From: a virus
Direction: 5' to 3' (one strand)
Virus record (IMG/VR): IMGVR_UViG_3300036768_000279
Span: 1-64,000 of that record
DNA: 64,000 bases
Shown: one piece after another, positions 1-64,000 of the stretch
How the letters are laid out: each line of letters begins with the position of its first letter
Numbering within the stretch: the stretch's first letter is position 1
Position numbers and translations under genes: made by a program
The notes under the pieces: model-generated
What the model was told of the DNA's origin: nothing
What the model saw: only the letters and a program-made list of their open reading frames with translations
Database searches by the model: none

Positions 1-2
1 CG

Positions 3-116
3 CCGCCCGATATCGTGAAGGACGCAAAAGTCCTTCTGAGTGAGTGGATATGGCTGCTGCTGTTTGCGATCGTGCTGGGTACGCTTAGCAGATTCTTCCA
101 CTGGACGGACGACTGA
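3..116 (+). CDS. C-terminal end of a small membrane protein (partial)
   Basis: The reading frame is open from the left edge and stops at TGA 114-116, so only the last 37 residues are present. They contain one strongly hydrophobic stretch (WIWLLLFAIVLGTL) followed by a short charged tail ending WTDD. That is a C-terminal transmembrane anchor. The start lies outside the window. A holin-like or other small membrane role is possible, but nothing in the sequence decides it. The gene is closed by a G/C-rich hairpin directly downstream. Confidence 0.6.
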   Translation, partial: PPDIVKDAKVLLSEWIWLLLFAIVLGTLSRFFHWTDD

Positions 117-118
117 TA

Positions 119-147
119 GGGGGGGGGCGGGTATTACCTGCCCCCCT
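119..147 (+). terminator. G/C-rich hairpin terminator
   Basis: A run of G, then C, then GGGT pairs with ACCTGCCCCCC around a three-base loop, with one mismatch in the stem. It follows the stop codon of the preceding gene by 2 nt. There is no strong T-tract, so it may be a weak terminator or an RNA-end stabiliser. Confidence 0.55.
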
Positions 148-164
148 AATTCTTGAAATAGAAG

Positions 165-193
165 TTGACAGACCGCACTTTCAAGGGTACTCT
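165..193 (+). promoter_or_regulatory. sigma70-like promoter
   Basis: TTGACA (165-170), a 17-nt spacer and TACTCT (188-193). The ATG of the next gene is at 202, only 8 nt after the -10 box, so the transcript should start within a nucleotide or two of the start codon. No Shine-Dalgarno sequence lies in between. Confidence 0.7.
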
Positions 194-201
194 TAGTCAT
201 C

Positions 202-396
202 ATGAAGAACAGCACGTTCAACCTCGTTCTGGTTTCGATCATCCTCGCTCTGGTCGTCGGCGGCATTTTCGGATACGCCATCGCAGTGGGTGAAGTCCAT
301 AAGACAGCAGTCGCCAACGGCGTTGGCGAGTGGAGGGCAGTCAACGGCTATTCAAACGAATTCGTCTGGAAGCAGGGCTGCGGTTGCAACCGCTAG
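202..396 (+). CDS. small single-pass membrane protein
   Basis: 64 residues. Residues about 7-30 form one hydrophobic segment (LVLVSIILALVVGGIFGYAIAV), giving a short N-terminal anchor. The tail reads GVGEWRAVNGYSNEFVWK; I have seen A-G-x-x-E-W...F-x-W-K tails after a membrane segment in small phage proteins, but know no function for them. ATG 202 is the only sensible start. It lies 8 nt after the -10 of the promoter at 165-193, so the gene is probably translated from a leaderless mRNA. A cytoplasmic-membrane location is inferred from the hydrophobic segment. Confidence 0.7.
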   Translation: MKNSTFNLVLVSIILALVVGGIFGYAIAVGEVHKTAVANGVGEWRAVNGYSNEFVWKQGCGCNR

Positions 397-446
397 TCCT
401 CAAGGGGTAGAGTATCCTTGTGCAGGCCAGCAAAGGAGAAACGGAC

Positions 447-752
447 ATGCCGAAAAAGGCAAACTTCGTCATCGGCGGGATTGTGGTGATAATGACTAGA
501 GAGCAGGCCGAACGTTGGAACCGTGGGGAGACGACCGATTACGACCTGCGAACCGTGCAGGCCAGTTTGCCAGACGAATACGAGCAGCCGAGCTACCTTC
601 GACGCGGGGGGATATTCATGGGGACGCCACGGCTAATTAGGGCAGGCCAAACTATTACGCTCGCCCGTGCGACGAACCGGCGACTCTCCCCACAAACGGC
701 GGTGGCGATGGACGGCATGCCCGCCGAGCGGTGCGGGGATTGGCACGATTGA
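447..752 (+). CDS. hypothetical phage protein
   Basis: 101 residues, not recognised. ATG 447 is chosen over an upstream start because AAAGGAG (432-438) sits at the right distance. This makes it one of the few genes in this region with a normal leader and ribosome-binding site. The protein begins MPKKANFVIGGIVVI and has an Arg-rich middle with no membrane segment or clear motif. A terminator (784-811) closes it. There is a weak -10-like TATCCT at 413-418, but no convincing -35 at the usual distance. Confidence 0.6.
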   Translation: MPKKANFVIGGIVVIMTREQAERWNRGETTDYDLRTVQASLPDEYEQPSYLRRGGIFMGTPRLIRAGQTITLARATNRRLSPQTAVAMDGMPAERCGDWHD

Positions 753-783
753 TAAGCTCCCTGACTAGAAAACATTTCACATG

Positions 784-811
784 GGGCTGGGACGCAATCC
801 CGGCCCTTTTT
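784..811 (+). terminator. rho-independent terminator
   Basis: GGGCTGGGA (784-792) pairs with TCCCGGCCC (798-806), including one T-G pair, around a CGCAA loop, and is followed by TTTTT. It lies 31 nt after the stop of the gene at 447-752. Confidence 0.8.
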
Positions 812-822
812 CGTATTCCTAC

Positions 823-841
823 GGCTGCCATTTTGGCAGCC
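823..841. repeat. TGCCA-N3-TGGCA palindrome, copy A
   Basis: GGCTGCCATTTTGGCAGCC is a perfect 8-3-8 inverted repeat with the 13-base core TGCCATTTTGGCA. It lies 42 nt downstream of the leftward promoter at 883-911 and belongs to a family seen at 3873, 4783, 4813, 7349 and 8204. Confidence 0.75.
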
Positions 842-882
842 ACATGTCTATGGTGGCCCCAGGCCCTCGACCATGACACCTA

Positions 883-911
883 AGCATACCACACGAATCG
901 CGTGTTGTCAA
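883..911 (-). promoter_or_regulatory. leftward sigma70-like promoter
   Basis: Read on the - strand: TTGACA (911-906), 17-nt spacer, TATGCT (888-883). The spacer contains ACACG-N5-CGTGT, an inverted repeat that could be an operator. No - strand gene follows, so it would fire through the palindrome at 823-841 into the back of the gene at 447-752. Confidence 0.65.
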
Positions 912-955
912 ATGGAATGCTTTTAGAGCAGACAGCAAGAAAAAGAGAAATCACC

Positions 956-986
956 TTGACTTTTTCCCAGAATGAGTTAGTCTATT
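956..986 (+). promoter_or_regulatory. promoter of the ribbon-helix-helix gene
   Basis: TTGACT (956-961), 16-nt spacer, TAGTCT (978-983). The -10 region reads TTAGTCTATT (977-986), one base away from the late motif TTAGTGTATT used further right, so this promoter may be read by both forms of polymerase. Confidence 0.55.
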
Positions 987-1034
987 GGTGTCCGCAGTGG
1001 ACATTCAACCAACAACAAACGGAGAACACATCAC

Positions 1035-1226
1035 ATGAACACGAACGTCGAAACCAAGCGTGGCCGTGGCCGTCCCGCGACCTTCCCGAACAAGGCAACC
1101 AAGATGGCGGGCTACAACCTCCCCGTCGAGACCCTCGAACTCGTCCGCAAGGCGGCTGCGAAGCGTGAGGTCAACCAGAACCTCCTCGTGGACCGTGCCC
1201 TCCGGGCGTACCTCCGCAAGGGCTGA
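1035..1226 (+). CDS. AT-hook / ribbon-helix-helix DNA-binding protein
   Basis: 63 residues. An N-terminal AT-hook-like patch, KRGRGRPATFP (residues about 8-18), would bind the DNA minor groove. The rest, KMAGYNLPVETLELVRKAAAKREVNQNLLVDRALRAYLRKG, has the beta-strand, helix, helix layout of an Arc/MetJ-type ribbon-helix-helix protein, which binds operators as a dimer. ATG 1035 is preceded by GGAG at 1021, so this gene has a true leader. As a small early DNA-binding protein it is a reasonable candidate regulator, possibly of the palindromes scattered through this region; that link is inference. The next gene starts 3 nt downstream. Confidence 0.7.
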   Translation: MNTNVETKRGRGRPATFPNKATKMAGYNLPVETLELVRKAAAKREVNQNLLVDRALRAYLRKG

Positions 1227-1228
1227 TC

Positions 1229-1363
1229 GTGGCACACGAAATCTGGACAGGGCACAGGTACCTCTTCACCTGTGGCTGGAACGAAGACCCCTGGGAAGCC
1301 GCTGCGTACGTACGTGACGCCCGCGTGATCCGAGTGGTGCGAGGAACTCGCACCGAACTGTAA
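1229..1363 (+). CDS. small hypothetical protein
   Basis: 44 residues from a GTG at 1229, two bases after the previous stop, ending at TAA 1361-1363. The peptide (MAHEIWTGHRYLFTCGWNEDPWEAAAYVRDARVIRVVRG) has a mixed, protein-like composition and fills the gap up to a strong terminator. It is probably translationally coupled to the ribbon-helix-helix gene. No function is recognisable. Confidence 0.55.
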   Translation: MAHEIWTGHRYLFTCGWNEDPWEAAAYVRDARVIRVVRGTRTEL

Positions 1364-1385
1364 GCCCTGCGGGCTTGGGTTGAGA

Positions 1386-1411
1386 AGGGCTCCGAGAAAT
1401 CGGGCCCTTTT
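1386..1411 (+). terminator. rho-independent terminator
   Basis: AGGGCTCCGA (1386-1395) pairs with TCGGGCCCT (1400-1408), one base bulged, around a GAAA tetraloop, and is followed by TTT. The next promoter begins 5 nt later. Confidence 0.85.
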
Positions 1412-1415
1412 CTCC

Positions 1416-1443
1416 TTGACTTTACTCCTGCGAGGAGCATGCT
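1416..1443 (+). promoter_or_regulatory. promoter of the SprT-like gene
   Basis: TTGACT (1416-1421), 16-nt spacer, CATGCT (1438-1443). The -10 lies in the palindrome GGAGCATGCTCC (1434-1445), a possible operator. ATG 1450 follows 6 nt after the -10. Confidence 0.5.
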
Positions 1444-1449
1444 CCGAGC

Positions 1450-1947
1450 ATGAATCACTACAACATAGAAGCCGAGGCCCTCGCCATCCGCGAAGAGGTC
1501 ATCCAGAAGTTCCCCGAGTACCTGGATCTGCTGCGTAGCGTCCGCATCCGCGTGTCCAATCGCACGACCCAAGCTCTCGGCGTCTGCCGTTTCAAGGGTG
1601 GCAAGCCCTACGAGATCGTCCTGTCCTTCGCTGCGTACAAGCACGACGAGAACAGGGGCGGGCTGCGTAACACGATGCTGCACGAAATCGCCCACGCCAT
1701 CGCTGGGCATGCGGCGGGCCATGGTCCGGTGTGGCGTGCTGCGGCCCGCAAGGTGGGTGCGACGCCCGAGCGTTGCGGCACGAAGCTAGCCGTGTCCCCT
1801 GTCACGCTCGTGTCGATCGCGTGCTACGTCTGCCAGGGCGAAATCAAGGTGACCCCGAGGCGTGCGGCGAAGGCCAAGCGTGGCGAGCGGTACCGTCACA
1901 CGACCTGTCGCCCGAAGGGCGACAAGTTCTACCCGTTTTTCCTTTGA
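1450..1947 (+). CDS. SprT-like zinc metalloprotease
   Basis: 165 residues. HEIAH at residues 78-82 and GHGPVW with His91 give the HExxH...H zinc site of the SprT/Spartan family. A Cys-x-x-Cys pair near residue 126 and a later Cys look like the zinc-ribbon end that often follows the SprT domain. Family members cleave proteins, in eukaryotes DNA-protein crosslinks; the phage substrate is unknown. An early role in clearing host proteins from DNA is possible but not shown. ATG 1450 is the first start, 6 nt after the promoter -10, so the mRNA is probably leaderless; the GAGGAG at 1432-1437 would then lie upstream of the transcript. Confidence 0.8.
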   Translation: MNHYNIEAEALAIREEVIQKFPEYLDLLRSVRIRVSNRTTQALGVCRFKGGKPYEIVLSFAAYKHDENRGGLRNTMLHEIAHAIAGHAAGHGPVWRAAARKVGATPERCGTKLAVSPVTLVSIACYVCQGEIKVTPRRAAKAKRGERYRHTTCRPKGDKFYPFFL

Positions 1948-1966
1948 CTTATCCCCTGCGGCGAAC

Positions 1967-2089
1967 CTGCTGCATTCCATCTACGGGCCGAAGGACATCG
2001 GAGCTCCAGAAATCAGCATCGTGGATTTCGAGATCGTCGGCGAAGAGGGCGGTCATACCGTCCTGGTCAAGGTCGGCTACGAAATCTGA
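1967..2089 (+). CDS. possible small protein, start unresolved
   Basis: An open frame ending at TGA 2087-2089 encodes a protein-like tail (SIYGPKDIGAPEISIVDFE, then IVGEEGGHTVLVKVGYEI) unlike a shadow frame. TTGACT at 1944-1949 lies just upstream, but no clear -10 follows. No ATG is available: candidates are CTG 1967 or 1970, ATC 1979 or GTG 2021. Not recognised. Confidence 0.35.
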   Translation: MLHSIYGPKDIGAPEISIVDFEIVGEEGGHTVLVKVGYEI

Positions 2090-2094
2090 TTTTT

Positions 2095-2316
2095 GTGCTC
2101 GACAACGTGACCTGGAAGGTCAGCGAAGCCGGTCGCCAGCATGTGATCCGCGAGAAAGTGTTCAAGTCAAGTTCAACCAAGATTGCAGCGTTTTTGCTTG
2201 CGAAAACTCGTGAGCGAGGTATTCTAAGACATGGCACTTCAAGTTCAACTCCTGCAAGACGCCCCCAAGGAAGTCGATCACGCTCCGCTCATGGAACTCA
2301 TGCAGTGGATTCGTGA
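2095..2316 (+). CDS. possible small protein overlapping the next gene
   Basis: A GTG at 2095 opens a 73-codon frame. The first half (NVTWKVSEAGRQHVIREKVF) looks protein-like. The last third overlaps the well-supported gene at 2231 in another frame and has shadow-like, Ser/Arg-rich composition. Either the gene is real with an unusual long overlap, or a frame break cuts a shorter gene. The promoter of the next gene lies inside it. Not recognised. Confidence 0.35.
   Translation: MLDNVTWKVSEAGRQHVIREKVFKSSSTKIAAFLLAKTRERGILRHGTSSSTPARRPQGSRSRSAHGTHAVDS
2198..2225 (+). promoter_or_regulatory. early promoter
   Basis: TTGCGA (2198-2203; TTGCTT also at 2194), 16-nt spacer, TATTCT (2220-2225). ATG 2231 follows after 5 nt (AAGAC). 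The same TATTCTAAGACATGG string recurs at 6864. Confidence 0.65.
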
Positions 2317-2527
2317 GAACGGTGATACGGGCTTCTATCTGCCCTACGACAACGGTGAAACGGGATGCTGCGTCGTGGATCTCGGACATATGATCCAGGG
2401 CATCGAGGAATGGCAGGATCCTGACTTCGGTGGTGCGGACGCGGGCATTCCGCCCCCGCCCGACATCCGCGAGTATCTGCAAAAAGAAATCGCGGCTGGT
2501 CGTTGCCTCGCGTGGGTTTCGTGGTAG
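2231..2527 (+). CDS. hypothetical early protein
   Basis: 98 residues, acidic and soluble, without a recognisable domain. It starts MALQVQLLQDAPKEVDHAPL, has a WIRENGDTGFYLPYDNGETGCCVVDLG stretch, and has a Pro-rich turn (IPPPPDIREYL). ATG 2231 is 5 nt after the -10 box, so the transcript is probably leaderless. The promoter of the next gene (2503-2530) lies in its 3' end. Confidence 0.65.
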   Translation: MALQVQLLQDAPKEVDHAPLMELMQWIRENGDTGFYLPYDNGETGCCVVDLGHMIQGIEEWQDPDFGGADAGIPPPPDIREYLQKEIAAGRCLAWVSW

Positions 2528-2530
2528 AAT
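2503..2530 (+). promoter_or_regulatory. early promoter
   Basis: TTGCCT (2503-2508), 16-nt spacer, TAGAAT (2525-2530). ATG 2537 follows after 6 nt. It lies within the end of the preceding gene. Confidence 0.65.
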
Positions 2531-2536
2531 ACTGAC

Positions 2537-2857
2537 ATGAAGTACCGCATCATCAAGCACGACAAGCTCAACTGGGCCATCCAGGAATTCCAGGAAGGCG
2601 GCGGGGAAATCTCTCGCGGTCGCTACGCTGGCCAAGAGAAGCAAGAAAAGTGGAAGGCCCCCAAATCCTTCCATCCCTCGATCCGCAATGCGGCCCTCGC
2701 CTTGCTCGATCAGGCAGCGGGTGACGCCCTGCTGAGTGGCGAAGCCACCAGCATCCTCGAAGCCCTCAAGCTCGCGGAGCAGCGTGTGCAGGCTACGCTT
2801 GCGGTCATCGACATGGGGGTGGCGTATCCGCCCCCGCCCTCTCAGGAGGCTGTATGA
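2537..2857 (+). CDS. hypothetical early protein
   Basis: 106 residues. The N-terminus (MKYRIIKHDKLNWAIQEFQE) followed by GRYAGQEKQEKWKAPKSF resembles small phage proteins with a 'WVIQE...GEERW' pattern whose function is unknown; this is a memory-based likeness only. The C-terminal half is predicted helical (NAALALLDQAAGDALL, ILEALKLAEQRVQATLAVI). ATG 2537 is 6 nt after the -10, suggesting a leaderless mRNA. Its stop overlaps the next start (ATGA at 2854), so the two are translationally coupled. Confidence 0.65.
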   Translation: MKYRIIKHDKLNWAIQEFQEGGGEISRGRYAGQEKQEKWKAPKSFHPSIRNAALALLDQAAGDALLSGEATSILEALKLAEQRVQATLAVIDMGVAYPPPPSQEAV

Positions 2858-3012
2858 GCCGCGACCAGCAATACTGCGATGATTGCGGTGAGCCCATCAA
2901 GGACAAGAACTTCTACGCAATCACGAATCTAAAGGCGGACGCTTCTTCCGCCAACAAGGGAGAGAGTGCGATCCTATGTCTATGCTGTTTCAAGAAACAG
3001 CCCTCAGAATGA
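2854..3012 (+). CDS. small putative zinc-binding protein
   Basis: 52 residues starting in the ATGA overlap with the preceding stop and behind CAGGAGG (2843-2849). The sequence has a CDDC pair at residues 8-11 and a CLCC cluster at residues 42-45, a CxxC...CxCC layout typical of small zinc ribbons. Its stop codon lies within a perfect hairpin (2999-3017). No more specific function can be read. Confidence 0.65.
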   Translation: MSRDQQYCDDCGEPIKDKNFYAITNLKADASSANKGESAILCLCCFKKQPSE

Positions 3013-3017
3013 GGGCT
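2999..3017 (+). terminator. hairpin over the stop codon
   Basis: AGCCCTCA (2999-3006), loop GAA, TGAGGGCT (3010-3017): a perfect 8-bp stem that includes the TGA of the gene at 2854-3012. The next -35 box starts 8 nt later. No T-tract follows. Confidence 0.55.
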
Positions 3018-3024
3018 ATACTCC

Positions 3025-3052
3025 TTGACTTTTCTATGTGGCGTGCTATTCT
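3025..3052 (+). promoter_or_regulatory. early promoter
   Basis: TTGACT (3025-3030), 16-nt spacer, TATTCT (3047-3052). Here a 21-nt leader with TAGGAGA (3061-3067) separates the -10 from ATG 3074, in contrast to the leaderless neighbours. Confidence 0.7.
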
Positions 3053-3073
3053 TTGTTCTCTAGGAGAACAACT

Positions 3074-3235
3074 ATGGCACGCAACAAGAAGCAACGTCTC
3101 CCGCATGAAGTGGAGAAGCTGAAGGCCCGTTGTGCGGGCATGGCCTCGACCACGAAGAACCGCAAGACCCGTTTCAAGGATAGACGCAAGGATGCGTCTA
3201 GGAAGGCATGCCGTGGACAACAAAACGAAGACTGA
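3074..3235 (+). CDS. small very basic protein
   Basis: 53 residues, about one third Lys or Arg (MARNKKQRLPHEVEKLKARC, then STTKNRKTRFKDRRKDASRK), so nucleic-acid or ribosome binding is plausible. ATG 3074 is preceded by a good Shine-Dalgarno (TAGGAGA), giving it a normal leader. The 3' end overlaps the next gene by 23 nt. Not recognised. Confidence 0.6.
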   Translation: MARNKKQRLPHEVEKLKARCAGMASTTKNRKTRFKDRRKDASRKACRGQQNED

Positions 3236-3434
3236 TCTGGTAGCACAGTCCGAAGCGGAAGCTGCAAGGCTCAAGGCTGAGGGGTGGACCCAAAAGGACT
3301 TCGCACTAGCTCTTGTGAAGGCTCTTTGCGTATTCCATGACGTGACGCCATACGACCTGAGGGCTGTCGCTTTCAAGCTCAAAAAAGAACAACACAAACT
3401 ACTTGACGATTGGTTAGAATCGAGTATCCTCTAA
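3213..3434 (+). CDS. hypothetical early protein
   Basis: 73 residues. GTG 3213, preceded by AGGAAGG (3200-3206), is preferred to longer upstream starts because it avoids a long overlap. The sequence (TDLVAQSEAEAARLKAEGWT, QKDFALALVKALCVFHDVTP) is helix-rich and charged, ending DDWLESSIL. No domain is recognised. It forms a pair with the basic protein upstream; their opposite charges might reflect partners, which is only a guess. Confidence 0.6.
   Translation: MDNKTKTDLVAQSEAEAARLKAEGWTQKDFALALVKALCVFHDVTPYDLRAVAFKLKKEQHKLLDDWLESSIL
3403..3430 (+). promoter_or_regulatory. early promoter
   Basis: TTGACG (3403-3408), 16-nt spacer, TATCCT (3425-3430). ATG 3437 follows after 6 nt. Confidence 0.6.
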
Positions 3435-3436
3435 CC

Positions 3437-3689
3437 ATGGCACAACTCGCAAAAACTTCCTACCAAGCATCACAAGGCTTTCGAGCGATTGCGTGAGCTT
3501 CGTGACACGATCGGATTCGGGGTCGCCGATGGCTATGCGTGGTACCTCGTTAAGAGCCGCAAGCCGCTTGTGTTGCAGCACATCGACTACCTCGATGGCT
3601 ACAGCGTGTCCGCCGCTATGATTCGCGGCCTGCGTACCGAGGACATCGACGCCCACGCTCGCCGTAGCAAGATGGGGTTCAAGTTCTAG
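3437..3689 (+). pseudogene. small early gene with a one-base frame break
   Basis: ATG 3437 is perfectly placed 6 nt after a -10 box, but its frame stops after 19 codons. The neighbouring frame is open from 3435 to TAG 3689 and clearly coding (HHKAFERLRELRDTIGFG, then VADGYAWYLVKSRKPLVLQH), yet it has no start. Removing one A from the A5 run at 3451-3455 joins them into MAQLAKLPTKHHKAFERL..., about 83 residues. This is either an indel in the assembly or a genuine frameshift. Function unknown. Two hairpins, the second a strong terminator, follow. Confidence 0.7.
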
Positions 3690-3702
3690 GGCTTCGCCCT
3701 AG
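3686..3702 (+). terminator. hairpin at the stop codon
   Basis: CTAGGGC (3686-3692), loop TTC, GCCCTAG (3696-3702), overlapping the TAG stop. A stronger terminator follows at 3720. Confidence 0.55.
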
Positions 3703-3719
3703 AGTACCGGGTCGATGGG

Positions 3720-3745
3720 GGGCCGCTTTAAACGGCCCTCTTTTT
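3720..3745 (+). terminator. rho-independent terminator
   Basis: GGGCCG (3720-3725) pairs with CGGCCC (3733-3738) and is followed by TCTTTTT. The same GGGCCG/CGGCCC stem closes transcription units at 5431, 5915, 6539 and 63359. Confidence 0.85.
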
Positions 3746-3872
3746 CTATTTCAAGATAGCTTTGCTTGAAAAGCAAAAAGCTCAGTGATCCCCTCAAAAT
3801 GCTTACATAGAGAATTTCAGGAATCTCCGGGATTTCTTTACATTTACTTACATGGTGGCCACGCCACCAGGG

Positions 3873-3902
3873 TGCCAGAATGGCGGCTGGCATAACGGCA
3901 GG
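3873..3902. repeat. TGCCA/TGGCA elements, copy B (imperfect)
   Basis: TGCCAGAATGGCG (3873-3885) matches the family core with one mismatch. It is followed by GGCATAACGGCAGG (3889-3902), a diverged version of the TGCCATAATGGCAGG found at 4813. Confidence 0.5.
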
Positions 3903-3964
3903 AAAGAATTTCCTACGCACAAGTGCGTACGAAAAATAGCCCTTTCAGGGCTAGCCCCTCCTCA

Positions 3965-3993
3965 AGTATACCATAAAATCGCAAGGGAAGCAA
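3965..3993 (-). promoter_or_regulatory. leftward early-type promoter
   Basis: Read on the - strand: TTGCTT (3993-3988), 17-nt spacer, TATACT (3970-3965), preceded by the same CCCC that precedes the rightward early promoters. It diverges from the rightward promoter at 4019-4046. Confidence 0.75.
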
Positions 3994-4018
3994 GGGGAAA
4001 ATAAAAAAATCTTTTTGC

Positions 4019-4046
4019 TTGCATTCTCCCGATCCTAGGGTATAAT
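4019..4046 (+). promoter_or_regulatory. early promoter of the Gp88-like gene
   Basis: TTGCAT (4019-4024; an overlapping TTGCTT at 4015), 16-nt spacer, perfect TATAAT (4041-4046). The GTG start at 4053 follows after 6 nt. Confidence 0.75.
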
Positions 4047-4052
4047 TGTGGC

Positions 4053-4685
4053 GTGAACGAAACGAAAACGTCCGAGCTACTGGCAATCGTCGGCGGTCTC
4101 TCGAAACCGTCAAAAATGCCCGGCTTGGCATACGGCATTCCTGCCCAAGCGTGCAAGGTGGGGAGCCTACTCCGCAATATCAAGGGCTCAACGTGCGGCT
4201 CGTGCTACGCTCTCAAGGGTATGTACGTTTTGCCGCGTGTCCGCAAGGCGTTGGAGCGTAGGCTGGAAAGCCTTTCCAATCCCTTGTGGACGGCTGCTAT
4301 GACGGAACTGCTTTCCCGCAAGTGCAAAAAAGTTCCCTATTTCCGATGGCATGATGCGGGAGATATCCAAAGCCTGGAACATCTTTCCAAGATCGTGCAA
4401 ATCGCGAAAAATCTGCCGGGAATCAATTTCTGGCTGCCCACCCGCGAGACATCGATCCTGAAAGAGTTTCTCGCTCAGGGAAATACCTTCCCTGCCAATC
4501 TGACGGTTCGAGTGTCCGCCCCCATGATCGGGCGGGCACCCGAAAAGATTTCCGGCACCGTGGGGTCGAGTGTCGGAAATCCTGCCGCATTCCAGTGTCC
4601 GGCCCCCAAACAAGGAAATTCTTGCCAGGAATGCCGTGCCTGCTGGGATGCCAAGGTGGAAGAGGTGTCCTATTCGAAACACTGA
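4053..4685 (+). CDS. Gp88-like phage protein
   Basis: 210 residues. KMPGLAYGIPAQACKVGSLL and STCGSCYALKGMYV near the N-terminus, a FRWHDAGDIQSLEHLSKIV block in the middle, FWLPTRE further on, and a C-terminal Cys cluster (CPAPKQGNSCQECRACW) match the phage family named after mycobacteriophage gene product 88. The family has no firmly established function; its conserved Cys residues suggest a metal or Fe-S site. GTG 4053 is 6 nt after a perfect TATAAT, so this would be a leaderless mRNA beginning with GTG. The stretch downstream (4686-4914) holds palindromes and a leftward promoter. Confidence 0.75.
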   Translation: MNETKTSELLAIVGGLSKPSKMPGLAYGIPAQACKVGSLLRNIKGSTCGSCYALKGMYVLPRVRKALERRLESLSNPLWTAAMTELLSRKCKKVPYFRWHDAGDIQSLEHLSKIVQIAKNLPGINFWLPTRETSILKEFLAQGNTFPANLTVRVSAPMIGRAPEKISGTVGSSVGNPAAFQCPAPKQGNSCQECRACWDAKVEEVSYSKH

Positions 4686-4782
4686 TAACGAACATTCTTC
4701 CTTCATCCTCAGTGTGCTCTTTTTTCTGTTCATCCTTGCGATTGCAGGGACTATCCTGAAAGGATTTCACACCTAACCTAGA

Positions 4783-4825
4783 CGGTGCCTGCCGAAATGG
4801 CAGGCACCGCTATGCCATAATGGCA
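4783..4825. repeat. TGCCA/TGGCA palindromes, copy C (two in tandem)
   Basis: CGGTGCCTGCC (4783-4793), GAAAT, GGCAGGCACCG (4799-4809) is a perfect 11-bp stem. It is followed 3 nt later by TGCCATAATGGCA (4813-4825). Both lie just downstream of the leftward promoter at 4852-4879. Confidence 0.75.
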
Positions 4826-4851
4826 GGAAAAAATGGCTACGCTGGCACCTA

Positions 4852-4879
4852 AGTATATCCCGCGAGCGGGATAAGGCTA
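4852..4879 (-). promoter_or_regulatory. leftward promoter
   Basis: Read on the - strand: TAGCCT (4879-4874), 16-nt spacer, TATACT (4857-4852). The spacer contains the palindrome ATCCCGC-GA-GCGGGAT (4858-4873), a good operator candidate touching the -10. After the -10 it shares CTTAGGTGYCA with the leftward promoter at 883-911. Confidence 0.55.
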
Positions 4880-4914
4880 GCAGAATCCCGAAAAAAAGAA
4901 AAAGAAAATTCCCC

Positions 4915-4942
4915 TTGCCTTTTCCAGCCGATAGGGTACAAT
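4915..4942 (+). promoter_or_regulatory. early promoter
   Basis: TTGCCT (4915-4920), 16-nt spacer ending ATAGGG, TACAAT (4937-4942). About 50 nt of leader separate it from ATG 4998. Confidence 0.75.
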
Positions 4943-4997
4943 TTAGACGTTCAAGCAATTCGCTTGGACGCACCTACCAAAACGGCAAGGCACCACC

Positions 4998-5372
4998 ATG
5001 AACGTTTCGATTGTCTCTCGTGCCGATGCGGTCCGCATGATCCGCGAGGCTCGCGGCATGATCTCCGTCTACTCCGTCAAGCGTGCCGACGGTTCGCTAC
5101 GTCGGTTCAACGGGTTCGCCGCGTGCAATCTCAGCAACGCGGAGCGGGCCGCGAGCACGAATGGGAAGGGAATGCCATTCGATCCCCTCGCTCACAATCT
5201 CATCCCTTTCTACGAAATGGTTTCCGAGTGCCAGAATGGTACTCGCGTCGTCAATGGTCGCACGATTGATTGCAAGATACGTCGCACGGTCGGAAAGCAA
5301 TTCAGAAACATCGCCATCGAAGGTATCCGTGCCTTCAAGGCCAGCGGCAGGACTTACACCGTTGCCGATTGA
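4998..5372 (+). CDS. phage SH3-like (beta-barrel) protein
   Basis: 124 residues. VYSVKRADGSLRRFNGFAAC, then DPLAHNLIPFYEM, then QFRNIAIEGIRAFKASGRTY follow a pattern familiar from small phage proteins described as having an SH3-like beta-barrel fold: a 'kRdGtlR' start, a Dx-hydrophobic middle, and an 'yRni..e.i..i.asG..y' end. The role is unknown; it is often next to replication genes. Unlike its neighbours it has a leader of about 50 nt, with GGCAAGG at 4984-4990 as a weak ribosome site. Confidence 0.6.
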   Translation: MNVSIVSRADAVRMIREARGMISVYSVKRADGSLRRFNGFAACNLSNAERAASTNGKGMPFDPLAHNLIPFYEMVSECQNGTRVVNGRTIDCKIRRTVGKQFRNIAIEGIRAFKASGRTYTVAD

Positions 5373-5562
5373 ATTGTCCCGACGAATTCTCTAGACTTTT
5401 CCAGCTATAGGGTAACCTATAGTGCGATTGAGCGGGCCGAAAACGGCCCGCTGCCGCGTGCTCGCTCGCTCGCCGATAGCTTAGCTACGCGGGCGGGCGG
5501 AGCGTTCGCCCTAGGCCCGCGTAGGACGTTATAGGGCAAATCGAGTTTTTTGATTTTTCCCC
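5373..5562. other. gene-free stretch with palindromes
   Basis: No gene seen. It contains TAGACT...TAACCT, a promoter-like string with a spacer of only 15, and a perfect CTATAGG-GTAA-CCTATAG palindrome (5405-5422). A GCGGGCCG/CGGCCCGC terminator hairpin (5431-5452) and a long hairpin ACGCGGGC/GCCCGCGT (5487-5522) follow. Parts (TTAGCTACG, GGCCCGC, TATAGGGYAAATCG) recur in the gap at 6467-6588, so these gaps look like copies of one cassette. Confidence 0.6.
5431..5452 (+). terminator. GGGCCG-type hairpin terminator
   Basis: AGCGGGCCG (5431-5439), loop AAAA, CGGCCCGCT (5444-5452). A perfect 9-bp stem, without a T-tract. Confidence 0.65.
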
Positions 5563-5590
5563 TTGCTTTTTCGAGCCGCTAGGGTATACT
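5563..5590 (+). promoter_or_regulatory. early promoter
   Basis: TTGCTT (5563-5568), 16-nt spacer TTTCGAGCCGCTAGGG, TATACT (5585-5590). An ATG at 5596 follows after 5 nt. Confidence 0.8.
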
Positions 5591-5616
5591 TCGGCATGAT
5601 TAGGAAAGGGCACGCA

Positions 5617-5904
5617 ATGGTAAGCATCACCTGGCACGGGCTGGAAATCACGGGCAACGTCGAGCATGACGCCGGGGTCCGCACGTTCTCGAACGGCGAT
5701 CCCGGCTATCCAGCCTCAACAGAAGTCTACGACATCGAAATCGAGGGCGTGGACGACGCGGAAGAGTTTTCCGCCCTGCTCGAAGAGCACGAAAAGCCTT
5801 CCGAGTGGAAGAGTCTTCCGCAAGAGGCAAGGGATTGGATCCTCTCGAAATGGGAAGATACCATCGCGGAAAAGTTCATCGACCGCTATTTTGAAGATAG
5901 ATAG
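5617..5904 (+). CDS. hypothetical early protein
   Basis: 95 residues from ATG 5617 (MVSITWHGLEITGNVEHDAG), acidic, beta-rich at the start and helical at the end (KSLPQEARDWILSKWED). Two starts compete. ATG 5596 lies 5 nt after the -10 and would be leaderless, adding MIRKGHA. ATG 5617 has AGGAAAGG upstream at 5600-5607 on the same transcript. Both may be used. Not recognised. A GGGCCG-type terminator follows 11 nt after the stop. Confidence 0.65.
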   Translation: MVSITWHGLEITGNVEHDAGVRTFSNGDPGYPASTEVYDIEIEGVDDAEEFSALLEEHEKPSEWKSLPQEARDWILSKWEDTIAEKFIDRYFEDR

Positions 5905-5914
5905 CGGGTCTCGT

Positions 5915-5934
5915 GAGGGCCGGAAACGGCCCTC
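5915..5934 (+). terminator. GGGCCG-type hairpin terminator
   Basis: GAGGGCCG (5915-5922), loop GAAA, CGGCCCTC (5927-5934), a perfect 8-bp stem with a stable GNRA-type loop. Confidence 0.75.
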
Positions 5935-5980
5935 CGCTCTAGAGCGTTATATGCAATTGCGTGATTCTCGCAAATTCCCC

Positions 5981-6008
5981 TTGCCTTTTTCGTGCCCTAA
6001 TGTATATT
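5981..6008 (+). promoter_or_regulatory. early promoter of the kinase gene
   Basis: TTGCCT (5981-5986), 16-nt spacer, TATATT (6003-6008). ATG 6014 follows after 5 nt. Confidence 0.8.
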
Positions 6009-6013
6009 AGGGC

Positions 6014-6466
6014 ATGAAGCGTCTAGTTCTGTTGCGTGGACCCTCTGGCTCCGGCAAGTCCACGCTCGCCAGCAAGATCCTGGGGACGCAATGCTCCAGT
6101 GCTCGTCATTTCGAAGCGGATCAGTTCTTCTACAATGACGGCATGTACGAATTCGATGCCTCCAAGCTGGCACAGGCTCACAGGGACTGCCAGCGTCGAG
6201 TTCGTGCCGCTATGGAAACCGGCGAGGAATTGCTGGTCGTCTCGAATACCAGCATGACACTTTGGGAGCTAGCTCCCTACTTGGCGATGGCCAAGGAATT
6301 CGGTTACGAAGTCGTAGTCTACCGTACCAAGGGGCCGTGGGACGCAGCCCTATTCGCGTCACGTAATCTTCACGGCGTGGCTAAGGATACTATACAAAAG
6401 CAAATCAACAAGTATCAGCCGCTCGAATACGAAGCCGAGTTCGAGACGGGAATCGATGGCAAGTAA
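6014..6466 (+). CDS. P-loop kinase, polynucleotide-kinase-like
   Basis: 150 residues. GPSGSGKST at residues 9-17 is a Walker A loop. HFEADQFFY and VVSNTSMTLWELAPYLAMAK further on, then VVYRT and NLHGVAKDTIQKQ, give the order seen in small ATP-dependent kinases related to T4 polynucleotide kinase and the N4BP2-like family (Asp of 'EAD', NT-S in strand 3, lid Arg/His). Likely substrate is the 5' end of a nucleic acid or a small metabolite; the sequence does not decide. ATG 6014 lies 5 nt after the -10, so the mRNA should be leaderless. Confidence 0.75.
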   Translation: MKRLVLLRGPSGSGKSTLASKILGTQCSSARHFEADQFFYNDGMYEFDASKLAQAHRDCQRRVRAAMETGEELLVVSNTSMTLWELAPYLAMAKEFGYEVVVYRTKGPWDAALFASRNLHGVAKDTIQKQINKYQPLEYEAEFETGIDGK

Positions 6467-6588
6467 CCACTAACGGGGTACGGGGCGGGCCTGCGGGCTC
6501 GCCCCTTAGCTACGTTCGTCGTCGGCCCGCATAGCCTAGGGCCGTTTCCGGCCCGTATAGGGTAAATCGCTTTTTCGAGGAATTCCCC
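6467..6588. other. gene-free cassette between early genes
   Basis: Contains GGGGCGGGC/GCTCGCCCC pairing (6482-6505), TTAGCTACG, and a GGGCCG-TTTC-CGGCCC hairpin (6539-6554), then TATAGGGTAAATCG leading into the next promoter. It resembles the gap at 5373-5562. Confidence 0.55.
6539..6554 (+). terminator. GGGCCG-type hairpin terminator
   Basis: GGGCCG (6539-6544), loop TTTC, CGGCCC (6549-6554). No T-tract. Confidence 0.6.
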
Positions 6589-6616
6589 TTGCTTTATTCA
6601 CCCGCGATGGTATACT
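6589..6616 (+). promoter_or_regulatory. early promoter
   Basis: TTGCTT (6589-6594), 16-nt spacer, TATACT (6611-6616). ATG 6622 follows after 5 nt. Confidence 0.8.
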
Positions 6617-6621
6617 CTGGA

Positions 6622-6810
6622 ATGCAAAAGCAGACGATTATCACTATCTCGCGGGAAGACCTTTTCAAGTTGCTGGCCGAAAAGGGTTACGCTGTTCCGT
6701 CCACCGCTATCGTGATCAATGGTCCGCAGGATTGTACCAGCAACGTGGAATTCCCTATCGTGGTTTCGTGGGCGACAGTGCCTGATAGCACAAGCGATCC
6801 TAGAGCGTGA
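6622..6810 (+). CDS. small hypothetical early protein
   Basis: 62 residues. The first half (TIITISREDLFKLLAEKGYAVP) is a typical strand plus helix, followed by IVINGPQDCTSNVEFPIVVSW. It may be a small DNA- or protein-binding factor, but nothing specific is seen. ATG 6622 is chosen over a TTG at 6589, which is the -35 box itself. It lies 5 nt after the -10, implying a leaderless mRNA. Confidence 0.65.
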   Translation: MQKQTIITISREDLFKLLAEKGYAVPSTAIVINGPQDCTSNVEFPIVVSWATVPDSTSDPRA

Positions 6811-6840
6811 TAGAGCCAATCAAAAAACTAGGTTTTCGCC

Positions 6841-6869
6841 TTGCTTTTTTCGAGTCTGTAAGCTATTCT
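6841..6869 (+). promoter_or_regulatory. early promoter
   Basis: TTGCTT (6841-6846), 17-nt spacer, TATTCT (6864-6869). ATG 6875 follows after 5 nt. Confidence 0.75.
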
Positions 6870-6874
6870 AAGAC

Positions 6875-7162
6875 ATGGGCAAGCAACCGCTCGAAATCCA
6901 GCGGCATCTAGTCGCGAGTCTCGCACATATTTCAACAAATGATGCCAAACTCCTAGCAGAGGATGGCGTTATCGTGATTCACGACTACGAGGAAGGTTTT
7001 TGTATCCACGTCAACGGCGTGGAAGATTCTTTCCTGCGTGGCTTCGGCTATTCCGAGTCATTCCTCAGACTCATGTCGCTCGCTCGTGAGAACGCGTGCG
7101 ACTATCTCACCATTGATCGGGACGGACCCGAAATCGACGGCCTCGAAACGTTTTCGAGGTAA
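6875..7162 (+). CDS. DUF5983-like early protein
   Basis: 95 residues. 'LAHISTNDAKLLAEDGVIVIHDYEEGFCIHVN', then 'GYSESFLRLMSLARENACDYLTIDRDGPEIDGL' resembles the DUF5983 pattern as I remember it: a 'HIt..D..lL' start, a short beta hairpin, an 'SesF..L...Ar' helix and a 'yL.fD.DG' end. No activity is known for that family. ATG 6875 is 5 nt after the -10, so the mRNA is probably leaderless. A 380-nt gene-free stretch follows. Confidence 0.6.
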   Translation: MGKQPLEIQRHLVASLAHISTNDAKLLAEDGVIVIHDYEEGFCIHVNGVEDSFLRGFGYSESFLRLMSLARENACDYLTIDRDGPEIDGLETFSR

Positions 7163-7267
7163 GCATGGGTGGCGAGTGTCGCTCGCCACTACGCTACTCG
7201 TCCGCTGTTTTACAACCTCACGAAACGGGCTAGAAATGGCTATGCGGACGCTATTTCAAGCGTACGC

Positions 7268-7435
7268 AAAAAATTCCGGGAGTCCTGTTACATGCCTTTA
7301 CAGGACATGCCCTACCCCTGGACCGCCCGATTGTAAGGGAAGTGTAAACTGCCAAGGTGGCAGGAAAACTCTTCCGTTTCGAGATCGTGGCGGAAAACGA
7401 TTCCGCCCATCCGCCATATCGGCAGGTGAGAACAC
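7268..7435 (-). ncRNA. candidate leftward small RNA
   Basis: Expected start about 7435, 6-7 nt after the TATACT of the promoter at 7442-7470. Expected end is the hairpin GTCCTGT/ACAGGAC (7282-7306) followed by TTTTTT read leftward (7273-7268), about 165 nt in all. It would contain the hairpin CTGCCACCTTGGCAG (7363-7349), the diverged palindrome at 7412-7425 and a GCGGAA/TTCCGC-type stem. No open reading frame of note lies in it. Confidence 0.45.
7349..7363. repeat. TGCCA-N3-TGGCA palindrome, copy D
   Basis: CTGCCAAGGTGGCAG, a perfect 6-3-6 inverted repeat. A diverged partner, CCGCCATATCGGCAGG, lies at 7411-7426. Confidence 0.65.
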
Positions 7436-7441
7436 TTTTCC

Positions 7442-7470
7442 AGTATACCTTATGCTTATCAGCCTGTCAA
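7442..7470 (-). promoter_or_regulatory. strong leftward promoter
   Basis: Read on the - strand: TTGACA (7470-7465), 17-nt spacer, TATACT (7447-7442). It is one of the best sigma70 matches in the window, yet no leftward gene follows. Confidence 0.8.
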
Positions 7471-7510
7471 TAGGAAAATCCTTCCCTATTGTAAAATGGC
7501 TATTTTTCGT

Positions 7511-7538
7511 TTGCTTCTTGGCCAGTCTAGGCTATAGT
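7511..7538 (+). promoter_or_regulatory. early promoter
   Basis: TTGCTT (7511-7516), 16-nt spacer, TATAGT (7533-7538). ATG 7545 follows after 6 nt. Confidence 0.75.
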
Positions 7539-7544
7539 GGTCGC

Positions 7545-7739
7545 ATGGAGACGACTACAGAAGCTGAACTGGCAGAGTATGTCGCAGAAGCGATGCGAGA
7601 ATATTCTACGCTCGCTCCTCTAGAGGCTACGATCGCTCTTGCTCTTGCAGAAGCTCGTGAGACTATCTTATTTCTCGCTCCTCGCAAGGCACGCACGGCA
7701 GAACGCCGCAAGAATCGAGACGCAAAAGAATCCGAATAA
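7545..7739 (+). CDS. small helical protein
   Basis: 64 residues. It has an acidic, Ala-rich helical first part (TEAELAEYVAEAMREYSTLA, then LEATIALALAEARETILFLA) and a strongly basic tail (RKARTAERRKNRDAKE). Such a split charge suggests a small nucleic-acid-binding or adaptor protein. ATG 7545 is chosen because the upstream frame is a shadow and the promoter -10 ends 6 nt before it. Confidence 0.65.
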   Translation: METTTEAELAEYVAEAMREYSTLAPLEATIALALAEARETILFLAPRKARTAERRKNRDAKESE

Positions 7740-7775
7740 GTCTAACAGTATCTCGTGAGAATGCCGATACCTTTA

Positions 7776-7795
7776 GTGCGAGAATTATCTCGCAC
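7776..7795. repeat. perfect 20-bp palindrome upstream of a small gene
   Basis: GTGCGAGA (7776-7783), ATTA, TCTCGCAC (7788-7795), preceded by TTTA. It lies 17 nt before ATG 7813 and could be an operator or a 5' hairpin. Confidence 0.6.
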
Positions 7796-7812
7796 CTAGC
7801 AGAGAATAGACC

Positions 7813-7971
7813 ATGAAACCCAAGCAAGAAAAGCTTGCCTTGACCAGCATCAACCGTCTCCTCGCGGAACTCTTTTACCAGCATCCCAAGACCGGGAAAA
7901 AGGTTGTCGATCCCGCGAAGATGCGGGCCTTGGCGGCAAGGATTGCCGCCAAGGCAGGGAAGCTATCGTAG
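7813..7971 (+). CDS. small basic protein
   Basis: 52 residues (MKPKQEKLALTSINRLLAEL, then FYQHPKTGKKVVDPAKMRAL, then AARIAAKAGKLS). It is Lys/Ala-rich and helical with no known domain. Start ATG 7813 and stop TAG 7969-7971 are clear; only a weak AGAGAA ribosome site is seen. The 20-bp palindrome at 7776-7795 lies just upstream and may control it. Confidence 0.55.
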   Translation: MKPKQEKLALTSINRLLAELFYQHPKTGKKVVDPAKMRALAARIAAKAGKLS

Positions 7972-7996
7972 GCAATTTGCTTTTCTAGAAATCTAC

Positions 7997-8025
7997 TGGA
8001 CAAGGGCGACAGTCTCAGGTATACT
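7997..8025 (+). promoter_or_regulatory. sigma70-like promoter
   Basis: TGGACA (7997-8002), 17-nt spacer, TATACT (8020-8025). A leader of about 38 nt carries AAGGAA before ATG 8070. Confidence 0.65.
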
Positions 8026-8069
8026 GTTGCGTTCCGATGGTGGAACGTCAATCCAAGGAAACGCCAATC

Positions 8070-8171
8070 ATGCAAAATCTTCGCAGCCTCTCGATACTTC
8101 TGCTTTTCGTCCCCGTCACCGTCATTGTGTGCGTCGTACTCGTGAGGCTTTCGAGTATGCTACCGGCGTGA
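8070..8171 (+). CDS. 33-residue single-pass membrane peptide
   Basis: MQNLRSLSILLLFVPVTVIV, then CVVLVRLSSMLPA: nearly the whole peptide after residue 7 is one transmembrane segment. The start has AAGGAA (8055-8060) upstream and the gene has its own promoter, which argues that it is real despite its size. It may be a lysis- or envelope-related small phage membrane protein. No family is recognised. Confidence 0.6.
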   Translation: MQNLRSLSILLLFVPVTVIVCVVLVRLSSMLPA

Positions 8172-8338
8172 GAGCGAATAGGCAAGTCTTGCCAGGGGCG
8201 ACCAGCCTGCCATACTGGCAGGCTGCGGCCATTTTGGCGGGGGGAAGGGGTTTTTTCACCGTGGAAAGACTTTCAACATCCCCGCTGCCGGGGGGGTGGT
8301 TTTTAGCCGGGGTGACGACCTTTCCACAACCTCTCTCC
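8172..8338. other. gene-free stretch E between convergent genes
   Basis: Contains two TGCCA-type palindromes (8204-8239), a G-run plus TTTTTT at 8240-8256 that may end rightward transcription, and an 8-bp stem GTGGAAAG (8261-8268) with CTTTCCAC (8320-8327) enclosing G/C-rich hairpins. It separates the + strand early region from the end of the - strand cluster. Confidence 0.5.
8204..8239. repeat. TGCCA-N3-TGGCA palindromes, copy E
   Basis: AGCCTGCCA (8204-8212), TAC, TGGCAGGCT (8216-8224) is a perfect 9-3-9 repeat. GGCCATTTTGGCG (8227-8239) follows at once as a diverged second copy. Confidence 0.75.
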
Positions 8339-10171
8339 TCAGGTGTTTCGCTGTGCGAACACTCGCTCCCCTTCTTGGTTTTCAAGCACCGCTTGGAGCG
8401 TACCGCCCCAGGACTTGTCGGCGTTAGCTTGCAGCCACGCTAGCTTTTGTGGTAGCGTAGCTGCCACAACCCAATTTTGAAGCGACGCTTCAAGCCATCG
8501 CTTGTCTCGCGTAGCAAGGAAGGTCAGTGCAAGCACTTGCGAAACGTGTGCGGCGTCACCACCACCATTACTATGCTCTGTTGTTATCGCAACAGGTACA
8601 TTATCGATGTGAGTCCAAACCCAGTGAGGCGGACCCTTCACGGCTCCATCGGGACTGTATTCTTCTGGTATCGTCGGCATTTCGGGGTTGTCTAACAACG
8701 CAGCACACATACGGCGAAGTTTATTTGCCGGAGAACGTCTCATCTGATTACAAGCGGCGTGAAAGCCGATTGCAATAATCATTTCGTGGAACGTCTGAAT
8801 ACCCTGAATGTTTGGCTCTGGGAATTGAGCAGCATAGTTGCGTCCCACAATGCCATTCGGCATCATGGCCTTGTCGCACATGCTAATCATCTTTCGGAGC
8901 CAACTACCTTGATATCTTCCCATGCGGTGCATCATGGCTCCGAGGTATAGCGACCAACCATAAGCTCGATCGCAGTGCGGCGAGCCTTGATGTGGCCATT
9001 CATTGATGTCGTACAAATACGCTCTAATTGAGGGCGGGGTGTAGTCGTGGTCGTGCTCGATTTCGTCTCCACGATCCGAGAACTGAACAAATCTCATATG
9101 CTGAAAAAGCATTTCAAGATCGTCAGCGATCATCGGATCGTGAGTGTACTCCCAAACTGCGATGCCGTGTTGAATGGCTCGGATATAGTGAGAGATCCAC
9201 ACAGACTTGTACGCCCACACATCCTCGCGGCGGGACGAAGGCCCTGCATTGAACCATGCATATTGGGCGTTGTCCCAGCCGCCAGACAAGAAAATTGGCA
9301 GTTCGTTTTCCCACTGCCACATTCCCTCGCCACGGATTTGGGCGATTTGCTGAGGAGCCGGAAAGTCGGCGGGCTTCATCTGATTGCCATTGCTATCGAA
9401 AATCGCGGCATTCATGCGATCCATCCAACGACTATGCTTCCAGCGGCGGAGCAGAATGTTGCTTCGCGAACGTTCATAGCCGAAGTTTGGATTGATGCCG
9501 TTACCGCCGTGAGCGTATGGCTGCAATTCGCCTGCGGGCTGACGGGGCCCAATACGTGGAGCTTCGGATTCCCAAGAGCCCTGTGGATTTCCACTTTTCC
9601 AAGCCTCTATCCATTGGCGATATTCAGAGGCGGATTGATTTTCATAGTCATGACCCGCTACCGAAGGTAGCGGAAGTTCGCTTGGTCCAAAATTGCCAGC
9701 AAGCGGCTCCCAAGAGTGATCTTCGATGTCACTATACGTTAGTTTGCTCTTTGCAAGCTCAATTAGTTCGGGACGACAAACAGCAAAGCGTGACTCAAAG
9801 ACAGCACGCGGCAAGAAATCGAGAGCTTCGCCTTCGTAGATGACAACTTCGGCACCTACGGTACCATCTTCCATTACTACAACATGCCCCACTGGGGCTG
9901 TCAGTTTGTAGCTCGTATATCGTACGACTCCACGCCAGAAGATGGCATTGTCCGAAATCGCACGATCAAGCGTACCATTGTTTGTACGCAGACCGCACAA
10001 ATGTACGCCGTCAGACGAATCGACGTACAAATGGTTGCCCATCAAGTTTGGCTGACCAGCACGCTGAAAGCGTGCGTGTTGTTTGCCTTCGGCCAGCGGT
10101 AAACTCGCCGAAAAATCGCCGACATCGGCGACACCCATTGACACAGTTAGAGTAGGTCGTCTGCGTTGCAT
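8339..10171 (-). CDS. 610-residue late protein of unknown function
   Basis: A large soluble protein, MQRRRPTLTVSMGVADVGDF onward. No signal peptide or membrane segment. The N-terminal 140 residues are beta-rich; the rest is rich in Trp, Tyr and His with helical stretches. This composition resembles alpha/alpha-barrel sugar-active enzymes such as polysaccharide lyases, but no catalytic motif can be named. ATG 10171 is chosen over an upstream TTG because the late motif GTAGTGTATT (10191-10182) ends 10 nt before it. That late-type promoter, against the direction of the structural genes, suggests a virion or lysis-stage protein such as a depolymerase; this is inference. Confidence 0.6.
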   Translation of the reverse strand: MQRRRPTLTVSMGVADVGDFSASLPLAEGKQHARFQRAGQPNLMGNHLYVDSSDGVHLCGLRTNNGTLDRAISDNAIFWRGVVRYTSYKLTAPVGHVVVMEDGTVGAEVVIYEGEALDFLPRAVFESRFAVCRPELIELAKSKLTYSDIEDHSWEPLAGNFGPSELPLPSVAGHDYENQSASEYRQWIEAWKSGNPQGSWESEAPRIGPRQPAGELQPYAHGGNGINPNFGYERSRSNILLRRWKHSRWMDRMNAAIFDSNGNQMKPADFPAPQQIAQIRGEGMWQWENELPIFLSGGWDNAQYAWFNAGPSSRREDVWAYKSVWISHYIRAIQHGIAVWEYTHDPMIADDLEMLFQHMRFVQFSDRGDEIEHDHDYTPPSIRAYLYDINEWPHQGSPHCDRAYGWSLYLGAMMHRMGRYQGSWLRKMISMCDKAMMPNGIVGRNYAAQFPEPNIQGIQTFHEMIIAIGFHAACNQMRRSPANKLRRMCAALLDNPEMPTIPEEYSPDGAVKGPPHWVWTHIDNVPVAITTEHSNGGGDAAHVSQVLALTFLATRDKRWLEASLQNWVVAATLPQKLAWLQANADKSWGGTLQAVLENQEGERVFAQRNT

Positions 10172-10181
10172 GATAGCTATC

Positions 10182-10191
10182 AATACACTAC
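10182..10191 (-). promoter_or_regulatory. late promoter motif, leftward
   Basis: GTAGTGTATT on the - strand, one base from TTAGTGTATT. Start codon 10 nt downstream, with no Shine-Dalgarno between. Confidence 0.6.
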
Positions 10192-10439
10192 AGAGGACGC
10201 CAATATTGCGTTTTGATAAAGTAGTTACGCTGTTCCGGCGAAACCATGGCCTCTAAGGGCTTTTCTAGATGTCCAGGGAAATGATATAAGGCCCTTCCCT
10301 TAACTTCGTTGTACGTGACTGTGAAGCCATCTTGACACTGGTAATGCTCGTCAAATGACTCCGCAACGTTTTTCAGGGCATCCTGCAATTCGTGCGGTTT
10401 CATGCGATAACGCTCTATGATGTCGTTTAGATCAGCCAT
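10188..10439 (-). CDS. hypothetical protein
   Basis: 83 residues from ATG 10439 (MADLNDIIERYRMKPHELQD, then ALKNVAESFDEHYQCQDGFT). An upstream TTG frame extension is rejected because it reads Trp/Cys-rich and lacks a ribosome site. AAAAAGCGAA lies before the ATG. Soluble, mixed alpha/beta, no family recognised. The late motif for the downstream gene lies at its very end. Confidence 0.55.
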   Translation of the reverse strand: MADLNDIIERYRMKPHELQDALKNVAESFDEHYQCQDGFTVTYNEVKGRALYHFPGHLEKPLEAMVSPEQRNYFIKTQYWRPL

Positions 10440-10500
10440 TTCGCTTTTTTCTTTTTCCAGTGAACACCAACAAAAGATCCAAGGGGTAATAGTCACCAAT

Positions 10501-11001
10501 TCATGTGAGTTTTCTTTGGACGTTTGTTAGTTGACGAATTAATGAAGCGATGCGATGTTTTTTGCGACCAGTGATCACAAGAAACCAAGGAATCCATTTG
10601 TTGTGCTCTTCTGTATGCCAAATACGGAAGAACCAGTCGTGGTCGTGTTTTACAATCTTGCCGGTCTCAGGATCAGACACATAAATATTGTCATCGTCAT
10701 ATCCTACGACAACGACATAGTGACCGCCCTCAGGAGTCAGAATATGCACGATCGGCAAACGATGCCGGTCAATCTCTTTCTTGAGCTTCTTGAAATTACC
10801 AGCACTACTTTCCTTGAAAGTGAAGCCAAGGGTCTTGAGGCCGTCAAAGTCGCTTGTGCCGTTTCTGTTCGTGGCGAGGACTACAGACAATTCTGTGTCT
10901 GTAAGATCGAGTCCGAACTGGTAGTACAAGACCGTACGAACAGCAGCCGGACCACAAGTCCAGCGTTGTTGTTGTCGAAACGGCTTGACATCCAGAATCA
11001 T
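10501..11001 (-). CDS. C39-like papain-fold cysteine peptidase
   Basis: 166 residues. RQQQRWTCGPAA gives the oxyanion Gln (Q12) and catalytic Cys16; GGHYVVVVGYDDDNIYVSDP gives His94 and Asp110. That Gln-Cys-His-Asp order is the papain-like fold of C39 (bacteriocin-processing) peptidases. There is no transporter part and no signal peptide, so it would act in the cytoplasm or after lysis. Substrate unknown; processing of a phage or host peptide is possible. A TATACT box (11072-11067) and an AGTGTAAT string (11101-11094) lie upstream. Confidence 0.75.
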   Translation of the reverse strand: MILDVKPFRQQQRWTCGPAAVRTVLYYQFGLDLTDTELSVVLATNRNGTSDFDGLKTLGFTFKESSAGNFKKLKKEIDRHRLPIVHILTPEGGHYVVVVGYDDDNIYVSDPETGKIVKHDHDWFFRIWHTEEHNKWIPWFLVITGRKKHRIASLIRQLTNVQRKLT

Positions 11002-11147
11002 TTCAGCAACTCACATCTTCCTCTTTTGATCACTTCATCGAGTCTTAGCACAAGTTCGATGATTAAAGTATAGCGATGCCCTCGTTTTGCTGATTACACT
11101 CAGGGCGGTCATTGTCCAGTCCTTTTCAGGACCATCCCCTGGGATCA

Positions 11148-11300
11148 TTAAGATGTTGTGACAACAATATGTAGCATGTCTCCGTGCGTACGCGAGTGTT
11201 CGCGTCCAATCACTTGACAGCGTTGACCTTTGTATGTCACGTACTGTCCGCCAGTGCTAGCACATGACGCTAGTAGAAGAGCAAGAACGAAGTATTTCAT
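11148..11300 (-). CDS. small lipoprotein
   Basis: 50 residues from ATG 11300. MKYFVLALLLASC is a short signal peptide with lipobox LASC (Cys13 lipidated). The mature part is about 38 residues (CASTGGQYVTYKGQRCQVIG onward). It overlaps the stop of the lipoprotein gene upstream by ATGA, so the two are co-translated. Small phage lipoproteins are known in lysis (Rz1-like spanins) and superinfection exclusion (Llp-like). This one is not Pro-rich as Rz1 is, so no role is assigned. Confidence 0.7.
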   Translation of the reverse strand: MKYFVLALLLASCASTGGQYVTYKGQRCQVIGREHSRTHGDMLHIVVTTS

Positions 11301-11788
11301 TGTACGAATCCGGGGGTCCAAATTTCCATGTTGTAGTGACACGTTACAGGAACGGGCGAACTAACCCTTACATGGAATCCATTGTCATAAACCCCAACCG
11401 GCAGATTTAACACAACCAGTTCGCCAGGATCGCCGATAAAATGAGCCACCATATCCGATGTCTCGTTTTCAAGATCTTGTGCGAAAATAAAAACCTCAAT
11501 TGGGGCGTGATTTGTGCTGTTGATGACCATCGACACAATCTCGCTGGACGGAGCGAAAAAGTGATACCAGTCTTGATCGTTGACCGTACCAATGTCGCCA
11601 TTCACAAACAAATGATCTGGCGGCGTGAATACAGAAACAAAACTAGCCGTATCGATTGAGTCGTTCGGCTCTAGATCAAAAACGGGCGGAGGCGGCGGCG
11701 GAGGTCCGTCACCATGACCACCTTCATGCGGAATAGCACGAGGCCCGCAACTAGCAAGCAGCATAGCAATCAAAGCAAATTGCTTCAT
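11297..11788 (-). CDS. lipoprotein with PPC-like domain
   Basis: 163 residues. MKQFALIAMLLASC gives a signal peptide with lipobox LASC (Cys14). A Gly/Pro linker (GGHGDGPPPPPPPVFD) follows. Then EPNDSIDTASFV and GDIGTVNDQDWYHFFAP match the start of bacterial pre-peptidase C-terminal (PPC) beta-sandwich domains, usually found on secreted proteins. It should sit on the outer membrane or periplasmic face. Its own sigma70 promoter (11881-11909) lies in the 3' end of the nucleotidyltransferase gene upstream. Confidence 0.7.
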   Translation of the reverse strand: MKQFALIAMLLASCGPRAIPHEGGHGDGPPPPPPPVFDLEPNDSIDTASFVSVFTPPDHLFVNGDIGTVNDQDWYHFFAPSSEIVSMVINSTNHAPIEVFIFAQDLENETSDMVAHFIGDPGELVVLNLPVGVYDNGFHVRVSSPVPVTCHYNMEIWTPGFVQ

Positions 11789-11880
11789 TGTGGATATACC
11801 TTGTCGATGTCATTATTCACGAACACGAAATGGGCAACCGTCTGACTTACGGTTACAACGACAACGAAGATGATGTTGAG

Positions 11881-11909
11881 AGTTTACTATGTGATGTCGG
11901 TCTTGTCAA
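11881..11909 (-). promoter_or_regulatory. sigma70-like promoter of the lipoprotein pair
   Basis: Read on the - strand: TTGACA (11909-11904), 17-nt spacer, TAAACT (11886-11881). About 85 nt of leader before ATG 11788. Confidence 0.65.
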
Positions 11910-12805
11910 GCGATTTCCTTGCCGATACGTTCGACAAGCCAATCGTCCCAGAAAGTACGATCCACCGTTTTGGGCAGATCTGAATTTTCTGCCAGAATCT
12001 CAACTTCCTTGAGAATTTCGTCTAGCAGAGTTTGCACTAGTTCCAAACTTGTGTCACCACGCTTGATCGCAAGCAACATATCTGCCTTTTCAAGCGGGAA
12101 TTTGATTTCGCGAGTGAGTAGCAACTCGCGAAGTTCAAGTGATACGCGAACGGCATGGCTCATCGCTTTCCAGTCCACGCCAGCTTTACTGGCGTTGGCA
12201 CGCTTGCCATACCCATCAATGATCCGCTGTACGCTTTCGCGTACATAGCGGATCTGTGTCGTAGCCCCAAACCACTTTCCAGCGATTTGGACTTCTTGAA
12301 CGCCATGCACATTGATACGCTGATCATCTCGCGGTAGTTTATCAGCCACCGCAGACAATAGCTCGTCGCCATGGGCGGACTCTAGGACGCCCAGGAACGC
12401 CTCAAGGTTGGATCGACGTTCGCCCTTTAGGCTGTACTTGGCAGCCTGACCACGAGCGTAGCCAATGAAGGCGTTCATACGCTTAGATAGAAACTTATGC
12501 CGTAAGGCATGAAGCTGATCCCAGATGTATCCAGCCTCACCACGTTCCACCTGCCACTCTGGCGTCCAGAGCATATCGAATGCCACCGTTTGACCTTCGC
12601 ACGCAAGTTTCACGAAATGGTGAAGAGAGTACAACTCATAATCATCTTCTTTTCCAGCTTCCTGCTCTTTGTTTGTGCGTGGGATGCGACCCAACAAAAC
12701 GTCACGCTTTGATGGAATGAATATTCCACGCACATCAATGTCAGACGTTGGCGTTGCCGTCCCATATAGGTGGCTACCAAAGCGAGTCTTGCAGATGATC
12801 TTCAT
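11906..12805 (-). CDS. nucleotidyltransferase of the polymerase-beta superfamily
   Basis: 299 residues. FGSHLYGTATPTSDIDVRGI near the N-terminus contains Gly10-Ser11 and the metal-binding Asp22 and Asp24 of the pol-beta nucleotidyltransferase fold. Length and the following helical half match the family seen in bacterial RNA-repair operons and in many large phages (COG3541-like). It would transfer a nucleotide to RNA or protein; the acceptor is unknown. The promoter region upstream has TTGACG and a GTCAAGC-AC-GCTTGAC inverted repeat (12849-12864). Confidence 0.8.
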   Translation of the reverse strand: MKIICKTRFGSHLYGTATPTSDIDVRGIFIPSKRDVLLGRIPRTNKEQEAGKEDDYELYSLHHFVKLACEGQTVAFDMLWTPEWQVERGEAGYIWDQLHALRHKFLSKRMNAFIGYARGQAAKYSLKGERRSNLEAFLGVLESAHGDELLSAVADKLPRDDQRINVHGVQEVQIAGKWFGATTQIRYVRESVQRIIDGYGKRANASKAGVDWKAMSHAVRVSLELRELLLTREIKFPLEKADMLLAIKRGDTSLELVQTLLDEILKEVEILAENSDLPKTVDRTFWDDWLVERIGKEIA

Positions 12806-12952
12806 GAATCGAATGTCGTATTCAGCATTCCATCACAGTCTTAATATCGTCAAGCACGCTTGACCGTGATAGAACATGATTATCGAGCCGTGAATGATTT
12901 GCTTGAGTAGTGTTCGACATGACAAATGATCTCGGGCTTGAGCCAAATGTCA
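12806..12952 (-). other. short spacer with an inverted repeat and a tiny frame
   Basis: Between two - strand genes. GTCAAGC-AC-GCTTGAC (12849-12864) is a perfect 7-2-7 repeat overlapping a TTGACG box (-35 candidate; AATGCT 18 nt on). A 32-codon frame (12920-12822, MSNTTQANHSRLDNHVLSRS onward) is possible but not convincing. Confidence 0.4.
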
Positions 12953-13525
12953 TCAGAATGAGTACCCCACGGTCAACATGAATAGATTGCTGTCGGTAGG
13001 CGGATCATTGATCCAAATCTCTTGATCTTCGCCCCAGAAGCTACGGCGATACATGACGCCGCAAGTATAGTGCTCATTGACCAGATAGTTCAGGCCCGCC
13101 TGAGCGTAAGGTGAATAAGCTACGCTGTGATCTGACGGCGTGCCTGCATACGTAAGATCAGCACTAGTTTCGAGCATAGTGGCGGACATACCACCACTAA
13201 CATACGCCTGGAACGAAGTTCCAAGCATGAAGTTCTTGCGGATGCCCAGCGACAATTCGTCGATATAGGACTTCGTGTAATACACGGGTCGATTCACGTA
13301 ACGTCCGTCACGCGAAGTATCGTCGCTGTGTATCAGAGCGATCTCGGGGCCGAATCCGTTCGGTTCCGCAAAACTTGCCTGAATGCCAACGGCAGCCTGT
13401 TGATCGGTTTGTTCCCACGAATCGCGGCCATCAAAGTCGCGGAGTCCTGCCATGAGGTCAACGTGCGGCTTCGCGGCACTACAAGCACTGCAAAGAAGAA
13501 CGAGAGAAGCGAGAAGAAGTTTCAT
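12953..13525 (-). CDS. outer-membrane beta-barrel protein
   Basis: 190 residues. MKLLLASLVLLCSACSAAKP is a signal peptide. The mature part alternates polar and hydrophobic residues in strands of about ten (SYIDELSLGIRKNFML, FQAYVSGGMSATML, YSPYAQAGLNYLV, HYTCGVMYRRSFW) and ends LFMLTVGYSF, the terminal-Phe signal read by the BAM machinery. It resembles small 8-strand barrels (OmpX/Lom type). The CSAC at the cleavage region could instead make it a lipoprotein. Possible roles are superinfection exclusion or changing host adhesion. Confidence 0.7.
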   Translation of the reverse strand: MKLLLASLVLLCSACSAAKPHVDLMAGLRDFDGRDSWEQTDQQAAVGIQASFAEPNGFGPEIALIHSDDTSRDGRYVNRPVYYTKSYIDELSLGIRKNFMLGTSFQAYVSGGMSATMLETSADLTYAGTPSDHSVAYSPYAQAGLNYLVNEHYTCGVMYRRSFWGEDQEIWINDPPTDSNLFMLTVGYSF

Positions 13526-13550
13526 ATGATGTCGTCAGAATTGAAGATAT

Positions 13551-13768
13551 TTACGGGCTTTCCCGCCTTGCGGACGAATCCCACGGTATGAGCGTACCTA
13601 ACTTCCACACACCCGTCAAGGCGATTTCGCAAATGTTCTTGGCCGCTTTGTGGCCATAACCTTGAAAAGACTGAAAATGCCGTTCGCACCACCCGAGTAG
13701 ATGGTGATATCGCCGTGCGTGGCCCGGAGCTTATGAGGTCTGCGTCCGGTCGCGGAGAAGTGTCGCAT
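13551..13768 (-). pseudogene. small gene with a one-base frame break
   Basis: From ATG 13768 the frame reads MRHFSATGRRPHKLRATHGD and ITIYSGGANGIF. The next frame then continues as FQSFQGYGHKAAKNICEIAL and TGVWKLGTLIPWDSSARRES to TAA 13551. The switch occurs at the A4/T4 run 13674-13677, where one base seems missing. Together they give about 73 coherent residues, so either the assembly lost a base or the gene is broken. No function recognised. A TATGCT box lies 14 nt upstream of the start. Confidence 0.65.
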
Positions 13769-13814
13769 ATAACATTCCTAGCATAGGATTTTGATACTCA
13801 TTGATTGTGTCCGC

Positions 13815-14012
13815 CTAATCTTTCAGCGACATTGTACGAGTTTCGTATTCTTCGTCGCTAGACTTCTGAAACGTGTCATCGCATAGATTTGCAGCGGCGT
13901 CTTTAGCCTCTTCTCCGCCAATGTAGTCAAGATACTTTTCTGCCATCTCTCTCGATTCGTAGATGCCAAGAATCTCGTTATACTCGACACCACTATTGCA
14001 CAGAATATACAA
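13815..14012 (-). CDS. small hypothetical protein
   Basis: 65 residues (MYILCNSGVEYNEILGIYES, REMAEKYLDYIGGEEAKDAA onward), acidic. The only in-frame start is TTG 14012, 3 nt after the deaminase stop. This suggests translational coupling. The shape resembles small phage proteins that read 'yil...g.y.n.e.a..y...', but no family can be named. Confidence 0.6.
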   Translation of the reverse strand: MYILCNSGVEYNEILGIYESREMAEKYLDYIGGEEAKDAAANLCDDTFQKSSDEEYETRTMSLKD

Positions 14013-14014
14013 TT

Positions 14015-14473
14015 TTATAGTTTTTCCACTTGAATACCAGCCTTGCGTAGAAGGTCTGGCCCATCCGAAAGACGGTATTCCTCTTCGTAGACAACACGCT
14101 TAATACCAGCTTGAATAATGAGCTTGCTGCAATCAAAGCAAGGCGAGCACGTCACGTAGAGCGTCGCCCCTAGCGAACTATTGGTTGATTTGGCAACCTT
14201 TGCGATAGCGTTGGATTCGGCATGAAGCACTTCGGGTTTAGTGATAAGTAACTTGACTGGATTCATTTCCTGATCAAGCATACTTACACATTGTTCTTCA
14301 ACAACCTCGCATACATTATCGAAGCCCGAAGGCGTACCATTGTATCCCTCAGCAATGATACCCTGTTGCGATACTAGTATCGCACCAACCTTCTTACGCT
14401 CCGCCTGTGAAAGTCCTGCGATTGCGTTAGCACATCGCATGTACGCTTCATCCAGTTTTCTTTGTGTCGCCAT
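14015..14473 (-). CDS. deoxycytidylate (dCMP) deaminase
   Basis: 152 residues from ATG 14473; a longer upstream extension is only the overlap with the preceding gene. HAESNAI (His84, Glu86) and TCSPCFDCSKLI (Cys112, Cys115) form the zinc and proton-shuttle site of the cytidine/dCMP deaminase family. NGTPSGFDN (about residues 45-53) is the dCMP-type substrate loop. It would deaminate dCMP to dUMP, feeding thymidylate synthesis for phage DNA. It overlaps the upstream gene by 26 nt. Confidence 0.9.
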   Translation of the reverse strand: MATQRKLDEAYMRCANAIAGLSQAERKKVGAILVSQQGIIAEGYNGTPSGFDNVCEVVEEQCVSMLDQEMNPVKLLITKPEVLHAESNAIAKVAKSTNSSLGATLYVTCSPCFDCSKLIIQAGIKRVVYEEEYRLSDGPDLLRKAGIQVEKL

Positions 14474-14945
14474 TGAATTTGACAACTGCTTGAATAGTGC
14501 TTTGTGAAAGTTGCTCGAAGATTTTTGGCGGGGTGATGTGTTTTGGTGTCCCGTACATGACATGAAGATCAGTTGCCACATCTTGTATAAGCTTACTAGC
14601 CATCTGCATGTACATAGAAGCTTGCTTCATCTTCATGATACATCGTAGATACTCTAGCTTGAATTTGGCGTCTTTGAACGACTGCTCTAGACCGCCTTTG
14701 ACTTCTCGCATCTGACGACGAGTAAATGTTGCTGACGGCTCGTCTGACATCATGTACTCACCGTGACCGCAGGCTGGATTTCTGTAAACATCCATTGCTT
14801 TGTCGAAATCGTCAGCTTCAATTGCAACGCCACTGAATTGCATTACTCCAGGATCAAACTCATGTGCCGCAAAATGTTCAATGGCGTCCTCCTCGACGAA
14901 TTCGTATTCGTCTTTGGCGGACGTATAGACAAAGAATTTCACCAT
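14448..14945 (-). CDS. hypothetical protein
   Basis: 165 residues, acidic N-terminal half (MVKFFVYTSAKDEYEFVEED), then an Arg/Lys-rich helical part with a Met-rich helix (CIMKMKQASMYMQMASKLIQ). It overlaps both neighbours, so it belongs to one operon with the dCMP deaminase. No domain recognised. Confidence 0.6.
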   Translation of the reverse strand: MVKFFVYTSAKDEYEFVEEDAIEHFAAHEFDPGVMQFSGVAIEADDFDKAMDVYRNPACGHGEYMMSDEPSATFTRRQMREVKGGLEQSFKDAKFKLEYLRCIMKMKQASMYMQMASKLIQDVATDLHVMYGTPKHITPPKIFEQLSQSTIQAVVKFNGDTKKTG

Positions 14946-15139
14946 GGCATCAAAACGATTGGAATGTGAGTGACTGGATTGTCAAGAATAATCATAGGAA
15001 GCTTGGCCATCACGGGTGGTAACGGCTTTTCTTCAATAATCGGGGGTACATCGCCCTGTGGACGATCAGATGGAGTAATGACGGGAACGTGTGCCATTAC
15101 AGTTCCAGCAATGAGTGTGGCAACCAAAAATCTCTTCAT
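14939..15139 (-). CDS. small secreted proline-rich protein
   Basis: 66 residues. MKRFLVATLIAGTVMAHV is a signal peptide with an AMA cleavage site. The mature part is Pro-rich (VITPSDRPQGDVPPIIEEKP, then LPPVMAKLPMIIL) and ends VLMPW. A good ribosome site (TAGGAGG) precedes ATG 15139, which overlaps the upstream stop by ATGA. A periplasmic, spanin-like or adaptor role can be imagined, but no cysteine lipobox is present. Confidence 0.65.
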   Translation of the reverse strand: MKRFLVATLIAGTVMAHVPVITPSDRPQGDVPPIIEEKPLPPVMAKLPMIILDNPVTHIPIVLMPW

Positions 15140-15426
15140 GATAATCCTCCTAACTTAACAAGAACAGTGAGCAATTCGTGTAAGCGAATTTCAATCTCAT
15201 TCTGTTCAATTGGATGAAGCTTTTGTGTCGCGAGACGCTTTACGTGTTCGGCGGCCATATCGTCAATCACCTTGATGGCAGCGTTGAGTTCGTGCTGCTC
15301 GTTCCATCCGCTCAGAAGCGATGAAACAAGCCGCAAAGCTAGACCAATCTCGGGTCTAGTCTTGGTCAATATACCAATGCCAGCCTGCAAGGCCGGATTG
15401 GATAAAACGTCATTGAGTGTGCTCAT
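15136..15426 (-). CDS. hypothetical helical protein
   Basis: 96 residues from ATG 15426 (MSTLNDVLSNPALQAGIGIL onward); earlier starts only extend into the preceding gene. Helix-rich, with an amphipathic middle (LALRLVSSLLSGW) and a charged C-terminal half. This layout occurs in small phage proteins near lysis genes, but it is not specific. It is coupled to the secreted peptide gene by an ATGA overlap. Confidence 0.6.
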   Translation of the reverse strand: MSTLNDVLSNPALQAGIGILTKTRPEIGLALRLVSSLLSGWNEQHELNAAIKVIDDMAAEHVKRLATQKLHPIEQNEIEIRLHELLTVLVKLGGLS

Positions 15427-16009
15427 ACCATTTCCAGTCTGGTTGATTCGACAACCCAAGACGCTGCAATTCCTTCTTGCCAAGCTGACGCACCTTGCGA
15501 GTTTCACGCCTGGGAAAATAACGCTTCACCTTCTTGCGGAGCAAGAAATCGAATTCTTCGCGGCACTCCGTGATGTATTCGTCACGTGCCCCAAACCAGC
15601 AGCCATTGATGCGAACATACGGATTACCGTTGACCGCATACTCGTCTGGATTCTGTTGACTCTTCCAATACGACTTGCGACGTACATTCTCACTTCCCCA
15701 ACGATGAAGAATGCCCTTCGAATCGTAGTAGAAGTCACGCCACCCACCATCCCAGCAGCGAGCCTGACGAGCATCGGCAACAGCACAGATTTCAGAGTAA
15801 ACCTTCGCCCAAGGGCGACCAACATTGCTCTTCAAGAAGTTGAAAAGCGGATTCAGATGGTCGCGAGGACCATCATTCCAGCCATAGGATGGATCCTTCA
15901 TCTTGGCAGGCTCAGGGTCCCAATCACGTTCCTTCGTTTTCGTGCTATGGCTATGGTCTTTGGGGCGGCTGTGCCCCTTCACAATCAATTTCGCCATGTC
16001 GTTATGCAT
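15410..16009 (-). CDS. hypothetical basic protein
   Basis: 199 residues from ATG 16009 (ATG 15997 is an alternative). It is Arg/Lys/Trp-rich with the block NVGRPWAKVYSEICAVADAR in the middle and a KKVKRYFPRRETRK patch later. The 'GRPW.KVYSEIC' block is familiar from uncharacterised proteins of environmental bacteria and phages, but I know no activity for it. The basic character suits nucleic-acid or ribosome binding. Confidence 0.6.
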   Translation of the reverse strand: MHNDMAKLIVKGHSRPKDHSHSTKTKERDWDPEPAKMKDPSYGWNDGPRDHLNPLFNFLKSNVGRPWAKVYSEICAVADARQARCWDGGWRDFYYDSKGILHRWGSENVRRKSYWKSQQNPDEYAVNGNPYVRINGCWFGARDEYITECREEFDFLLRKKVKRYFPRRETRKVRQLGKKELQRLGLSNQPDWKWYEHTQ

Positions 16010-16184
16010 CGTCTAGCTCCGCTCTGTCAACACAATATTTGTCGGATTGAATTACGTCCAAAATGGCCGCAACCTCTGCTGCTCGCGTATCGAAATGGAA
16101 GCGTTCATTGTCAGAACACAACGACTTGGCCCGATATTCTTCTAGGCGATTCTCAAGCCACTTGATGAATGCTCGATGATCCAC
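16002..16184 (-). CDS. small hypothetical protein
   Basis: 60 residues from GTG 16184, whose first base is the last base of the upstream stop (TAGTG). Predicted helical (FIKWLENRLEEYRAKSLCSD, RAAEVAAILDVIQS). Not recognised. It overlaps the next gene by 8 nt, as expected in a tightly packed operon. Confidence 0.6.
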   Translation of the reverse strand: MDHRAFIKWLENRLEEYRAKSLCSDNERFHFDTRAAEVAAILDVIQSDKYCVDRAELDDA

Positions 16185-16432
16185 TACACCTTGAAGGTCA
16201 ATTCGAGTCCGTGAGCAGTTTCTATGTAGCCCACGCGGACATTGACCGTACAGTCCCGATGTTCGATGTTATCTGTCAAACGTGACCGCACGAATGCCGC
16301 GAGCAAAGGCTTAGTCGCCTTTATAGCGGCCTGTTGCTCTGTAGTAGCAACTTCTCCGTTGATTACACGACTACTGCGGACCTTGCCATTCTTGATCGTG
16401 AACTCGGTCACATACTTAGCTCTTACTCGCAT
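16184..16432 (-). CDS. hypothetical protein behind a consensus promoter
   Basis: 82 residues from ATG 16432 (MRVRAKYVTEFTIKNGKVRS, then SRVINGEVATTEQQAAIKAT onward). The promoter at 16439-16467 is a perfect sigma70 consensus and the ATG lies only 6 nt after the -10. The mRNA should therefore be leaderless, and starts further upstream fall in or before the promoter. Strand-rich; no family recognised. Confidence 0.65.
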   Translation of the reverse strand: MRVRAKYVTEFTIKNGKVRSSRVINGEVATTEQQAAIKATKPLLAAFVRSRLTDNIEHRDCTVNVRVGYIETAHGLELTFKV

Positions 16433-16438
16433 ACTTGA

Positions 16439-16467
16439 ATTATAGCCCGTTCTCAATGACTTGTCAA
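16439..16467 (-). promoter_or_regulatory. consensus sigma70 promoter
   Basis: Read on the - strand: TTGACA (16467-16462), 17-nt spacer, TATAAT (16444-16439), a perfect consensus. ATG 16432 follows after 6 nt. It overlaps the 3' end of the metalloprotease gene and probably drives the run of genes from 16432 down to 13815. Confidence 0.85.
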
Positions 16468-17169
16468 CTGAAAACATTCATTGCGGCCAACTTGTTGCAG
16501 GACCGGAAGATTTTTCCATGCCAGAGAGATCTCTAGTTTGGTTAGTTTTGAGCACTTGTTCAGGTCGCTTGAAATAGGATACATCACTAGCTTGCGTGCG
16601 TCGAACTTCTCAGGCACGACATAGCAGCCGGTTGCTGCTACTGCGGCTCCGACGTTCAAGAAGTGGGGCAATCCAAAGATGTGTCCAAGCTCGTGTAGAG
16701 CAACAACATACGCCTTGTCTGGATCCATTTCAAGTACATCTTTGTCTAAGACTAGCGTGTTGCCATCCCAATCCCAAAAGCCAAGCAAATCCTTGGGCAT
16801 GTTGTACGGTGCCACTTGTATGTCGGCGATATGAACTCGAACTACACCACGCTGATCAGTAATAGACTGCGGACCAAACGGCAAGAACGGAAAACTACCG
16901 GCCTTATCAATGAACACGGCACATTCGATCGGTAAATTGCGTGCCCACTCTGTGAGTGCATCATCGAATGCCTTGGCGGTCTTGGGGCTTTGAGCAATCT
17001 CTGGTTCGAACATCACAAAATTGATGCGTACGAGATATGCATCAGGCTCATTCTCAACTTCTACCTGTTTTTCAGCTTGCACTGTGGGTAGAATTTGGGG
17101 CTCGGTTTTGTAGGGTGTTGCACAGGCCATTACCAAAACGGCCAACATTCCAGCCATCAACTTTTCCAT
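16453..17169 (-). CDS. lipoprotein metalloprotease, metzincin type
   Basis: 238 residues. The signal peptide ends VMAC (lipobox, Cys16). HELGHIFGLPH at residues 159-169 is the metzincin HExxHxxGxxH zinc site, and VMYP at 195-198 fits the Met-turn expected below it. It should be a zinc protease anchored in the envelope by lipid. Its target is unknown; cleavage of envelope proteins, of a competing phage's receptor or of a toxin are all possible. It stands first in the leftward cluster, behind a divergent intergenic region. Confidence 0.8.
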   Translation of the reverse strand: MEKLMAGMLAVLVMACATPYKTEPQILPTVQAEKQVEVENEPDAYLVRINFVMFEPEIAQSPKTAKAFDDALTEWARNLPIECAVFIDKAGSFPFLPFGPQSITDQRGVVRVHIADIQVAPYNMPKDLLGFWDWDGNTLVLDKDVLEMDPDKAYVVALHELGHIFGLPHFLNVGAAVAATGCYVVPEKFDARKLVMYPISSDLNKCSKLTKLEISLAWKNLPVLQQVGRNECFQLTSH

Positions 17170-17415
17170 ACACGCCTCCCGCGAAAGTGGTGCCTTGTAG
17201 TAACCACTGTTAGACTAAACTAACATAAATGCGGGAGGCGGCTTGAAAAAGGGAATATCAATAGGCTGTATGTATTAGACTACGTTAGAGCCTTGTCTAA
17301 TTCTCGTCTCTATGGCTGGATAGCTTGGCTCCGCCAGTAATCGTCTCAGCCTAGGCTGGACTATTATGACATCGGTTTTGTCGTTTGGTAAGTAAAATCA
17401 CGGATTTCCCAGAAA
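17170..17415. other. divergent intergenic region
   Basis: Separates the leftward cluster from the rightward morphogenesis genes. It holds CGCCTCCCGC (17173-17182) and its exact inverted copy GCGGGAGGCG (17231-17240), and GTTAG-N6-CTAAC between them. A perfect 12-bp palindrome CAGCCTAGGCTG lies at 17347-17358. No consensus promoter is obvious in either direction; TTAGTTTAGT on the - strand is a weak match to the late motif. Confidence 0.55.
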
Positions 17416-17673
17416 ATGGAAAAAAGATTAGTCACTAAGGCAGAGCTACAGTCTCTAACTGTCCCGTTACCGGATAACATCCATCTTCTTGGGTTTCGTA
17501 TCGTTTCAGTAGGGCCTAACACAATGGAACTGGCGAAACGCATGGGTGCGAAAATCTGCGAAATTGTAGATGAACAGCCCTCGTTTTTCATTATCAGTGA
17601 GTCACCGGAAGGGCTGAGGCAGACAATGCACGACCTCGTTGACCGAGTTTGTAATTCGATAGAGGGTAAGTGA
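17416..17673 (+). CDS. hypothetical protein
   Basis: 85 residues (MEKRLVTKAELQSLTVPLPD onward). It is a mixed alpha/beta protein with a repeating strand-helix pattern (LLGFRIVSVGPNTMELAKRM, FFIISESPEGLRQTMHDLVD). It leads the rightward operon, followed 1 nt later by the next gene. No function recognised. Confidence 0.6.
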   Translation: MEKRLVTKAELQSLTVPLPDNIHLLGFRIVSVGPNTMELAKRMGAKICEIVDEQPSFFIISESPEGLRQTMHDLVDRVCNSIEGK

Positions 17674-17674
17674 G

Positions 17675-17959
17675 ATGAATCAACGTCGTAGTCGCAACGC
17701 CAATAGTCAGAATAAGCTTGACTTTATGGCCTTCAATACCGGCGGGCACGCGGCCCGCCACGCTCCGAATGAGGATGCACAAGTGTTAACACCACAAAAA
17801 GTCACAGGCGAATCGAAGCCGGAAGTTCCTCAGGGGATTGCTAAGGCTTCGCCCAATTTCAAGCCAATCACTCCTCCTGCCAAAGCTATGGACAAGCAGG
17901 ATGAAGAGAAGGTGATTGCTGAAAATTCAACCAAGATCGAAGATAAGAAGAGTGAATGA
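17675..17959 (+). CDS. disordered hypothetical protein
   Basis: 94 residues of low-complexity, Pro/Lys/Asn/Glu-rich sequence (MNQRRSRNANSQNKLDFMAF onward) with no hydrophobic core, so probably unfolded. It may be an adaptor or scaffold-like peptide. Its stop overlaps the next start (ATGA at 17956). Confidence 0.55.
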   Translation: MNQRRSRNANSQNKLDFMAFNTGGHAARHAPNEDAQVLTPQKVTGESKPEVPQGIAKASPNFKPITPPAKAMDKQDEEKVIAENSTKIEDKKSE

Positions 17960-18273
17960 AACTTTGTCTCAAGTGTCGGCTTTACAAGCAAGCTACAGAC
18001 TTTCACGATCATCAGGGCGGTAAACATCCATACTGTAAATCGTGTCGGTGTGTAATAGCTAAGAAATATGCTGATGCTCTTCGAGACAATGTGTTTGAGC
18101 GATATGGTGGATCTCATCGTAAAACAGACGCTTCTGTTGGCAAGAATTTATATCGTTGGCTCAAAAGAAATAAGTATCCTGATGGCTTTCAAGTGCTACG
18201 CATGAATTGCAATCTAGGGAAGTCGCGTAACAATGGCATATGTCCACATCGTTCGCATATCCAGGTCACATGA
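17956..18273 (+). CDS. degenerate HNH endonuclease
   Basis: 105 residues. The N-terminal zinc finger (LCLKCRLYKQATDFH, YCKSC) and the C-terminal WLKRNKYPDGFQV...NCNLGKSRNNGICPH belong to the same HNH family as the gene at 37328. The central part with the Cys pair and catalytic Asn/Asp-His is missing: FERYG is joined directly to GSHRK, an in-frame loss of about 25 residues, and a metal Cys is replaced (LRMNC for LCxNC). It is therefore probably inactive as a nuclease. ATGA overlaps link it to both neighbours, which may be why the frame has been kept. Confidence 0.75.
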   Translation: MKLCLKCRLYKQATDFHDHQGGKHPYCKSCRCVIAKKYADALRDNVFERYGGSHRKTDASVGKNLYRWLKRNKYPDGFQVLRMNCNLGKSRNNGICPHRSHIQVT

Positions 18274-18860
18274 CATTTGTAATTGCTACGAGCGGATTGC
18301 CTACGTATGCCGACATCAGCGATATCGTTGAGGCGTTGGTAAACACTGAGGGCAGACGATACCCGATTCCGGGCTATGATCACGATGACATAGCTCAAGA
18401 GATTCGGGTTGAGTGTCTTCGTGTTCTACCATTTTTTGATGCTGGTAGAATTGGTCCTTCGCCGTACAAGTATTTGCAAACCTGTGTTCGCAACTTCTTG
18501 TATAACATGCGTAGAGGAATTTGGGTTCCGAATAACCCACCATGCGTTCGTTGCCCGCTATGGGATCGTGTGAGACGCACCTGTGCCATTGAAGAAATAG
18601 GATGTGACAAGATCGTGCAGTACCGAGAGAACATGGCAGCGAAGGCCGATCTTCGTAAGCCCACATCGCTTGAAGATGACGTTTTGGATAATTATCAGGA
18701 CGAGCAAATTGAGGCTATGCTGCTCGACCAAAGCATTCGAGGCTCTCTTCCACCTCGTCTTCTTCCTTTTTATGATAAGATGCTGGTAGGAGATAAGATA
18801 CCCGCCAGGATCAAACGCGAAATTCGCGTGATTGTCACGGAGATCATCAACAATGCCTAA
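18270..18860 (+). CDS. gp55-like sigma factor (late transcription)
   Basis: 196 residues from ATG 18270, in an ATGA overlap. HDDIAQEIRVECLRVLPFFD (residues about 38-57) and SPYKYLQTCVRNFLYNMRR (64-82) match sigma70 region 2, the part that binds core polymerase and opens the -10. A Cys cluster follows (Cys92, 95, 105, 112), probably binding zinc. There is no obvious region 4, as in T4 gp55, the late sigma that reads an extended -10-like element only. It is the natural candidate reader of the TTAGTGTAYT motif found before the structural genes. Assignment rests on pattern only. Confidence 0.65.
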   Translation: MTFVIATSGLPTYADISDIVEALVNTEGRRYPIPGYDHDDIAQEIRVECLRVLPFFDAGRIGPSPYKYLQTCVRNFLYNMRRGIWVPNNPPCVRCPLWDRVRRTCAIEEIGCDKIVQYRENMAAKADLRKPTSLEDDVLDNYQDEQIEAMLLDQSIRGSLPPRLLPFYDKMLVGDKIPARIKREIRVIVTEIINNA

Positions 18861-19617
18861 GGTTTTTTCGCAAGCAGAGAAAGAGGCTGTGAAGCTGCTA
18901 TCTAAGCAGGGTTATACCTATGTTGAGATTGCTAAGCAGATGTCGGAACGATATCCTGCTACTTGGAACGCTAAGAATGCCGCACGTTCTGTTGCCCGTA
19001 TCCTCAAGGGCAAAAATGATGACGGTGATGACGAGAAGACGTTAGATGAAATGACACGCGACGAGCGTGCCAATTTTATTGAAGCAAAGCTTCAGGGGAC
19101 GCCACGTTTCAAATTGGCGTTTCGCAACTTCAACGACGAAGAGAAGCAAGTTTTCGTTGACGAATACATTAGCGTCATCAAGTCCACAGAGAGCTTGACA
19201 GAAGTAGAAGAGCAAGCCTTGTTTGCTTCGGTTCTTGAACTTGTACTTGCATTTCAAGCACTTGCTCGGAAGGAACGCGAGGAAAGACTATTTGAACGTT
19301 CACAGAATGGAGAACTTTCTCAGGACGACCCTCAGTATCGTCGTTTCGTGGACGATCGTTATCACAAAGAGTACGACGCACACATGAAGCTCTACCAAAA
19401 GGGTATGGAACAACTCAAAATGAGTCGTTCTCAACGCCTGCAACAGGTACGCTCTCAAAAGCAAACGCTTGTTGATTTGGCACAAGAACTCTCGTCACGT
19501 AATGCACAAGCAGAAGTGGCAGAAGAGATTGAGCGTTTGTCTAAGATGAAGGACGATGAATTGAAACGTTTGATAGACGAAGGACATTTGTTTGGGGTAT
19601 TTGAGGACTATCAATGA
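18853..19617 (+). CDS. putative terminase small subunit
   Basis: 254 residues from ATG 18853. An N-terminal helix-turn-helix (FSQAEKEAVKLLSKQGYTYV, EIAKQMSERYP) is followed by a long charged helical region and a coiled-coil-like end (VDLAQELSSRNAQAEVAEEI). A DNA-binding head plus oligomerising helices is the layout of small terminases, which recognise the packaging site and feed DNA to the large subunit at 22921. The 3-kb gap to the large subunit is unusual, so it could instead be another HTH regulator. It overlaps the sigma gene by 8 nt. Confidence 0.5.
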   Translation: MPKVFSQAEKEAVKLLSKQGYTYVEIAKQMSERYPATWNAKNAARSVARILKGKNDDGDDEKTLDEMTRDERANFIEAKLQGTPRFKLAFRNFNDEEKQVFVDEYISVIKSTESLTEVEEQALFASVLELVLAFQALARKEREERLFERSQNGELSQDDPQYRRFVDDRYHKEYDAHMKLYQKGMEQLKMSRSQRLQQVRSQKQTLVDLAQELSSRNAQAEVAEEIERLSKMKDDELKRLIDEGHLFGVFEDYQ

Positions 19618-20558
19618 AAATTGCGATGCTTTATGCTTCATGGGAAAACTTCGGAGAGAAGTGGTCTACGCCCATGGGCGTCAAAAACGAACTTGTGGCT
19701 CGCGGACATGAAGTTAAGATCTACAACCTATATCACGCCGATGGAGACTTCTTGCCGAAACGTAAGGAGCGTTCATATTCAAATGATTCTATTAATCGTT
19801 TGATGATGGAAGTGCGTGAGGGCAAGTACAAACCAGACGTTATTTTTCTCATGGACTATGGTCCATGGGATGCAATGCAGTTTGACAAGAAGTATTTTCC
19901 AGGCATTGTGCTTGTTAACGAAGCTGGTGATGAACCACAATCACACAGAATGATGTGGCTCAAGGCTCCAAGGGTCCACGCAATTCTCTCACCAGACTGG
20001 CCTTGTGTTGAACATTATCGTCAGTTTGGTTTCAATGCAGAGTTTTGGACGCATCATGCAGACCATCGTATTTTCTATCCTCGTCCTGAAATCAAAGAAC
20101 AGTTTGATTGCGTGACTACATGTGGTCCTCGCGGTGGCGGTCTCACAGAGAAGATCAAGGACGCACTTGGTGATGCGTTCAATAACGAACGCTACTTCTA
20201 CGACGAAGAACACGCTAAACGTCTCTGTATGGGCAAAATGGTTTTCCAGTGCTCACAGTATAAGGAAATCACACGTCGTATCTTTGAGGGTATGGCTTGT
20301 GGCAAAATGGTAATCACAGATCGTCTTCCGTTAGAGACTAAACTGCATGAGCTTTTTGTCGAAGGCGAAGACATTGTGTATTACGATTCAGCAGAGGATG
20401 CGATCGACAAGATTCGTCGTTATGCATCCGATGACAACGAACGAACAAGAATAGCTCTCAACGGCTATAACAAGGTAATGGCATATCATACCGTTGCAAA
20501 TCGTGTAGATGCCTTTGAAGCAGTGGTGGCGAAAGCCCAAAAGGAAATCCTAGTATGA
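19614..20558 (+). CDS. glycosyltransferase, GT-B fold (CgeB-like)
   Basis: 314 residues. The C-terminal half, TRRIFEGMACGKMVITDRLP, then LFVEGEDIVYYDSAEDAIDK and an ERTRIALNGYNKVMAYHT end, is the nucleotide-sugar domain of GT-B enzymes related to CgeB/SpsB. The N-terminal half (MKIAMLYASWENFGEKWSTP, DVIFLMDYGPWDA) is the acceptor domain. It would glycosylate phage DNA bases, virion proteins or host surface sugars. The nearby secreted protein and second glycosyltransferase suggest a shared modification, but the target is not visible. Confidence 0.8.
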   Translation: MKIAMLYASWENFGEKWSTPMGVKNELVARGHEVKIYNLYHADGDFLPKRKERSYSNDSINRLMMEVREGKYKPDVIFLMDYGPWDAMQFDKKYFPGIVLVNEAGDEPQSHRMMWLKAPRVHAILSPDWPCVEHYRQFGFNAEFWTHHADHRIFYPRPEIKEQFDCVTTCGPRGGGLTEKIKDALGDAFNNERYFYDEEHAKRLCMGKMVFQCSQYKEITRRIFEGMACGKMVITDRLPLETKLHELFVEGEDIVYYDSAEDAIDKIRRYASDDNERTRIALNGYNKVMAYHTVANRVDAFEAVVAKAQKEILV

Positions 20559-21124
20559 AGAGTTTGATTTTGGTTGCTGGTCTTCTGTTTGGCTCATTCA
20601 ATTTCATTGGCTCTGCCGCACCAGTTGCACAGGCTGTGCCTTCTAGTGCCACAAATCCATATTGTGGCAAGCAGCCTTCCGATTTTTCTGTTCCAGAGGT
20701 CGTATGTCCGTCTGATGGTTATTACATTGTAGATGTCGATTGTGTTGCGGCATGTGACGACGCCTATCGTTCGAAGATGGTCGAGATTTACAATGCGGCA
20801 TGTGTTTCGTATGACAATGCGGACGCGAATTACAAGCTGTGTACACGACTCGCAATTCATGCTTATGACGCATGTTTTGCTGCCGCAACTACATTGCCTG
20901 AGCGTGAAGCTTGTAGAGATACGCTGACGACGGCTATGGAGGATTGTGCTGCTACTCGTGCTGCTACTCGTGCTGCAATTGCGGCAAATGTAGCAAGTCA
21001 ATCTGCCGCTGCTGCGGCAACCTTCCAAGAATGTGCCGCTAAGTGCTGCAAGAAGGTTGGGGAACTGGGCGGCAAGAGCAATGGCGGCAAGATTGGTGCT
21101 CAGGGGTCTCGCAGTGGCAATTGA
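20555..21124 (+). CDS. secreted cysteine-rich protein
   Basis: 189 residues. MKSLILVAGLLFGSFNFIGSAA is a signal peptide. The mature part has at least a dozen Cys spaced along helices (VVCPSDGYYIVDVDCVAACD, NAACVSY, YKLCTRLAIHAYDACFAAAT, REACRDT, MEDCAATR, FQECAAKCCKK), implying disulphides formed outside the cytoplasm. An Ala-rich stretch (AATRAATRAAIAANVASQSA) precedes a Gly/Lys tail. Not recognised. It sits between two glycosyltransferases and a co-chaperonin, so it might be a glycosylated exported protein. Confidence 0.65.
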   Translation: MKSLILVAGLLFGSFNFIGSAAPVAQAVPSSATNPYCGKQPSDFSVPEVVCPSDGYYIVDVDCVAACDDAYRSKMVEIYNAACVSYDNADANYKLCTRLAIHAYDACFAAATTLPEREACRDTLTTAMEDCAATRAATRAAIAANVASQSAAAAATFQECAAKCCKKVGELGGKSNGGKIGAQGSRSGN

Positions 21125-21398
21125 ACCGAGAAACGATTATGTGCTCGTGCAGACCGAACCAAAGCAAGAGCGAACTCGCGGAGGCATCCTGCTTCCTGAA
21201 CGTGTTCAGGAAGATCGTATGGAAGCCGTTGTGTTGGCTGTTGGTCCGGGTGGTGTCACTGCCAACGGTATACGAGTACCAATTGATCTTAAGGTCCAAG
21301 ACCGCGTTCTGATTCATCCATTTGCTGGTCAGCAGATTGGTAAAGAAGAAGATCGCATGTATTTGGTGCGACAAGATAGTATTCTTTGCAAGCTATGA
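21114..21398 (+). CDS. GroES-like co-chaperonin
   Basis: 94 residues from GTG 21114. RNDYVLVQTEPKQERTRGGILLPE has the GroES start and the mobile loop whose 'GGILLP' tip docks to GroEL. AVVLAVGPGG, VPIDLKVQDRVLIHPFAGQQIG and the final strand complete the Cpn10 barrel. Phages such as T4 (gp31) and RB49 (CocO) encode their own GroES so that host GroEL can fold the capsid protein. That role fits the head genes downstream. It overlaps the preceding gene by 11 nt and the next by an ATGA. Confidence 0.85.
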   Translation: MAIEPRNDYVLVQTEPKQERTRGGILLPERVQEDRMEAVVLAVGPGGVTANGIRVPIDLKVQDRVLIHPFAGQQIGKEEDRMYLVRQDSILCKL

Positions 21399-22204
21399 CA
21401 TCGAGTGATCGACATCTGATACCGGGACAACCCAAGTGGGACTATAGTGTGCAACGCTATAAGTCCCACCGGGACGTTTTCCATGAACATGGACTATTCT
21501 CAATCCTGTTCTTGGCATGTGGTCGTCATGATGTTACACGTAGATGCCTACTCGCGACCGTAGATGCTGTCGCTCGCAGTCCTCTTGAAGTAGAGTGGAT
21601 TTTTATTGAAAACGGTCAATGCGAAGAGAACTATCGTTTGTTCTCAGAGATTCCTCTCCAACGCAAGGTCATTGTACGTCAATCAAACTACGGCATCAAT
21701 CAAGGTTTGAATCAGGCGTGGGGCTTATCGCGTGGAGAATACTGCTTGATTCACGAGAACGACTGGGAATGTCGCAAGAATATTGACTTCCTGTCTATCA
21801 CTCGTGATATCATGCAGGAAAAGCCAGAGGTTGGAATCGTACAACTGAGAGCGGTTTACGATCCATGTGAAAATTGGGGTATTGGAAAGCCAGACTACTC
21901 GCCGTGGTCTTGTAGTCAAGAAATGCTTGATCGTGCGAACGTTCGTCTGTGGAATGAACGTACAGCAGCGGGCCATCCATATCAGATTGCCAAATTTCAC
22001 AATGGCTTCAACAACAATCCTGTTGTGATACGTAAAAGTCTGTATTGGGAATGCGGACCATATCCAGAAGCAGAATTAGGCACAGATCCGCGACACGGCG
22101 AGACTGAATATCAGGAACGTGTGGCGAGAACTGGGTGTGCAATTGCACACATTGGTATTGAACTCTTCTATCACTGTGGTCAAACGACCACGAAAGCGAA
22201 CTGA
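21395..22204 (+). CDS. glycosyltransferase, GT2-like
   Basis: 269 residues from ATG 21395 in an ATGA overlap. FSILFLACGRHDVTRRCLLA, then EWIFIENGQCEENYRLFSEI, then VRQSNYGINQGLNQAWGLSR and EYCLIHENDWEC follow the GT-A order: nucleotide-binding strand, 'N.G...g.N.g' helix and an acidic ENDWE in place of the usual DxD. It probably transfers a sugar from a nucleotide donor; donor and acceptor are unknown. Its pairing with the GT-B enzyme at 19614 suggests a two-step modification. Confidence 0.75.
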   Translation: MTSSDRHLIPGQPKWDYSVQRYKSHRDVFHEHGLFSILFLACGRHDVTRRCLLATVDAVARSPLEVEWIFIENGQCEENYRLFSEIPLQRKVIVRQSNYGINQGLNQAWGLSRGEYCLIHENDWECRKNIDFLSITRDIMQEKPEVGIVQLRAVYDPCENWGIGKPDYSPWSCSQEMLDRANVRLWNERTAAGHPYQIAKFHNGFNNNPVVIRKSLYWECGPYPEAELGTDPRHGETEYQERVARTGCAIAHIGIELFYHCGQTTTKAN

Positions 22205-22205
22205 C

Positions 22206-22430
22206 ATGAATCTACAAGGATTATTGGTACGTGTTGATGGTGTGCAGGCTACTGTTGAAACGTCCTGGGGGCAGGGCAAGCATCGTGTATTCAAGCTTGA
22301 TGATGGGCGTCAGGTCTTTGACCTTGACAAGCTTATTGAATCTGGCAAGGCAACCGTGGAGTCGATTCCAGAATCAAAACTGGATATCCCTATGCCTCCT
22401 GTAAAAGAACCGAAGAAGTGGTCGCTGTGA
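22206..22430 (+). CDS. small hypothetical protein
   Basis: 74 residues from ATG 22206, 1 nt after the previous stop. The first part (MNLQGLLVRVDGVQATVETS, WGQGKHRVFKLDDGRQVFDL) reads like a small SH3/KOW-type beta barrel; the tail is Pro/Lys-rich. Its stop overlaps a GTG start of the nuclease gene. Function unknown. Confidence 0.6.
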   Translation: MNLQGLLVRVDGVQATVETSWGQGKHRVFKLDDGRQVFDLDKLIESGKATVESIPESKLDIPMPPVKEPKKWSL

Positions 22431-22921
22431 AATCTGAGCTTCCCAAGAAGCCCACACTGATCATTGATACCAGAGAGAAGACTCCCTGGGACTTTGAAGG
22501 TGATGACGAGTTCGAAGCCATTGAGCATACGAAGCTTGATGGCGGCGACTATTCTATTAAGGGTATGGAACATCTCATTGTCATTGAGCGAAAAGCTAAT
22601 GCCGATGAGCTATTCAATAACTTCACACAGAACAAGGATCGCATCTACGCTGAGTTTGAGAGATTGAAAGATCATAGAATGTGTGTCATTGTGATCGAAC
22701 AATCTTGCGAAGACGTATTCAATCCTAACTGCTACTATGTCAACAAGAGGGGCTTGAATAAGCGAGACTTCAAAATGCCTGTTGCTGTTGTAGCTTCTAA
22801 TCTAACAGAGTTGATGGTTAAGCACAACACTCATGTGATTTTTGGTGGCAACAAGGCCAAGGCTATGGCTCGCGGTATTTTGCTTCTGGCTTACAAGCTG
22901 CACAGACAGGGCAAACTGTAA
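22427..22921 (+). CDS. ERCC4-type nuclease
   Basis: 164 residues from GTG 22427 (a GTGA overlap with the previous stop). LIIDTREK with Asp14 and Arg16-Glu17, GGDYSI with Asp41, and IERKAN with Glu54-Arg55-Lys56 are the catalytic elements of the XPF/ERCC4 nuclease fold (GDxnERKx3D-like). No helicase or HhH part is attached. It would cut branched or flap DNA. Being next to the large terminase, it may help resolve replicative DNA before packaging; that link is inference. Confidence 0.8.
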   Translation: MKSELPKKPTLIIDTREKTPWDFEGDDEFEAIEHTKLDGGDYSIKGMEHLIVIERKANADELFNNFTQNKDRIYAEFERLKDHRMCVIVIEQSCEDVFNPNCYYVNKRGLNKRDFKMPVAVVASNLTELMVKHNTHVIFGGNKAKAMARGILLLAYKLHRQGKL

Positions 22922-24960
22922 TGAGTCTTTCTGCTGGACAAATCAGACGCATGAATAGCTCTGCTTGGAGGACGACCTTCAAGCGAGAGGACATCATGCG
23001 TGTGTTTGATGAATGTGGACCCGTACAATCCATTTATCATATGGCCAATTTCAACTTGGCGTGGTTTGTGCAAAAGGTATTTTGCAATCAGCAAGGCAAG
23101 CCACTCAAGCTTTTGCCATTTCAGCAAGTTATGTTGCAGATGTTGTGGTCCAAGAAGTTCCCAATGATTCTTGCCACTCGTGGTGCTGGCAAGTCATTCA
23201 TTCTAGCCTTGTACGCCTTGTTGAGAGCCATCCTCATTCCTGGCTCAAAAATCGTTATTTGTGGTGCTGGCTTCCGTCAGGCCAAGCTGGTATTCAAGTA
23301 TATCGAACAACTCTATGAAGCTTCGCCGCTTGTTAAGGAAGCTCTAGAGCAATGGGGTGGTCCAAAATATGGTTCTGACATGGCGACGCTTCGCGTTGGT
23401 TTGTCTGTCATTCAGGCTATTCCTATCGGGGACGGTGAAAAGATACGAGGTATTCGTGCGACCTGTCTGATCGCTGACGAGTTCGCTTCTATCCCCGAAG
23501 AGATTTTTGACATCGTTATCGCTCCGTTCACAGCCGTACACGCAAACCCAGAAGAGCGTGCCGCGAACGCCGCCTTCGTTAATCGTTTAATCGGACTTGG
23601 AGCACCACAAAACCTTGTAGAAGCTATTCGCAGCACACAAGGTTTTGGTAACCAGATCGTCATTTCGGGTACACCATCTTACAAGCACAACCATTTCTAT
23701 AAGCGTTATAGTGTGTACAAGATGTTCATTCAGTCGCGTGGTGACGCGAAAAACCTCAAGCGTGCCTTAGAAGAAAAGCATCTTGCGTCTACTGGTCGAA
23801 CTCAAGACGTTACAGAAGACGATTTGAAGAATGCTGAAAAGACGTGGCGTCACTATGCCATCTATCAGCTTCCGTACACAGCACTGCCAGAAAACTTCTT
23901 GGACGAAGACAATATTCGTTCTGACCGTGCCGCGTTCCCAAGACATCGTTTCGCGATGGAATACTTGGCTCAATTCCCTGACGATACGGACGGTTTCATC
24001 AAGAGATCGTGGGTTGAGCGTGCAACGCCGCGTGCCCCTGAAGAGCCGGTGTATGCAGAATTGTATGGCGATCCGCGTGCCATCTATGTCATGGGAATTG
24101 ACCCTGCTCGTTTTAACGACAATCTTGGTGTCGTTGTTCTCAAGCTTACGTCGCGTGGCAAAGAATTGGTATATTGCAACGCATGGGACAAGACAGAGTT
24201 CGGCGTGTCGGCTCAAAAGATTCGCGAGATTGTTAAGCGTTTCAATATTGCATACATCGCTATGGATACAGGCGGTGGTGGCGAGCCAATCCGTGAATGG
24301 CTTTGCAAGAAGGCCGATGGTGTAGCTCCTGAGGAATTCATTTGGGTTGTGCCCGACCAAATGGAGAAGTTTACTGGTGACATGACCGGAATGGGAGCAC
24401 CCGGCAAAAAGATCCTTGAAATGGTTGATTTTACGACCACATGGATTTCTCAAGCGGCCCACGGCGTTGCGTCTGACGTTGAACAATGCAACATTCTCTT
24501 CCCACATCGTGCTGACGAAACACGAGTTTTTGAACAATACGCACGTCACTTTGGTTTGTCTGATCTTTCAGATCGAGAAAAAGAAAAGCTACAACAAGAC
24601 ATTTGGGGTGTAGACGACTGGGACGCCGAACGTGCTTCGAAGACGTATGGCGAGAAATTCATGCCACGCATGGGAGTAATGCAACATATCAATGAGTGTA
24701 TCAATGAGATGTGTGCGATTATGCGTATGGTTAGCCCCAAGGGTACAGAAAGTTTTGAACTACCTAAGCTTTCAGAGCAACCAGAGGGACTTGACATGAG
24801 ACGCCGTGACCGTTGGTCCGCACTCATGCTAGCGAACTATGCAGCCAAGGTTTTCATGGGCACAGGTCACAAACCTAAGGCTGGCGTACCAAGATCCCGT
24901 ACCAGTAGTCGTGGATACACTAGCAGAAGTCGTCGCAGAGGAAGTGTTGGATATTTATGA
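22921..24960 (+). CDS. terminase large subunit
   Basis: 679 residues. ATRGAGKS at residues 85-92 is the Walker A loop and CLIADEFA at 182-189 carries Walker B and the catalytic Glu, forming the packaging ATPase. GIDPAR (Asp394), AMDTGGGG (Asp449) and DRWSALM (Asp630) give the acidic triad of the RNase H-like nuclease that cuts concatemeric DNA. The tail is Arg/Ser/Gly-rich. Length and motif order are typical of terminases of large phages. It starts on the last base of the ERCC4 gene's stop codon. Confidence 0.95.
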   Translation: MSLSAGQIRRMNSSAWRTTFKREDIMRVFDECGPVQSIYHMANFNLAWFVQKVFCNQQGKPLKLLPFQQVMLQMLWSKKFPMILATRGAGKSFILALYALLRAILIPGSKIVICGAGFRQAKLVFKYIEQLYEASPLVKEALEQWGGPKYGSDMATLRVGLSVIQAIPIGDGEKIRGIRATCLIADEFASIPEEIFDIVIAPFTAVHANPEERAANAAFVNRLIGLGAPQNLVEAIRSTQGFGNQIVISGTPSYKHNHFYKRYSVYKMFIQSRGDAKNLKRALEEKHLASTGRTQDVTEDDLKNAEKTWRHYAIYQLPYTALPENFLDEDNIRSDRAAFPRHRFAMEYLAQFPDDTDGFIKRSWVERATPRAPEEPVYAELYGDPRAIYVMGIDPARFNDNLGVVVLKLTSRGKELVYCNAWDKTEFGVSAQKIREIVKRFNIAYIAMDTGGGGEPIREWLCKKADGVAPEEFIWVVPDQMEKFTGDMTGMGAPGKKILEMVDFTTTWISQAAHGVASDVEQCNILFPHRADETRVFEQYARHFGLSDLSDREKEKLQQDIWGVDDWDAERASKTYGEKFMPRMGVMQHINECINEMCAIMRMVSPKGTESFELPKLSEQPEGLDMRRRDRWSALMLANYAAKVFMGTGHKPKAGVPRSRTSSRGYTSRSRRRGSVGYL

Positions 24961-25075
24961 AGACTTGCATTGTAAATGCGATAAAGATAGTCTTCCTTTT
25001 ATAGGAATAGGGCTCAAAAAGTATAAAGCGTCTCAACTCAAGCAGCTTAGTGTAATCCTCACTGGACCAATCTGA
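24944..25075 (+). CDS. possible small acidic protein
   Basis: 43 residues from GTG 24944 (TTG 24947 also possible), preceded by AGAGGA. It reads LDIYEDLHCKCDKDSLPFIG, then IGLKKYKASQLKQLSVILTG. It has a CxC pair and a mixed composition unlike a shadow frame, and it fills the gap between terminase and portal. Not recognised. The late motif at 25047 lies in its end. Confidence 0.45.
   Translation: MLDIYEDLHCKCDKDSLPFIGIGLKKYKASQLKQLSVILTGPI
25047..25056 (+). promoter_or_regulatory. late promoter motif before the portal gene
   Basis: TTAGTGTAAT, 49 nt before ATG 25106. A second element, TATAAT within GCGATATAATCGC, lies at 25082-25087 without a good -35. Confidence 0.55.
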
Positions 25076-25105
25076 TCGCGATATAATCGCTTCTAGGCAT
25101 CCCAA

Positions 25106-27568
25106 ATGGCAAAACGCACCAACTCACGCAGTCAAGTATCGTCTAATAGAGCATCGCCTCAAGCGATGTTAGCCGCTACTCAACGCTCGAATGGCCGCGA
25201 GCCTCAAAAGTCTATGGGCTATTTTTATGGCAACATGGGCGACAGTATTGAGCGTCGCTACAGCGGTCTAGATGGTAGTCCGAATGCTGGCTTCGGTGGC
25301 GGTAGTGACTGGGGCCAAGGTACCCTCGGTGCCGGTACATCCTGGAATGCACAGGGTTACGGCAACTACTTTGGCACTGGTTTGCTCAATGGCTATGGTC
25401 GCATGTTCGGTGGTGCTGCCGCTGGTGGAGCGGCTGGTGGATTTACCTACCTAAAGCGTTTCTCTTCAAACGCCGCATTCAATCACCAGATCATTGCCCA
25501 ATGCCATATGGCATATCTGGGATACGGTATCGTTCGCAACATCGTAGATCTGTATGCAGACTTTGCCACCGAGGGCATCGATATCGAGCACCCGGACGCA
25601 TCGGTACGTAATTTCTACAGAACTTGGGCACGTAAGATTGGTCTTGAGGAACGTTGTCATAACATGTTCCTCAATCTCTTCGTTTCAGGCCAAACGTTCG
25701 TGCATCGTCGCTGGGCAACGCTTGATGATAATGAAAAGCGTGCTATGAAGCGTTCTGAGGCTTCTGAGAACATTGGCGACACTCTTGTGGTACGTGGCAA
25801 GTCCAAGGACTTGACGATTGAAGGCAGCGAAGAGGGGTTCATTGATTGGTTCCTTTCTAAGAAGGGGACGGAATACATCAATGATCTAACCAAAGCCGAG
25901 AAGGCTATTGGTAAAGCCCCGCCTTCTGCTACAGAGGAAAAGCTACCTAAGAACGAAGGCAAGCAAATTCCTTGGGGCTACACATTCCTCAATCCATTGC
26001 AGATGGAAATGCGTGGCCGCAAGATTAGTGGCGACTCTTACTGGGTTATGGCCCTTGATAAGCGAGACGCTCTTGATGTTGCTCGCGGACTTGGAATGAG
26101 AACGACACAGGACTTGGGGACAACTCAAGTCAACATTCCGCGTGAGTTCTTGTCACGTATAAATGCTTATCAAGGCCCCGGTGCTGGATACGCGGCTGAG
26201 ATCAAGCTTTCAAAGGAAGAGTTGAGCGTTGTTCAAGCTCCAGGCAAATGGGATTGGTTTGACTGGGCCGTGCCGTTTGTCTATCCATGTTTGCGTGCAT
26301 TGTATTTCAAGGACTGTTTGCGTACGATGGAAATTCGTGCATGTCAGTCTATCGTCAATGCCGTCTTTTTGTACAAGCTTGGCAATATGGAAAAGGGTAT
26401 GCCAGCCGAAGAAGAACACTTCGAGCGTTTGGCAGACATGCTCCAGATGCCTGGATCGGTGATGAACATTCTCTGGAACGAGAACATCACTGCGGAAGTA
26501 ATTCAGCCTAAGGTCGAGGGCATTTTTGATATCGACAAGCATAAGTCTGCTGATCATGACATCATGACGGCACTTGGCGTGCCGGAAGTTTTGATTGGCG
26601 GCGGTGGCGGCAACTTCTCAAATTCGTTCATTGCGGTTTCGACCGTACTTGAACGTCTTGAGTCGTATCGTAATCGCGTCAAAGACTGGATCATGGGAGA
26701 AATGAAGATCATCGCCGATGCGATGGGCTTCCAAAAACTCCCAACTATTCGTTTTGGCAGAACAAGTCTTCAAGATGAGAGGGCTTACCAAGCCTTCGTC
26801 ACTGGTCTATATGACCGTAACATTTTGTCTGCCGATACAGTTCTTCGTGAACTAGACACGGACGTTGCTACTGAAGTCGCGAAGATGCAAGAAGAGAATG
26901 AATTGCGTGGCGAGGGCGTCCTTGAAATGCGTGGGCCGTTCGTCAGACCTGACAATAAGGATGGCGTACCTCAACCTCCGTCACCGCCAGCCGCTCCTGC
27001 TGGACCGGGCGGAGCCAAGAAACCAAAGACTCCAAAGACGCCAAATGGTCGTCCGATTGGCACACCAACTGGCCCAACTGGCAAGCAGGGCAATCCTCGT
27101 AAGCCGAAGGGGCAGGGTGTTGCAAAGCTTTCGAAACTATTGGCACTACACGACGAGCTTTCGGAGCGTGGACGTAACGTATTGGCACGCCTTGAAGACT
27201 TCATTGGCGAACGTGTGCTTCGTGCTAAAGCCAAGGACAATCCTGGTCTCAAGCACTTGAAGCAACTCAAATATGAAGAACGTGAGCGTTTGGAGCAGAT
27301 GATTTATAACGTATTCAGTCACATGCCTGCACCAGACAGCGACTCTTCTTTGAGTGATGATTTTATTATCAACATGCTTCGTTCTGATGCATCTGAAACA
27401 GTTAAAGCTGATGTCTTGAACATCTATACGGACAAAGTTGCACAGTACAGCAAATCGTATGGCAAAGCTCCTACCCGGGAAATGCGTCGCCAATTTATGG
27501 TGTCTGCATGGACGCAAAAAGCCATTAAGGAACACATCGCTCAAAAACCTGATTTACTCAGATCATAG
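25106..27568 (+). CDS. portal protein
   Basis: 820 residues. The N-terminal 110 residues are Gly/Ser/Asn-rich and probably disordered. The core carries AHMAYLGYGIVRNIVDLYAD-type helices of phage portals. Around residues 490-560, ALGVPEVLIGGGGGNFSNSF, STVLERLESYRNRVKDWIMG and TIRFGRTSLQDERAYQAFVT are typical of the portal clip/wing region. The C-terminal 150 residues are Pro/Lys-rich then helical. The dodecameric portal sits at one capsid vertex and is the channel for DNA. Position next to the terminase agrees. Confidence 0.85.
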   Translation: MAKRTNSRSQVSSNRASPQAMLAATQRSNGREPQKSMGYFYGNMGDSIERRYSGLDGSPNAGFGGGSDWGQGTLGAGTSWNAQGYGNYFGTGLLNGYGRMFGGAAAGGAAGGFTYLKRFSSNAAFNHQIIAQCHMAYLGYGIVRNIVDLYADFATEGIDIEHPDASVRNFYRTWARKIGLEERCHNMFLNLFVSGQTFVHRRWATLDDNEKRAMKRSEASENIGDTLVVRGKSKDLTIEGSEEGFIDWFLSKKGTEYINDLTKAEKAIGKAPPSATEEKLPKNEGKQIPWGYTFLNPLQMEMRGRKISGDSYWVMALDKRDALDVARGLGMRTTQDLGTTQVNIPREFLSRINAYQGPGAGYAAEIKLSKEELSVVQAPGKWDWFDWAVPFVYPCLRALYFKDCLRTMEIRACQSIVNAVFLYKLGNMEKGMPAEEEHFERLADMLQMPGSVMNILWNENITAEVIQPKVEGIFDIDKHKSADHDIMTALGVPEVLIGGGGGNFSNSFIAVSTVLERLESYRNRVKDWIMGEMKIIADAMGFQKLPTIRFGRTSLQDERAYQAFVTGLYDRNILSADTVLRELDTDVATEVAKMQEENELRGEGVLEMRGPFVRPDNKDGVPQPPSPPAAPAGPGGAKKPKTPKTPNGRPIGTPTGPTGKQGNPRKPKGQGVAKLSKLLALHDELSERGRNVLARLEDFIGERVLRAKAKDNPGLKHLKQLKYEERERLEQMIYNVFSHMPAPDSDSSLSDDFIINMLRSDASETVKADVLNIYTDKVAQYSKSYGKAPTREMRRQFMVSAWTQKAIKEHIAQKPDLLRS

Positions 27569-27570
27569 TT

Positions 27571-27580
27571 TTAGAGTATT
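27571..27580 (+). promoter_or_regulatory. late promoter motif (variant)
   Basis: TTAGAGTATT, one base from the consensus, directly after the portal stop. ATG 27588 follows after 7 nt, so the transcript would be leaderless. Confidence 0.55.
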
Positions 27581-27587
27581 CTAGGTT

Positions 27588-28511
27588 ATGGACAAAGCTA
27601 CTGCCAAGATCGTCAAGAAGGGCGACAAGTGGTGTGTCTACTCCGAGGACGGTACTAAGAACCTTGGCTGTTCAAAGACAAGGGAAGGTGCCGTAAAACG
27701 CCTCCAACAGATTGAGTATTTTAAGCACACCAAAGGAAACGCAATGAACTACGAACAAGCATTTCGCAACATGGCCAAGTCTCTGTCTCCCGGAGACATT
27801 AAGCCTAACGAGATTGGTCAGGCCCCCGAGGCTCGTCCTCGTCAAGTGCATGTGCCTTCTGATTCGATCACGGAAGGATTCAGTAGCGGTAGCATTGCTG
27901 GACAAGGATCTCCTCGTCTTTTAGACAAGAAGGATCACTTCCCGGTCTTTACTGAGACCCAAGCACGTTCAAGCATGTCGCGTGCTATGCAGTTGACGGA
28001 AGTACCAGTTTGGTATAGCGGCTCTCTTGACGATCTTCGCAAGGAAGTCTATGCTGGCATTGCCAAAGCCCATCCTACACTAGTTGACATTGAAGTTAAC
28101 GTTCCAGCTTCGCGTATCGTTGCTCTATCTGATGGTATGATACCAGCCGAAACAGGCAAAAAGAGCATTGATAATCCCGCTGACGTACAGAAGAGCTTGG
28201 TTCCTCAAGTCAAGCGTCCGACGATTACAACAGCCGAAGTTGCCAAGGCATGCGAAAACGAACAAGCACGTATTGCTATTGCTGGCAAGCTGCTTGAATA
28301 TATTGAGCAGCAAGAAGCAGATATTGGCCACGCCAAGAAAATGGCTCAAACACTTCTCAAGAAGGGGCTATCGGCCGAACAGTTTGACGCTCTCAGCACA
28401 TATCTTCAGAGCGATATTCTACGCGAATTGCTGTACAATCAATCGACAGCCAATGCAGAAGCCTCTGTTGAAGATCGCCGTCGTGCCCTTCTTGATCGTT
28501 TGAAGCAATAA
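27588..28511 (+). CDS. head-region protein with a KGDKWCVYS motif
   Basis: 307 residues. The first 45 (AKIVKKGDKWCVYSEDGTKN, then LGCSKTREGAVKRLQQIEYF) form a small module that recurs at the start of many phage head proteins, where Cys/Trp and 'A..RL.Q.e.fKH' are conserved. The rest is partly disordered then helical (RIAIAGKLLEYIEQQEADIG). It lies between portal and protease genes, so a minor head or assembly role is likely. ATG 27588 is 7 nt after the late motif. Confidence 0.6.
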   Translation: MDKATAKIVKKGDKWCVYSEDGTKNLGCSKTREGAVKRLQQIEYFKHTKGNAMNYEQAFRNMAKSLSPGDIKPNEIGQAPEARPRQVHVPSDSITEGFSSGSIAGQGSPRLLDKKDHFPVFTETQARSSMSRAMQLTEVPVWYSGSLDDLRKEVYAGIAKAHPTLVDIEVNVPASRIVALSDGMIPAETGKKSIDNPADVQKSLVPQVKRPTITTAEVAKACENEQARIAIAGKLLEYIEQQEADIGHAKKMAQTLLKKGLSAEQFDALSTYLQSDILRELLYNQSTANAEASVEDRRRALLDRLKQ

Positions 28512-28520
28512 GAGGCAAAG

Positions 28521-29024
28521 ATGAATGCCAAGATCAACTCTCAATTGATGGCATTGCTGTCGGCGACGGTTGATCTACGTCTGTCTTCACACATGATCCA
28601 TCTTAATACAGTTGGGTCTACATCATATCAAAATCATCTACTAACACAGCGTGTATATGAACATTTGGATGGTGCTGTAGATGATATCGGCGAACACATT
28701 CGTACGCTTGGACTATTCATCCCGGACTCACCGAAGGCATTGATCTCTGGCTCATTCTTGAAGCCAATTGGCGACTATACAGACGCCTCCAATGCAATGT
28801 CAGCACTAGCAGATTCTTTGGCACAAATTCGTGACAAATGGAATCAGCTTTCTACCGATGCTACCAACGCAGAAGACCAACTCACTGCCGACTTCGCCGC
28901 AGGCGAAGGACGCGAGATTGCCAAACTTGCTTATCTTGTTTCAAGCACTGTTGGCAAATCATCTGCAAGCGTCATGTATAGCGATTCAGCTTTCAAACTC
29001 GTTGCGGAAAAGAAGGTGAAGTAA
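28521..29024 (+). CDS. Dps-like ferritin-fold protein
   Basis: 167 residues. HMIHLNTVGSTSYQNHLLTQ followed by RVYEHLDGAVDDIGEHIRTLG matches the core helices of Dps. His27, His39, Asp54 and Glu58 have spacings 12, 15 and 4, exactly those of the Dps intersubunit ferroxidase ligands (E. coli His51, His63, Asp78, Glu82). Dps proteins form 12-subunit shells, oxidise Fe(II) and in some cases bind DNA. A copy within the head operon may protect or help condense packaged DNA, or be a virion part. AGAGGCAAAG lies before ATG 28521. A histidine-rich protein is encoded two genes on. Confidence 0.75.
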   Translation: MNAKINSQLMALLSATVDLRLSSHMIHLNTVGSTSYQNHLLTQRVYEHLDGAVDDIGEHIRTLGLFIPDSPKALISGSFLKPIGDYTDASNAMSALADSLAQIRDKWNQLSTDATNAEDQLTADFAAGEGREIAKLAYLVSSTVGKSSASVMYSDSAFKLVAEKKVK

Positions 29025-29263
29025 TGGCAGCTCCCCTAAATGCTGGATTCAGGAATAACATCAACGTCATTCAACTTCGTTCGAGCGGCACGAGCTTGCA
29101 GCGTGTGACTGATCGTACAATTGGAGCATTGACTCCACTTGCTACGGATCCGCCGTCTCCTGCTGGCGTTTCGCGTTCAGTCATCAAGACTACCGTAGAT
29201 ACCGATGGTGGTGTTGAGCATCGTACACAATTGGCTGCGATCTACACAGAAGGTGGCAACTGA
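29024..29263 (+). CDS. small head-region protein
   Basis: 79 residues (MAAPLNAGFRNNINVIQLRS onward), Thr/Ser/Arg-rich without helices of note. Its start overlaps the Dps-like gene's stop and its stop overlaps the next start, so it belongs to the same operon. Probably a minor structural protein. Not recognised. Confidence 0.6.
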   Translation: MAAPLNAGFRNNINVIQLRSSGTSLQRVTDRTIGALTPLATDPPSPAGVSRSVIKTTVDTDGGVEHRTQLAAIYTEGGN

Positions 29264-29727
29264 TGTGGAAGCGTGAATATCTTGAACGCAATCGCGGCTT
29301 GCAGGCCGATGTGTTCAGCGACGCAATGAAGAGGGCCGCTGGTGCAAATCCTGTCATTACTGATAAGATTAAGCATGGTGGCGTTCCTGAAACTCCCGGT
29401 ACGGACATTGCTGATCCGTATGCTTCTCTTTTGAAGCCGAAGAATGTTCCTGTTTGGGATCATTTGCCAGCCACCCCAGAAGAAGAAGCTATCTATGCCG
29501 GTACGCACATTCATGCTGAATCCAATCCTCTCGGATTGCATTCTCATGTCATTGGTGGTAAATTGAGCGGTGGCCATAGTCACGGACCTCAGAACCGTTT
29601 TGGTGCCCACCATCATAAGAGTGGTGCCATTGAAATGTCGGTTTCTATCGACGGTGCCCACGTTCACGAGGCTGGCCGTAATCACCCAGACGGCGAGCAC
29701 GAGCACTGCCCGGAGAATTTCGGCTGA
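29263..29727 (+). CDS. histidine-rich structural-region protein
   Basis: 154 residues. The C-terminal half holds about 17 His in pairs and triplets (THIHAESNPLGLHSHVIGGK, GGHSHGPQNRFGAHHHKSG, GAHVHEAGRNHPDGEHEHCP), a pattern that binds divalent metals. Similar His-rich segments occur in phage head-maturation proteins near XkdF-like proteases. Closeness to the Dps-like protein raises the idea of shared metal handling, which is inference. Clear coding, no enzyme motif. Confidence 0.65.
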   Translation: MWKREYLERNRGLQADVFSDAMKRAAGANPVITDKIKHGGVPETPGTDIADPYASLLKPKNVPVWDHLPATPEEEAIYAGTHIHAESNPLGLHSHVIGGKLSGGHSHGPQNRFGAHHHKSGAIEMSVSIDGAHVHEAGRNHPDGEHEHCPENFG

Positions 29728-29740
29728 GTCTAACCCGCTT

Positions 29741-29750
29741 TTAGTTTATT
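29741..29750 (+). promoter_or_regulatory. late promoter motif (variant)
   Basis: TTAGTTTATT, one base from the consensus. ATG 29761 follows after 10 nt, and TATACG lies in between. Confidence 0.5.
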
Positions 29751-29760
29751 GGTATACGGG

Positions 29761-31659
29761 ATGAAATACAAGACCCAGCTAGTTTCTAAGGCGACACTGC
29801 TACAACCTCAGACAGATAAGTATAAGTCTGTGGCGTCGTCGCTTAAGGGCAAATACGGCTTTGATCTAAAGCCGCAAATGGATCTTTTGTATCTCGAATC
29901 ATGTCTCGTTTCTGCTGGTGTACGAGTCGGTGTAAACGATAACGATGACATCTTCACTCGCGAAGAGTGCTGGGCTGCTCGTCAGACTCCTGTGTTGAAG
30001 CCTTTTAATTGGCAACATCAGGACAAAGACATTGTGGGTGTTATCTACACGGTTCAGGCTCGTGACCTGAATGGAAACGTTCTTGACATCGATAGCGAGA
30101 CGGTGCCGGACACCGACTTTGATCTTTGGACAGAAGCAGTCATCTTCCGTTTGATTCATCCAGATCGTGCCCGCGAGGTTGAAGCTCGTTCGAAGACTAA
30201 CGATCTGTTTGTGTCTATGGAAGCATGGTTTGACGACTACAGCTATGGGCTGTATGGCAGCAATGGTCTAGCCAAGATCGTCGCTAGAAATGAGAAAACC
30301 GCCTTCCTTGATAAGCACTTGCGTGCCGCCGGGGGAGTCGGGAAATACCATGACCCTGAGTCGGGTCAGGATATGCGGATTGGTCGCGTCCTACATTCTA
30401 TTACGTTCGGCGGATGTGGTTTGGTAGACCATCCAGCAAATAAGCGTTCGGTAATCACAACTGTTGATGTGGTTCCGAACACAAGTGAGCAAGATGAGAT
30501 CGAACTCTTTCTGCAAAAAGTAATGGAATCGGAAGCACGTCCTTCACAGGAGTTAGCCGTAATGAACACTCAAGCGAATGTAAAGCCCGACGAAATCAAG
30601 ACGGCTATTGAATCCGTACTTGACAGTCGTGAGCAGGCGGCAGCTAAGGCAGCCGCAGAACAAGCCCTACAGGCCCGTGCAGCCACAGCAGAAGCAATGA
30701 GCAAGGAACTCGAAGCTAAGAATGCTGAGCTGAACAAGGCACTCGAAGTTAAGAACCAAGAAGTCAAGTCTTTGAATGACCAGACTGCTGCGTACGACGC
30801 CGCCGTCAAGAAGTTGATCGAAGAGCATGTGACTGCTGGTGCAACTAATGACGTACCGCCGGAGATCGCGAAGATCGACGCCGCTAAGACAGGCGAAGAG
30901 GCTTTCAAGGCCAAGATCGCTTGGATTCAGAATTCGCTCGCTTCTCTCCGCACTCGTGCTGCTCGTGCAGCCGAACTGGAAGCAAAGCTCGCCGAAGCCG
31001 AAATGGTCGTTCGCGAGCAGGACGTGCGTTCGCTGTTGGGCGATGTAATGTCAGAAGAGGCGGTTGAGACGTTTGTGGCACATGCCGCAACGCTGGACGC
31101 CGAAACTTATTCGCATTGGCGTGACGAGAAGGAACTGATGGTTATCGAAATGGCTAAGGCCGCTAAGAAGGCTATGGATGAAGAAACCGATCCGAACGAA
31201 GCGGAGCCGGATGCCGATGAGGATGACGCTCCGTTCAAGAAGGGCAAAAAGAATATGAAGAAGGACGCAAAGGCCAGCAATCCGTTCGCGGCTCTGTTGG
31301 CAAAGTATCGTTCAGAGAGTCAGGCCGACGCAGACACCTCAAAGGTGACTAACGGCGACCCTCTGATTAATCATCCAGGTGGAGAAGGCATCAAGAGTGG
31401 TGTCAACCCTGGACAATTGAAGACACCGCGTCACAAGATCGCTGGTGGTGCCGCCGGGAACGATCCTTTGAAGGTGCTGGAAACAGCGAAGCCTAAGAAT
31501 GGCGTTTCTCTTGCCGGTGCCTCTCAAGCTGGTGGCGAGGGTGAGAGTGTGAATCCGTTCCGCGTGCTCGCGGGATTGGTGACAGACTCTACGCAAGAGA
31601 GTGAAGACAGTGAAACCAAGCCTGAGGCCAAGAAGCCGGGCTTTGATCCCGTTCAGTAA
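29761..31659 (+). CDS. capsid maturation protease fused to scaffold
   Basis: 632 residues from ATG 29761; the TTG at 29749 is part of the promoter. The N-terminal 240 residues look like a prohead protease: PFNWQHQDKDIVGVIYTV with a catalytic-type His, LFVSMEAWFDDYSYG with the active Ser, and GGCGLVDHPANKRSVITT at the end. Residues about 270-370 and 390-450 are Ala/Glu/Lys coiled coil, the scaffold part around which the shell assembles. A disordered tail follows. Protease-scaffold fusions are known in phages, and the protease later removes the scaffold. Confidence 0.8.
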   Translation: MKYKTQLVSKATLLQPQTDKYKSVASSLKGKYGFDLKPQMDLLYLESCLVSAGVRVGVNDNDDIFTREECWAARQTPVLKPFNWQHQDKDIVGVIYTVQARDLNGNVLDIDSETVPDTDFDLWTEAVIFRLIHPDRAREVEARSKTNDLFVSMEAWFDDYSYGLYGSNGLAKIVARNEKTAFLDKHLRAAGGVGKYHDPESGQDMRIGRVLHSITFGGCGLVDHPANKRSVITTVDVVPNTSEQDEIELFLQKVMESEARPSQELAVMNTQANVKPDEIKTAIESVLDSREQAAAKAAAEQALQARAATAEAMSKELEAKNAELNKALEVKNQEVKSLNDQTAAYDAAVKKLIEEHVTAGATNDVPPEIAKIDAAKTGEEAFKAKIAWIQNSLASLRTRAARAAELEAKLAEAEMVVREQDVRSLLGDVMSEEAVETFVAHAATLDAETYSHWRDEKELMVIEMAKAAKKAMDEETDPNEAEPDADEDDAPFKKGKKNMKKDAKASNPFAALLAKYRSESQADADTSKVTNGDPLINHPGGEGIKSGVNPGQLKTPRHKIAGGAAGNDPLKVLETAKPKNGVSLAGASQAGGEGESVNPFRVLAGLVTDSTQESEDSETKPEAKKPGFDPVQ

Positions 31660-31672
31660 GGAGTAAGAAACT

Positions 31673-32158
31673 ATGGCACTACTACCTAGTCGTCAAGTTT
31701 TCCAGACATTTGTCGATGGCACTTGTTCTGGTGTGTCTGAACGCGGCGGTATCATGTCGTTCGTTCCCGGTGTTGCAGGGCTTGTAGCCTATGCAAACGC
31801 TGCTGCTGTCTCTGGTCAGCTTGTTCAACCACTTGGTCTCTTGATGGACGATGTTGAGAATCTCAACAACTACAACCATCCTGAGTACCGTCAGCGTAAC
31901 GTTGTTACGCAGGGCAGCGTGGTTGGCATCTGCACAGAAGGTGAATTCTGGACTGACTTTGTGGAAACGACTGGACCGGGCAATATCCCGGTTGGTACGT
32001 ACGCCCCAGGGGACGTTCTCTATCTCGCAGACAACGGCAACGTTTCTCGTAACAACGGAACGTTCAACAATGGTGCTACTGCGAAGCGTTATGTCGTTGG
32101 TAAGGCCCTGTCTGCCCTTGGCAGCGACGGATTCCTAAAGGTCCGTATTGACCTCTGA
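31673..32158 (+). CDS. head decoration protein, copy 1
   Basis: 161 residues behind AAGGAG (31658-31663). SERGGIMSFVPG, LLMDDVENLNNYNHPEYRQR, VVGICTEGEFWTDFVE, GTYAPGDVLYLADNGNVSRN and GFLKVRIDL all recur in the same order in the protein at 34673, so the two are paralogs. Position right before the capsid gene, size and Gly/Asn-rich beta character suggest a capsid-stabilising decoration or fibre-base protein. Same codon preferences as the capsid gene, which implies high expression. Confidence 0.7.
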   Translation: MALLPSRQVFQTFVDGTCSGVSERGGIMSFVPGVAGLVAYANAAAVSGQLVQPLGLLMDDVENLNNYNHPEYRQRNVVTQGSVVGICTEGEFWTDFVETTGPGNIPVGTYAPGDVLYLADNGNVSRNNGTFNNGATAKRYVVGKALSALGSDGFLKVRIDL

Positions 32159-32170
32159 TAGGAGCATGAC

Positions 32171-33208
32171 ATGAATTTCCAACGTTATCCGCAAGAAGCA
32201 ATTGATGCACTGCGTGCTACGGCTCACGCCGATAGTGAAGTGCGTGCAAAGGCCCAGAAGGCGTTTGCTGCCGAGTTGCAGTGGCCGCTCCGTCAGGGCG
32301 TGTTCGATCGTGACAACCTCGGTGGAATCTACGAAAAGCAGGTTCTCGCACCGGGTGCCCAGGCAAACTACCCGCTTGACTTCGTGAAGCCGGGTGATGA
32401 AGATCAGTTCATCGCCTTCGCTATGCCGAAGCAGGGTCGCGTTCCTGAGCGTCACGTTGAGGGAGACGAGTTGTGGGTTCCGACCTTCCAGATCGCGAAC
32501 TCAATCGACTGGTCTTTGAAGTATGCCAAAGAAGCACGTTTCGACGTTATCATGCGTGCTATCCGCGTGTACGAAGCTGGCTTTGTTCGCAAGATCAACA
32601 GCGACGGTTGGCGTACCATCCTTGGTGCGGCTGATGGCCGTGGCATGGTAGTGACGGCAAACGGATCGGCCCCGTTCACTGGATCGACGCTTGTTCCTAC
32701 TGCGGCTGCTGGACAGTTCACCAAGGAACTGATCAGCCGCATGAAGACGGCGATGACTCGTGGTGCTGGTGGTAACGGTAACGCAGGTCGCTTGACCGAC
32801 GTTTACCTATCCATGGAAGCCATGGAAGACATTCGTGCTTGGGACGTGGATGAGATCGACGAGTTCACTCGTCGTGAGATCTTCGTTTCGAAGGAATACG
32901 GCCTAGCTCAGATCTACGGCGTTGTTCTGCACGAAATGACTGAGTTTGGTGAAGGACAGGAGTACGAGAACTTCTTGAAGACAACTCTTGCTCGTTCGCA
33001 CCAGACTGTCAACTCTGTCACGTTGAAGGAATACTGCATTGGTTTGGACTTGAGCACGATGGACTCATTCGTGATGCCGATTCGTGAAGAACTCCAGACC
33101 TATGAAGATCCGTCCCTCTACCGCGAACAGCGTGCGGGCATCTTCGGTTGGATGGAGCACGGCTTCGCCGTTCTCGATCCTCGCCGCGTGCTGATCGGCG
33201 AGTTCTGA
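32171..33208 (+). CDS. major capsid protein
   Basis: 345 residues. Called from position (after protease-scaffold and decoration genes, before the connector), length, and composition typical of an HK97-fold shell protein: an N-terminal helical arm (MNFQRYPQEAIDALRATAHA), a long spine helix region, and beta-rich P-domain (VYLSMEAMEDIRAWDVDEID, QIYGVVLHEMTEFGEG). Strong TAGGAG site before ATG 32171. Codons are strongly biased (AAC, GAC, TTC, CGT), as expected for the most abundant protein. A strong terminator follows. Confidence 0.85.
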   Translation: MNFQRYPQEAIDALRATAHADSEVRAKAQKAFAAELQWPLRQGVFDRDNLGGIYEKQVLAPGAQANYPLDFVKPGDEDQFIAFAMPKQGRVPERHVEGDELWVPTFQIANSIDWSLKYAKEARFDVIMRAIRVYEAGFVRKINSDGWRTILGAADGRGMVVTANGSAPFTGSTLVPTAAAGQFTKELISRMKTAMTRGAGGNGNAGRLTDVYLSMEAMEDIRAWDVDEIDEFTRREIFVSKEYGLAQIYGVVLHEMTEFGEGQEYENFLKTTLARSHQTVNSVTLKEYCIGLDLSTMDSFVMPIREELQTYEDPSLYREQRAGIFGWMEHGFAVLDPRRVLIGEF

Positions 33209-33234
33209 TACTCGCTAGTCAGTGAATGACACAA

Positions 33235-33263
33235 GGGCGGCGGCTACAAGCCGCCGCCCTTTT
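33235..33263 (+). terminator. strong terminator after the capsid gene
   Basis: GGGCGGCGGCT (33235-33245), loop ACA, AGCCGCCGCCC (33249-33259), then TTTT. It separates capsid from connector transcription; a new late motif begins 2 nt later. Confidence 0.9.
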
Positions 33264-33265
33264 CA

Positions 33266-33275
33266 TTAGTGTACT
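33266..33275 (+). promoter_or_regulatory. late promoter motif
   Basis: TTAGTGTACT. A 21-nt leader with AAGGCGG follows before ATG 33297. Confidence 0.7.
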
Positions 33276-33296
33276 ATCTAACAGAAGGCGGATCAC

Positions 33297-34169
33297 ATGG
33301 CTGGCGAAACCAAAATCCTCACTGTCGGTCAGGCTGCATCAGCCCTTGACATTTTTCTATCCGCTAACGGTGCCGCTGTTAGTGGACAATATGTTGGGTT
33401 CCAGCTATTCGACGCAGCGAACGTCTCCGCAGTAAGTGGAGTGGCGTTAAATCCTGCACTTGGACAATACACTGGCTCTGGATTGATCCCAGCCGGATAC
33501 CAGCTTGGTAGTTGGCATATTGATTGGACTATCGTTACAGAGACAAATTCTGTTGTACGTGCCAGCGAACCATTCCAAGTTCAAGACCTAACAGTATCTA
33601 TTGGATTTGTGCCGCCAACGGACAAAACGGCTACCATCTACGACGCTGTACGCATTGACATTGGTGATCCAGAAGGTCATATTTTTGACGATAACTTCTT
33701 GCAGCACGTTTTGATCAAGGCCGTTCGAAGACTCAATCAGGCTCTTGGTCTGTCTCGTACTTCTAGACCAATAGGCATTCCGGGCGGATTCGGTGGCCCG
33801 AAGATTCAAGTTGCAGAACTGACTGTTGATGTTGAGGCTGGCACAATCTCCCCCAACAACGACGAGTTGTGCGATCTCATCATTTTGCAGATGGAATTCA
33901 TTATCATCACTAGTGAGACATCTGCACTAAAACGACTAGGTGCAGCTTTTGCTTCTGGTCCATTTGCAACTGTTGCTGGTGGTATTGGTAGTGAAGGTAT
34001 TTCTGTTACTAACGCTGATGGCGTAACAATCAATATCAGCACTGGTCGTTTGCAATTCCGTTCAACGCTACAACGTCTTGACGTTGAGACACGCGAAAAG
34101 GAACTAGAGACCGCAATCAAGCGTTTCCTAAGCAGAATGACCGGGAACATGGGCAAAATGATCTATTAA
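33297..34169 (+). CDS. head-tail connector (adaptor) protein
   Basis: 290 residues in two parts. Residues 1-100 are an Ig-like beta domain (MAGETKILTVGQAASALDIF onward). From about 110, AVRIDIGDPEGHIFDDNFLQ, HVLIKAVRRLNQALGLS and a long helical end resemble phage head-tail adaptors of the gp6/gp15 type, which bind below the portal. It is the first gene after the capsid terminator. The assignment is by position and helix pattern. Its stop overlaps an HNH gene start (TAATG). Confidence 0.6.
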   Translation: MAGETKILTVGQAASALDIFLSANGAAVSGQYVGFQLFDAANVSAVSGVALNPALGQYTGSGLIPAGYQLGSWHIDWTIVTETNSVVRASEPFQVQDLTVSIGFVPPTDKTATIYDAVRIDIGDPEGHIFDDNFLQHVLIKAVRRLNQALGLSRTSRPIGIPGGFGGPKIQVAELTVDVEAGTISPNNDELCDLIILQMEFIIITSETSALKRLGAAFASGPFATVAGGIGSEGISVTNADGVTINISTGRLQFRSTLQRLDVETREKELETAIKRFLSRMTGNMGKMIY

Positions 34170-34348
34170 TGTTTATTAAGAACTGCAAATACTGTCATGT
34201 CAGAGGCGGAAAACTAACTATTGATCATAAGCAACCAGTTTCTCGCGGAGGCACTGATAGTCCAGAAAATCTATGTGTCGCTTGTCATAAATGCAATTGT
34301 CGCAAGGGCAAGAAAACGGTAGCTGAATACATGGAGTATTTGTCATAA
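34169..34348 (+). CDS. minimal HNH endonuclease
   Basis: 59 residues, MFIKNCKYCHVRGGKLTIDH, then KQPVSRGGTDSPENLCVACH, then KCNCRKGKKTVAEYMEYLS. It has a CxxC pair (residues 6-9), the catalytic Asp-His (DHK), Asn (ENL) and a second pair CVACH, a complete HNH domain and almost nothing else. It overlaps both neighbours by one base (TAATG at each end), so the gene sits in the connector operon without breaking translation. It probably acts as a homing-type or packaging-assisting nuclease. Confidence 0.8.
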   Translation: MFIKNCKYCHVRGGKLTIDHKQPVSRGGTDSPENLCVACHKCNCRKGKKTVAEYMEYLS

Positions 34349-34689
34349 TGCTAGTTCACGCTCGAACCCCCCGCGGCATTCTCTACCTGAACAATGAACC
34401 AATTTACGGTAGAGAGACTGGCCGCGATCCTGCCGATGTCTCGTTCGCAGTATATGAGGCATGCAAGGATTGTTTGGAAGACGCAACATACCGCGAAGGC
34501 TATTTGCGAGAAAAGTTTGGATGGACTCAAGGCGAAATCGCATTTACTTACGGCGAATTAAGATGGTTGCCGGAAAGTACACTTCGTAAAATCGCTAAAG
34601 GCATGGGCCTTAATGAGGCTAAGCGTACAACTTCAAAGCAACTAGTTGAAGATATCAAAAGAGCACTAAGGGATGTCGTTAAGACCTGA
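34348..34689 (+). CDS. hypothetical connector-region protein
   Basis: 113 residues (MLVHARTPRGILYLNNEPIY, then SFAVYEACKDCLEDATYREG, then FGWTQGEIAFTYGELRWLPE). The middle has a helical, acidic segment and the end a helix (TSKQLVEDIKRALRDVV). Located among the connector genes and overlapping the next gene by 17 nt. Function not recognised. Confidence 0.6.
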   Translation: MLVHARTPRGILYLNNEPIYGRETGRDPADVSFAVYEACKDCLEDATYREGYLREKFGWTQGEIAFTYGELRWLPESTLRKIAKGMGLNEAKRTTSKQLVEDIKRALRDVVKT

Positions 34690-35245
34690 AAGACAGACTC
34701 AACAAGTTAACATTGACTACCAGTGTCCATGGACACAGGAGCGTGGTGGTATTTTGAGTTGGGTACAGGCTTCTGGTATTTACTTCGCAGAATACGCCTT
34801 CAATCCTAGCGGTGTTCATTCGATTGGAATTCAGCTAAACGATGTTGAGAATGTGAATATGACACGTCAGCCATTTCAGCAATACATTCGCAACATCGAC
34901 ATACCGATGGCTAGAGTTGGCGTAGCTACTCAGGGAGATTTTTTGACTGACTGGGTTTATCCCGTTGGTACAATCAATCCGGGAGATTTGGCGTATGCTG
35001 GCCCAAGCGGAATGATCACAAATTCTGCGTCTTTTGGCGGCGAAGTGGTTGGCAAATTCTTGAGCGTTCTAACACCCAAGCCTCATACTGTTACATTGCG
35101 TGGCATGGGATTCTCACGCCAGTATATCGACACTACCAAACCTTCTAAGCCACTTATCTGGGAAAACAATCCAGCGGATGCGATCCGTTTGGCGACGCCC
35201 GGATTCATTAAGGTACGCATTGATATGGGAGCGAGTCTAAGATAA
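34673..35245 (+). CDS. head decoration protein, copy 2
   Basis: 190 residues. Shared blocks with the protein at 31673 are ERGGILSW, LNDVENVNMTRQPFQQYIRN, VGVATQGDFLTDWV, GTINPGDLAYAGPSGMITNS and GFIKVRIDM. It carries an extra stretch near the C-terminus (TVTLRGMGFSRQYIDTTKPS). The two are therefore duplicated and diverged; one may decorate the shell and the other a special site such as the neck. It overlaps its neighbours at both ends. Confidence 0.65.
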   Translation: MSLRPERQTQQVNIDYQCPWTQERGGILSWVQASGIYFAEYAFNPSGVHSIGIQLNDVENVNMTRQPFQQYIRNIDIPMARVGVATQGDFLTDWVYPVGTINPGDLAYAGPSGMITNSASFGGEVVGKFLSVLTPKPHTVTLRGMGFSRQYIDTTKPSKPLIWENNPADAIRLATPGFIKVRIDMGASLR

Positions 35246-35784
35246 TGGTACAGATCACGCCCAATCAAGACTTCTCTACAGCAAGCGGAATTCTTAATTC
35301 TCCGTTTATGGAAGCTGTCTATCACTCCTTTATGAGTGAAGCTTTTGTAGATCTCGGACGTTCTGTGACGTTCCATCTGCCCCCCATCAAGGAGCAAGAC
35401 GTTCAGACTCAATCCCAAGCCGCCCCACAACAATACAATCCTTTCTTTTCAAGAGTGCCTGTGCCTGCCACGAATACACGCAATACTGGCTACAAAGTTA
35501 CGCCGCGTGACGTGACTTACAAAGCACAGATTGTCATTGGTCCATTGAGCAATGACAAGAGATTGCAGGGTATGGGTTGGCTCAATGAAAACGAAGCCAT
35601 GATCACTGTCGTGATTGAGGCTCTTGAACACGTAGTCGCCGCTCTTGCCGTTTCCATTGAGGGTCGTAGATACACCGTTGTCGAAACGAGACCGATTGGC
35701 TTTTCTGTACGCAGATACTTGATGGTTAAGCTACGTGCTATTCAGGAAACAGAAAACCCCTCTCCTGATAAGGTGGTAGGATGA
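35245..35784 (+). CDS. putative head-closure or neck protein
   Basis: 179 residues (MVQITPNQDFSTASGILNSP onward), mixed beta with a central DVTYKAQIVIGPLSNDKRLQ and VEALEHVVAALAVSIEGRRY part. Size and place between adaptor and tail-terminator-like genes fit a neck or head-completion protein. No family match can be named. It ends in an ATGA overlap with an HNH gene. Confidence 0.5.
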   Translation: MVQITPNQDFSTASGILNSPFMEAVYHSFMSEAFVDLGRSVTFHLPPIKEQDVQTQSQAAPQQYNPFFSRVPVPATNTRNTGYKVTPRDVTYKAQIVIGPLSNDKRLQGMGWLNENEAMITVVIEALEHVVAALAVSIEGRRYTVVETRPIGFSVRRYLMVKLRAIQETENPSPDKVVG

Positions 35785-36290
35785 TTACGCAAGTCAAGCA
35801 ATGTTCTAGATGTTATGGCTACAAGGATCTATCGGCTTTTCCTCAGAGCAAGAACGCAAAGGATGGCTTATATTCTTGGTGCAAGGTGTGCAATACAGCT
35901 AGTACGCAAAAATACTACGCCGCTAATCGTGATGCTGTCAACGTCAAGCGTCAAGCTAATAAACAAAAGAACAAACAAGACTGGCGTGCGTTTTTTATAC
36001 AACTCTATGGGGAGATGCCTCAATGCTCTATTTGCTTGAAAGCATTGGATTGGAATGCTGATGCAGAAACAAACTGTGGTACGGTAGTAAACTGGGATCA
36101 CCGTCATGGCAATCATGCGGCACATGTGAAGCCTGCCAATTGGCTCCATGGGCACTTATGTAACGAAAAGAACCAAGCTATTTGGCATTCATTTGATTTT
36201 GGTATTTTGTGTAACTACTGCAATGGTTCGTTACCAACCAATAATAGAATTCAGTGGCTTGAACAAGCCCTGAAGTATGCGAGGCAATAA
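35781..36290 (+). CDS. HNH endonuclease, endonuclease VII-like
   Basis: 169 residues. An N-terminal zinc finger (QCSRCYGYKDLSAFPQS...WCKVC) is followed by CSICLKALDW, VVNWDHRHGNH with the catalytic Asp-His-x-His, and ILCNYCNGSLP. The order C..C, DHxH, LCxxCN is that of the treble-clef HNH nucleases of the T4 endonuclease VII type. It overlaps both neighbours (ATGA and TAATG). It may be a mobile homing gene or a packaging-related Holliday nuclease; the many HNH genes nearby favour the former. Confidence 0.75.
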   Translation: MITQVKQCSRCYGYKDLSAFPQSKNAKDGLYSWCKVCNTASTQKYYAANRDAVNVKRQANKQKNKQDWRAFFIQLYGEMPQCSICLKALDWNADAETNCGTVVNWDHRHGNHAAHVKPANWLHGHLCNEKNQAIWHSFDFGILCNYCNGSLPTNNRIQWLEQALKYARQ

Positions 36291-37315
36291 TGGGCTTAGA
36301 GTACAAACTACGTAGCTTACTCAAGCTTAATCTCAAGTTGTTTTTAGACATGCATTTTTTGCGTGAGTCTAGCTTTATCAATGTAGCTTCTGGTCAATTG
36401 TTTTATGACGGAAGCGACATGAGCGTTCTTCTTCCAGATACTCAAGCAGACGATACGTTGTACGGCGTCTCTAATGGTCAGGTGTGGCAATCGCCCTTTA
36501 GACAATTTGTCTATGAGTCTGGTGTACCATTGGATGGTACAAATGTCAGCACTCCACCATTGCAATGTTCTGGCGTATACATTCATGGTGCGTTCAGACC
36601 AACAAATGATTCTCAGTTTGGACATACTATTGACTACATTAATGGTCGCGTCATCTTCAATTCGCCGCAACCACTTGATCTCAAGGTTAACGCGACCTAT
36701 TCTGCTCGCGAAGTACGTATTGGCTTCGAACACGATTTCAATCAGCAATTCAATCGTGGATTCTTGGAAAGCAAGTTTGCCACGAATCCATTGACATCGA
36801 ATCAGCTAGTCTATCCATCTGGACAGGCACAACCATTTCCAGCCGTTTTCATTGAGGTAGACAATCGCTCAATGACGCCATACGAGCTTGGTAACCGTAG
36901 TGCTGTGATCCGAGACAAGGTTATTTTGCATGTCTGGGCACTAGACGATTTGCAGCGTGACAATATTGTGGACATCTTGACATCGCAATGGCGTAAGAGC
37001 ATTCCGATTATCAATTTCAATCGAGCACCTTTGCCGCTATCTGGGATTTACAACACCCTATCTCCTGAGTATGTGCCGTACCAGGAAATGCTGCGGAACA
37101 ACAAACTGATCACAACTGTGGGTTCCGGCACGCCAGTAGTCTATACGGCCTACATCACGGATATTGCAGCCGAGAACATTCAGGCAACAGCAGAGTATGA
37201 ACGTGCCATCGTGACATACGAAATGGATGTCTACCTAAACGCTCCAGTAACGCCTTTGGGTAGCTACTTTGGTCCTATCTCAACGATACCTACGATCGAG
37301 GATCCATTGGGCTAG
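36290..37315 (+). CDS. putative tail terminator / neck protein
   Basis: 341 residues. The N-terminal part is hydrophobic and helical (LKLNLKLFLDMHFLRESSF). The rest is beta-rich with DYINGRVIFNSPQPLDLKVN, RDKVILHVWALDDLQRDNIV and a final YERAIVTYEMDVYLNAP strand. A protein just before the tail tube gene that reads this way is usually a tail terminator or neck-tail joining protein. Called from position; no motif is decisive. Confidence 0.5.
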   Translation: MGLEYKLRSLLKLNLKLFLDMHFLRESSFINVASGQLFYDGSDMSVLLPDTQADDTLYGVSNGQVWQSPFRQFVYESGVPLDGTNVSTPPLQCSGVYIHGAFRPTNDSQFGHTIDYINGRVIFNSPQPLDLKVNATYSAREVRIGFEHDFNQQFNRGFLESKFATNPLTSNQLVYPSGQAQPFPAVFIEVDNRSMTPYELGNRSAVIRDKVILHVWALDDLQRDNIVDILTSQWRKSIPIINFNRAPLPLSGIYNTLSPEYVPYQEMLRNNKLITTVGSGTPVVYTAYITDIAAENIQATAEYERAIVTYEMDVYLNAPVTPLGSYFGPISTIPTIEDPLG

Positions 37316-37316
37316 T

Positions 37317-37326
37317 TTAGTGTAAT
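37317..37326 (+). promoter_or_regulatory. late promoter motif
   Basis: TTAGTGTAAT, 1 nt after the preceding stop. It is 1 nt from ATG 37328 and 7 nt from ATG 37334; the second spacing matches that of the other late genes. Confidence 0.55.
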
Positions 37327-37327
37327 C

Positions 37328-37774
37328 ATGGACATGGGAAATTGTGGACGGAATGGCTGTAAAGAGTTGGTCTCTAGAATAAATCCTAAGACTGCTAAGC
37401 CATTTTTCTATTGCGAAACACACAGAACACAGAAGCATGCTGGTTTTCGATTGGCATCTTCTCGTATTGGCGAACGAAGACGCGACCAGTCAATCGACTA
37501 TAGACGCAAACTTCGTTTGAAATTTTTGGAAATGTATGGCGGTAAATGCATTTGCTGTCATATAGACGAGGAAGCATTTCTTGCTCTTAACCATATTCTA
37601 GAAGATGGTGATGAGCATAGAAAGCAAAGAACGAGCTATGGGATCTATATAGACGCTACAGCAAAATACGACCCCGATCGCTTTCAAATCCTTTGTCACA
37701 ATTGTAACTTTGCAAAGTATCGAAACGGTGTCTGTCCTCACCAACTAGTTGGGCAGAAGGGAATTCAATCATGA
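37328..37774 (+). CDS. HNH endonuclease
   Basis: 148 residues. GGKCICCHIDEEAFLALNHI gives the CxxC pair and an Asn-His in place of the usual Asp-His. The end, RFQILCHNCNFAKYRNGVCPHQ, matches the family of the degenerate gene at 17956. An N-terminal CGRNGC...YCETH looks like a second zinc site. ATG 37328 abuts the late motif; ATG 37334 is an alternative giving a leaderless start. It lies directly before the tail tube gene (ATGA overlap), so it shares late expression. Confidence 0.75.
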   Translation: MDMGNCGRNGCKELVSRINPKTAKPFFYCETHRTQKHAGFRLASSRIGERRRDQSIDYRRKLRLKFLEMYGGKCICCHIDEEAFLALNHILEDGDEHRKQRTSYGIYIDATAKYDPDRFQILCHNCNFAKYRNGVCPHQLVGQKGIQS

Positions 37775-39177
37775 CAAATAATCGCGTATTTTGGGCGATT
37801 GAACAGTTGGCTATTAAGGCAAACTCTGCACCTGCTACGAGCGGTGTGGCTGCTTTCAATGCCCGTAACTACGCTACAGGTGCAATTGCATCGGGCGTGA
37901 ACGAAGTCAACGGCCTCTGGGAAGTGCCGCGTGGCGTTCAAAGTGCGGGTATGAGCACTAAGTTCAATCTACAACAGGTTTTCCAGCTTGGTCAGATTGA
38001 GCTTTATGAATACTCGGAACGTCAGCCAGACATCGAAATGACAATTTCGAAGTGTGTGGACGGAACTAAGCCGCTCTTCTTGATGGTTACGGACCCATCG
38101 TTCACGGACATTGTTGGCAAGACAGCCAATTACCGTGTTGACGTTGCGTTCCAAATCTATCCAGATACGAAGTTCCGTGCTACCGGCAAGCCAGTGTCTA
38201 TCTGCACTTGTTCCGGTATGTACCTATCGAACATTTCGTACACCTACCCGATCGATGGCTTCGTCACAGAAGACATCACGTTGGTTGGTAACGACAAGAT
38301 CTGGGGCTCGTTCATCAACGTTTCTGGTGTAACAGCCGGAAACGGTGGAACGGAAACAATCCTACCGTTCCCGACGCCTGGATTTAATGGTAACATTGAT
38401 CCGAACGCCCCGGATGGCGGACCTTCTGGCGTATTCGGTCACGATGGTAACACTTCGGCTCTTGTCGAAGGCGGTGCTTTTGAAGTTGCTGGTGGTGCCG
38501 ATCGCTTCGGTATCATCGTGGTTGGTTCTGGCGTTGCTCGTCGTGAAGAAGTAGATATCAGCCACTCGATCTTGCCGCGAGACATCCCAGGCGTGACCAC
38601 ACCGAATATCTCTGGCATCAACGCCGCTTACGTCAATGGTGGATTCGGTGCTCAGGGACCGGGTACTGCTTCTAACTTCACGCAATTGATTGCTGACGCC
38701 AACACGGACTACATCGCTGAGCACATTCAGACAATCACTGTTTCCTTCGCGATTGCCCGTAAGGACATTTTCGAGCTTGGAAGTAAGCGTCCGTTCGTGA
38801 AGGTTCCAGAGTATCCTCTGGAGGCTACAGCAAGCATCACCGTGATCACCGCTCAGGGTGACCTTGTTGATGCAACGTCGAACATCGACTGTGGTCCTGA
38901 TAACACACGCGAAAGCAACACGATCATCATCCGTACTTGCGACGGTCTCCAAGTTGACCTTGGTGACGCTAACCGCTTGACGGGCATTGAAGTTGCTGGT
39001 GGCGAAGCTGGTGGTGACAACATGACTGTCACGTACAACTACTCAAGCTTCAACACGTTCTACGTTTCGCACGACTTCTTCCAGCCGAATCACCGTGTGA
39101 CGATCTTCGGTACTGGACGTAGCCGCTTCAACGTAGGCAAGCCGCCATTCCGTAGAAGCGACATCGGTCTCTTCTGA
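37771..39177 (+). CDS. major tail tube protein
   Basis: 468 residues, beta-rich (MTNNRVFWAIEQLAIKANSA; VQSAGMSTKFNLQQVFQLGQ; IELYEYSERQPDIEMTISKC), with TVSFAIARKDIFELGSKRPF and EYPLEATASITVITAQGD. Tube proteins of siphoviruses and myoviruses read in this way, and the tape measure follows three assembly genes later. A middle insertion (about residues 205-290, Gly/Asn/Pro-rich) may be a surface-exposed extra domain. Codon bias is as strong as in the capsid gene, arguing for very high expression. A hairpin and a terminator follow. Confidence 0.75.
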   Translation: MTNNRVFWAIEQLAIKANSAPATSGVAAFNARNYATGAIASGVNEVNGLWEVPRGVQSAGMSTKFNLQQVFQLGQIELYEYSERQPDIEMTISKCVDGTKPLFLMVTDPSFTDIVGKTANYRVDVAFQIYPDTKFRATGKPVSICTCSGMYLSNISYTYPIDGFVTEDITLVGNDKIWGSFINVSGVTAGNGGTETILPFPTPGFNGNIDPNAPDGGPSGVFGHDGNTSALVEGGAFEVAGGADRFGIIVVGSGVARREEVDISHSILPRDIPGVTTPNISGINAAYVNGGFGAQGPGTASNFTQLIADANTDYIAEHIQTITVSFAIARKDIFELGSKRPFVKVPEYPLEATASITVITAQGDLVDATSNIDCGPDNTRESNTIIIRTCDGLQVDLGDANRLTGIEVAGGEAGGDNMTVTYNYSSFNTFYVSHDFFQPNHRVTIFGTGRSRFNVGKPPFRRSDIGLF

Positions 39178-39191
39178 TACTCGTTGGTGGG

Positions 39192-39226
39192 CCGTGACAG
39201 GGGCAGGGGGGTAAGTCCTGTCACGG
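39192..39226 (+). terminator. hairpin after the tail tube gene
   Basis: CCGTGACAGG (39192-39201) pairs perfectly with CCTGTCACGG (39217-39226) around a G-rich 15-nt loop. No T-tract; it may stabilise the tube mRNA end. Confidence 0.6.
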
Positions 39227-39295
39227 TCTGCTGACTTACAATTTTGTCAAGGTGCAAGGTTACCGCTAAGCGGGTGGTTTAGGAATGGAGCATAA

Positions 39296-39326
39296 GGGAT
39301 GCACCTAATTGGTGTGTCCCTTTTTT
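39296..39326 (+). terminator. terminator abutting the next start codon
   Basis: GGGATGCACC (39296-39305), loop TAATT, GGTGTGTCCC (39311-39320) with two G-T pairs, then TTTTTT. The next gene's ATG is at 39330, only 4 nt after the T-tract. Confidence 0.8.
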
Positions 39327-39329
39327 CGT

Positions 39330-40523
39330 ATGACTGTACAGGAAAAAATTCAGCAGCTACTTTGGGATAGACGCTACGTCCAAATCCCGGCGGAGTATGC
39401 TAAGCCGGGATACGAGTACGTCATCATTAAGGACATGACGACGGAAGATCGTAACATCCACTCTTTTGTGCGTCGTCGAGAGCTTGAGTCTGCACGCAAG
39501 CAGGGAGTACCAACTGAGGCAGAGCTTCTTGCGGAAGCCAAGAAAGTTGGCTTGTGGACAAGCGAGGATGATCTCGTCATGACTAAGGCCGACGAGCACA
39601 TTGCCTTCCTCGAAGCCGAGCAAAAGAAGCAAAAGTTCCTTGCTCGCAAGAAATCACTACAGGTACAAATCGACGCAGCCCTAGAAAAAAAGCGACTAAC
39701 GCAATCTAAGCGTAACGAATACTTCATTCACAGTGCGGAGTTCTACGCCAACGAAGTAGCCGCAAACGTCCTCGTCAGACGAGTCGTGTTCGATATTGAA
39801 GGAAGACCGTTGTGGCCCGACGACGCCTCTTTCCTTCATTCCAAGCACAATCATATCAACTTTTTGATATACGTTACAAACGAAGTTCTATCGGAGGGTA
39901 TTCTGCCGATTGACGAAATTCGTGAAGTAGCACGTCATCCAGAGTGGCGATTGACATGGGTTCTGCAACGCGAGAACCTACACACAATATTCAATCGTAA
40001 CATTGGTGATTTGAGTATCAATCAAAAACTTTTGATCTATTGGAGTCGTGTTTATGATTCTGCTTTGGAGTCTACAGATCCGCCTTCATTAGACATCATC
40101 AACGACGACGACAAATTCGATGAGTGGCTATCAAATCGTGAATTGAACGACAAGGAGTCAAGCAATTCTAAGCGTCTTGGAGCTAAGGACCACAACGAAC
40201 GCATGCAGCTACTTGATGGAGAATACAGCGAAACATGTAATTGTGGTGCTAAAGCCAAGAACGTCGGCAAGGGGCTTGGCGAACGTGTACCTCACACGAC
40301 AACTTGTCCATGGGGAACGTTCCGCAGATATACCCCACAAGAACGTGAACAGATCGCAAATCAAACGTATGCCCGTAACTCTGATCGTGTTCGTTCATTG
40401 CTTGAGCATGAACAGCAAACGGTCATCGAAAAGGGACAGGTCGAAGAACACCATCTACGTGGTACAAAGACACGCCACATTCTTGGTATGAAAACTGACG
40501 TAGTGTCTACACACAAGAAATGA
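39330..40523 (+). CDS. putative tail assembly protein
   Basis: 397 residues from ATG 39330 (MTVQEKIQQLLWDRRYVQIP onward). KKVGLWTSEDDLVMTKADEH, a Lys/Glu helix, then YFIHSAEFYANEVAANVLVR and GRPLWPDDASF recur in the protein at 41072. A Cys cluster (CNCGAKAKNVGKGLGERVPH, then TTCPW) lies near the end. Place between tube and tape measure suggests a tail assembly chaperone-like role. No Shine-Dalgarno is present: the start sits against the T-tract of a terminator, so expression is expected to be low or by read-through. Confidence 0.55.
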   Translation: MTVQEKIQQLLWDRRYVQIPAEYAKPGYEYVIIKDMTTEDRNIHSFVRRRELESARKQGVPTEAELLAEAKKVGLWTSEDDLVMTKADEHIAFLEAEQKKQKFLARKKSLQVQIDAALEKKRLTQSKRNEYFIHSAEFYANEVAANVLVRRVVFDIEGRPLWPDDASFLHSKHNHINFLIYVTNEVLSEGILPIDEIREVARHPEWRLTWVLQRENLHTIFNRNIGDLSINQKLLIYWSRVYDSALESTDPPSLDIINDDDKFDEWLSNRELNDKESSNSKRLGAKDHNERMQLLDGEYSETCNCGAKAKNVGKGLGERVPHTTTCPWGTFRRYTPQEREQIANQTYARNSDRVRSLLEHEQQTVIEKGQVEEHHLRGTKTRHILGMKTDVVSTHKK

Positions 40524-41068
40524 AAAAGCAAAATCAATCATTGGATCAACTCAGTAGGAGTCTTGATCGTAGATCGCGTCACCTTATGGTACAGACTCTA
40601 CAGAGATTTGAAGAGTCATTTCCAGACGTAGACAATACTCGTCAAGGACAAATCTTCAAGTCTGATCTTCGCAACATGTTTAACGATGTGATGCGTGCCC
40701 AGAGAGACGAACTGAATGATTACGAGGTCGAGTATCGCCCTCTGCGTATGACCGAAAACGGCACTTTAGCGATGACCCAATCTTTTATGCAGACCGTGCA
40801 GAAGGTTGAGTTTGGCTCTAGAGGGTCAGTTCCGTTCATGAAGATCTTCTCTAGCAAAGAGAACGCCCGTGTTTTGGACGCCATTCGTATGGAGTTCGGG
40901 GCCGGGGTATTAGACAATGAGGACGGTGGCCTTGTCCTTGAAATTGTTGGTATTGAATCATGCGTAAATTGTGTATTACCTATCATGGACAAGTACCGCC
41001 TGATGGAACAGGTTGGTGTTAAGTACCGTGAGTGGCGGCGTGAGGTTGTTAGACGCTATAGGAGTTAG
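40520..41068 (+). CDS. hypothetical tail-region protein
   Basis: 182 residues, charged and helical at the start (MKKQNQSLDQLSRSLDRRSR; LMVQTLQRFEESFPDVDNTR) and with a beta-rich second half (GGLVLEIVGIESCVNCVLPI). It is one of three genes between tail tube and tape measure, joined to its neighbour by an ATGA overlap. Function not recognised; tail assembly is the likely setting. Confidence 0.55.
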   Translation: MKKQNQSLDQLSRSLDRRSRHLMVQTLQRFEESFPDVDNTRQGQIFKSDLRNMFNDVMRAQRDELNDYEVEYRPLRMTENGTLAMTQSFMQTVQKVEFGSRGSVPFMKIFSSKENARVLDAIRMEFGAGVLDNEDGGLVLEIVGIESCVNCVLPIMDKYRLMEQVGVKYREWRREVVRRYRS

Positions 41069-41071
41069 GGC

Positions 41072-41791
41072 ATGTCAGTGGAAAGAACGTTTCGAGCTGT
41101 AGACCGTTTTGGGGCACAGATGGACTTCGTAGTCACTACCCCAACTCTTGCTATCGAGAATGAGGGCGATCGTCAGTACCGAATCGCCTATAGCAAATCT
41201 CTGGCGGATGGCGTCTATCCACGCAACAAAATGCGTGAGGTCATGCGTTCACACGGTATGTGGACTGACGAAGATGACCGCATTATGCGTGAAGAGGTAG
41301 CAAACTTGGCTATCCTACAGATGGAACTTGAACAGGCTCAACTTAAGGGCGAGAATGACAAATGCCTTGAGATTGCGAAGAAGATGCGTCAGCATCGTTT
41401 CCGCATGTGGGAACTGTTTATGATTCAGCAAAGCGTGTACATGAATTCTGCTGAAGGTATTGCTGAGCTTGTGAAGGCTGAGGCTATTATGGCGGCCTGT
41501 ATACAGTTGAAAGCAACTGGTCAACGCTATTGGCCAACCTACACAGACTTCGTACGTGAACGCGACGAAAGCACTCAATCAACGGTTTATGTGAAGGCCG
41601 TTGAAGTTCAGAATCAGATCTTGCTTGAAATGCGTAACACCATTGAAGAGAGTCATCCTGAGAATAGATATCTCAAGGACGCAAAGCAAGCAATGTTTGA
41701 CCGAGACATTGAAGAGCGTGTGGAAGCCGAACTTGCCGCTCGCAAGCAAAGAGCATTGGAGAATGCAGATGGCAATCGAGTGGAGAATTGA
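41072..41791 (+). CDS. putative tail assembly protein, paralog
   Basis: 239 residues. SHGMWTDEDDRIMREEVANL, a Lys/Glu helix region, MIQQSVYMNSAEGIAELVKA and GQRYWPTYTDF match the blocks of the protein at 39330 in the same order, so the two are diverged copies. The N-terminus (MSVERTFRAVDRFGAQMDFV) differs. In other long-tailed phages two linked assembly proteins, often made by frameshift, precede the tape measure; here two separate genes may fill the pair. It overlaps the next gene by 23 nt. Confidence 0.55.
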   Translation: MSVERTFRAVDRFGAQMDFVVTTPTLAIENEGDRQYRIAYSKSLADGVYPRNKMREVMRSHGMWTDEDDRIMREEVANLAILQMELEQAQLKGENDKCLEIAKKMRQHRFRMWELFMIQQSVYMNSAEGIAELVKAEAIMAACIQLKATGQRYWPTYTDFVRERDESTQSTVYVKAVEVQNQILLEMRNTIEESHPENRYLKDAKQAMFDRDIEERVEAELAARKQRALENADGNRVEN

Positions 41792-42419
41792 ACTGCAAAA
41801 ACCAATACTCACGCTGAACAAACATGCGTTTGACGCATGGGCATACAGTATGTCTGAGCTTGAGCTATGGATGCGAAAGGAACTTATTCCAGCTATGGTA
41901 CATGGCGGAATGGGAATTGTTGGCATCGCACAAATAGACTTCTATCGTTACGTTACAAGTGCTCGTGGATTAAGTGAACTTGGTATTGAAGCGTCAGAAC
42001 CTCCTAAGCTTTTGAAGGCTTATGAAACTACTGCATTCAAGATCAATGTTCAGAAGAGACAAATGACACTAGAGTTTGGCAATTACGCTAGATTGCGAGC
42101 AGCTACTCCTCACCCAGCAAATGGTACAGGACACTTGCATATTGATTCGTGGCTTGAGTGGGTTGATGGCAAAGAAGTCAATAGAGGATTTGTTCCTCGT
42201 TCCAAACTTGGCGGTCGTGCTGCTAAGTCAATTCGTTTGGGATCTCCTCTTGGTGGTTTGATGTTGCCGCGTGGTGCTTATGGTAGCGTTGGATTGTGGC
42301 GTTTTCCTTCACAACTGAGACACTATGAAGACAAGTGGTTCAAGCAGAATATTGATGTGATTCAAAAGGTCATCCTTGAGAAGATGATTGCTATCTTCGT
42401 AATGAAGCTGGTGACGTAA
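41769..42419 (+). CDS. hypothetical tail-region protein
   Basis: 216 residues from ATG 41769 (MAIEWRIELQKPILTLNKHA onward); longer upstream extensions only re-read the previous gene. It is helix-rich at both ends with an amphipathic C-terminal helix (KVILEKMIAIFVMKLV) and a beta part between. Located immediately before the tape measure, whose start shares its stop codon (TAATG). Possibly a tail completion protein. Not recognised. Confidence 0.55.
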   Translation: MAIEWRIELQKPILTLNKHAFDAWAYSMSELELWMRKELIPAMVHGGMGIVGIAQIDFYRYVTSARGLSELGIEASEPPKLLKAYETTAFKINVQKRQMTLEFGNYARLRAATPHPANGTGHLHIDSWLEWVDGKEVNRGFVPRSKLGGRAAKSIRLGSPLGGLMLPRGAYGSVGLWRFPSQLRHYEDKWFKQNIDVIQKVILEKMIAIFVMKLVT

Positions 42420-45400
42420 TGGCTAACAGAGTAGAACTCGAAGCAATTCTGAGGTTTGTTGGCGTCAAAGTAAATTCTGGCGTCTTCAATCAGATTAGTC
42501 GTGCTGCTGCCGGTATGCCCGGTCCAGTGCAGCAGTTCAATCGTAACCTCAATCAGAGCGTTAATGCTGCCAACAACGTCAACCGTGCTGTACATGGAGT
42601 GAATCAACAGTTGAGTGGTAGCGAAAGAGCGGCACGCCTCTTTCTACAGCGTATGGCACAGTTTGCCATCCTTCTCCCCACATTCGCTACTCTAAACAAG
42701 AGTATTCAGGGCGGCATCAAATTCTTGTTTGAATTTGACGCTGCCGTCAAAGACATCATTCGTATTGATATTGGCTCTCTTTCCGGCAAATTTGACGACA
42801 TTGCCAAGAGTGCTTTCAATCTTGCTACTCAATTTGGTTCGAGTGCTACTGAGGCCGCCAACACAATCAAAACGTATGTGCAGGCTGGTTATTCTCTTAA
42901 GGAAGCGAACGAACTAGCAGAGCTTTCATTGCTTGCTACAAAGTCATCAACTCTTGAAGCTGGACAGGCTGTAGAATTCTTGCTATCAGCTAGCAAGCAA
43001 TTCCGACTTGAGGGCGAAGGTCTAAAAAATGCCCTTGATGGTCTTGTTGCCTCGGAAGACTTGTCTGCCGTAGAAGCTCGCGATATTGCTGATGCCTTCA
43101 AGACTGGTGGTAACTCGCTTGCTGAATTTAGTAAGGACATCAATGACTCAATTGGTCTGATTTCGGCTCTTAGAGAACAGACCCGTAAGTCAGGTAATGA
43201 AATTGGTACCTTCTTCAAGACATTGCAGACACGTATTTTCGCTGCTGGCGAATCGCGTACGGCACTTGAAAGTCTTGGTGTATCTGTTCAAAACCTAGAT
43301 GGTAGTCTACGTCCTACGCTTGCGGTATTGAATGATCTCAAGGTGTCGTTCGACAGGTTGAATGAAGCTGAACAGGCCAACGCTGCCAAGGCAATTGCTG
43401 GCGTTCGTCAGTTTGAAGAACTCATTGGTACGCTCAATTCATTGGATCGTGCCAACCAACTCGCCGCTGCCTCTTCAAACGCTGCCGGTGCAGCACGTCG
43501 TAAGGAAGGGGTTGATGCTACCAAACTCCAACGTCGTCTTGATGATTTGATTGTTGCTGGTCAAAAGCTCGCCTATGCTTTGGGTGAAGCAGGCAGTTCT
43601 GACTTTTTCAAGAACGCCCTTAAGAGTGCAACGTTCCTTGTTGACAGCTTGACTGAAATTGTCAAGCTTCTAGACAAGTTCAAGGTGCCAATCCTACCTA
43701 TTCTTGCTCCTCTCGCTCTTAAGGGGATTGATAAGGTGTTTGGTCTTGGCTTGACTGGTGCTCCAGGCAAGGGCGGTGGTGGTGGCGGCGGGGGTGGTGG
43801 TGGGCCACTTAGACAAAATACATCTGACTTGGCTGCAAATACTGCGGCATTAAGACAGCTTACAAACGTCATCAGTGTTCTTGCACAGGACATTAAACTT
43901 GCTAGCGGAGCATTGATGAATCAGGTCGGTGCTTCACAGGTTGCCGTTGCAGCAACTAATGTGCAAACACAAGCAACCAACGTTCAGACACAAGCTACAC
44001 AACAGGCTACAGCGGCAACACAAACCTTTGCTCAAAAAATGAAGGCTGCTCTCAACACGCCACTCGGCAAGGGTGCGGGTGCTGGAGAAGGCTTGAAGTC
44101 AGCGGCACTGTTTGCCGCATTGACAATTGGAGCATCTGCTGTTACTGCTGGATTGAACACTCTAGCTGACAAGCTTGGTGGCAATAGTTCATTTGCCGGT
44201 TCTTTGACTAAGGCTACTAGTGCAGCAGCACAAATGGGTATTCAATTTGCTGCATTTGGTCCTGTAGCCGCTGGCGTTGCAGCCTCTCTTGGTGCCTTGT
44301 GGGATGTTAGTATTAGATATGTTGAAACACTACAAGATATGGACAAGGCTACACATGAAAACATCAAATCTGTAGAAGATAATGCGAAGCAAGAACTTGG
44401 TGTTGGCAAGGCATCGAAATCACAACAAGCCCTTGCTGCCTTTAGTACAGGATTAGAGGGACGAACACAAGAAAACGTTAACTACGACGCCCTTTTCAAG
44501 GGCGTATTCCAAAGTTTAGATGATGGTACAAAGAAACTTTTAGGTGATTCTAACACCCTGAAAGAAGTGTATCTAACTAATAGCAAAATAGTTTTGCAAA
44601 CAGTACAGAATTCTATCACTGGTGCAACCGAAATTACTGAAAAGTATGTCAAAGGTGCTGGCGAAGATTTGATCAGATCGTGGGCAATGCAAGATAGTGC
44701 AGCCGTAAAAAATGTAGCCGCTCTCCAAGAGCTACGTGATTCATACGACGCATCCGGCAAGAGTTCGAAGTCATATAAAGAGCAACAGGACTTGTTAGAG
44801 CAAGCATACGGCAGACTTGCTCATGGTGCCGCTGAAGCAGCCAAGCAAGTACAGTTCTTGCGTATGACGTTTGATGACATGAAGAAGCTTCAAGACCTGA
44901 TCGCTTCTGCTCAAGACGTTAACAACATGAATCGTGATATCTTCAATCAATCCAAGAGCCCAGAAGATTTGGCTCAAGGTATTGATGAACTATCTCAAAT
45001 CGCTCGCAATGCTCAGACAGATCTTGCAAACGCTCAAAAGGCTTTTGAGGATCTGCTGTCAACACTGCAAACCGCTGGTTCAGATACGTCGCAGTTTGGT
45101 GCTTTTAAAAGCATGGATGACGCCAAGAAATTCCTGGCAGATCTTGGCCAATTGCTGTCTAAGCCAAATAATGGCGGTGCCATTGCTTCGTTCTTGGGTG
45201 ATCGCAAGCTCACGGACGCCCAGAAAGAATTCGCAAAAGAGTATATCAAGATCGAAGAAAATCGCGTCAAGGCATCCTTGAAGGCCAAGGAAGCCGAAGC
45301 GGCTTTTAGTAGCGAAGCGTATAAGCGTAGCCTGGAAGAAACCAAAGCTCAGAAGGAAGCCTCTGTGAAGGCTGCCGAGTCTCTTGGCAAGTTCCGTTCT

Positions 45401-47743
45401 GAGCTTGCAAAAGTTGGAGCACAAGCAAGCACAAATGGCGACATTGGCCTTGTCAATCAAATTGCTGGACTCAAGAGCGAAGACGTACAGAGAGCATTGG
45501 CTGGAGGATCAGATCTACCCAAGGTTTTGCAGGATGTCATTGCATCGACGTTTGTTGATGGTGTAAAACGAGCAGAAACCGATCTATCTCAGATTGCTGA
45601 TGAGTTGGCATTTGCTGTGGCTCCTGTCAATAACCGTATTCAAGAGCTACACGACGAGATTGCTGCTCTTGGTGACGTTGCACCAAACACAGAAAAGGCC
45701 ACAAAGAAGGCTCACCTACAACAAGAACTTGCAGCCAAGTCTCTTGAAAAACAGAACATTGAGCAGGATGCTTACGTCAAGAGTCTTGAGGGTCTTCAAA
45801 AACTTACCACAGAAACGAAGAAGGCTCAAGAAGAGGCTGCACGGGCAGAGGCAGATCGTCTCAAGAAGACTCAAGCTCTTACCGACGCCACATACAACTT
45901 CGCCAAGTCTGTGCATGATGTCAACAAGAGCTTCGAAGAGTTTTCAAAGCAGCGTATTGATGATTTGGCAGAGAAGCAAGCCGGTGCCTATGACGAACTC
46001 AAGTCTGTCGAACAGGGAGTTCTGAGTGCGACGCAGGATGTTTCGGCGGCATACAAGGACTACATTTCGACTATCATTCAGGTAAATGGGGCTATCGCTG
46101 AAGCCAAGATCAAGTCTAATCTACTTGGCCGTGATATTGGCATGCTCAATGGTAGTATCGTATCGTTCCAAGACAAGCTTGGCTCTCTAGATAATGCATT
46201 CATTAGCGTTCTAGATGACGCCAACATGAAGTTGGAACAGCGTATCGGTCTCGAAAGACAGCTAGCCGAACAGACATTATCATTCTTGCAACAAGCACAG
46301 GATCAGATTACATCTGCTGGCATCAACGTTTTCGGACAGTCGGCCCAAGAAAACCAAGGACTCCAGAAGGGTATCGCCGGTCTAACATACGTGGCCGAGA
46401 AGCTTGGAGGATCGTTCCAGAACTTCTTGGGCATGGACTCGCAACAGATCCAGGGATTGTCTCAGGAACTCCTCAACTTGCCAGTCGAGTTCCGCAAGCA
46501 AATCCTCGACGCCCTTTCATTCCTTCCAAGCTCTACATCGATTGGTGGATTTAGTGCCGACCAATTGAAGCAGGCTATTGGACAGATTGGTGCGGGTGTG
46601 GCTCCAGAAGAGGGTCTGCCAGCCATTTCTGAACTCACTGCTCAGCAAGTTGAGCAACTCAAGATACTTGGTCAGCTTGGAACTGAGGAAGCCAAGATGC
46701 AACTAACTCAAGTGTTGGCGGCACAGAAGCAGCTTGAGAAGGCTCAAGAGCAACTTGACATTGCCAAGCTTCAAGAAGAGCGTGCTCGTGACGGTTTCGA
46801 GCAAGTGCGTATGGCGGTACTTGACGAAATGGCGGTTCTGGATCAAGCAAATACAGAACGTCGCGATCTCTTGCAGAAGGTGATTGAAGCTGATAACGCT
46901 AATACATTGCACGACATCGAAAACCAAGCCCAGTTGTTTGCCGACCAGAACTCGGTGTTCCGTGAGGTTGGCGATCAAATTGTTCAGGGCGTTGGACAGG
47001 CTATTAGTGCCAAGATGTCTATGATTGAGGCACAGACATCACTCAACAATTTCAATACAGCACAAAGCTTTGGCAACCAAGCTAAGGGATGGATTCCTAA
47101 CTTCGCTGCTGGTAACCTATCGCCTAGTGAAGCCGCCGGTCTTTTGCAAGCTGCTGCTCGTGAAAAGCGAGCTATGCCGAATGGTGCTCAGTTGGCTGTG
47201 GCCAACACAAAGGAAGCCATCATTCCTATGTACAAGAACTTCGCTGGTGGTAACGAAGGCGGCAGTGCTATCGCAGCAAGCATCAACACAATCCGTACAC
47301 TCGACCAAACGATGGTCGCTGCCATTGCCCGTTCTGTGACAAGTACATTGTCACAGCTACAAAGCAATACTGGTAGTGAGCAGGCACTCGACAAGATTGC
47401 TGGTCTATTGACTGATCTTAACACAAGTATTGGTCAAGTACGTGATTCGAGCATTGCTATTAAAACCAATACAGCCGGTCTTGCTGGTACTACAGGATCC
47501 AAGACTCCTGGTGCAGCAGCGACAACCGCACAGGAAATCAATATCAATCTTCAAACAAATCAAAACAGTAGTGTGCAAATCACTGGTCTTGAGAGTTTGC
47601 GAGATCAACTCAAGGCCGCTCTATCCGAGACAACGGACAAGCAGGCGGCTAAGACAATTGAGGTTTTGATGGTTCAACTAGAACCTATTTTCCAAGCATT
47701 GAATGAGCGTGGCATCATTAGCTCGTTTGGACAGTCGAGATAA
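42419..47743 (+). CDS. tape measure protein
   Basis: 1774 residues. The N-terminal 350 contain a TP901-type tape measure core: FEFDAAVKDIIRIDIGSLSG, TYVQAGYSLKEANELAELSL, LKNALDGLVASEDLSAVEAR and RTALESLGVSVQNLDGSLRP. Glycine runs (about residues 450-465) and an Ala/Gln stretch (VAVAATNVQTQATNVQTQAT) follow, then long coiled coils and an Ala-rich end. It spans the tail lumen and sets tail length. At roughly 0.15 nm per residue this predicts a tail near 260-270 nm. The long length fits a flexible siphovirus-like tail. Confidence 0.9.
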   Translation: MANRVELEAILRFVGVKVNSGVFNQISRAAAGMPGPVQQFNRNLNQSVNAANNVNRAVHGVNQQLSGSERAARLFLQRMAQFAILLPTFATLNKSIQGGIKFLFEFDAAVKDIIRIDIGSLSGKFDDIAKSAFNLATQFGSSATEAANTIKTYVQAGYSLKEANELAELSLLATKSSTLEAGQAVEFLLSASKQFRLEGEGLKNALDGLVASEDLSAVEARDIADAFKTGGNSLAEFSKDINDSIGLISALREQTRKSGNEIGTFFKTLQTRIFAAGESRTALESLGVSVQNLDGSLRPTLAVLNDLKVSFDRLNEAEQANAAKAIAGVRQFEELIGTLNSLDRANQLAAASSNAAGAARRKEGVDATKLQRRLDDLIVAGQKLAYALGEAGSSDFFKNALKSATFLVDSLTEIVKLLDKFKVPILPILAPLALKGIDKVFGLGLTGAPGKGGGGGGGGGGGPLRQNTSDLAANTAALRQLTNVISVLAQDIKLASGALMNQVGASQVAVAATNVQTQATNVQTQATQQATAATQTFAQKMKAALNTPLGKGAGAGEGLKSAALFAALTIGASAVTAGLNTLADKLGGNSSFAGSLTKATSAAAQMGIQFAAFGPVAAGVAASLGALWDVSIRYVETLQDMDKATHENIKSVEDNAKQELGVGKASKSQQALAAFSTGLEGRTQENVNYDALFKGVFQSLDDGTKKLLGDSNTLKEVYLTNSKIVLQTVQNSITGATEITEKYVKGAGEDLIRSWAMQDSAAVKNVAALQELRDSYDASGKSSKSYKEQQDLLEQAYGRLAHGAAEAAKQVQFLRMTFDDMKKLQDLIASAQDVNNMNRDIFNQSKSPEDLAQGIDELSQIARNAQTDLANAQKAFEDLLSTLQTAGSDTSQFGAFKSMDDAKKFLADLGQLLSKPNNGGAIASFLGDRKLTDAQKEFAKEYIKIEENRVKASLKAKEAEAAFSSEAYKRSLEETKAQKEASVKAAESLGKFRSELAKVGAQASTNGDIGLVNQIAGLKSEDVQRALAGGSDLPKVLQDVIASTFVDGVKRAETDLSQIADELAFAVAPVNNRIQELHDEIAALGDVAPNTEKATKKAHLQQELAAKSLEKQNIEQDAYVKSLEGLQKLTTETKKAQEEAARAEADRLKKTQALTDATYNFAKSVHDVNKSFEEFSKQRIDDLAEKQAGAYDELKSVEQGVLSATQDVSAAYKDYISTIIQVNGAIAEAKIKSNLLGRDIGMLNGSIVSFQDKLGSLDNAFISVLDDANMKLEQRIGLERQLAEQTLSFLQQAQDQITSAGINVFGQSAQENQGLQKGIAGLTYVAEKLGGSFQNFLGMDSQQIQGLSQELLNLPVEFRKQILDALSFLPSSTSIGGFSADQLKQAIGQIGAGVAPEEGLPAISELTAQQVEQLKILGQLGTEEAKMQLTQVLAAQKQLEKAQEQLDIAKLQEERARDGFEQVRMAVLDEMAVLDQANTERRDLLQKVIEADNANTLHDIENQAQLFADQNSVFREVGDQIVQGVGQAISAKMSMIEAQTSLNNFNTAQSFGNQAKGWIPNFAAGNLSPSEAAGLLQAAAREKRAMPNGAQLAVANTKEAIIPMYKNFAGGNEGGSAIAASINTIRTLDQTMVAAIARSVTSTLSQLQSNTGSEQALDKIAGLLTDLNTSIGQVRDSSIAIKTNTAGLAGTTGSKTPGAAATTAQEININLQTNQNSSVQITGLESLRDQLKAALSETTDKQAAKTIEVLMVQLEPIFQALNERGIISSFGQSR

Positions 47744-47745
47744 TC

Positions 47746-49263
47746 ATGGGTGACTTAATATCCGTCGTTACAAATCCACCGCAATCTGCGGTTGAAGTCT
47801 TCTATAATGGCAAGAAGATCGTACCCGCTCCGTTGATTGATTGGACGGTGGAATCGCAATTCCGTAATGACGGCACTCGTGTTGACAACATCAACCGCCT
47901 GACACTAACTGGCACAACTCTTATTGTACCATCTGGTAGTTATGAACAGATGTACATTAAGATGCAGGCGTTACGTGACACGTTTGCGGAAGATTATAAG
48001 GATCTTGTTATTCTTGCCGGTCCTGGCAATAGAACACTCACACAAGGTACGGTTATTTCGTCTGGTTTGCGTCCTCGTGTCAACAGCCTGAACATTGCAC
48101 CAGATACGCAGGTACAACGTTTTGACTGGACGGTTGAACTACAAGACCTTGTTGCCGCCTCTGGCGTCAGCGGCGTCACTTCTAGTCTCAGTAACCAATG
48201 GTCGTTCCGCGAAGACCAAGATACCTGTACGCTACGTGTTACTCACCAAGTAAACGCAGAAGGTCCAGAGAACGAACCTGATAAGTTCTTGCAGGCTATG
48301 GCTGCCGTTAAGCCATTGCTTGGTATTGACAAACTTCCAATCCACATACCATATTTCGCTCAACCGAACTTCTCTGGTTTGTTCGGAATGACCCATCCTT
48401 CGAACCCGGCTGGTGGTCCGGTATTCGAAGTCTCCGTCGAACGCGAAGAGGTTGCTGACGTTGCTAATGGTAGCTACTCTGTTACAGAGCAGTTTACGAT
48501 TGTCAGTGGAGTACCATTCTACTTCACTTCCAAGACCGAATCGTTTGAAGAAGACGCAAACGGTATCGCACAAGTCACTATTGCTGGTTCTGTACAAGGA
48601 CTGGGACGTACACTCACTCCTTTGGACGCGGAAGGCGGCGTTGGCTACTTCCGAGCTGCTTCTGGATTTGCGAACTACGTACGCCCACAATTACCATGGA
48701 TTGCGTCTGGCGTATATCTGAGATTTAAGAGCGGTAGTGGTGGAGCCGGTGGAAGTGGTCTAGCACTTAACAACCCGACAGCGTTCTCTATTTCTCAGAA
48801 CAAATGTCGTGGCTCGATTGACTTCTCGATTACATATACTGACAACCCAAATGCGAACCTACCAAGTGGTATTGCAAGCAAGTCGTCTAGTGTCAATATT
48901 GTAGAGGGTACTAGAGTTCAAGCAAGTCATGCCATTCCGTTCCGTCGTCTTGGAAGCATCATCCAAGATATCAAGACAACTACAGACGGCACGATCAGTA
49001 TCCAGTGTCAGGCCGTAGCCAAGAATACTGGCAACAATACGGCTGATACGAATCTTGCTATTGCATTTGTGCAGAACGAACTAAATAGACTCAAAGACAT
49101 TTATGCCAACTCTGCAAACTTCGTGACCTTGCGTATTACGGGACTCAATCAACAAATTAGCGACGTTGATCGTAGTTGTAGTGTGACGCTCGAATACGGC
49201 TTCACGGTTGATCTGGCTACTGTACAAGCCGTTGGATCTACGATTACGCTAAGGACTTTGTAA
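47746..49263 (+). CDS. distal tail / tail tip protein
   Basis: 505 residues, almost wholly beta (EVFYNGKKIVPAPLIDWTVE; RVDNINRLTLTGTTLIVPSG). It follows the tape measure by 2 nt, where long-tailed phages encode the distal tail (Dit-like) protein, the hub ring at the tail tip. Larger than usual Dit proteins, so it may carry an added carbohydrate-binding part (residues about 215-340, ending SGSGGAGGSGLAL). Assignment is by position and fold character. Confidence 0.55.
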   Translation: MGDLISVVTNPPQSAVEVFYNGKKIVPAPLIDWTVESQFRNDGTRVDNINRLTLTGTTLIVPSGSYEQMYIKMQALRDTFAEDYKDLVILAGPGNRTLTQGTVISSGLRPRVNSLNIAPDTQVQRFDWTVELQDLVAASGVSGVTSSLSNQWSFREDQDTCTLRVTHQVNAEGPENEPDKFLQAMAAVKPLLGIDKLPIHIPYFAQPNFSGLFGMTHPSNPAGGPVFEVSVEREEVADVANGSYSVTEQFTIVSGVPFYFTSKTESFEEDANGIAQVTIAGSVQGLGRTLTPLDAEGGVGYFRAASGFANYVRPQLPWIASGVYLRFKSGSGGAGGSGLALNNPTAFSISQNKCRGSIDFSITYTDNPNANLPSGIASKSSSVNIVEGTRVQASHAIPFRRLGSIIQDIKTTTDGTISIQCQAVAKNTGNNTADTNLAIAFVQNELNRLKDIYANSANFVTLRITGLNQQISDVDRSCSVTLEYGFTVDLATVQAVGSTITLRTL

Positions 49264-49264
49264 C

Positions 49265-49825
49265 ATGGTGAACTTCCCGTCAGTTGAATGGATTCAGCAA
49301 GATCCGACAACGGATCCGTCTGGTTTCCGCCATCTAAAGCAGACCATCTATGGTTTCGTGCGAAATGTAGATACTAGTGCTGGTGGCGTTCTTGACTTTG
49401 GAAGCATGAATACTACTGGCTCTGGTGCAATTAGCGACACCAAACTAGTCTATGCTCGTGTTTCTAGTATGGGTGACGCTAGTGGCGTGTACAACATGCG
49501 ATTCTTTATTACGAACGCCTCTGCGTTTACTGCTGGCACGTATCGCTTCCTGGAAAAGAAGAGTTTGCACTTCATTCCAAACTTGCAACTCGATTCTGGA
49601 GCGGACAACACGCCAACGAACGTACCAACAAACGCAAACTTCTCTGGCACAATTCAGACTCCATACTGGCAATCAGGTCAACCATGGATGAGTGGTATCC
49701 TAGATCAGGATGTGAGTCAGTATGTATACTTGGCCGTTGAGGCTGACGTGAACGTACCGATTGGAACCAAGGGTGGAGCCGGTGCTGGTACATTCCGCTT
49801 CCGCCTTCTATATGATTTCTCGTAG
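49265..49825 (+). CDS. tail tip minor protein
   Basis: 186 residues, beta-rich (GFVRNVDTSAGGVLDFGSMN; VSQYVYLAVEADVNVPIGTK, GGAGAGTFRFRLLYDFS). The end resembles that of the protein at 50855 (EFIYLNLILPLGFPLGSFGV, then GLLRFGLVFNY). These two look like related tip proteins, separated by the LAGLIDADG gene and a small gene. Probably a baseplate/tip component. Confidence 0.55.
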   Translation: MVNFPSVEWIQQDPTTDPSGFRHLKQTIYGFVRNVDTSAGGVLDFGSMNTTGSGAISDTKLVYARVSSMGDASGVYNMRFFITNASAFTAGTYRFLEKKSLHFIPNLQLDSGADNTPTNVPTNANFSGTIQTPYWQSGQPWMSGILDQDVSQYVYLAVEADVNVPIGTKGGAGAGTFRFRLLYDFS

Positions 49826-49838
49826 ACGAGTCGATACA

Positions 49839-49848
49839 TTAGTGTACT
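49839..49848 (+). promoter_or_regulatory. late promoter motif of the LAGLIDADG gene
   Basis: TTAGTGTACT, followed by 7 nt (CATAATT) and ATG 49856. No ribosome site exists in between, so the mRNA should be leaderless. Confidence 0.7.
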
Positions 49849-49855
49849 CATAATT

Positions 49856-50704
49856 ATGAGCAAACACACACACAACAGAGCGTTTTTTGACGTTCTTACG
49901 CCTCTTAGTTGCTATTGGGCTGGTTTCATAGCCGCTGATGGATCTATCTATGCACCAAATGGCAATATTCGTATAGGATTATCTGAAAAGGACAAACAAC
50001 AAATTGAGTTGTTCAAGTCTGCTATAAAATCAAGTAGTCCAGTACGTTGTTTTGATACTTCAAATGGTTATAGGTGTGCTCAAATAGATGTCTATGGAGC
50101 GTATGAATGTCAGCAAGTCCTACAGAAAACATTCAATATAACTCAAGCCAAAAGCAAAACTCTTCGGCCTCCATTGCTTGAAAATGAAAAAGACGTTCGT
50201 CACTTTATACGTGGTTATATGGATGGCGATGGATCTATTTCGTTCAATCAATCATCGAAGTCTCCACACTGGACCGTGAGTTTTGTAGGCACACAAGAAA
50301 TGTTGCAATGGATCAAACAACAAATACAACTTTATGTGATTGGCGTGGGCAATCCATCTGTTTGTGCTGACCGCAATATATTCCAAATCCTATTTGGTGG
50401 TTGGCAAGTACGTCCCATTCTTGATTGGCTGTATCAAGATTCTACACCTCAAATACGGTTGGCACGTAAGCATCAAAAATACCTAGAGGTTTTGAATTTC
50501 TATTCAGCAGAAAAACGCAAATACGTCTCCAGATATCGTGGCGTTGACTTTTTCAAGCGAACTGGCAAATGGAAAGCTGAAATCAAGAAAAACAATCAAC
50601 GTTATCATCTTGGCTACTTTGCTACTGAACGTGAAGCTGCCCTGGCTTACAACGACAAAGCTCGCGAGCTTGGTTTGCTCGAAAGATGTTACAGTGTCAG
50701 CTAA
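49856..50704 (+). CDS. LAGLIDADG homing endonuclease with AP2 domain
   Basis: 282 residues. CYWAGFIAADGSIYAP (residues about 19-34) and HFIRGYMDGDGSISF (about 116-130) are the two LAGLIDADG helices with the catalytic Asp residues. The C-terminal 55 residues (YVSRYRGVDFFKRTGKWKAE, then RYHLGYFATEREAALAYNDK) are an AP2/ERF-type DNA-binding domain. AP2 domains usually accompany HNH homing enzymes, so this pairing is unusual. Flanking genes are complete, so it is free-standing and not inside an intron. It has its own late motif and overlaps the next gene by 11 nt. Confidence 0.85.
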   Translation: MSKHTHNRAFFDVLTPLSCYWAGFIAADGSIYAPNGNIRIGLSEKDKQQIELFKSAIKSSSPVRCFDTSNGYRCAQIDVYGAYECQQVLQKTFNITQAKSKTLRPPLLENEKDVRHFIRGYMDGDGSISFNQSSKSPHWTVSFVGTQEMLQWIKQQIQLYVIGVGNPSVCADRNIFQILFGGWQVRPILDWLYQDSTPQIRLARKHQKYLEVLNFYSAEKRKYVSRYRGVDFFKRTGKWKAEIKKNNQRYHLGYFATEREAALAYNDKARELGLLERCYSVS

Positions 50705-50876
50705 CGACGACATCGTACTGAAAAAGCTTGGTGAACCAGAAGAAAAAAAGCTTCCGGTTGGTATCTATGTCATTGAATTTGATGGCCGTGCCGTCTTTGT
50801 GCGACGAATGGGCGGTCGTTTCATGCCTGTGTCAGCACAGGAACAAGAAGAGCTATGTCAACGATTTCGCCTCTAG
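50694..50876 (+). CDS. small tail-region protein
   Basis: 60 residues from GTG 50694 (SANDDIVLKKLGEPEEKKLP, then VGIYVIEFDGRAVFVRRMGG, then RFMPVSAQEQEELCQRFRL). It starts inside the LAGLIDADG gene's last codons, with GAAAG upstream, and overlaps the next gene by 22 nt. The compact strand-turn-strand look is typical of small phage tail accessory proteins. Not recognised. Insertion of the homing gene may have replaced its original start. Confidence 0.6.
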   Translation: MSANDDIVLKKLGEPEEKKLPVGIYVIEFDGRAVFVRRMGGRFMPVSAQEQEELCQRFRL

Positions 50877-51496
50877 TTCGCGTCTTCGCGTGGGATGTTG
50901 CTGAAATTGCAAGCCCGGTTGGTGGTCGCACCATGCCGGGTGGACAGTTTGCGTTCAAGTACATGGTCGCTTCGGGATGCATGACGGCAGATCCACTCAA
51001 TCCTGCCACTACATCCGGCACTCTACTTTTCGAAGGTACGAAGTTTGACCTTACATCATTGCCTCTGCCGCCGTACTTAGAGTCTAAACCAGCATGTCTA
51101 ACGTTCAACCTAGCCAATAGTGGTGTGGCCATCTCAGACTTGAAATTGTTCCTGATTGACGACTCTGCCCTGAGAGTTGGCGTTTGGTATGGTGTTGGGT
51201 CTGGGCTCGTGCAAGTCAAGCAAGGCGGAAGCAACTGGCTGTACAATTTGACGATGCCTTCGGGCTCTAATCCAGTTTTGACCACAAGCATTCCAAGCCT
51301 GCCCAATGTACGCCGACAAGATGGAACCTGGGCTCTCGCAGGACAGAGCGATAGCGATTCGTCTGAGTTCATATACCTAAACCTCATCCTGCCACTTGGT
51401 TTTCCGTTAGGCAGTTTTGGCGTCTGTGGATCTGGTCTACTCAGGTTCGGATTAGTATTTAACTACTGGTCCAATGACTACCTGCTATCTTTTTAG
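50855..51496 (+). CDS. tail tip minor protein, related to 49265
   Basis: 213 residues, beta-rich (MSTISPLVRVFAWDVAEIAS onward). Its end (SSEFIYLNLILPLGFPLGSF, GVCGSGLLRFGLVFNYWSND) resembles that of the protein at 49265, suggesting duplication. Its stop TAG is part of the late motif at 51493. Probably a baseplate or tip component. Confidence 0.55.
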   Translation: MSTISPLVRVFAWDVAEIASPVGGRTMPGGQFAFKYMVASGCMTADPLNPATTSGTLLFEGTKFDLTSLPLPPYLESKPACLTFNLANSGVAISDLKLFLIDDSALRVGVWYGVGSGLVQVKQGGSNWLYNLTMPSGSNPVLTTSIPSLPNVRRQDGTWALAGQSDSDSSEFIYLNLILPLGFPLGSFGVCGSGLLRFGLVFNYWSNDYLLSF

Positions 51497-51502
51497 TGTA
51501 TT
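51493..51502 (+). promoter_or_regulatory. late promoter motif
   Basis: TTAGTGTATT, overlapping the stop of the preceding gene. The 56-nt leader holds a CTCGTGGGT/ACCCGAG stem, a TCAAACGTTTGA palindrome (51526-51537) and a strong AAGGAGG ribosome site. Confidence 0.75.
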
Positions 51503-51558
51503 CTCTCGTGGGTCTAGCACCCGAGTCAAACGTTTGATTTTCCACAAGGAGGCCATTC

Positions 51559-51744
51559 ATGGCAACTTTCAATTTCACAAGTAGCACGAACAACGCCAAC
51601 GTTGTACTGTGGAGCTTCGGAACAAAGCTTGAGAAGCATTCCGATCGCGACGCAGTTTCAACGGCCCGTGGGGGTTTGATCAGTGCGGTCAATAACCTCG
51701 GCACAGGCGTAGCTGCGGGCGAGCCGTTCACCATCCTTGGATGA
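51559..51744 (+). CDS. small abundant late protein
   Basis: 61 residues (MATFNFTSSTNNANVVLWSF, GTKLEKHSDRDAVSTARGGL, ISAVNNLGTGVAAGEPFTIL). It has its own complete unit: late motif, structured leader, perfect AAGGAGG ribosome site and a strong terminator (51766-51794). Such an arrangement signals high-level, independent expression, as for a small decoration or tail protein. No family recognised. Confidence 0.7.
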   Translation: MATFNFTSSTNNANVVLWSFGTKLEKHSDRDAVSTARGGLISAVNNLGTGVAAGEPFTILG

Positions 51745-51765
51745 TTGAACCTCGTTGAGTGCTAA

Positions 51766-51794
51766 CAAGGAGCCCGCTTCTGGCGGGCTCCTTG
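51766..51794 (+). terminator. strong terminator
   Basis: CAAGGAGCCCGC (51766-51777), loop TTCTG, GCGGGCTCCTTG (51783-51794): a perfect 12-bp stem, with only a short T content after it. The next late motif begins 2 nt later. Confidence 0.85.
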
Positions 51795-51796
51795 CG

Positions 51797-51806
51797 TTAG
51801 TGTATT
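51797..51806 (+). promoter_or_regulatory. late promoter motif
   Basis: TTAGTGTATT, immediately after the terminator. A leader of about 50 nt with AAGGGG precedes ATG 51858. Confidence 0.7.
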
Positions 51807-51857
51807 ACTATTTCGAGGCGTAGCGTTTCGCTTAGCCTTGGGTGTAAGGGGTAGTAC

Positions 51858-52322
51858 ATGGTCAACGCTTCGTTTGAACACGAGGGCAATCTCGGCTCTC
51901 TCAAGGTGGTTACACACTTTGACACTACGCACGTCATTTCTTGCGAGAAGCGAGACGGCGAGTCGTTCCGTTTGGGCGGAACAGCAGTTAACGAAGTCGC
52001 CGTATTTGAAGGTGTCGTACTCAACCTTCCCCTTTCTACTTTTCGAGCGTTTGCGTCTAATGGACGTATTTTCGAGAGTAAGGGTATTTTGTCTCCAGAA
52101 AATTGGAGCGACGCAGATTTGCACTGCTATGTGCATGAGCATTATCCATTGGACATGGAGGGCAAAGAGCCAACTTGGTTTATTGCTAGTCATCCGCTCC
52201 AAAATGCTCACCACATCTTCATCAATCTTGATGTGTTAGATGGCGGCGGCAATGTTATCAAGAGATATCGAGTATCTCCTTTTACAGGCGAGCACGTAGT
52301 ATTGGAGTACGTACATGGCTAA
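51858..52322 (+). CDS. hypothetical tail-region protein
   Basis: 154 residues (MVNASFEHEGNLGSLKVVTH onward), beta-rich with a SPENWSDADLHCYVHEHYPL middle. First gene of the fibre operon; its stop lies 8 nt into the next gene. A fibre-attachment or chaperone role would fit the location, but no motif is seen. Confidence 0.55.
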   Translation: MVNASFEHEGNLGSLKVVTHFDTTHVISCEKRDGESFRLGGTAVNEVAVFEGVVLNLPLSTFRAFASNGRIFESKGILSPENWSDADLHCYVHEHYPLDMEGKEPTWFIASHPLQNAHHIFINLDVLDGGGNVIKRYRVSPFTGEHVVLEYVHG

Positions 52323-55300
52323 CTTCCTCAATGATGGCTCGCTGATTGGATTTTGGCCGCTCAATGAACCTAGCGGCTCTCCAATCTTTTTGAACTATTC
52401 CCCAGCACGCTCCCGTCAACCTAGTGGCATCTCGTTCGATTTTCACGTTGCCCAAGCCGAATCTGAGGCCGCCGCACAAGTCAAATCTGTGTGGCCAGGT
52501 ACTGCTACAGTGTTCAATCCTGAGTCTGGAGTCAACTACAACGGCTTCATGGTTCAGGGTTACTGGAAGCTTGGTACGGACTCTTCGCCATACAGCAGGT
52601 ACCTAGTTCTTGGTAATGGATGTTCACAAGTTCGCGAACAAACACTTTCACAGAACGTTGCACAAAGTGGTATTACTGTTGGTATTTGGGTATATCCAAA
52701 CAGCAACGGATACCTGAATTTCTATACAGACGCAAACACTGCTTCGTATAATGGCGAAACAGAGGGCACACGCTGTCACATGTTGTTTGGTCAAAAACAA
52801 TTTGCTCAGCTTGGTGGTTGGCAAATTGGAATCTCTGGTGCTATGGATCAGGGAGCACAATTCAATTCTGCCGCTAGCAATAGACAGTTGACGGCATATG
52901 CAAGCATTGAACGTAATGCCGGTAGTCCAACTGTGCTTCGTACTCCAATTGAATCTGGTAGATATACCCACCTTACATTCACGTTCCGTTATCTTGATGG
53001 TACTACAGACCAAGTAGTTTTGTACAAAGATGGACGTGTTGCTGCGAGCGGCACAAGCAATACTGGTGCTGGCGGAGCAAGTGCAACGTGTTTGGCAAAC
53101 TCTAACTTGACTGGTAGAGCTGTTACAATTGGTGGTGGCGATAATGCTAATACCGGTACAAACAATTATGGTGGTACGTGTGGATGGAATCACCTTGTGT
53201 CTGGAGCGTACATCTTTAGACGTGTGCTGCACGAGGGCGAAATCCTCGATCTTCATAATGGACAAACGCTCCAACCACTTGAAGGCAATAGAAAACACCC
53301 AATCAAAGTTGAATTGACAGACAGTCAATTACTTGCCTACTATCCATTCCGTTCGGTTGGATGGCCAGATGTATCTAAAAATCACAGACCATTGATTGGT
53401 CAAAAGGACGAAGGACCGAGCACAACTATCATTCCGATTCCTGGTCCTTTCAAGGCCGGGGCGATGCTTAACAATGGTACAAACCAATCAAACCATGTTG
53501 TAGCAACTAGCGGCTTGATTTACGACATGATTAATGCTCGTAGTTGGACTATCGGCATGTTTGCTGGACCAACTAACGGTCTTGGTCGCCCGAGTAACAT
53601 GTTGTTCTCGATGGGATCTGTTTCTGCGACCACAACGGTTGGTGCCCCTGCCGCCATTACAACATCAACATTTGGCATGGCATTAACAGAATTCGGTGCT
53701 CCAAACAGAATTCGTTTCTCTGCCTATCCTCTTGGCGATATCACAGCGTCGGTATTCAATATTGATACCGCGACCAGCGGCTACTATCGTGGCGTTTCGC
53801 ATCATTATGCGGTTGCTTACGATGACTCTACAAAGGGCATTGCTGTTTACGTTGATGGACATTTACAGGGAAGCGGCACGCTTGCACATTCGCTAAGTGA
53901 TCAGCTTTTACGATTGGCTGGTAGTGGGTACCCTTTGATGTTTACGAATGGCGTATCAGACACAATTTCTGATGCGGCTAGCCACGGAACTCTAGCTGCC
54001 GGTGGACAGGACTTGTTTGTTGGTCCTATTATTGTAATGGGCCGTGCGTTACTACCGGAAGAGATCATGTACGTTGCTCAAAGCGGCATCGATACTACGC
54101 CAACTTGGAGAACTCCACACGATCCAAGACTTGTTGGTTATTGGCCGTGTACTGATTTCAAGCTTGATGACGTTATTGCAGAAGATCGTGCCCGAGTATG
54201 GGAGCCATTCCCAGGCAATTTGTCTCGTGGTGACACAACCACTAAGTGGGCGGCATGGTATGTAAGTCCACGCTTCAATCAATTTGGAACTCGTACTACA
54301 CCAGCGGCACTAGACAGCTATGGCGTTCTTGGCATTACGTCTGGCATTTTTGGAGTGCATGGTCTAAGTCCTGGCACTGCTGTCGTGGCCGATGCGTCAC
54401 CAGCCAGGTCATCGATTGCTAACTTGGCTCTGCGTTACAAGCCGGTGAACGAACAGAATAACTTGGCGTGTCAAAATCCGATTGGAGACTTTGTTCTTGG
54501 ATATGAAGTAACTCCAAGCGGTAATATTCCGGCTACACCATTTGGTTTGACAGCAGACAATACCAAGTTTGAATTCAATTCAACATTGCACGTATATGGT
54601 AATCTTGCCGGTTCCACAACCGATGGAGAAGTGCGTTCGTTCTTAACGACAGTAGACGCCGCTCAGGGTTCTGGTGTTTCTATTGTTTTCGCTTCACGCA
54701 CAGGCACATTTTCGGCAGCTAACTACACTGCATTAATATCTGGTGTATTGCCTTATGGTATTCCAAGCAAGGTTTTGCTTCACGCTAAGTTTGATTCGCC
54801 ATACAACGTTAATGCTGATGCCGCTGGCACTACTCCACTTACACTATCGCTTTGGATCAATGGCAACCTTGCTTCTAAACGCCGCATGACGGCAGCTACA
54901 GCAAGACTATGGACGGACAATACAGCCGATAGCAGTGGCGACGACTTCTTGTTGGAGTTCGGCGGCGAAGCGGGCAATGATACACTGACGACTCAAATTT
55001 CTCGTGATGGTGGTCTGGGAGAGATTTACATGCGTGAGATCTTCCTCATGCGTGGAACATTTGACAAAGATGAAATTCAGGCTTTGGCAACAAGCGGTAT
55101 TCAAAACCCAAGTATTGCTGGATACACTCCAACTCTACCCAAGACGCAAGTCACTGTCTTTGATTCAAATCTAGAAGGATATTGGCGATTCAATGGATTT
55201 GCTGGCGGCGGGTCTGGAACTACAGACCTGAGCTTGAAGTCGCATCATTTGACGCCACTCGCAGAACAGAAAAATAGAGCTGGTGCTGCTAATCAAGCTA

Positions 55301-57132
55301 CGAGATCATTTACGTTCTTGCCTGGACCGCTGAAAAACTCAGACTTGTTGGTGCAGTGCAGTGGCTTGACTTACGCAAATGGTAGTGCTGGTACTACAAA
55401 TTTGATTCCTCCATTTGCTGTGTCTGGATCGTATTTCGACAGTCCACAAAACGGATTCTCGGTTGGTTTCTTTATGGCAAAGAGAGCCAATGCTGTTACC
55501 AACAATGTGGACCCTATGCTTGTGTATGGTCTTGTTAATGCTACAAATTCCACAAACACTGCAATTGATTTCAATCGTGGTTGGGCAATTGTTGGTGACG
55601 ACAACGGCAACATTAAAATGGTGATGTCAGTGGGTGGTGGTGGTTACTACGATAATCCCACCGTAGCGGTGCCTATTCAATCTGGTCAGATCGTTTGTGG
55701 TACTTACGATAATGACAGTCCATACGAAGATCAAACACGCTTCAACAACTATCTATTTGGCAATCCAAAACCACCGAGGTTGGATTTCTGGAACCATTAT
55801 TGTTGGACGTGGGATCCTACACAAAAAGAACTGAAGTGTTTTGTCAATGGTCAAGAGGTTGATCGCAAGGGAACAAAATTTGCGGTTGATCCATTGAACG
55901 GTGGTCCTGCATCAGGCTTGAATCCAATTGTGCCAGTCAATCCAGCGGCTCGCATGATCACGTTCTTGTCGCACCAAAATGCCTCTCCATGGGACTTTAG
56001 TGCATCCGCCTTGCATGATGAACATTCCATCATTACTGACGTTTTCTATTTCTCTCGTCAACTCACTGAAGCTGAAGTGCGTTACATTTCTCAAAATGGG
56101 ATCGATGGTGCAAACGGCACAGCAACAAGCGGAACGATCGGTGGATACATTCTAGGATCTATGCAGGCGTCTGGTTCTATTGGCGGTTATCAAAGAGGCT
56201 TGGACACCACTTCAGGCATCTTTGGTGGCTTCAATTTCTCTGCTGAGGCGGCGTCCGGTATTATTGGAGGATACATTTCCGGCGTCACGTTCTTTACGGC
56301 TGCACCATCTGGATCGTTCGGCGGATATATCCGTGGATACGATTTTGGATCAGGTCTCTTTGGCGGATTTATCAAGGGTGCTGGAACACTAAGTGGTATC
56401 CTTGGTGGATTCATGCTTGGAGGTCTTCGTGGAAGCATGCAATTCGATGGCGGATTCACAGTACAAGCTTTTGCCGCTAAGGACTTCGACTCGCAAGTAG
56501 TCATTCGCCAGAATACGACATCTGACTTTGATGCCAAACTAGTCATTTTCCAAGCCGAAACCGGACCACTTGTAGATATCATTGTTCCGTCAAGAACCGT
56601 AAGTGGAGTAACCGCCCCATTCAACCAATACTTTGTTGGTGCTGCATCAGGCACACAAGGCAAGTCTATCGTACAAACACGCTGGACATTTGGAGACTTG
56701 ACGCCATCTGTTTCTGTTTCGCCAAGTGGTGATGGATTCTATCCAGTTCAGCATTACTATGCTGGTAGCGGATTCTTCATTGCCAAGTTTGAAGCAATCG
56801 ATTCGAATGGCATCCATGGATCGGCTACACGCATTATTAATGCCGCATCTGGCATTGATCCTGTGATTGTCAGCCTATCTGGAGTGCCACGTTCTGGCAA
56901 TGCTGCACTGACAGTGGATTTCGTGACGACAGTTGATATTTTGCCACCTGGGGTAGCCATCAATACAAGTCTGTTGAACTTTGATGATGGACAGTCTACG
57001 ATTACGCTCAGCCCGACTCACGTCTATACAGAACCAGGAACTTACAAACCAATCTGGATTGTTCGCGATTCTCGTGGCGTGATTTGGTGTGATAGCCTCG
57101 AAGCCGGTAACGACTTCTTGAGAGGGGTCTAG
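52315..57132 (+). CDS. large tail fibre with LamG-like, Gly-repeat and PKD-like parts
   Basis: 1605 residues. At least three or four LamG/concanavalin-like modules begin with a 'L.gyWpf' strand (LIGFWPLNEPSG at 10; LLAYYPFRSVGWPDVSKNHR at 340; LVGYWPCTDFKLDD at 604; LEGYWRFNGFAGG at 950) and carry 'Y.DG..aasG' strands. Residues about 1270-1375 are seven Gly-rich units of type SGxxGGYxxG. The end holds PKD-like strands (WTFGDLTPSVSVSPSGDGFY, LNFDDGQSTITLSPTHVYTE). Such modules bind sugars or proteins, so this is probably the main receptor-binding or adhesion fibre. Confidence 0.75.
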   Translation: MANFLNDGSLIGFWPLNEPSGSPIFLNYSPARSRQPSGISFDFHVAQAESEAAAQVKSVWPGTATVFNPESGVNYNGFMVQGYWKLGTDSSPYSRYLVLGNGCSQVREQTLSQNVAQSGITVGIWVYPNSNGYLNFYTDANTASYNGETEGTRCHMLFGQKQFAQLGGWQIGISGAMDQGAQFNSAASNRQLTAYASIERNAGSPTVLRTPIESGRYTHLTFTFRYLDGTTDQVVLYKDGRVAASGTSNTGAGGASATCLANSNLTGRAVTIGGGDNANTGTNNYGGTCGWNHLVSGAYIFRRVLHEGEILDLHNGQTLQPLEGNRKHPIKVELTDSQLLAYYPFRSVGWPDVSKNHRPLIGQKDEGPSTTIIPIPGPFKAGAMLNNGTNQSNHVVATSGLIYDMINARSWTIGMFAGPTNGLGRPSNMLFSMGSVSATTTVGAPAAITTSTFGMALTEFGAPNRIRFSAYPLGDITASVFNIDTATSGYYRGVSHHYAVAYDDSTKGIAVYVDGHLQGSGTLAHSLSDQLLRLAGSGYPLMFTNGVSDTISDAASHGTLAAGGQDLFVGPIIVMGRALLPEEIMYVAQSGIDTTPTWRTPHDPRLVGYWPCTDFKLDDVIAEDRARVWEPFPGNLSRGDTTTKWAAWYVSPRFNQFGTRTTPAALDSYGVLGITSGIFGVHGLSPGTAVVADASPARSSIANLALRYKPVNEQNNLACQNPIGDFVLGYEVTPSGNIPATPFGLTADNTKFEFNSTLHVYGNLAGSTTDGEVRSFLTTVDAAQGSGVSIVFASRTGTFSAANYTALISGVLPYGIPSKVLLHAKFDSPYNVNADAAGTTPLTLSLWINGNLASKRRMTAATARLWTDNTADSSGDDFLLEFGGEAGNDTLTTQISRDGGLGEIYMREIFLMRGTFDKDEIQALATSGIQNPSIAGYTPTLPKTQVTVFDSNLEGYWRFNGFAGGGSGTTDLSLKSHHLTPLAEQKNRAGAANQATRSFTFLPGPLKNSDLLVQCSGLTYANGSAGTTNLIPPFAVSGSYFDSPQNGFSVGFFMAKRANAVTNNVDPMLVYGLVNATNSTNTAIDFNRGWAIVGDDNGNIKMVMSVGGGGYYDNPTVAVPIQSGQIVCGTYDNDSPYEDQTRFNNYLFGNPKPPRLDFWNHYCWTWDPTQKELKCFVNGQEVDRKGTKFAVDPLNGGPASGLNPIVPVNPAARMITFLSHQNASPWDFSASALHDEHSIITDVFYFSRQLTEAEVRYISQNGIDGANGTATSGTIGGYILGSMQASGSIGGYQRGLDTTSGIFGGFNFSAEAASGIIGGYISGVTFFTAAPSGSFGGYIRGYDFGSGLFGGFIKGAGTLSGILGGFMLGGLRGSMQFDGGFTVQAFAAKDFDSQVVIRQNTTSDFDAKLVIFQAETGPLVDIIVPSRTVSGVTAPFNQYFVGAASGTQGKSIVQTRWTFGDLTPSVSVSPSGDGFYPVQHYYAGSGFFIAKFEAIDSNGIHGSATRIINAASGIDPVIVSLSGVPRSGNAALTVDFVTTVDILPPGVAINTSLLNFDDGQSTITLSPTHVYTEPGTYKPIWIVRDSRGVIWCDSLEAGNDFLRGV

Positions 57133-57134
57133 GC

Positions 57135-60100
57135 ATGAACATTCTTGTATCTAATGGCATTGTTGTTAGCGGCGTAGGTGTGCCGCTCAATGGCATTGCA
57201 TTTCCATCTGGTCAGTTTGGTTCTGGCGTGCCGGGATCTCAACTAGCAGCTTTCTTGTCTTCTGCTAATGCTACGTTTGGTTTCAATCTAACTCCACACA
57301 ACCTACAAACTGAATGGATTCCCGTTGGTCCTCCAGAGACCTTCCATGGTGCTAGCGGACAGTTGCCAGAAATTGGCAAACCAATGGAGATTTTCATTGG
57401 CGACTTCTACTTCCGTGGCAGTGTAGTTCACTCAGATTACACAACAAGTATTGGTGGAACGATTGTAAATGTGACATTAGAAGATGATCGTCGCTACTTG
57501 CGTCGCGTCAAGGTTCATACAGAAGATCTTGGTCAGAGCGTACCAAGCGGCGTTGTATCTGTTGCTAGAGCATTCCGAATTCTGAATGGTCTTGAGGACG
57601 TTGACGGCAATCCATCAGAGCCTCTTGTAAAGGAATATGATCGCATCCTTCAATTCGGTGGTACGTACGATCAAATCTTGGCGGCTATCGACCTTGCTTA
57701 CAACGAGGGCAATTGTTCGATTCCGGTTTCTATTCTGCCCACGGTAGAACAGATTGAGAAGAACATTGGCGGAACTGTAACGGCCATTCGTTTTCAGTTC
57801 AATCTAGACACACTGGATGACGTGCTTTCGCGTGTATTGCTAGATACTGGTTATGACTGGTACTGGAATATGGATGCACAGCGTGTCGCACTTATCAACA
57901 AAAAGAAACAGTTCGACATTAGTGAAGCCGATATCCTGAATCTGGTGTCGCAGTTTGGTAGTGCGTCTGGACTAAACGAAACGAAACAGCTTGGCTTTGG
58001 TCAAGACGTTGTTCCAGATCCAACACGCTTCCGCGTTCTTGGCGGACACCAAGAAGGCTTCATCAACTCTCATTTGTTGAGTCCAATTGATGGCATGGAT
58101 ACGTCCGCATTGGACGGCAATGTTGTATTCACTAAGGCATGGGACAAACTGAGTGTTGGATTCTATGACGCTGATGGCTTCTTCCGTACATACCGACCAA
58201 CAGAAAAGGAATTGCAGCTTGCGTTGGCGGGCATTGAGCAATGGACATACTACAAGATCTATCAGACGGCTAGCGGCACAGCGAACCCTCCAGGATACGG
58301 ATACCCACCTGACAACGGCTCGATCGCCGCTCAAGACCCATCATTCCAAAGTCGTCTTGATCCTAACATGCCGCTTGCTGGTATTGCTACTGGAGCAGCC
58401 GAGTCTGGTTTGAGGGTGATCAGCAATCGTCGAGACCAAGAACAAAACTGGGTAATCGCTTTCTACAATCGAGTACGCGATCATGCATCACGTCACTATG
58501 GACGCTCGTATGTGGCTGAGGGCTTGTTGTACAATCAAGCTTCCGGTCTTTTCCAGCTTGTTGATGCTGCATGGGCAAATATCGAAAATCAGGTACAGGG
58601 ATATTCTCTATCTGCTTCTGGTACAGTTACAACAAGCGGCGTGTTCGTAGAAGACTATGAAATCAATCGTGCTCTAGGTCCGATAAGTCCATTCGTGACA
58701 GATGATTTTAGAGTTCGTGCATACTGTGTTCTGCCTCGCGATACGGTGTATGGTCCTCTTGGCGACGACAATCCAGCAAGCTTTGCAAACTGGACGGAAG
58801 ACGCTCCGCCATTCAATCCAAGCGGAGACGGCAGACACTACATTCCGATCACTTTGCAGGACGTTGGTGATCGTGTCATTGACCCGCATAGTGAAGCAGA
58901 CCTTTACGGATTTGAGTCATATCCAAAAGGCACATTGCTTTGTCAACTACCAATCAACGCCGGACCATCTGGCGGGATTGTGAATGATGGTATCATCTTC
59001 AATTTGGCTACGATGTTGACAACTGTCAACAAGCTGACCGGCTCTGGTTTGCTAGATATCATCAATCCATCGCAAGTCTTGAATGTCTATGACGCACTCT
59101 CTGGAGTGGCTATTCCGGTACAGTCGCGTCTGCGTTACGGCCAAACATATCCAAGTCAATGGGTATTGGGCGACCTCCATTATGAGCGTCACGAAGACGT
59201 ACAGCTAGACGACCAGTTTGTACCGTGGGCTTTCTCGCCAGAGGGAAATCAAACATCTCTCCAGATCATGACGGATCGTGCTATTCGTCGTGTACAGGGC
59301 AAAATTGTGCCGAAGTCGTCTTCTCGCTATGCGGATTTCCAGCAAGTGGGATTGCCACTATTGTCCTTTGATGCATTTGCTGAGCAGAACATTGGACCAT
59401 CGGGTCTGTACGGCGAGATTTCGCACGGTGTTAGCGAAATGAACATCAGCTTTGGCGTCGATGGTTTCATTACACGCTACAAGATTCAGTCTTACTATCC
59501 CAAGTTCGGTCGCGAGGCCCCACTGGGTGAACGTGTGCGTGCCCAGCTAAACGGCATCCTCAATCCAATCGATTTCGCCGATCTGCAACTTCTCGACCCA
59601 AATCCGGGCAAGCCATCGAACCCGGCACTACCGGGCGATACGTTCGCACCACCGATCTTTTTCGACGCAGAGCAGAATGCTGTGCGTGTAACGATTACTG
59701 AAGTCAACAATGTTTTCACACTTTCAAGCACTCCCGGTACCGCTATCGATGAACGCTATCGTGGTATCGACCAGCACGCTTACACGAAGCCGCCTATAGC
59801 TCTGAGTTCATCTAACATTGATTTCCGTGAGGGGGCAATTTGTATCGATGGATTCTTGAACATAGGCGATAAGGCAGTCTATCACACCGACAACTTCCAG
59901 TTGCCAAATGGCAACACTATTCTAAGGTATTTCACACAAGGGCGTCCATTTGCCAACGGAACCATTGTTCAGATCGAACGTGTCAATCCAAGCAATACGT
60001 CTAACTATGACGTAACGATTGTTGGTGGCACGGCATCTAGAGCTATCTTCAATCTACCAGTTTTGAATGGCACAGTGACAGTTGGAGACAGAACTACATT

Positions 60101-60449
60101 GGCAGCACAAGGCAATGCCAAGATCATTCCTGGTGAAATGGATGGTACGGTTTACCTCAATGGAACTACTTCAAGTGCCGCTGGTGTTGTGCCTGTAGAA
60201 ATCACGTCTATGTCAGATCAGGGACTCGTAACAGCAAGAGCTACATGTCGTCCATTGAACACGGATGGTCAGGTCGTTAGTTCTGGAACGATCTATTCTA
60301 ACGTTATTCCGATTCCATTCCCACAGTTTGCTTCATCTGGCGACAGAGGATTCTTGGCAAGTGCCGTTGTTCCAAGTGGCTCTTTCGGTGCAACAGCTAC
60401 AGCCAACTTCATCGAAATTGTCAAGCCAGCCTTCTTTAGATATCAGTAA
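57135..60449 (+). CDS. tail tip / baseplate hub-like protein
   Basis: 1104 residues. The N-terminal half (FIGDFYFRGSVVHSDYTTSI; NVTLEDDRRYLRRVKVHTED; FQFNLDTLDDVLSRVLLDTG, YDWYWNMDAQRVALI) resembles the hub domains of tail-associated proteins (gp27/Tal type). The middle reads HYERHEDVQLDDQFVPWAFS and GVSEMNISFGVDGFITRYKI, a strand pair seen at the end of such hubs. The last 280 residues are beta fibres (VTITEVNNVFTLSSTPGTAI onward). It probably closes the tail tube and carries fibre attachments. Assignment from pattern and position. Confidence 0.6.
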   Translation: MNILVSNGIVVSGVGVPLNGIAFPSGQFGSGVPGSQLAAFLSSANATFGFNLTPHNLQTEWIPVGPPETFHGASGQLPEIGKPMEIFIGDFYFRGSVVHSDYTTSIGGTIVNVTLEDDRRYLRRVKVHTEDLGQSVPSGVVSVARAFRILNGLEDVDGNPSEPLVKEYDRILQFGGTYDQILAAIDLAYNEGNCSIPVSILPTVEQIEKNIGGTVTAIRFQFNLDTLDDVLSRVLLDTGYDWYWNMDAQRVALINKKKQFDISEADILNLVSQFGSASGLNETKQLGFGQDVVPDPTRFRVLGGHQEGFINSHLLSPIDGMDTSALDGNVVFTKAWDKLSVGFYDADGFFRTYRPTEKELQLALAGIEQWTYYKIYQTASGTANPPGYGYPPDNGSIAAQDPSFQSRLDPNMPLAGIATGAAESGLRVISNRRDQEQNWVIAFYNRVRDHASRHYGRSYVAEGLLYNQASGLFQLVDAAWANIENQVQGYSLSASGTVTTSGVFVEDYEINRALGPISPFVTDDFRVRAYCVLPRDTVYGPLGDDNPASFANWTEDAPPFNPSGDGRHYIPITLQDVGDRVIDPHSEADLYGFESYPKGTLLCQLPINAGPSGGIVNDGIIFNLATMLTTVNKLTGSGLLDIINPSQVLNVYDALSGVAIPVQSRLRYGQTYPSQWVLGDLHYERHEDVQLDDQFVPWAFSPEGNQTSLQIMTDRAIRRVQGKIVPKSSSRYADFQQVGLPLLSFDAFAEQNIGPSGLYGEISHGVSEMNISFGVDGFITRYKIQSYYPKFGREAPLGERVRAQLNGILNPIDFADLQLLDPNPGKPSNPALPGDTFAPPIFFDAEQNAVRVTITEVNNVFTLSSTPGTAIDERYRGIDQHAYTKPPIALSSSNIDFREGAICIDGFLNIGDKAVYHTDNFQLPNGNTILRYFTQGRPFANGTIVQIERVNPSNTSNYDVTIVGGTASRAIFNLPVLNGTVTVGDRTTLAAQGNAKIIPGEMDGTVYLNGTTSSAAGVVPVEITSMSDQGLVTARATCRPLNTDGQVVSSGTIYSNVIPIPFPQFASSGDRGFLASAVVPSGSFGATATANFIEIVKPAFFRYQ

Positions 60450-62605
60450 TGACACTCGCATCAGGACAGCTACCGTACAACTACGATCACGGAAAAGGAC
60501 GTTTCCGTGTTCCAAATCCGTATTCATCAATACATCCAATTGGACCGTCTGGAGTTCTATTGGAACAGGCATTGTTCGTTCTAACCGCAGAACGTCGCAA
60601 GCTATTGAAGTTTAGCTTTGGCGAAGGCAACAACTATCTGTATGATGCTTTCGTCTACGTTAACCCTGTTATTGCTCCATCAGGGCCGTATGAGCCCAAA
60701 GCAAATGGATCAACGATTGGCAATGCGGTGTATCCTGGTGCTGCGTTTATCATCGATCACATTCAAGACTTGCGATATGCAATGAACCAGCACTTTTCAT
60801 TCATTTCGCAAGATACTAATCTAGGAAGCGATGACTATAGAGCTGCATGGCTACAAGCTTTGTATCCAGAAAGCCCTAGTGGTTTTTTGTTTGCAACAGA
60901 TCCCGATACTGGCAATGATGTGACTGGTCATTGGGCACATCGTGCTCCATCAGACATTGGGGCATTTGTAGACTATACATTACCTGAAGTGCTTGGTGCA
61001 TCAGGAATTTTGTACGACATTGATTTTGGAGAATTAATGTGGAATCCCCCACCGCACTTGTCGAGTTTTGGTAATGACACGATGCATTCTCGAAAAGTCG
61101 ATGGTACGAACGATACGTTTTCTGTACAGCAATTCCCCATTTTTCCTGCTTTTCAAAAGACCAACGGAGACTTGGTGACATTGACTGGTCGCGAACCAGA
61201 TGTTATTCCACAAGCTTCTGATTATCAGATTGATCACATTGCTTCTGGTGCCATCAGATTCGATGGCTACGCCCTGTTTAGCAACACCAAGTTATTTGTG
61301 GGTCGTAATGGCAACATCTTCAACACCACAACACCAGATTTTACAGTTGACGCCGAAGGTCATCGTGTTGTTCTTGATGGCGGTAACGTTGCCAGCTCGC
61401 GTATATTTGCTTCGCCGTCTGCACAAACATCCGGCGTCTATCGTATAGCGGCCAAAAATCGTTTCGCTGATTTTCCTACAACTACTATTGAATCTGGCAA
61501 GATGAGCTTTTGGCCAACGATTACATCGTATTGGCCAAATTCCGACGCTGTTGTACAGCCGTATGGCCAAACACAAGTTGTGGGCTATCTTGGCTATCAT
61601 GTATTTGATGATTGTTTGTGGCAGACGGACGTTTCGTTCAATCAATCAGTGACCCCAGATACGGGGTTCTGCTCTGGTTTGGCGATTATGTCTCCGTATA
61701 CAGGACACCCATTATGGGTGCGTTACGCAGATCAGACAGCCGTTGATTCTATTCCACTTGCGGGCTTTCCTGCGAAAAAAAAGAATTGGTCAACTGGCAA
61801 GGGATTGGAAAGGGTTACTACAAACGACATTCGTCGTCTACACCCCAACATACAACACGATGCTACGCTTGTATCTGGTCAATTTATTATTATGCAATAT
61901 AATGATATGCTTGACCTTACAACGTCTTTTGCTACAACATCAGACAGTGTTGAAACTGGTCTAGTAGACAACGTTCCGCTTGGTGTTGGTTCGTCTACTA
62001 CTATTGAAGTTAATGATTTGTGGCGTGATGATGTAACTGGCGAATACTGGATTGCAAATAGCAATTTTGCTGGCTTTGATGTTTGGAAATTCGACTCGTC
62101 TTTTAAGTACATCAATAAATACATATTCAATCCAAATAGCGGTATTAACAACGCTCGTGGTTTCTTCATGAATGGCAATCACTATCTATTCCATGGCGAG
62201 TTTGGTGCAACAGGCACAACTCACATTCGTGGTAGTGGCATCTATCCTGTACGATTTGGTGCAGACGGTACCGAGCCCTATGACAATACTAGTAACCAGC
62301 CGCAAGTTGGTGTACTGTGGATTTGGCCCAACGAGGGAAAATTCATTAATGGTGCTCCATTTCTTGGCACAAGACGTTTTGCCGAAATTCTTGATATGAT
62401 ATACGTGCCGTCTGCAACGCACGTTGTGCCTGGGGTATATGCCTTAGTAAGATGGGCAAGAGCAGAAGGTAGCTTCAATGACTTGTATTTGTTGCGTCTT
62501 GAGGAAACTACTGACGCCTGGGAAATTCGTGCCGTCACGGAATTGGACACATCGTTTTTAAGCCCAAATCAAGGTAGGCGAGAACTCTTATACATGACCT
62601 ATTAG
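60449..62605 (+). CDS. tail fibre / tip-associated protein
   Basis: 718 residues, beta-rich, Tyr/Trp/Asn/Gly-rich (SSIHPIGPSGVLLEQALFVL; YNDMLDLTTSFATTSDSVET). The C-terminal part (WRDDVTGEYWIANSNFAGFD; FMNGNHYLFHGEFGATGTTH) reads like repeated propeller-type strands. Third of three large overlapping genes (TAATG start), so it likely joins the same fibre complex. Its stop forms part of the next late motif. No enzymatic motif seen. Confidence 0.55.
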   Translation: MTLASGQLPYNYDHGKGRFRVPNPYSSIHPIGPSGVLLEQALFVLTAERRKLLKFSFGEGNNYLYDAFVYVNPVIAPSGPYEPKANGSTIGNAVYPGAAFIIDHIQDLRYAMNQHFSFISQDTNLGSDDYRAAWLQALYPESPSGFLFATDPDTGNDVTGHWAHRAPSDIGAFVDYTLPEVLGASGILYDIDFGELMWNPPPHLSSFGNDTMHSRKVDGTNDTFSVQQFPIFPAFQKTNGDLVTLTGREPDVIPQASDYQIDHIASGAIRFDGYALFSNTKLFVGRNGNIFNTTTPDFTVDAEGHRVVLDGGNVASSRIFASPSAQTSGVYRIAAKNRFADFPTTTIESGKMSFWPTITSYWPNSDAVVQPYGQTQVVGYLGYHVFDDCLWQTDVSFNQSVTPDTGFCSGLAIMSPYTGHPLWVRYADQTAVDSIPLAGFPAKKKNWSTGKGLERVTTNDIRRLHPNIQHDATLVSGQFIIMQYNDMLDLTTSFATTSDSVETGLVDNVPLGVGSSTTIEVNDLWRDDVTGEYWIANSNFAGFDVWKFDSSFKYINKYIFNPNSGINNARGFFMNGNHYLFHGEFGATGTTHIRGSGIYPVRFGADGTEPYDNTSNQPQVGVLWIWPNEGKFINGAPFLGTRRFAEILDMIYVPSATHVVPGVYALVRWARAEGSFNDLYLLRLEETTDAWEIRAVTELDTSFLSPNQGRRELLYMTY

Positions 62606-62611
62606 TGTATT
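62602..62611 (+). promoter_or_regulatory. late promoter motif
   Basis: TTAGTGTATT overlapping the fibre gene's stop. The 86-nt leader contains GTCAAACGTT (62649-62658) and TCTCTCGTGAG, also present in the leader at 51503-51558, and AGAGGAAAA before ATG 62698. Confidence 0.7.
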
Positions 62612-62697
62612 GTTACGTGCGTTGGTATTTTTACCATAGCAGTGCAGGGTCAAACGTTCTCTCGTGAGATAGTTGCCCATCACGTAGAGGAAAACAC

Positions 62698-63357
62698 ATG
62701 GTAAGTGGAATTCGTTTTTTTGCATGTTCTGGAGCTATGGGTGGAACTCCGGCCACTCGTGCAACTCCAAACCTTGAGATCTTCAACCTTGAGCCGGGTG
62801 CTACCAACAATCCTAACCGCATGGGATTTTTCGGTTCTGCTGGTGCTCCAAACAGTGCGGTCATTGTTGGGCAGTATCAAGATCGTACTCACCGCTGTGA
62901 CGAGACTGGCGTTGACTTTGGGGCGATGATCAATGTCAAATTCACTGGTGCAACTACTGCCAGTGTCTCTGGCGTTCCATTCACGGCCGGATTGCAGAAT
63001 ATTTCACGTAGCTCCGGCACCCTGCTTTGTCGTTTCACGGAACCGAATGGTACGGCTGTAATCACTCAGAACGCTACGTTTAGTGCAATCAATCTCACGG
63101 CTGGGTCTGGTGCCCCGAACGTGTCAGATCTCGTGAGTACGGGTATTACCATCAAGGCTGCACAACTTCCCGATACACAAGGTTTTGCCGGTAGTACATC
63201 TTGGCAGAACATCGATAGCAGCGGTTCTGCTCTAGCCCTCAACGCTCAGAACGGTACGGCGAGCGTACACGACTTCCATTTGATCATCAGCGGTACTCCG
63301 ACTGCCGCCGGACGCAAGGTGAACTTCGCATACTACATGCAACTTGAGTATCTGTAA
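62698..63357 (+). CDS. small late virion-type protein
   Basis: 219 residues, beta-rich, Ser/Thr/Gly/Asn-rich (MVSGIRFFACSGAMGGTPAT onward) with an ending SVHDFHLIISGTPTAAGRKV, NFAYYMQLEYL that recalls those of the proteins at 49265 and 50855. It is expressed from its own late motif and ends at a double terminator, so it is an independent, probably abundant product such as a tip decoration. Confidence 0.65.
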   Translation: MVSGIRFFACSGAMGGTPATRATPNLEIFNLEPGATNNPNRMGFFGSAGAPNSAVIVGQYQDRTHRCDETGVDFGAMINVKFTGATTASVSGVPFTAGLQNISRSSGTLLCRFTEPNGTAVITQNATFSAINLTAGSGAPNVSDLVSTGITIKAAQLPDTQGFAGSTSWQNIDSSGSALALNAQNGTASVHDFHLIISGTPTAAGRKVNFAYYMQLEYL

Positions 63358-63358
63358 T

Positions 63359-63432
63359 CGGGCCGAAACGGCCCGAAAGATGGCCCGATTTAGAGTCTAT
63401 CTGGGGGTGGTGTAAGCCACCCCCAATTTTTT
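63359..63432 (+). terminator. tandem terminators
   Basis: CGGGCCG-AAA-CGGCCCG (63359-63375) uses the same stem as the early-region terminators. GGGGGTGG (63403-63410) then pairs with CCACCCCC (63417-63424), followed by AATTTTTT. Confidence 0.85.
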
Positions 63433-63459
63433 CCGCCACTTGGATGGTCGGCTGTCATA

Positions 63460-63963
63460 ATGGAAGTGTCAACCGCTGTGCTGGTATCACCTGCGGATCT
63501 GATAGCCATGACGTTAGCCTTTAGCTCGAAACATCCCTTTGTGCCTAACCCTTCTAAGGACTCGAATGCGAGTCGTTGGATTGCTTCACTCTCAGACGGA
63601 ACTACCGTTTTTGAGGATGTGACGCCGGGCGAAAAGTCAGCCTGGATTCGTCTGAGGGAGTATGTGGCTTTGCACAAGCTCAAGGTTACTAACCTACGCT
63701 TGGAAGCATACGGGCATCGCGTAGTGCTCATGCCCTACAAGGACGAATTTGGCAATCCCCAAATCAATGGGTATTGGCATTCAAAGAAGGCTGGAGCATT
63801 GCTCAACGCTGGACCTATTGGCCAGATGTACTGGAATGGCATTGGTCTAATCAAGGGACGCGAGATCCATGTGACGTGGGTCGATCAGTCGGGCAACGTC
63901 AGCTACGAAATAAAGCAGTATCAGGAGGGCAATCCCGCCTGTATTGTGAACGATGCAGTATGA
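63460..63963 (+). CDS. hypothetical protein
   Basis: 167 residues (MEVSTAVLVSPADLIAMTLA onward). The middle (AWIRLREYVALHKLKVTNLR, LEAYGHRVVLMPYKDEFG, INGYWHSKKAGALL) has a clear conserved look: a helix of the 'RLr.yv..~~lkvtnLrLEayG' type then strands. I remember similar uncharacterised phage proteins but no function. The start has no strong ribosome site; the upstream TTTAGAGTCTAT (63390-63401) is only a weak match to the late motif. It ends in an ATGA overlap. Confidence 0.6.
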   Translation: MEVSTAVLVSPADLIAMTLAFSSKHPFVPNPSKDSNASRWIASLSDGTTVFEDVTPGEKSAWIRLREYVALHKLKVTNLRLEAYGHRVVLMPYKDEFGNPQINGYWHSKKAGALLNAGPIGQMYWNGIGLIKGREIHVTWVDQSGNVSYEIKQYQEGNPACIVNDAV

Positions 63964-64000
63964 AGTACAAGTCGATCACTACGCCTGATGTAGAGCACGA
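63960..64000 (+). CDS. start of a gene cut by the window edge
   Basis: ATG 63960, overlapping the previous stop by ATGA, opens a frame (MKYKSITTPDVEH) that runs to the end. Too short to identify. Confidence 0.5.
   Translation, partial: MKYKSITTPDVEH

Follow-up and report, generated by a model that had tools for sequence, protein, structure and literature searches.

We have found in a phage head operon a gene predicted to encode a Dps-type miniferritin whose C-terminal tail ends in a short tag, one that also occurs on proteins encoded at the same place in related phages. This tag suggests, without proving it, that the Dps may be packed into the virus particle. Dps is a small iron-handling protein that in bacteria normally protects the DNA against oxidative damage. 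The sequence-only reading of this DNA, which had picked out the gene, missed the C-terminal tail, and it is this tail that ties the Dps to its slot among the head genes and is the part worth following. The window analyzed here is the whole 64 kb stretch, comprising the first part of a 147,927-bp virus record.

The gene occupies positions 28521..29024 on the + strand, exactly the open reading frame that the earlier reading had given, and its product is 167 amino acids long. The protein matches Pfam PF00210 (Ferritin) at 1.5e-5, over the curated cut-off, phrog_3636 (‘DNA binding protein’) of PHROGs at 8e-15, the NCBIfam Dps family PRK09448 at 4.7e-8, which is under the curated equivalog cut-off of that family, and solved Dps chains at values down to 1.4e-6. 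Structure prediction from the single sequence reached a pLDDT of 42, and we used instead an AlphaFold2 model made with an alignment that included 14 viral Dps (monomer, pLDDT 88, pTM 0.82). The modeled monomer is a four-helix bundle with an additional BC helix, its helices spanning residues 3-29, 35-62, 71-76, 89-116 and 120-144; the Dps domain with helices A, B, BC, C and D takes up residues 1-144 (28521..28952, + strand). When the model was compared with the PDB using Foldseek, the top matches were all Dps, with an rmsd of about 1.6 Å. The similarity goes well past what chance would give, and, judged by four independent libraries and the model, the product is a Dps-type miniferritin. The Dps identity and helix pattern that had been read from the letters are thus borne out by profiles (PF00210, phrog_3636), AlphaFold2 and Foldseek, and structure prediction, proposed at that time as a check that a different fold would have failed, gave the four-helix bundle. 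In fold and in helix order, including the BC helix, the protein is like the bacterial Dps MrgA of B. subtilis (2chp), HP-NAP (4evd) and PA0962 of P. aeruginosa (8ff9), and it has the four ferroxidase ligands and the core domain size of bacterial Dps and miniferritins (PF00210). A single-sequence search among viral contigs found no relatives of the protein, and neither did a profile scan of bacterial genomes.

The four ligands are His27 (28599..28601), His39 (28635..28637), Asp54 (28680..28682) and Glu58 (28692..28694), all on the + strand and at the 12-15-4 spacing previously claimed for them. They are invariant across 15 aligned viral Dps and essentially invariant more widely, being present in all of the 105 other viral Dps that cover each position. 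The ferroxidase center of Dps is, however, defined by five residues (PMC6675082). The claim that the ligands are complete consequently stands for four of the five, since in our alignment of 106 viral Dps the fifth canonical ligand, an Asp, is replaced by Gln43 (28647..28649, + strand). In E. coli Dps we take this fifth ligand to be the Asp four residues past the second His. Across the 106 viral sequences the place is held by Gly in 57, Lys in 17, Glu in 13, Gln in 9 and Asp in 5. Beside the first His, Leu28 replaces a Trp that is found in 98 of the 106. As predicted from the sequence, ferroxidase activity of the phage Dps with Gln43 is likely but not assured. In comparison with bacterial Dps, the phage protein therefore has Gln43 for the fifth acidic ligand and Leu28 for the conserved Trp; it also lacks an N-terminal lysine arm, carries a tagged C-terminal extension and is encoded in a phage head operon.

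The location in a head operon, as claimed before, is confirmed by PHROGs, with the terminase large subunit (TerL; 22921..24960, phrog_2 at 2.5e-35) and the portal protein (25106..27568, phrog_2739 at 2.7e-9) upstream and the major capsid protein (MCP; 32171..33208, phrog_2522 at 1.7e-5, 60-97% identical in 27 viral contigs) downstream, all on the + strand. The closer placement between portal and protease-scaffold holds as regards the run of head genes and otherwise needs amending: a 307-aa gene (27588..28511, + strand) intervenes on the portal side, and the putative prohead protease/scaffold (29749..31659, + strand) is so called from its position. The 307-aa gene, which is conserved in close relatives and has a weak match to phrog_3684, and a small gene that is conserved in relatives (29024..29263, + strand) form the left and right borders of the slot in which the Dps gene lies. 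A ribosome-binding-like AAGAGG at 28510-28515 precedes the Dps start, which lies 9 nt past the stop of the upstream gene, and the Dps stop overlaps the ATG of the next gene (TAATG).

Several other genes of this region have features of their own. The product of 29749-31659 gave no convincing match for a prohead protease or scaffold in Pfam, PHROGs or the PDB; across 12 relatives it has an invariant His90 and Ser156 and a conserved N-terminal domain, and by its sequence it is possibly an undescribed prohead protease family. Directly downstream of the right border gene, positions 29263-29727 of the window encode a His-rich protein in which HxH motifs occur at least six times (HIH, HSH, HSH, HHH, HVH and HEH), and which looks metal-binding from these motifs and is kept in most relatives regardless of Dps. 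Paralogous small proteins (31673-32158 and 34673-35245) flank the capsid gene region, with cross-matches of about 30-41% in relatives, and the first of them has a very weak match to the lambda head decoration protein D (E 0.075). Among the structural genes, 35781-36290 encodes a protein with a zinc finger and an NWDHRHGNH-type motif, HNH/endonuclease VII-like, for which Pfam returned nothing above cut-off.

Scans with the terminase, portal and MCP provided 28 other contigs that cover the slot. Their gene order is ERCC4-type nuclease, TerL, portal, the counterparts of the 27588, 29024, 29263, 29749 and 31673 genes, and MCP, with some of the small genes lost or diverged in more distant relatives. 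By BLASTP and Dps profile, Dps is absent at the slot in all 28, the MCPs of which are up to 97% identical. Among 12 whole records searched using two family profiles, Dps was found only in the window's own, and the 11 from relatives, several of them fragments, had none anywhere. The border genes are 2-25 bp apart in the nearest relatives (MCP 97% and portal 84% identical), and the slot is empty in the closest, L004 and L005, so that its function must be dispensable. Because the Dps gene is missing from relatives in which the border genes are intact and closely spaced, it is accessory and no conserved head component, and its head-operon position is specific to this phage within the group. The insertion into the slot is precise. 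The suggestion that the Dps is a virion part is contradicted in its obligate form, as no relative's head operon has Dps.

The 27588 and 29024 genes enclose a cargo slot of variable content. Relatives encode in it proteins of 42 aa (L017), 46 aa (L018), 62 aa (L008) and 74 aa (L063), proteins of 130-147 aa with a DUF6582-like domain (L006 and L009), and one of 361 aa with a DUF5824 domain (L014). These proteins have none, one or several N-terminal domains before a tag and/or a lysine run; the tag reads FSxxAFxLVAQ in several, and the lysine run ends nearly all, often after NPF-x-x-P-x-KPTDG. The wider stretch from the portal to the 29749 gene is a hotspot for mobile genes, since in relatives it contains a TnpB-like gene (Cas12f1-like TNB domain, 2e-21) and HNH-like genes (L077:3298-4437, L077:6018-6737, L078:5921-6637 and L057:4137-4649).

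The Dps protein of the window ends in YSDSAFKLVAEKKVK. Its C-terminal extension, GKSSASVMYSDSAFKLVAEKKVK (28953..29021, + strand; pLDDT about 50), has a net charge of +3 and lies beyond the Dps profile, past which the protein runs for 21 residues, as compared with at most 5 in the 105 other viral Dps. The tail terminates in YSDSAFKLVAE followed by KKVK, and the first of these segments (28977..29009, + strand) matches the tag of the relatives' slot proteins both by pattern, [FY]SxxAFx[LI]xA[QEK], and by profile. The likeness was seen by eye, and pattern and profile were defined afterwards, so the statistics given here carry some selection and are not blind. With a profile made from six relatives' sequences, the Dps itself being left out, the Dps tail scores 16.8 bits, which is attained in 3 of 200,000 cases when the tail is shuffled and in 4 of 20,000 when the whole protein is. 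Over 800,670 six-frame positions of the phage group, the tail is the best non-training match, bar one antisense chance match (17.9), while the best scores are 10.8 among the 105 other viral Dps and 12.3 among 1,055 ORFs from Dps-bearing loci. A search for the tag as a DNA pattern on both strands of 20 whole records (2.9 Mb) gave six matches, every one of them in the slot, against one for the reversed control. Because the Dps was left out of the profile and there were no tag matches outside the slot, coincidence is an unlikely source of the resemblance.

The tail of the Dps is not identical to those of the relatives. The first tag position is Tyr in the Dps versus Phe in the relatives, and the NPF-x-x-P-x-KPTDG stretch found in most slot tails is absent. 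A search of the whole collection for the tag followed by an Asn/Asp-like codon returned only known slot proteins and out-of-context matches. The corresponding search for KPTDGxKKK returned mostly an unrelated protein, read as DNA polymerase, together with known slot proteins, and this KPTDGxKKK tail is therefore confined to this phage group. We also considered the N-terminus of the 27588 protein (MNYEQAFRNMAK) as a second copy of the tag and rejected it, with profile scores of at most 4.5.

That phages carry Dps is known, and many do, so its presence alone is ordinary. Our profile scan confirmed at least 584 viral contigs with Dps, and phages with Aeromonas, Proteus, Cronobacter, Lactobacillus, Synechococcus and Bacteroides as hosts carry the gene. 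From a survey of gut phages came the proposal that phage Dps serves oxygen tolerance (PMC8008677), and both Dps and Mn-catalase genes of phages have been proposed to raise that of the host (PMC8008677; PMC6669764). The Dps of S-EIV1, Aeromonas LAh/4_4572, Proteus Privateer, Lactobacillus Semele and relatives, and ‘Gratiaviridae’ are tailed-phage genes of the phrog_3636/phrog_858 group, as is the present one. In contrast to it, wherever the gene neighborhood of an annotated phage Dps was read, it proved to be a DNA-metabolism or other accessory region and not a head operon (including PMC6669764), and none of the viral Dps compared has the tail. The idea that unrelated phages repeatedly have Dps in their head operons was tried and rejected, as the 80 close viral Dps contigs commonly show late structural neighborhoods that are not head-specific; the main neighbors there are T4-like cytidyltransferase polyproteins and virion structural, head-closure-like and tail-sheath proteins. 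A late-gene neighborhood is thus recurrent for phage Dps. In many uncultured T4-like contigs (L026-L051 and L083-L162), a standalone Dps lies beside cytidyltransferase polyproteins (phrog_3041/395), phrog_1645 virion structural or head-closure-like genes.

The explanation that we favor, with confidence that stops just short of evenly balanced, is that an accessory Dps was acquired into the cargo slot, was fused to the tag of the slot and is targeted to the prohead, where it would protect phage DNA. The phage would have taken up Dps into the variable slot by in-frame joining to the slot's own C-terminal signal, with Dps replacing the usual cargo and being translated together with the late head genes. 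The product would assemble into a dodecamer, as predicted, the model itself being of the monomer. The tag would then draw slot products, including the Dps, into the prohead scaffold in the manner of T4 internal proteins. Inside the head, or when injected with the genome, the Dps would consume Fe2+ and H2O2 at intersubunit sites, which would prevent Fenton damage to phage DNA and so benefit the phage.

We read the slot in terms of packaging because it lies beside head genes, its cargo changes, and one common tag and lysine-rich ends are found on its products. The T4 internal proteins are alike in combining diverse cargo, one short common signal and lysine-rich DNA contact (PMC3012670). As with them, the slot tag is a short conserved signal on otherwise unrelated cargo, and the slot is dispensable and variable between close relatives. 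The T4 signal takes cargo into the scaffold core experimentally, whereas the slot tag is mostly C-terminal and different in sequence, and its targeting is what we infer. Independent support for a link to the head comes from Dps-like domains in three BFVD proteins named prohead protease (A0A6J7XDU5, A0A6J7WPK9 and A0A6J7WIS1), which connect the Dps fold with head maturation in uncultured tailed phages; these entries (333-763 aa), known from names and structure-match scores only, differ in having the domain inside one long protein. Counting against our explanation are the missing fifth ligand, the Tyr in place of Phe, the lack of the KPTDG stretch, the dispensability of the slot and the position of other annotated phage Dps outside head operons. 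More tentatively still, the phages studied may form a group with a swappable head-operon cargo slot and a common capsid-targeting tag, one member of which would load an iron-oxidizing Dps nanocage that protects the genome before and during delivery.

The strongest rival, which we think quite possible though on the doubtful side, makes the Dps a cytoplasmic auxiliary protein that lowers free iron and peroxide in the infected host, with the tail as a functionless leftover of an earlier slot gene. The gene would then have its place only because insertions are tolerated in the slot and expression from it is late and strong. This is in keeping with the role in host oxygen tolerance proposed for phage Dps and Mn-catalase (PMC8008677; PMC6669764), with the accessory status of the Dps, and with the HNH-like and TnpB-like genes that the same region also takes up in relatives. 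Left unexplained is why the tail should have retained SxxAFxLVA, a slot-only tag. The tail could also be an ordinary DNA-binding arm, like the C-terminal one of mycobacterial Dps1, with a resemblance to the tag that arose by convergence on a short amphipathic helix with lysines. The net charge of +3, the KKVK end and the lack of a lysine-rich N-terminal arm would all fit, but same-composition shuffles of the tail match the tag profile in only 3 of 200,000 cases, an arm of this kind is absent from the other viral Dps compared, and the slot specificity of the motif would go unexplained, which makes this account improbable.

A role as an obligate structural part of the phage head, to which the position between portal-side and capsid genes and the tight translational coupling on both sides might point, is very hard to reconcile with the relatives. 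Dps is not conserved with the head operon, being absent from 28 of 28 related contigs that have the same operon, with MCPs up to 97% identical, and from the whole records, several of them fragmentary, of 11 relatives searched with two family profiles. Scarcely credible, finally, is an assembly chimera in which a bacterial or other phage Dps was joined to the contig by error. The gene is seen in one record only and its protein has no close relative in viral contigs, yet the frame is intact, start and stop are coupled at both borders, and the tail matches the slot of relatives, which is not expected from a random join.

Phages often carry Dps genes, and the only purpose so far put forward for these, help to the host, is a guess. 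Here, a Dps bears a tag peculiar to one cargo slot in a head operon, which connects it with the virion in a concrete way that experiments can test. Should prohead targeting by the tag prove true, cargo loading by such a signal would extend beyond the T4 family, the tag would help to find further packaged proteins of uncultured phages, and at least some phage Dps would have the task of protecting DNA that is packaged or injected. If the cargo-slot reading of the Dps is true, the virions of this phage would be equipped with an antioxidant miniferritin of their own.
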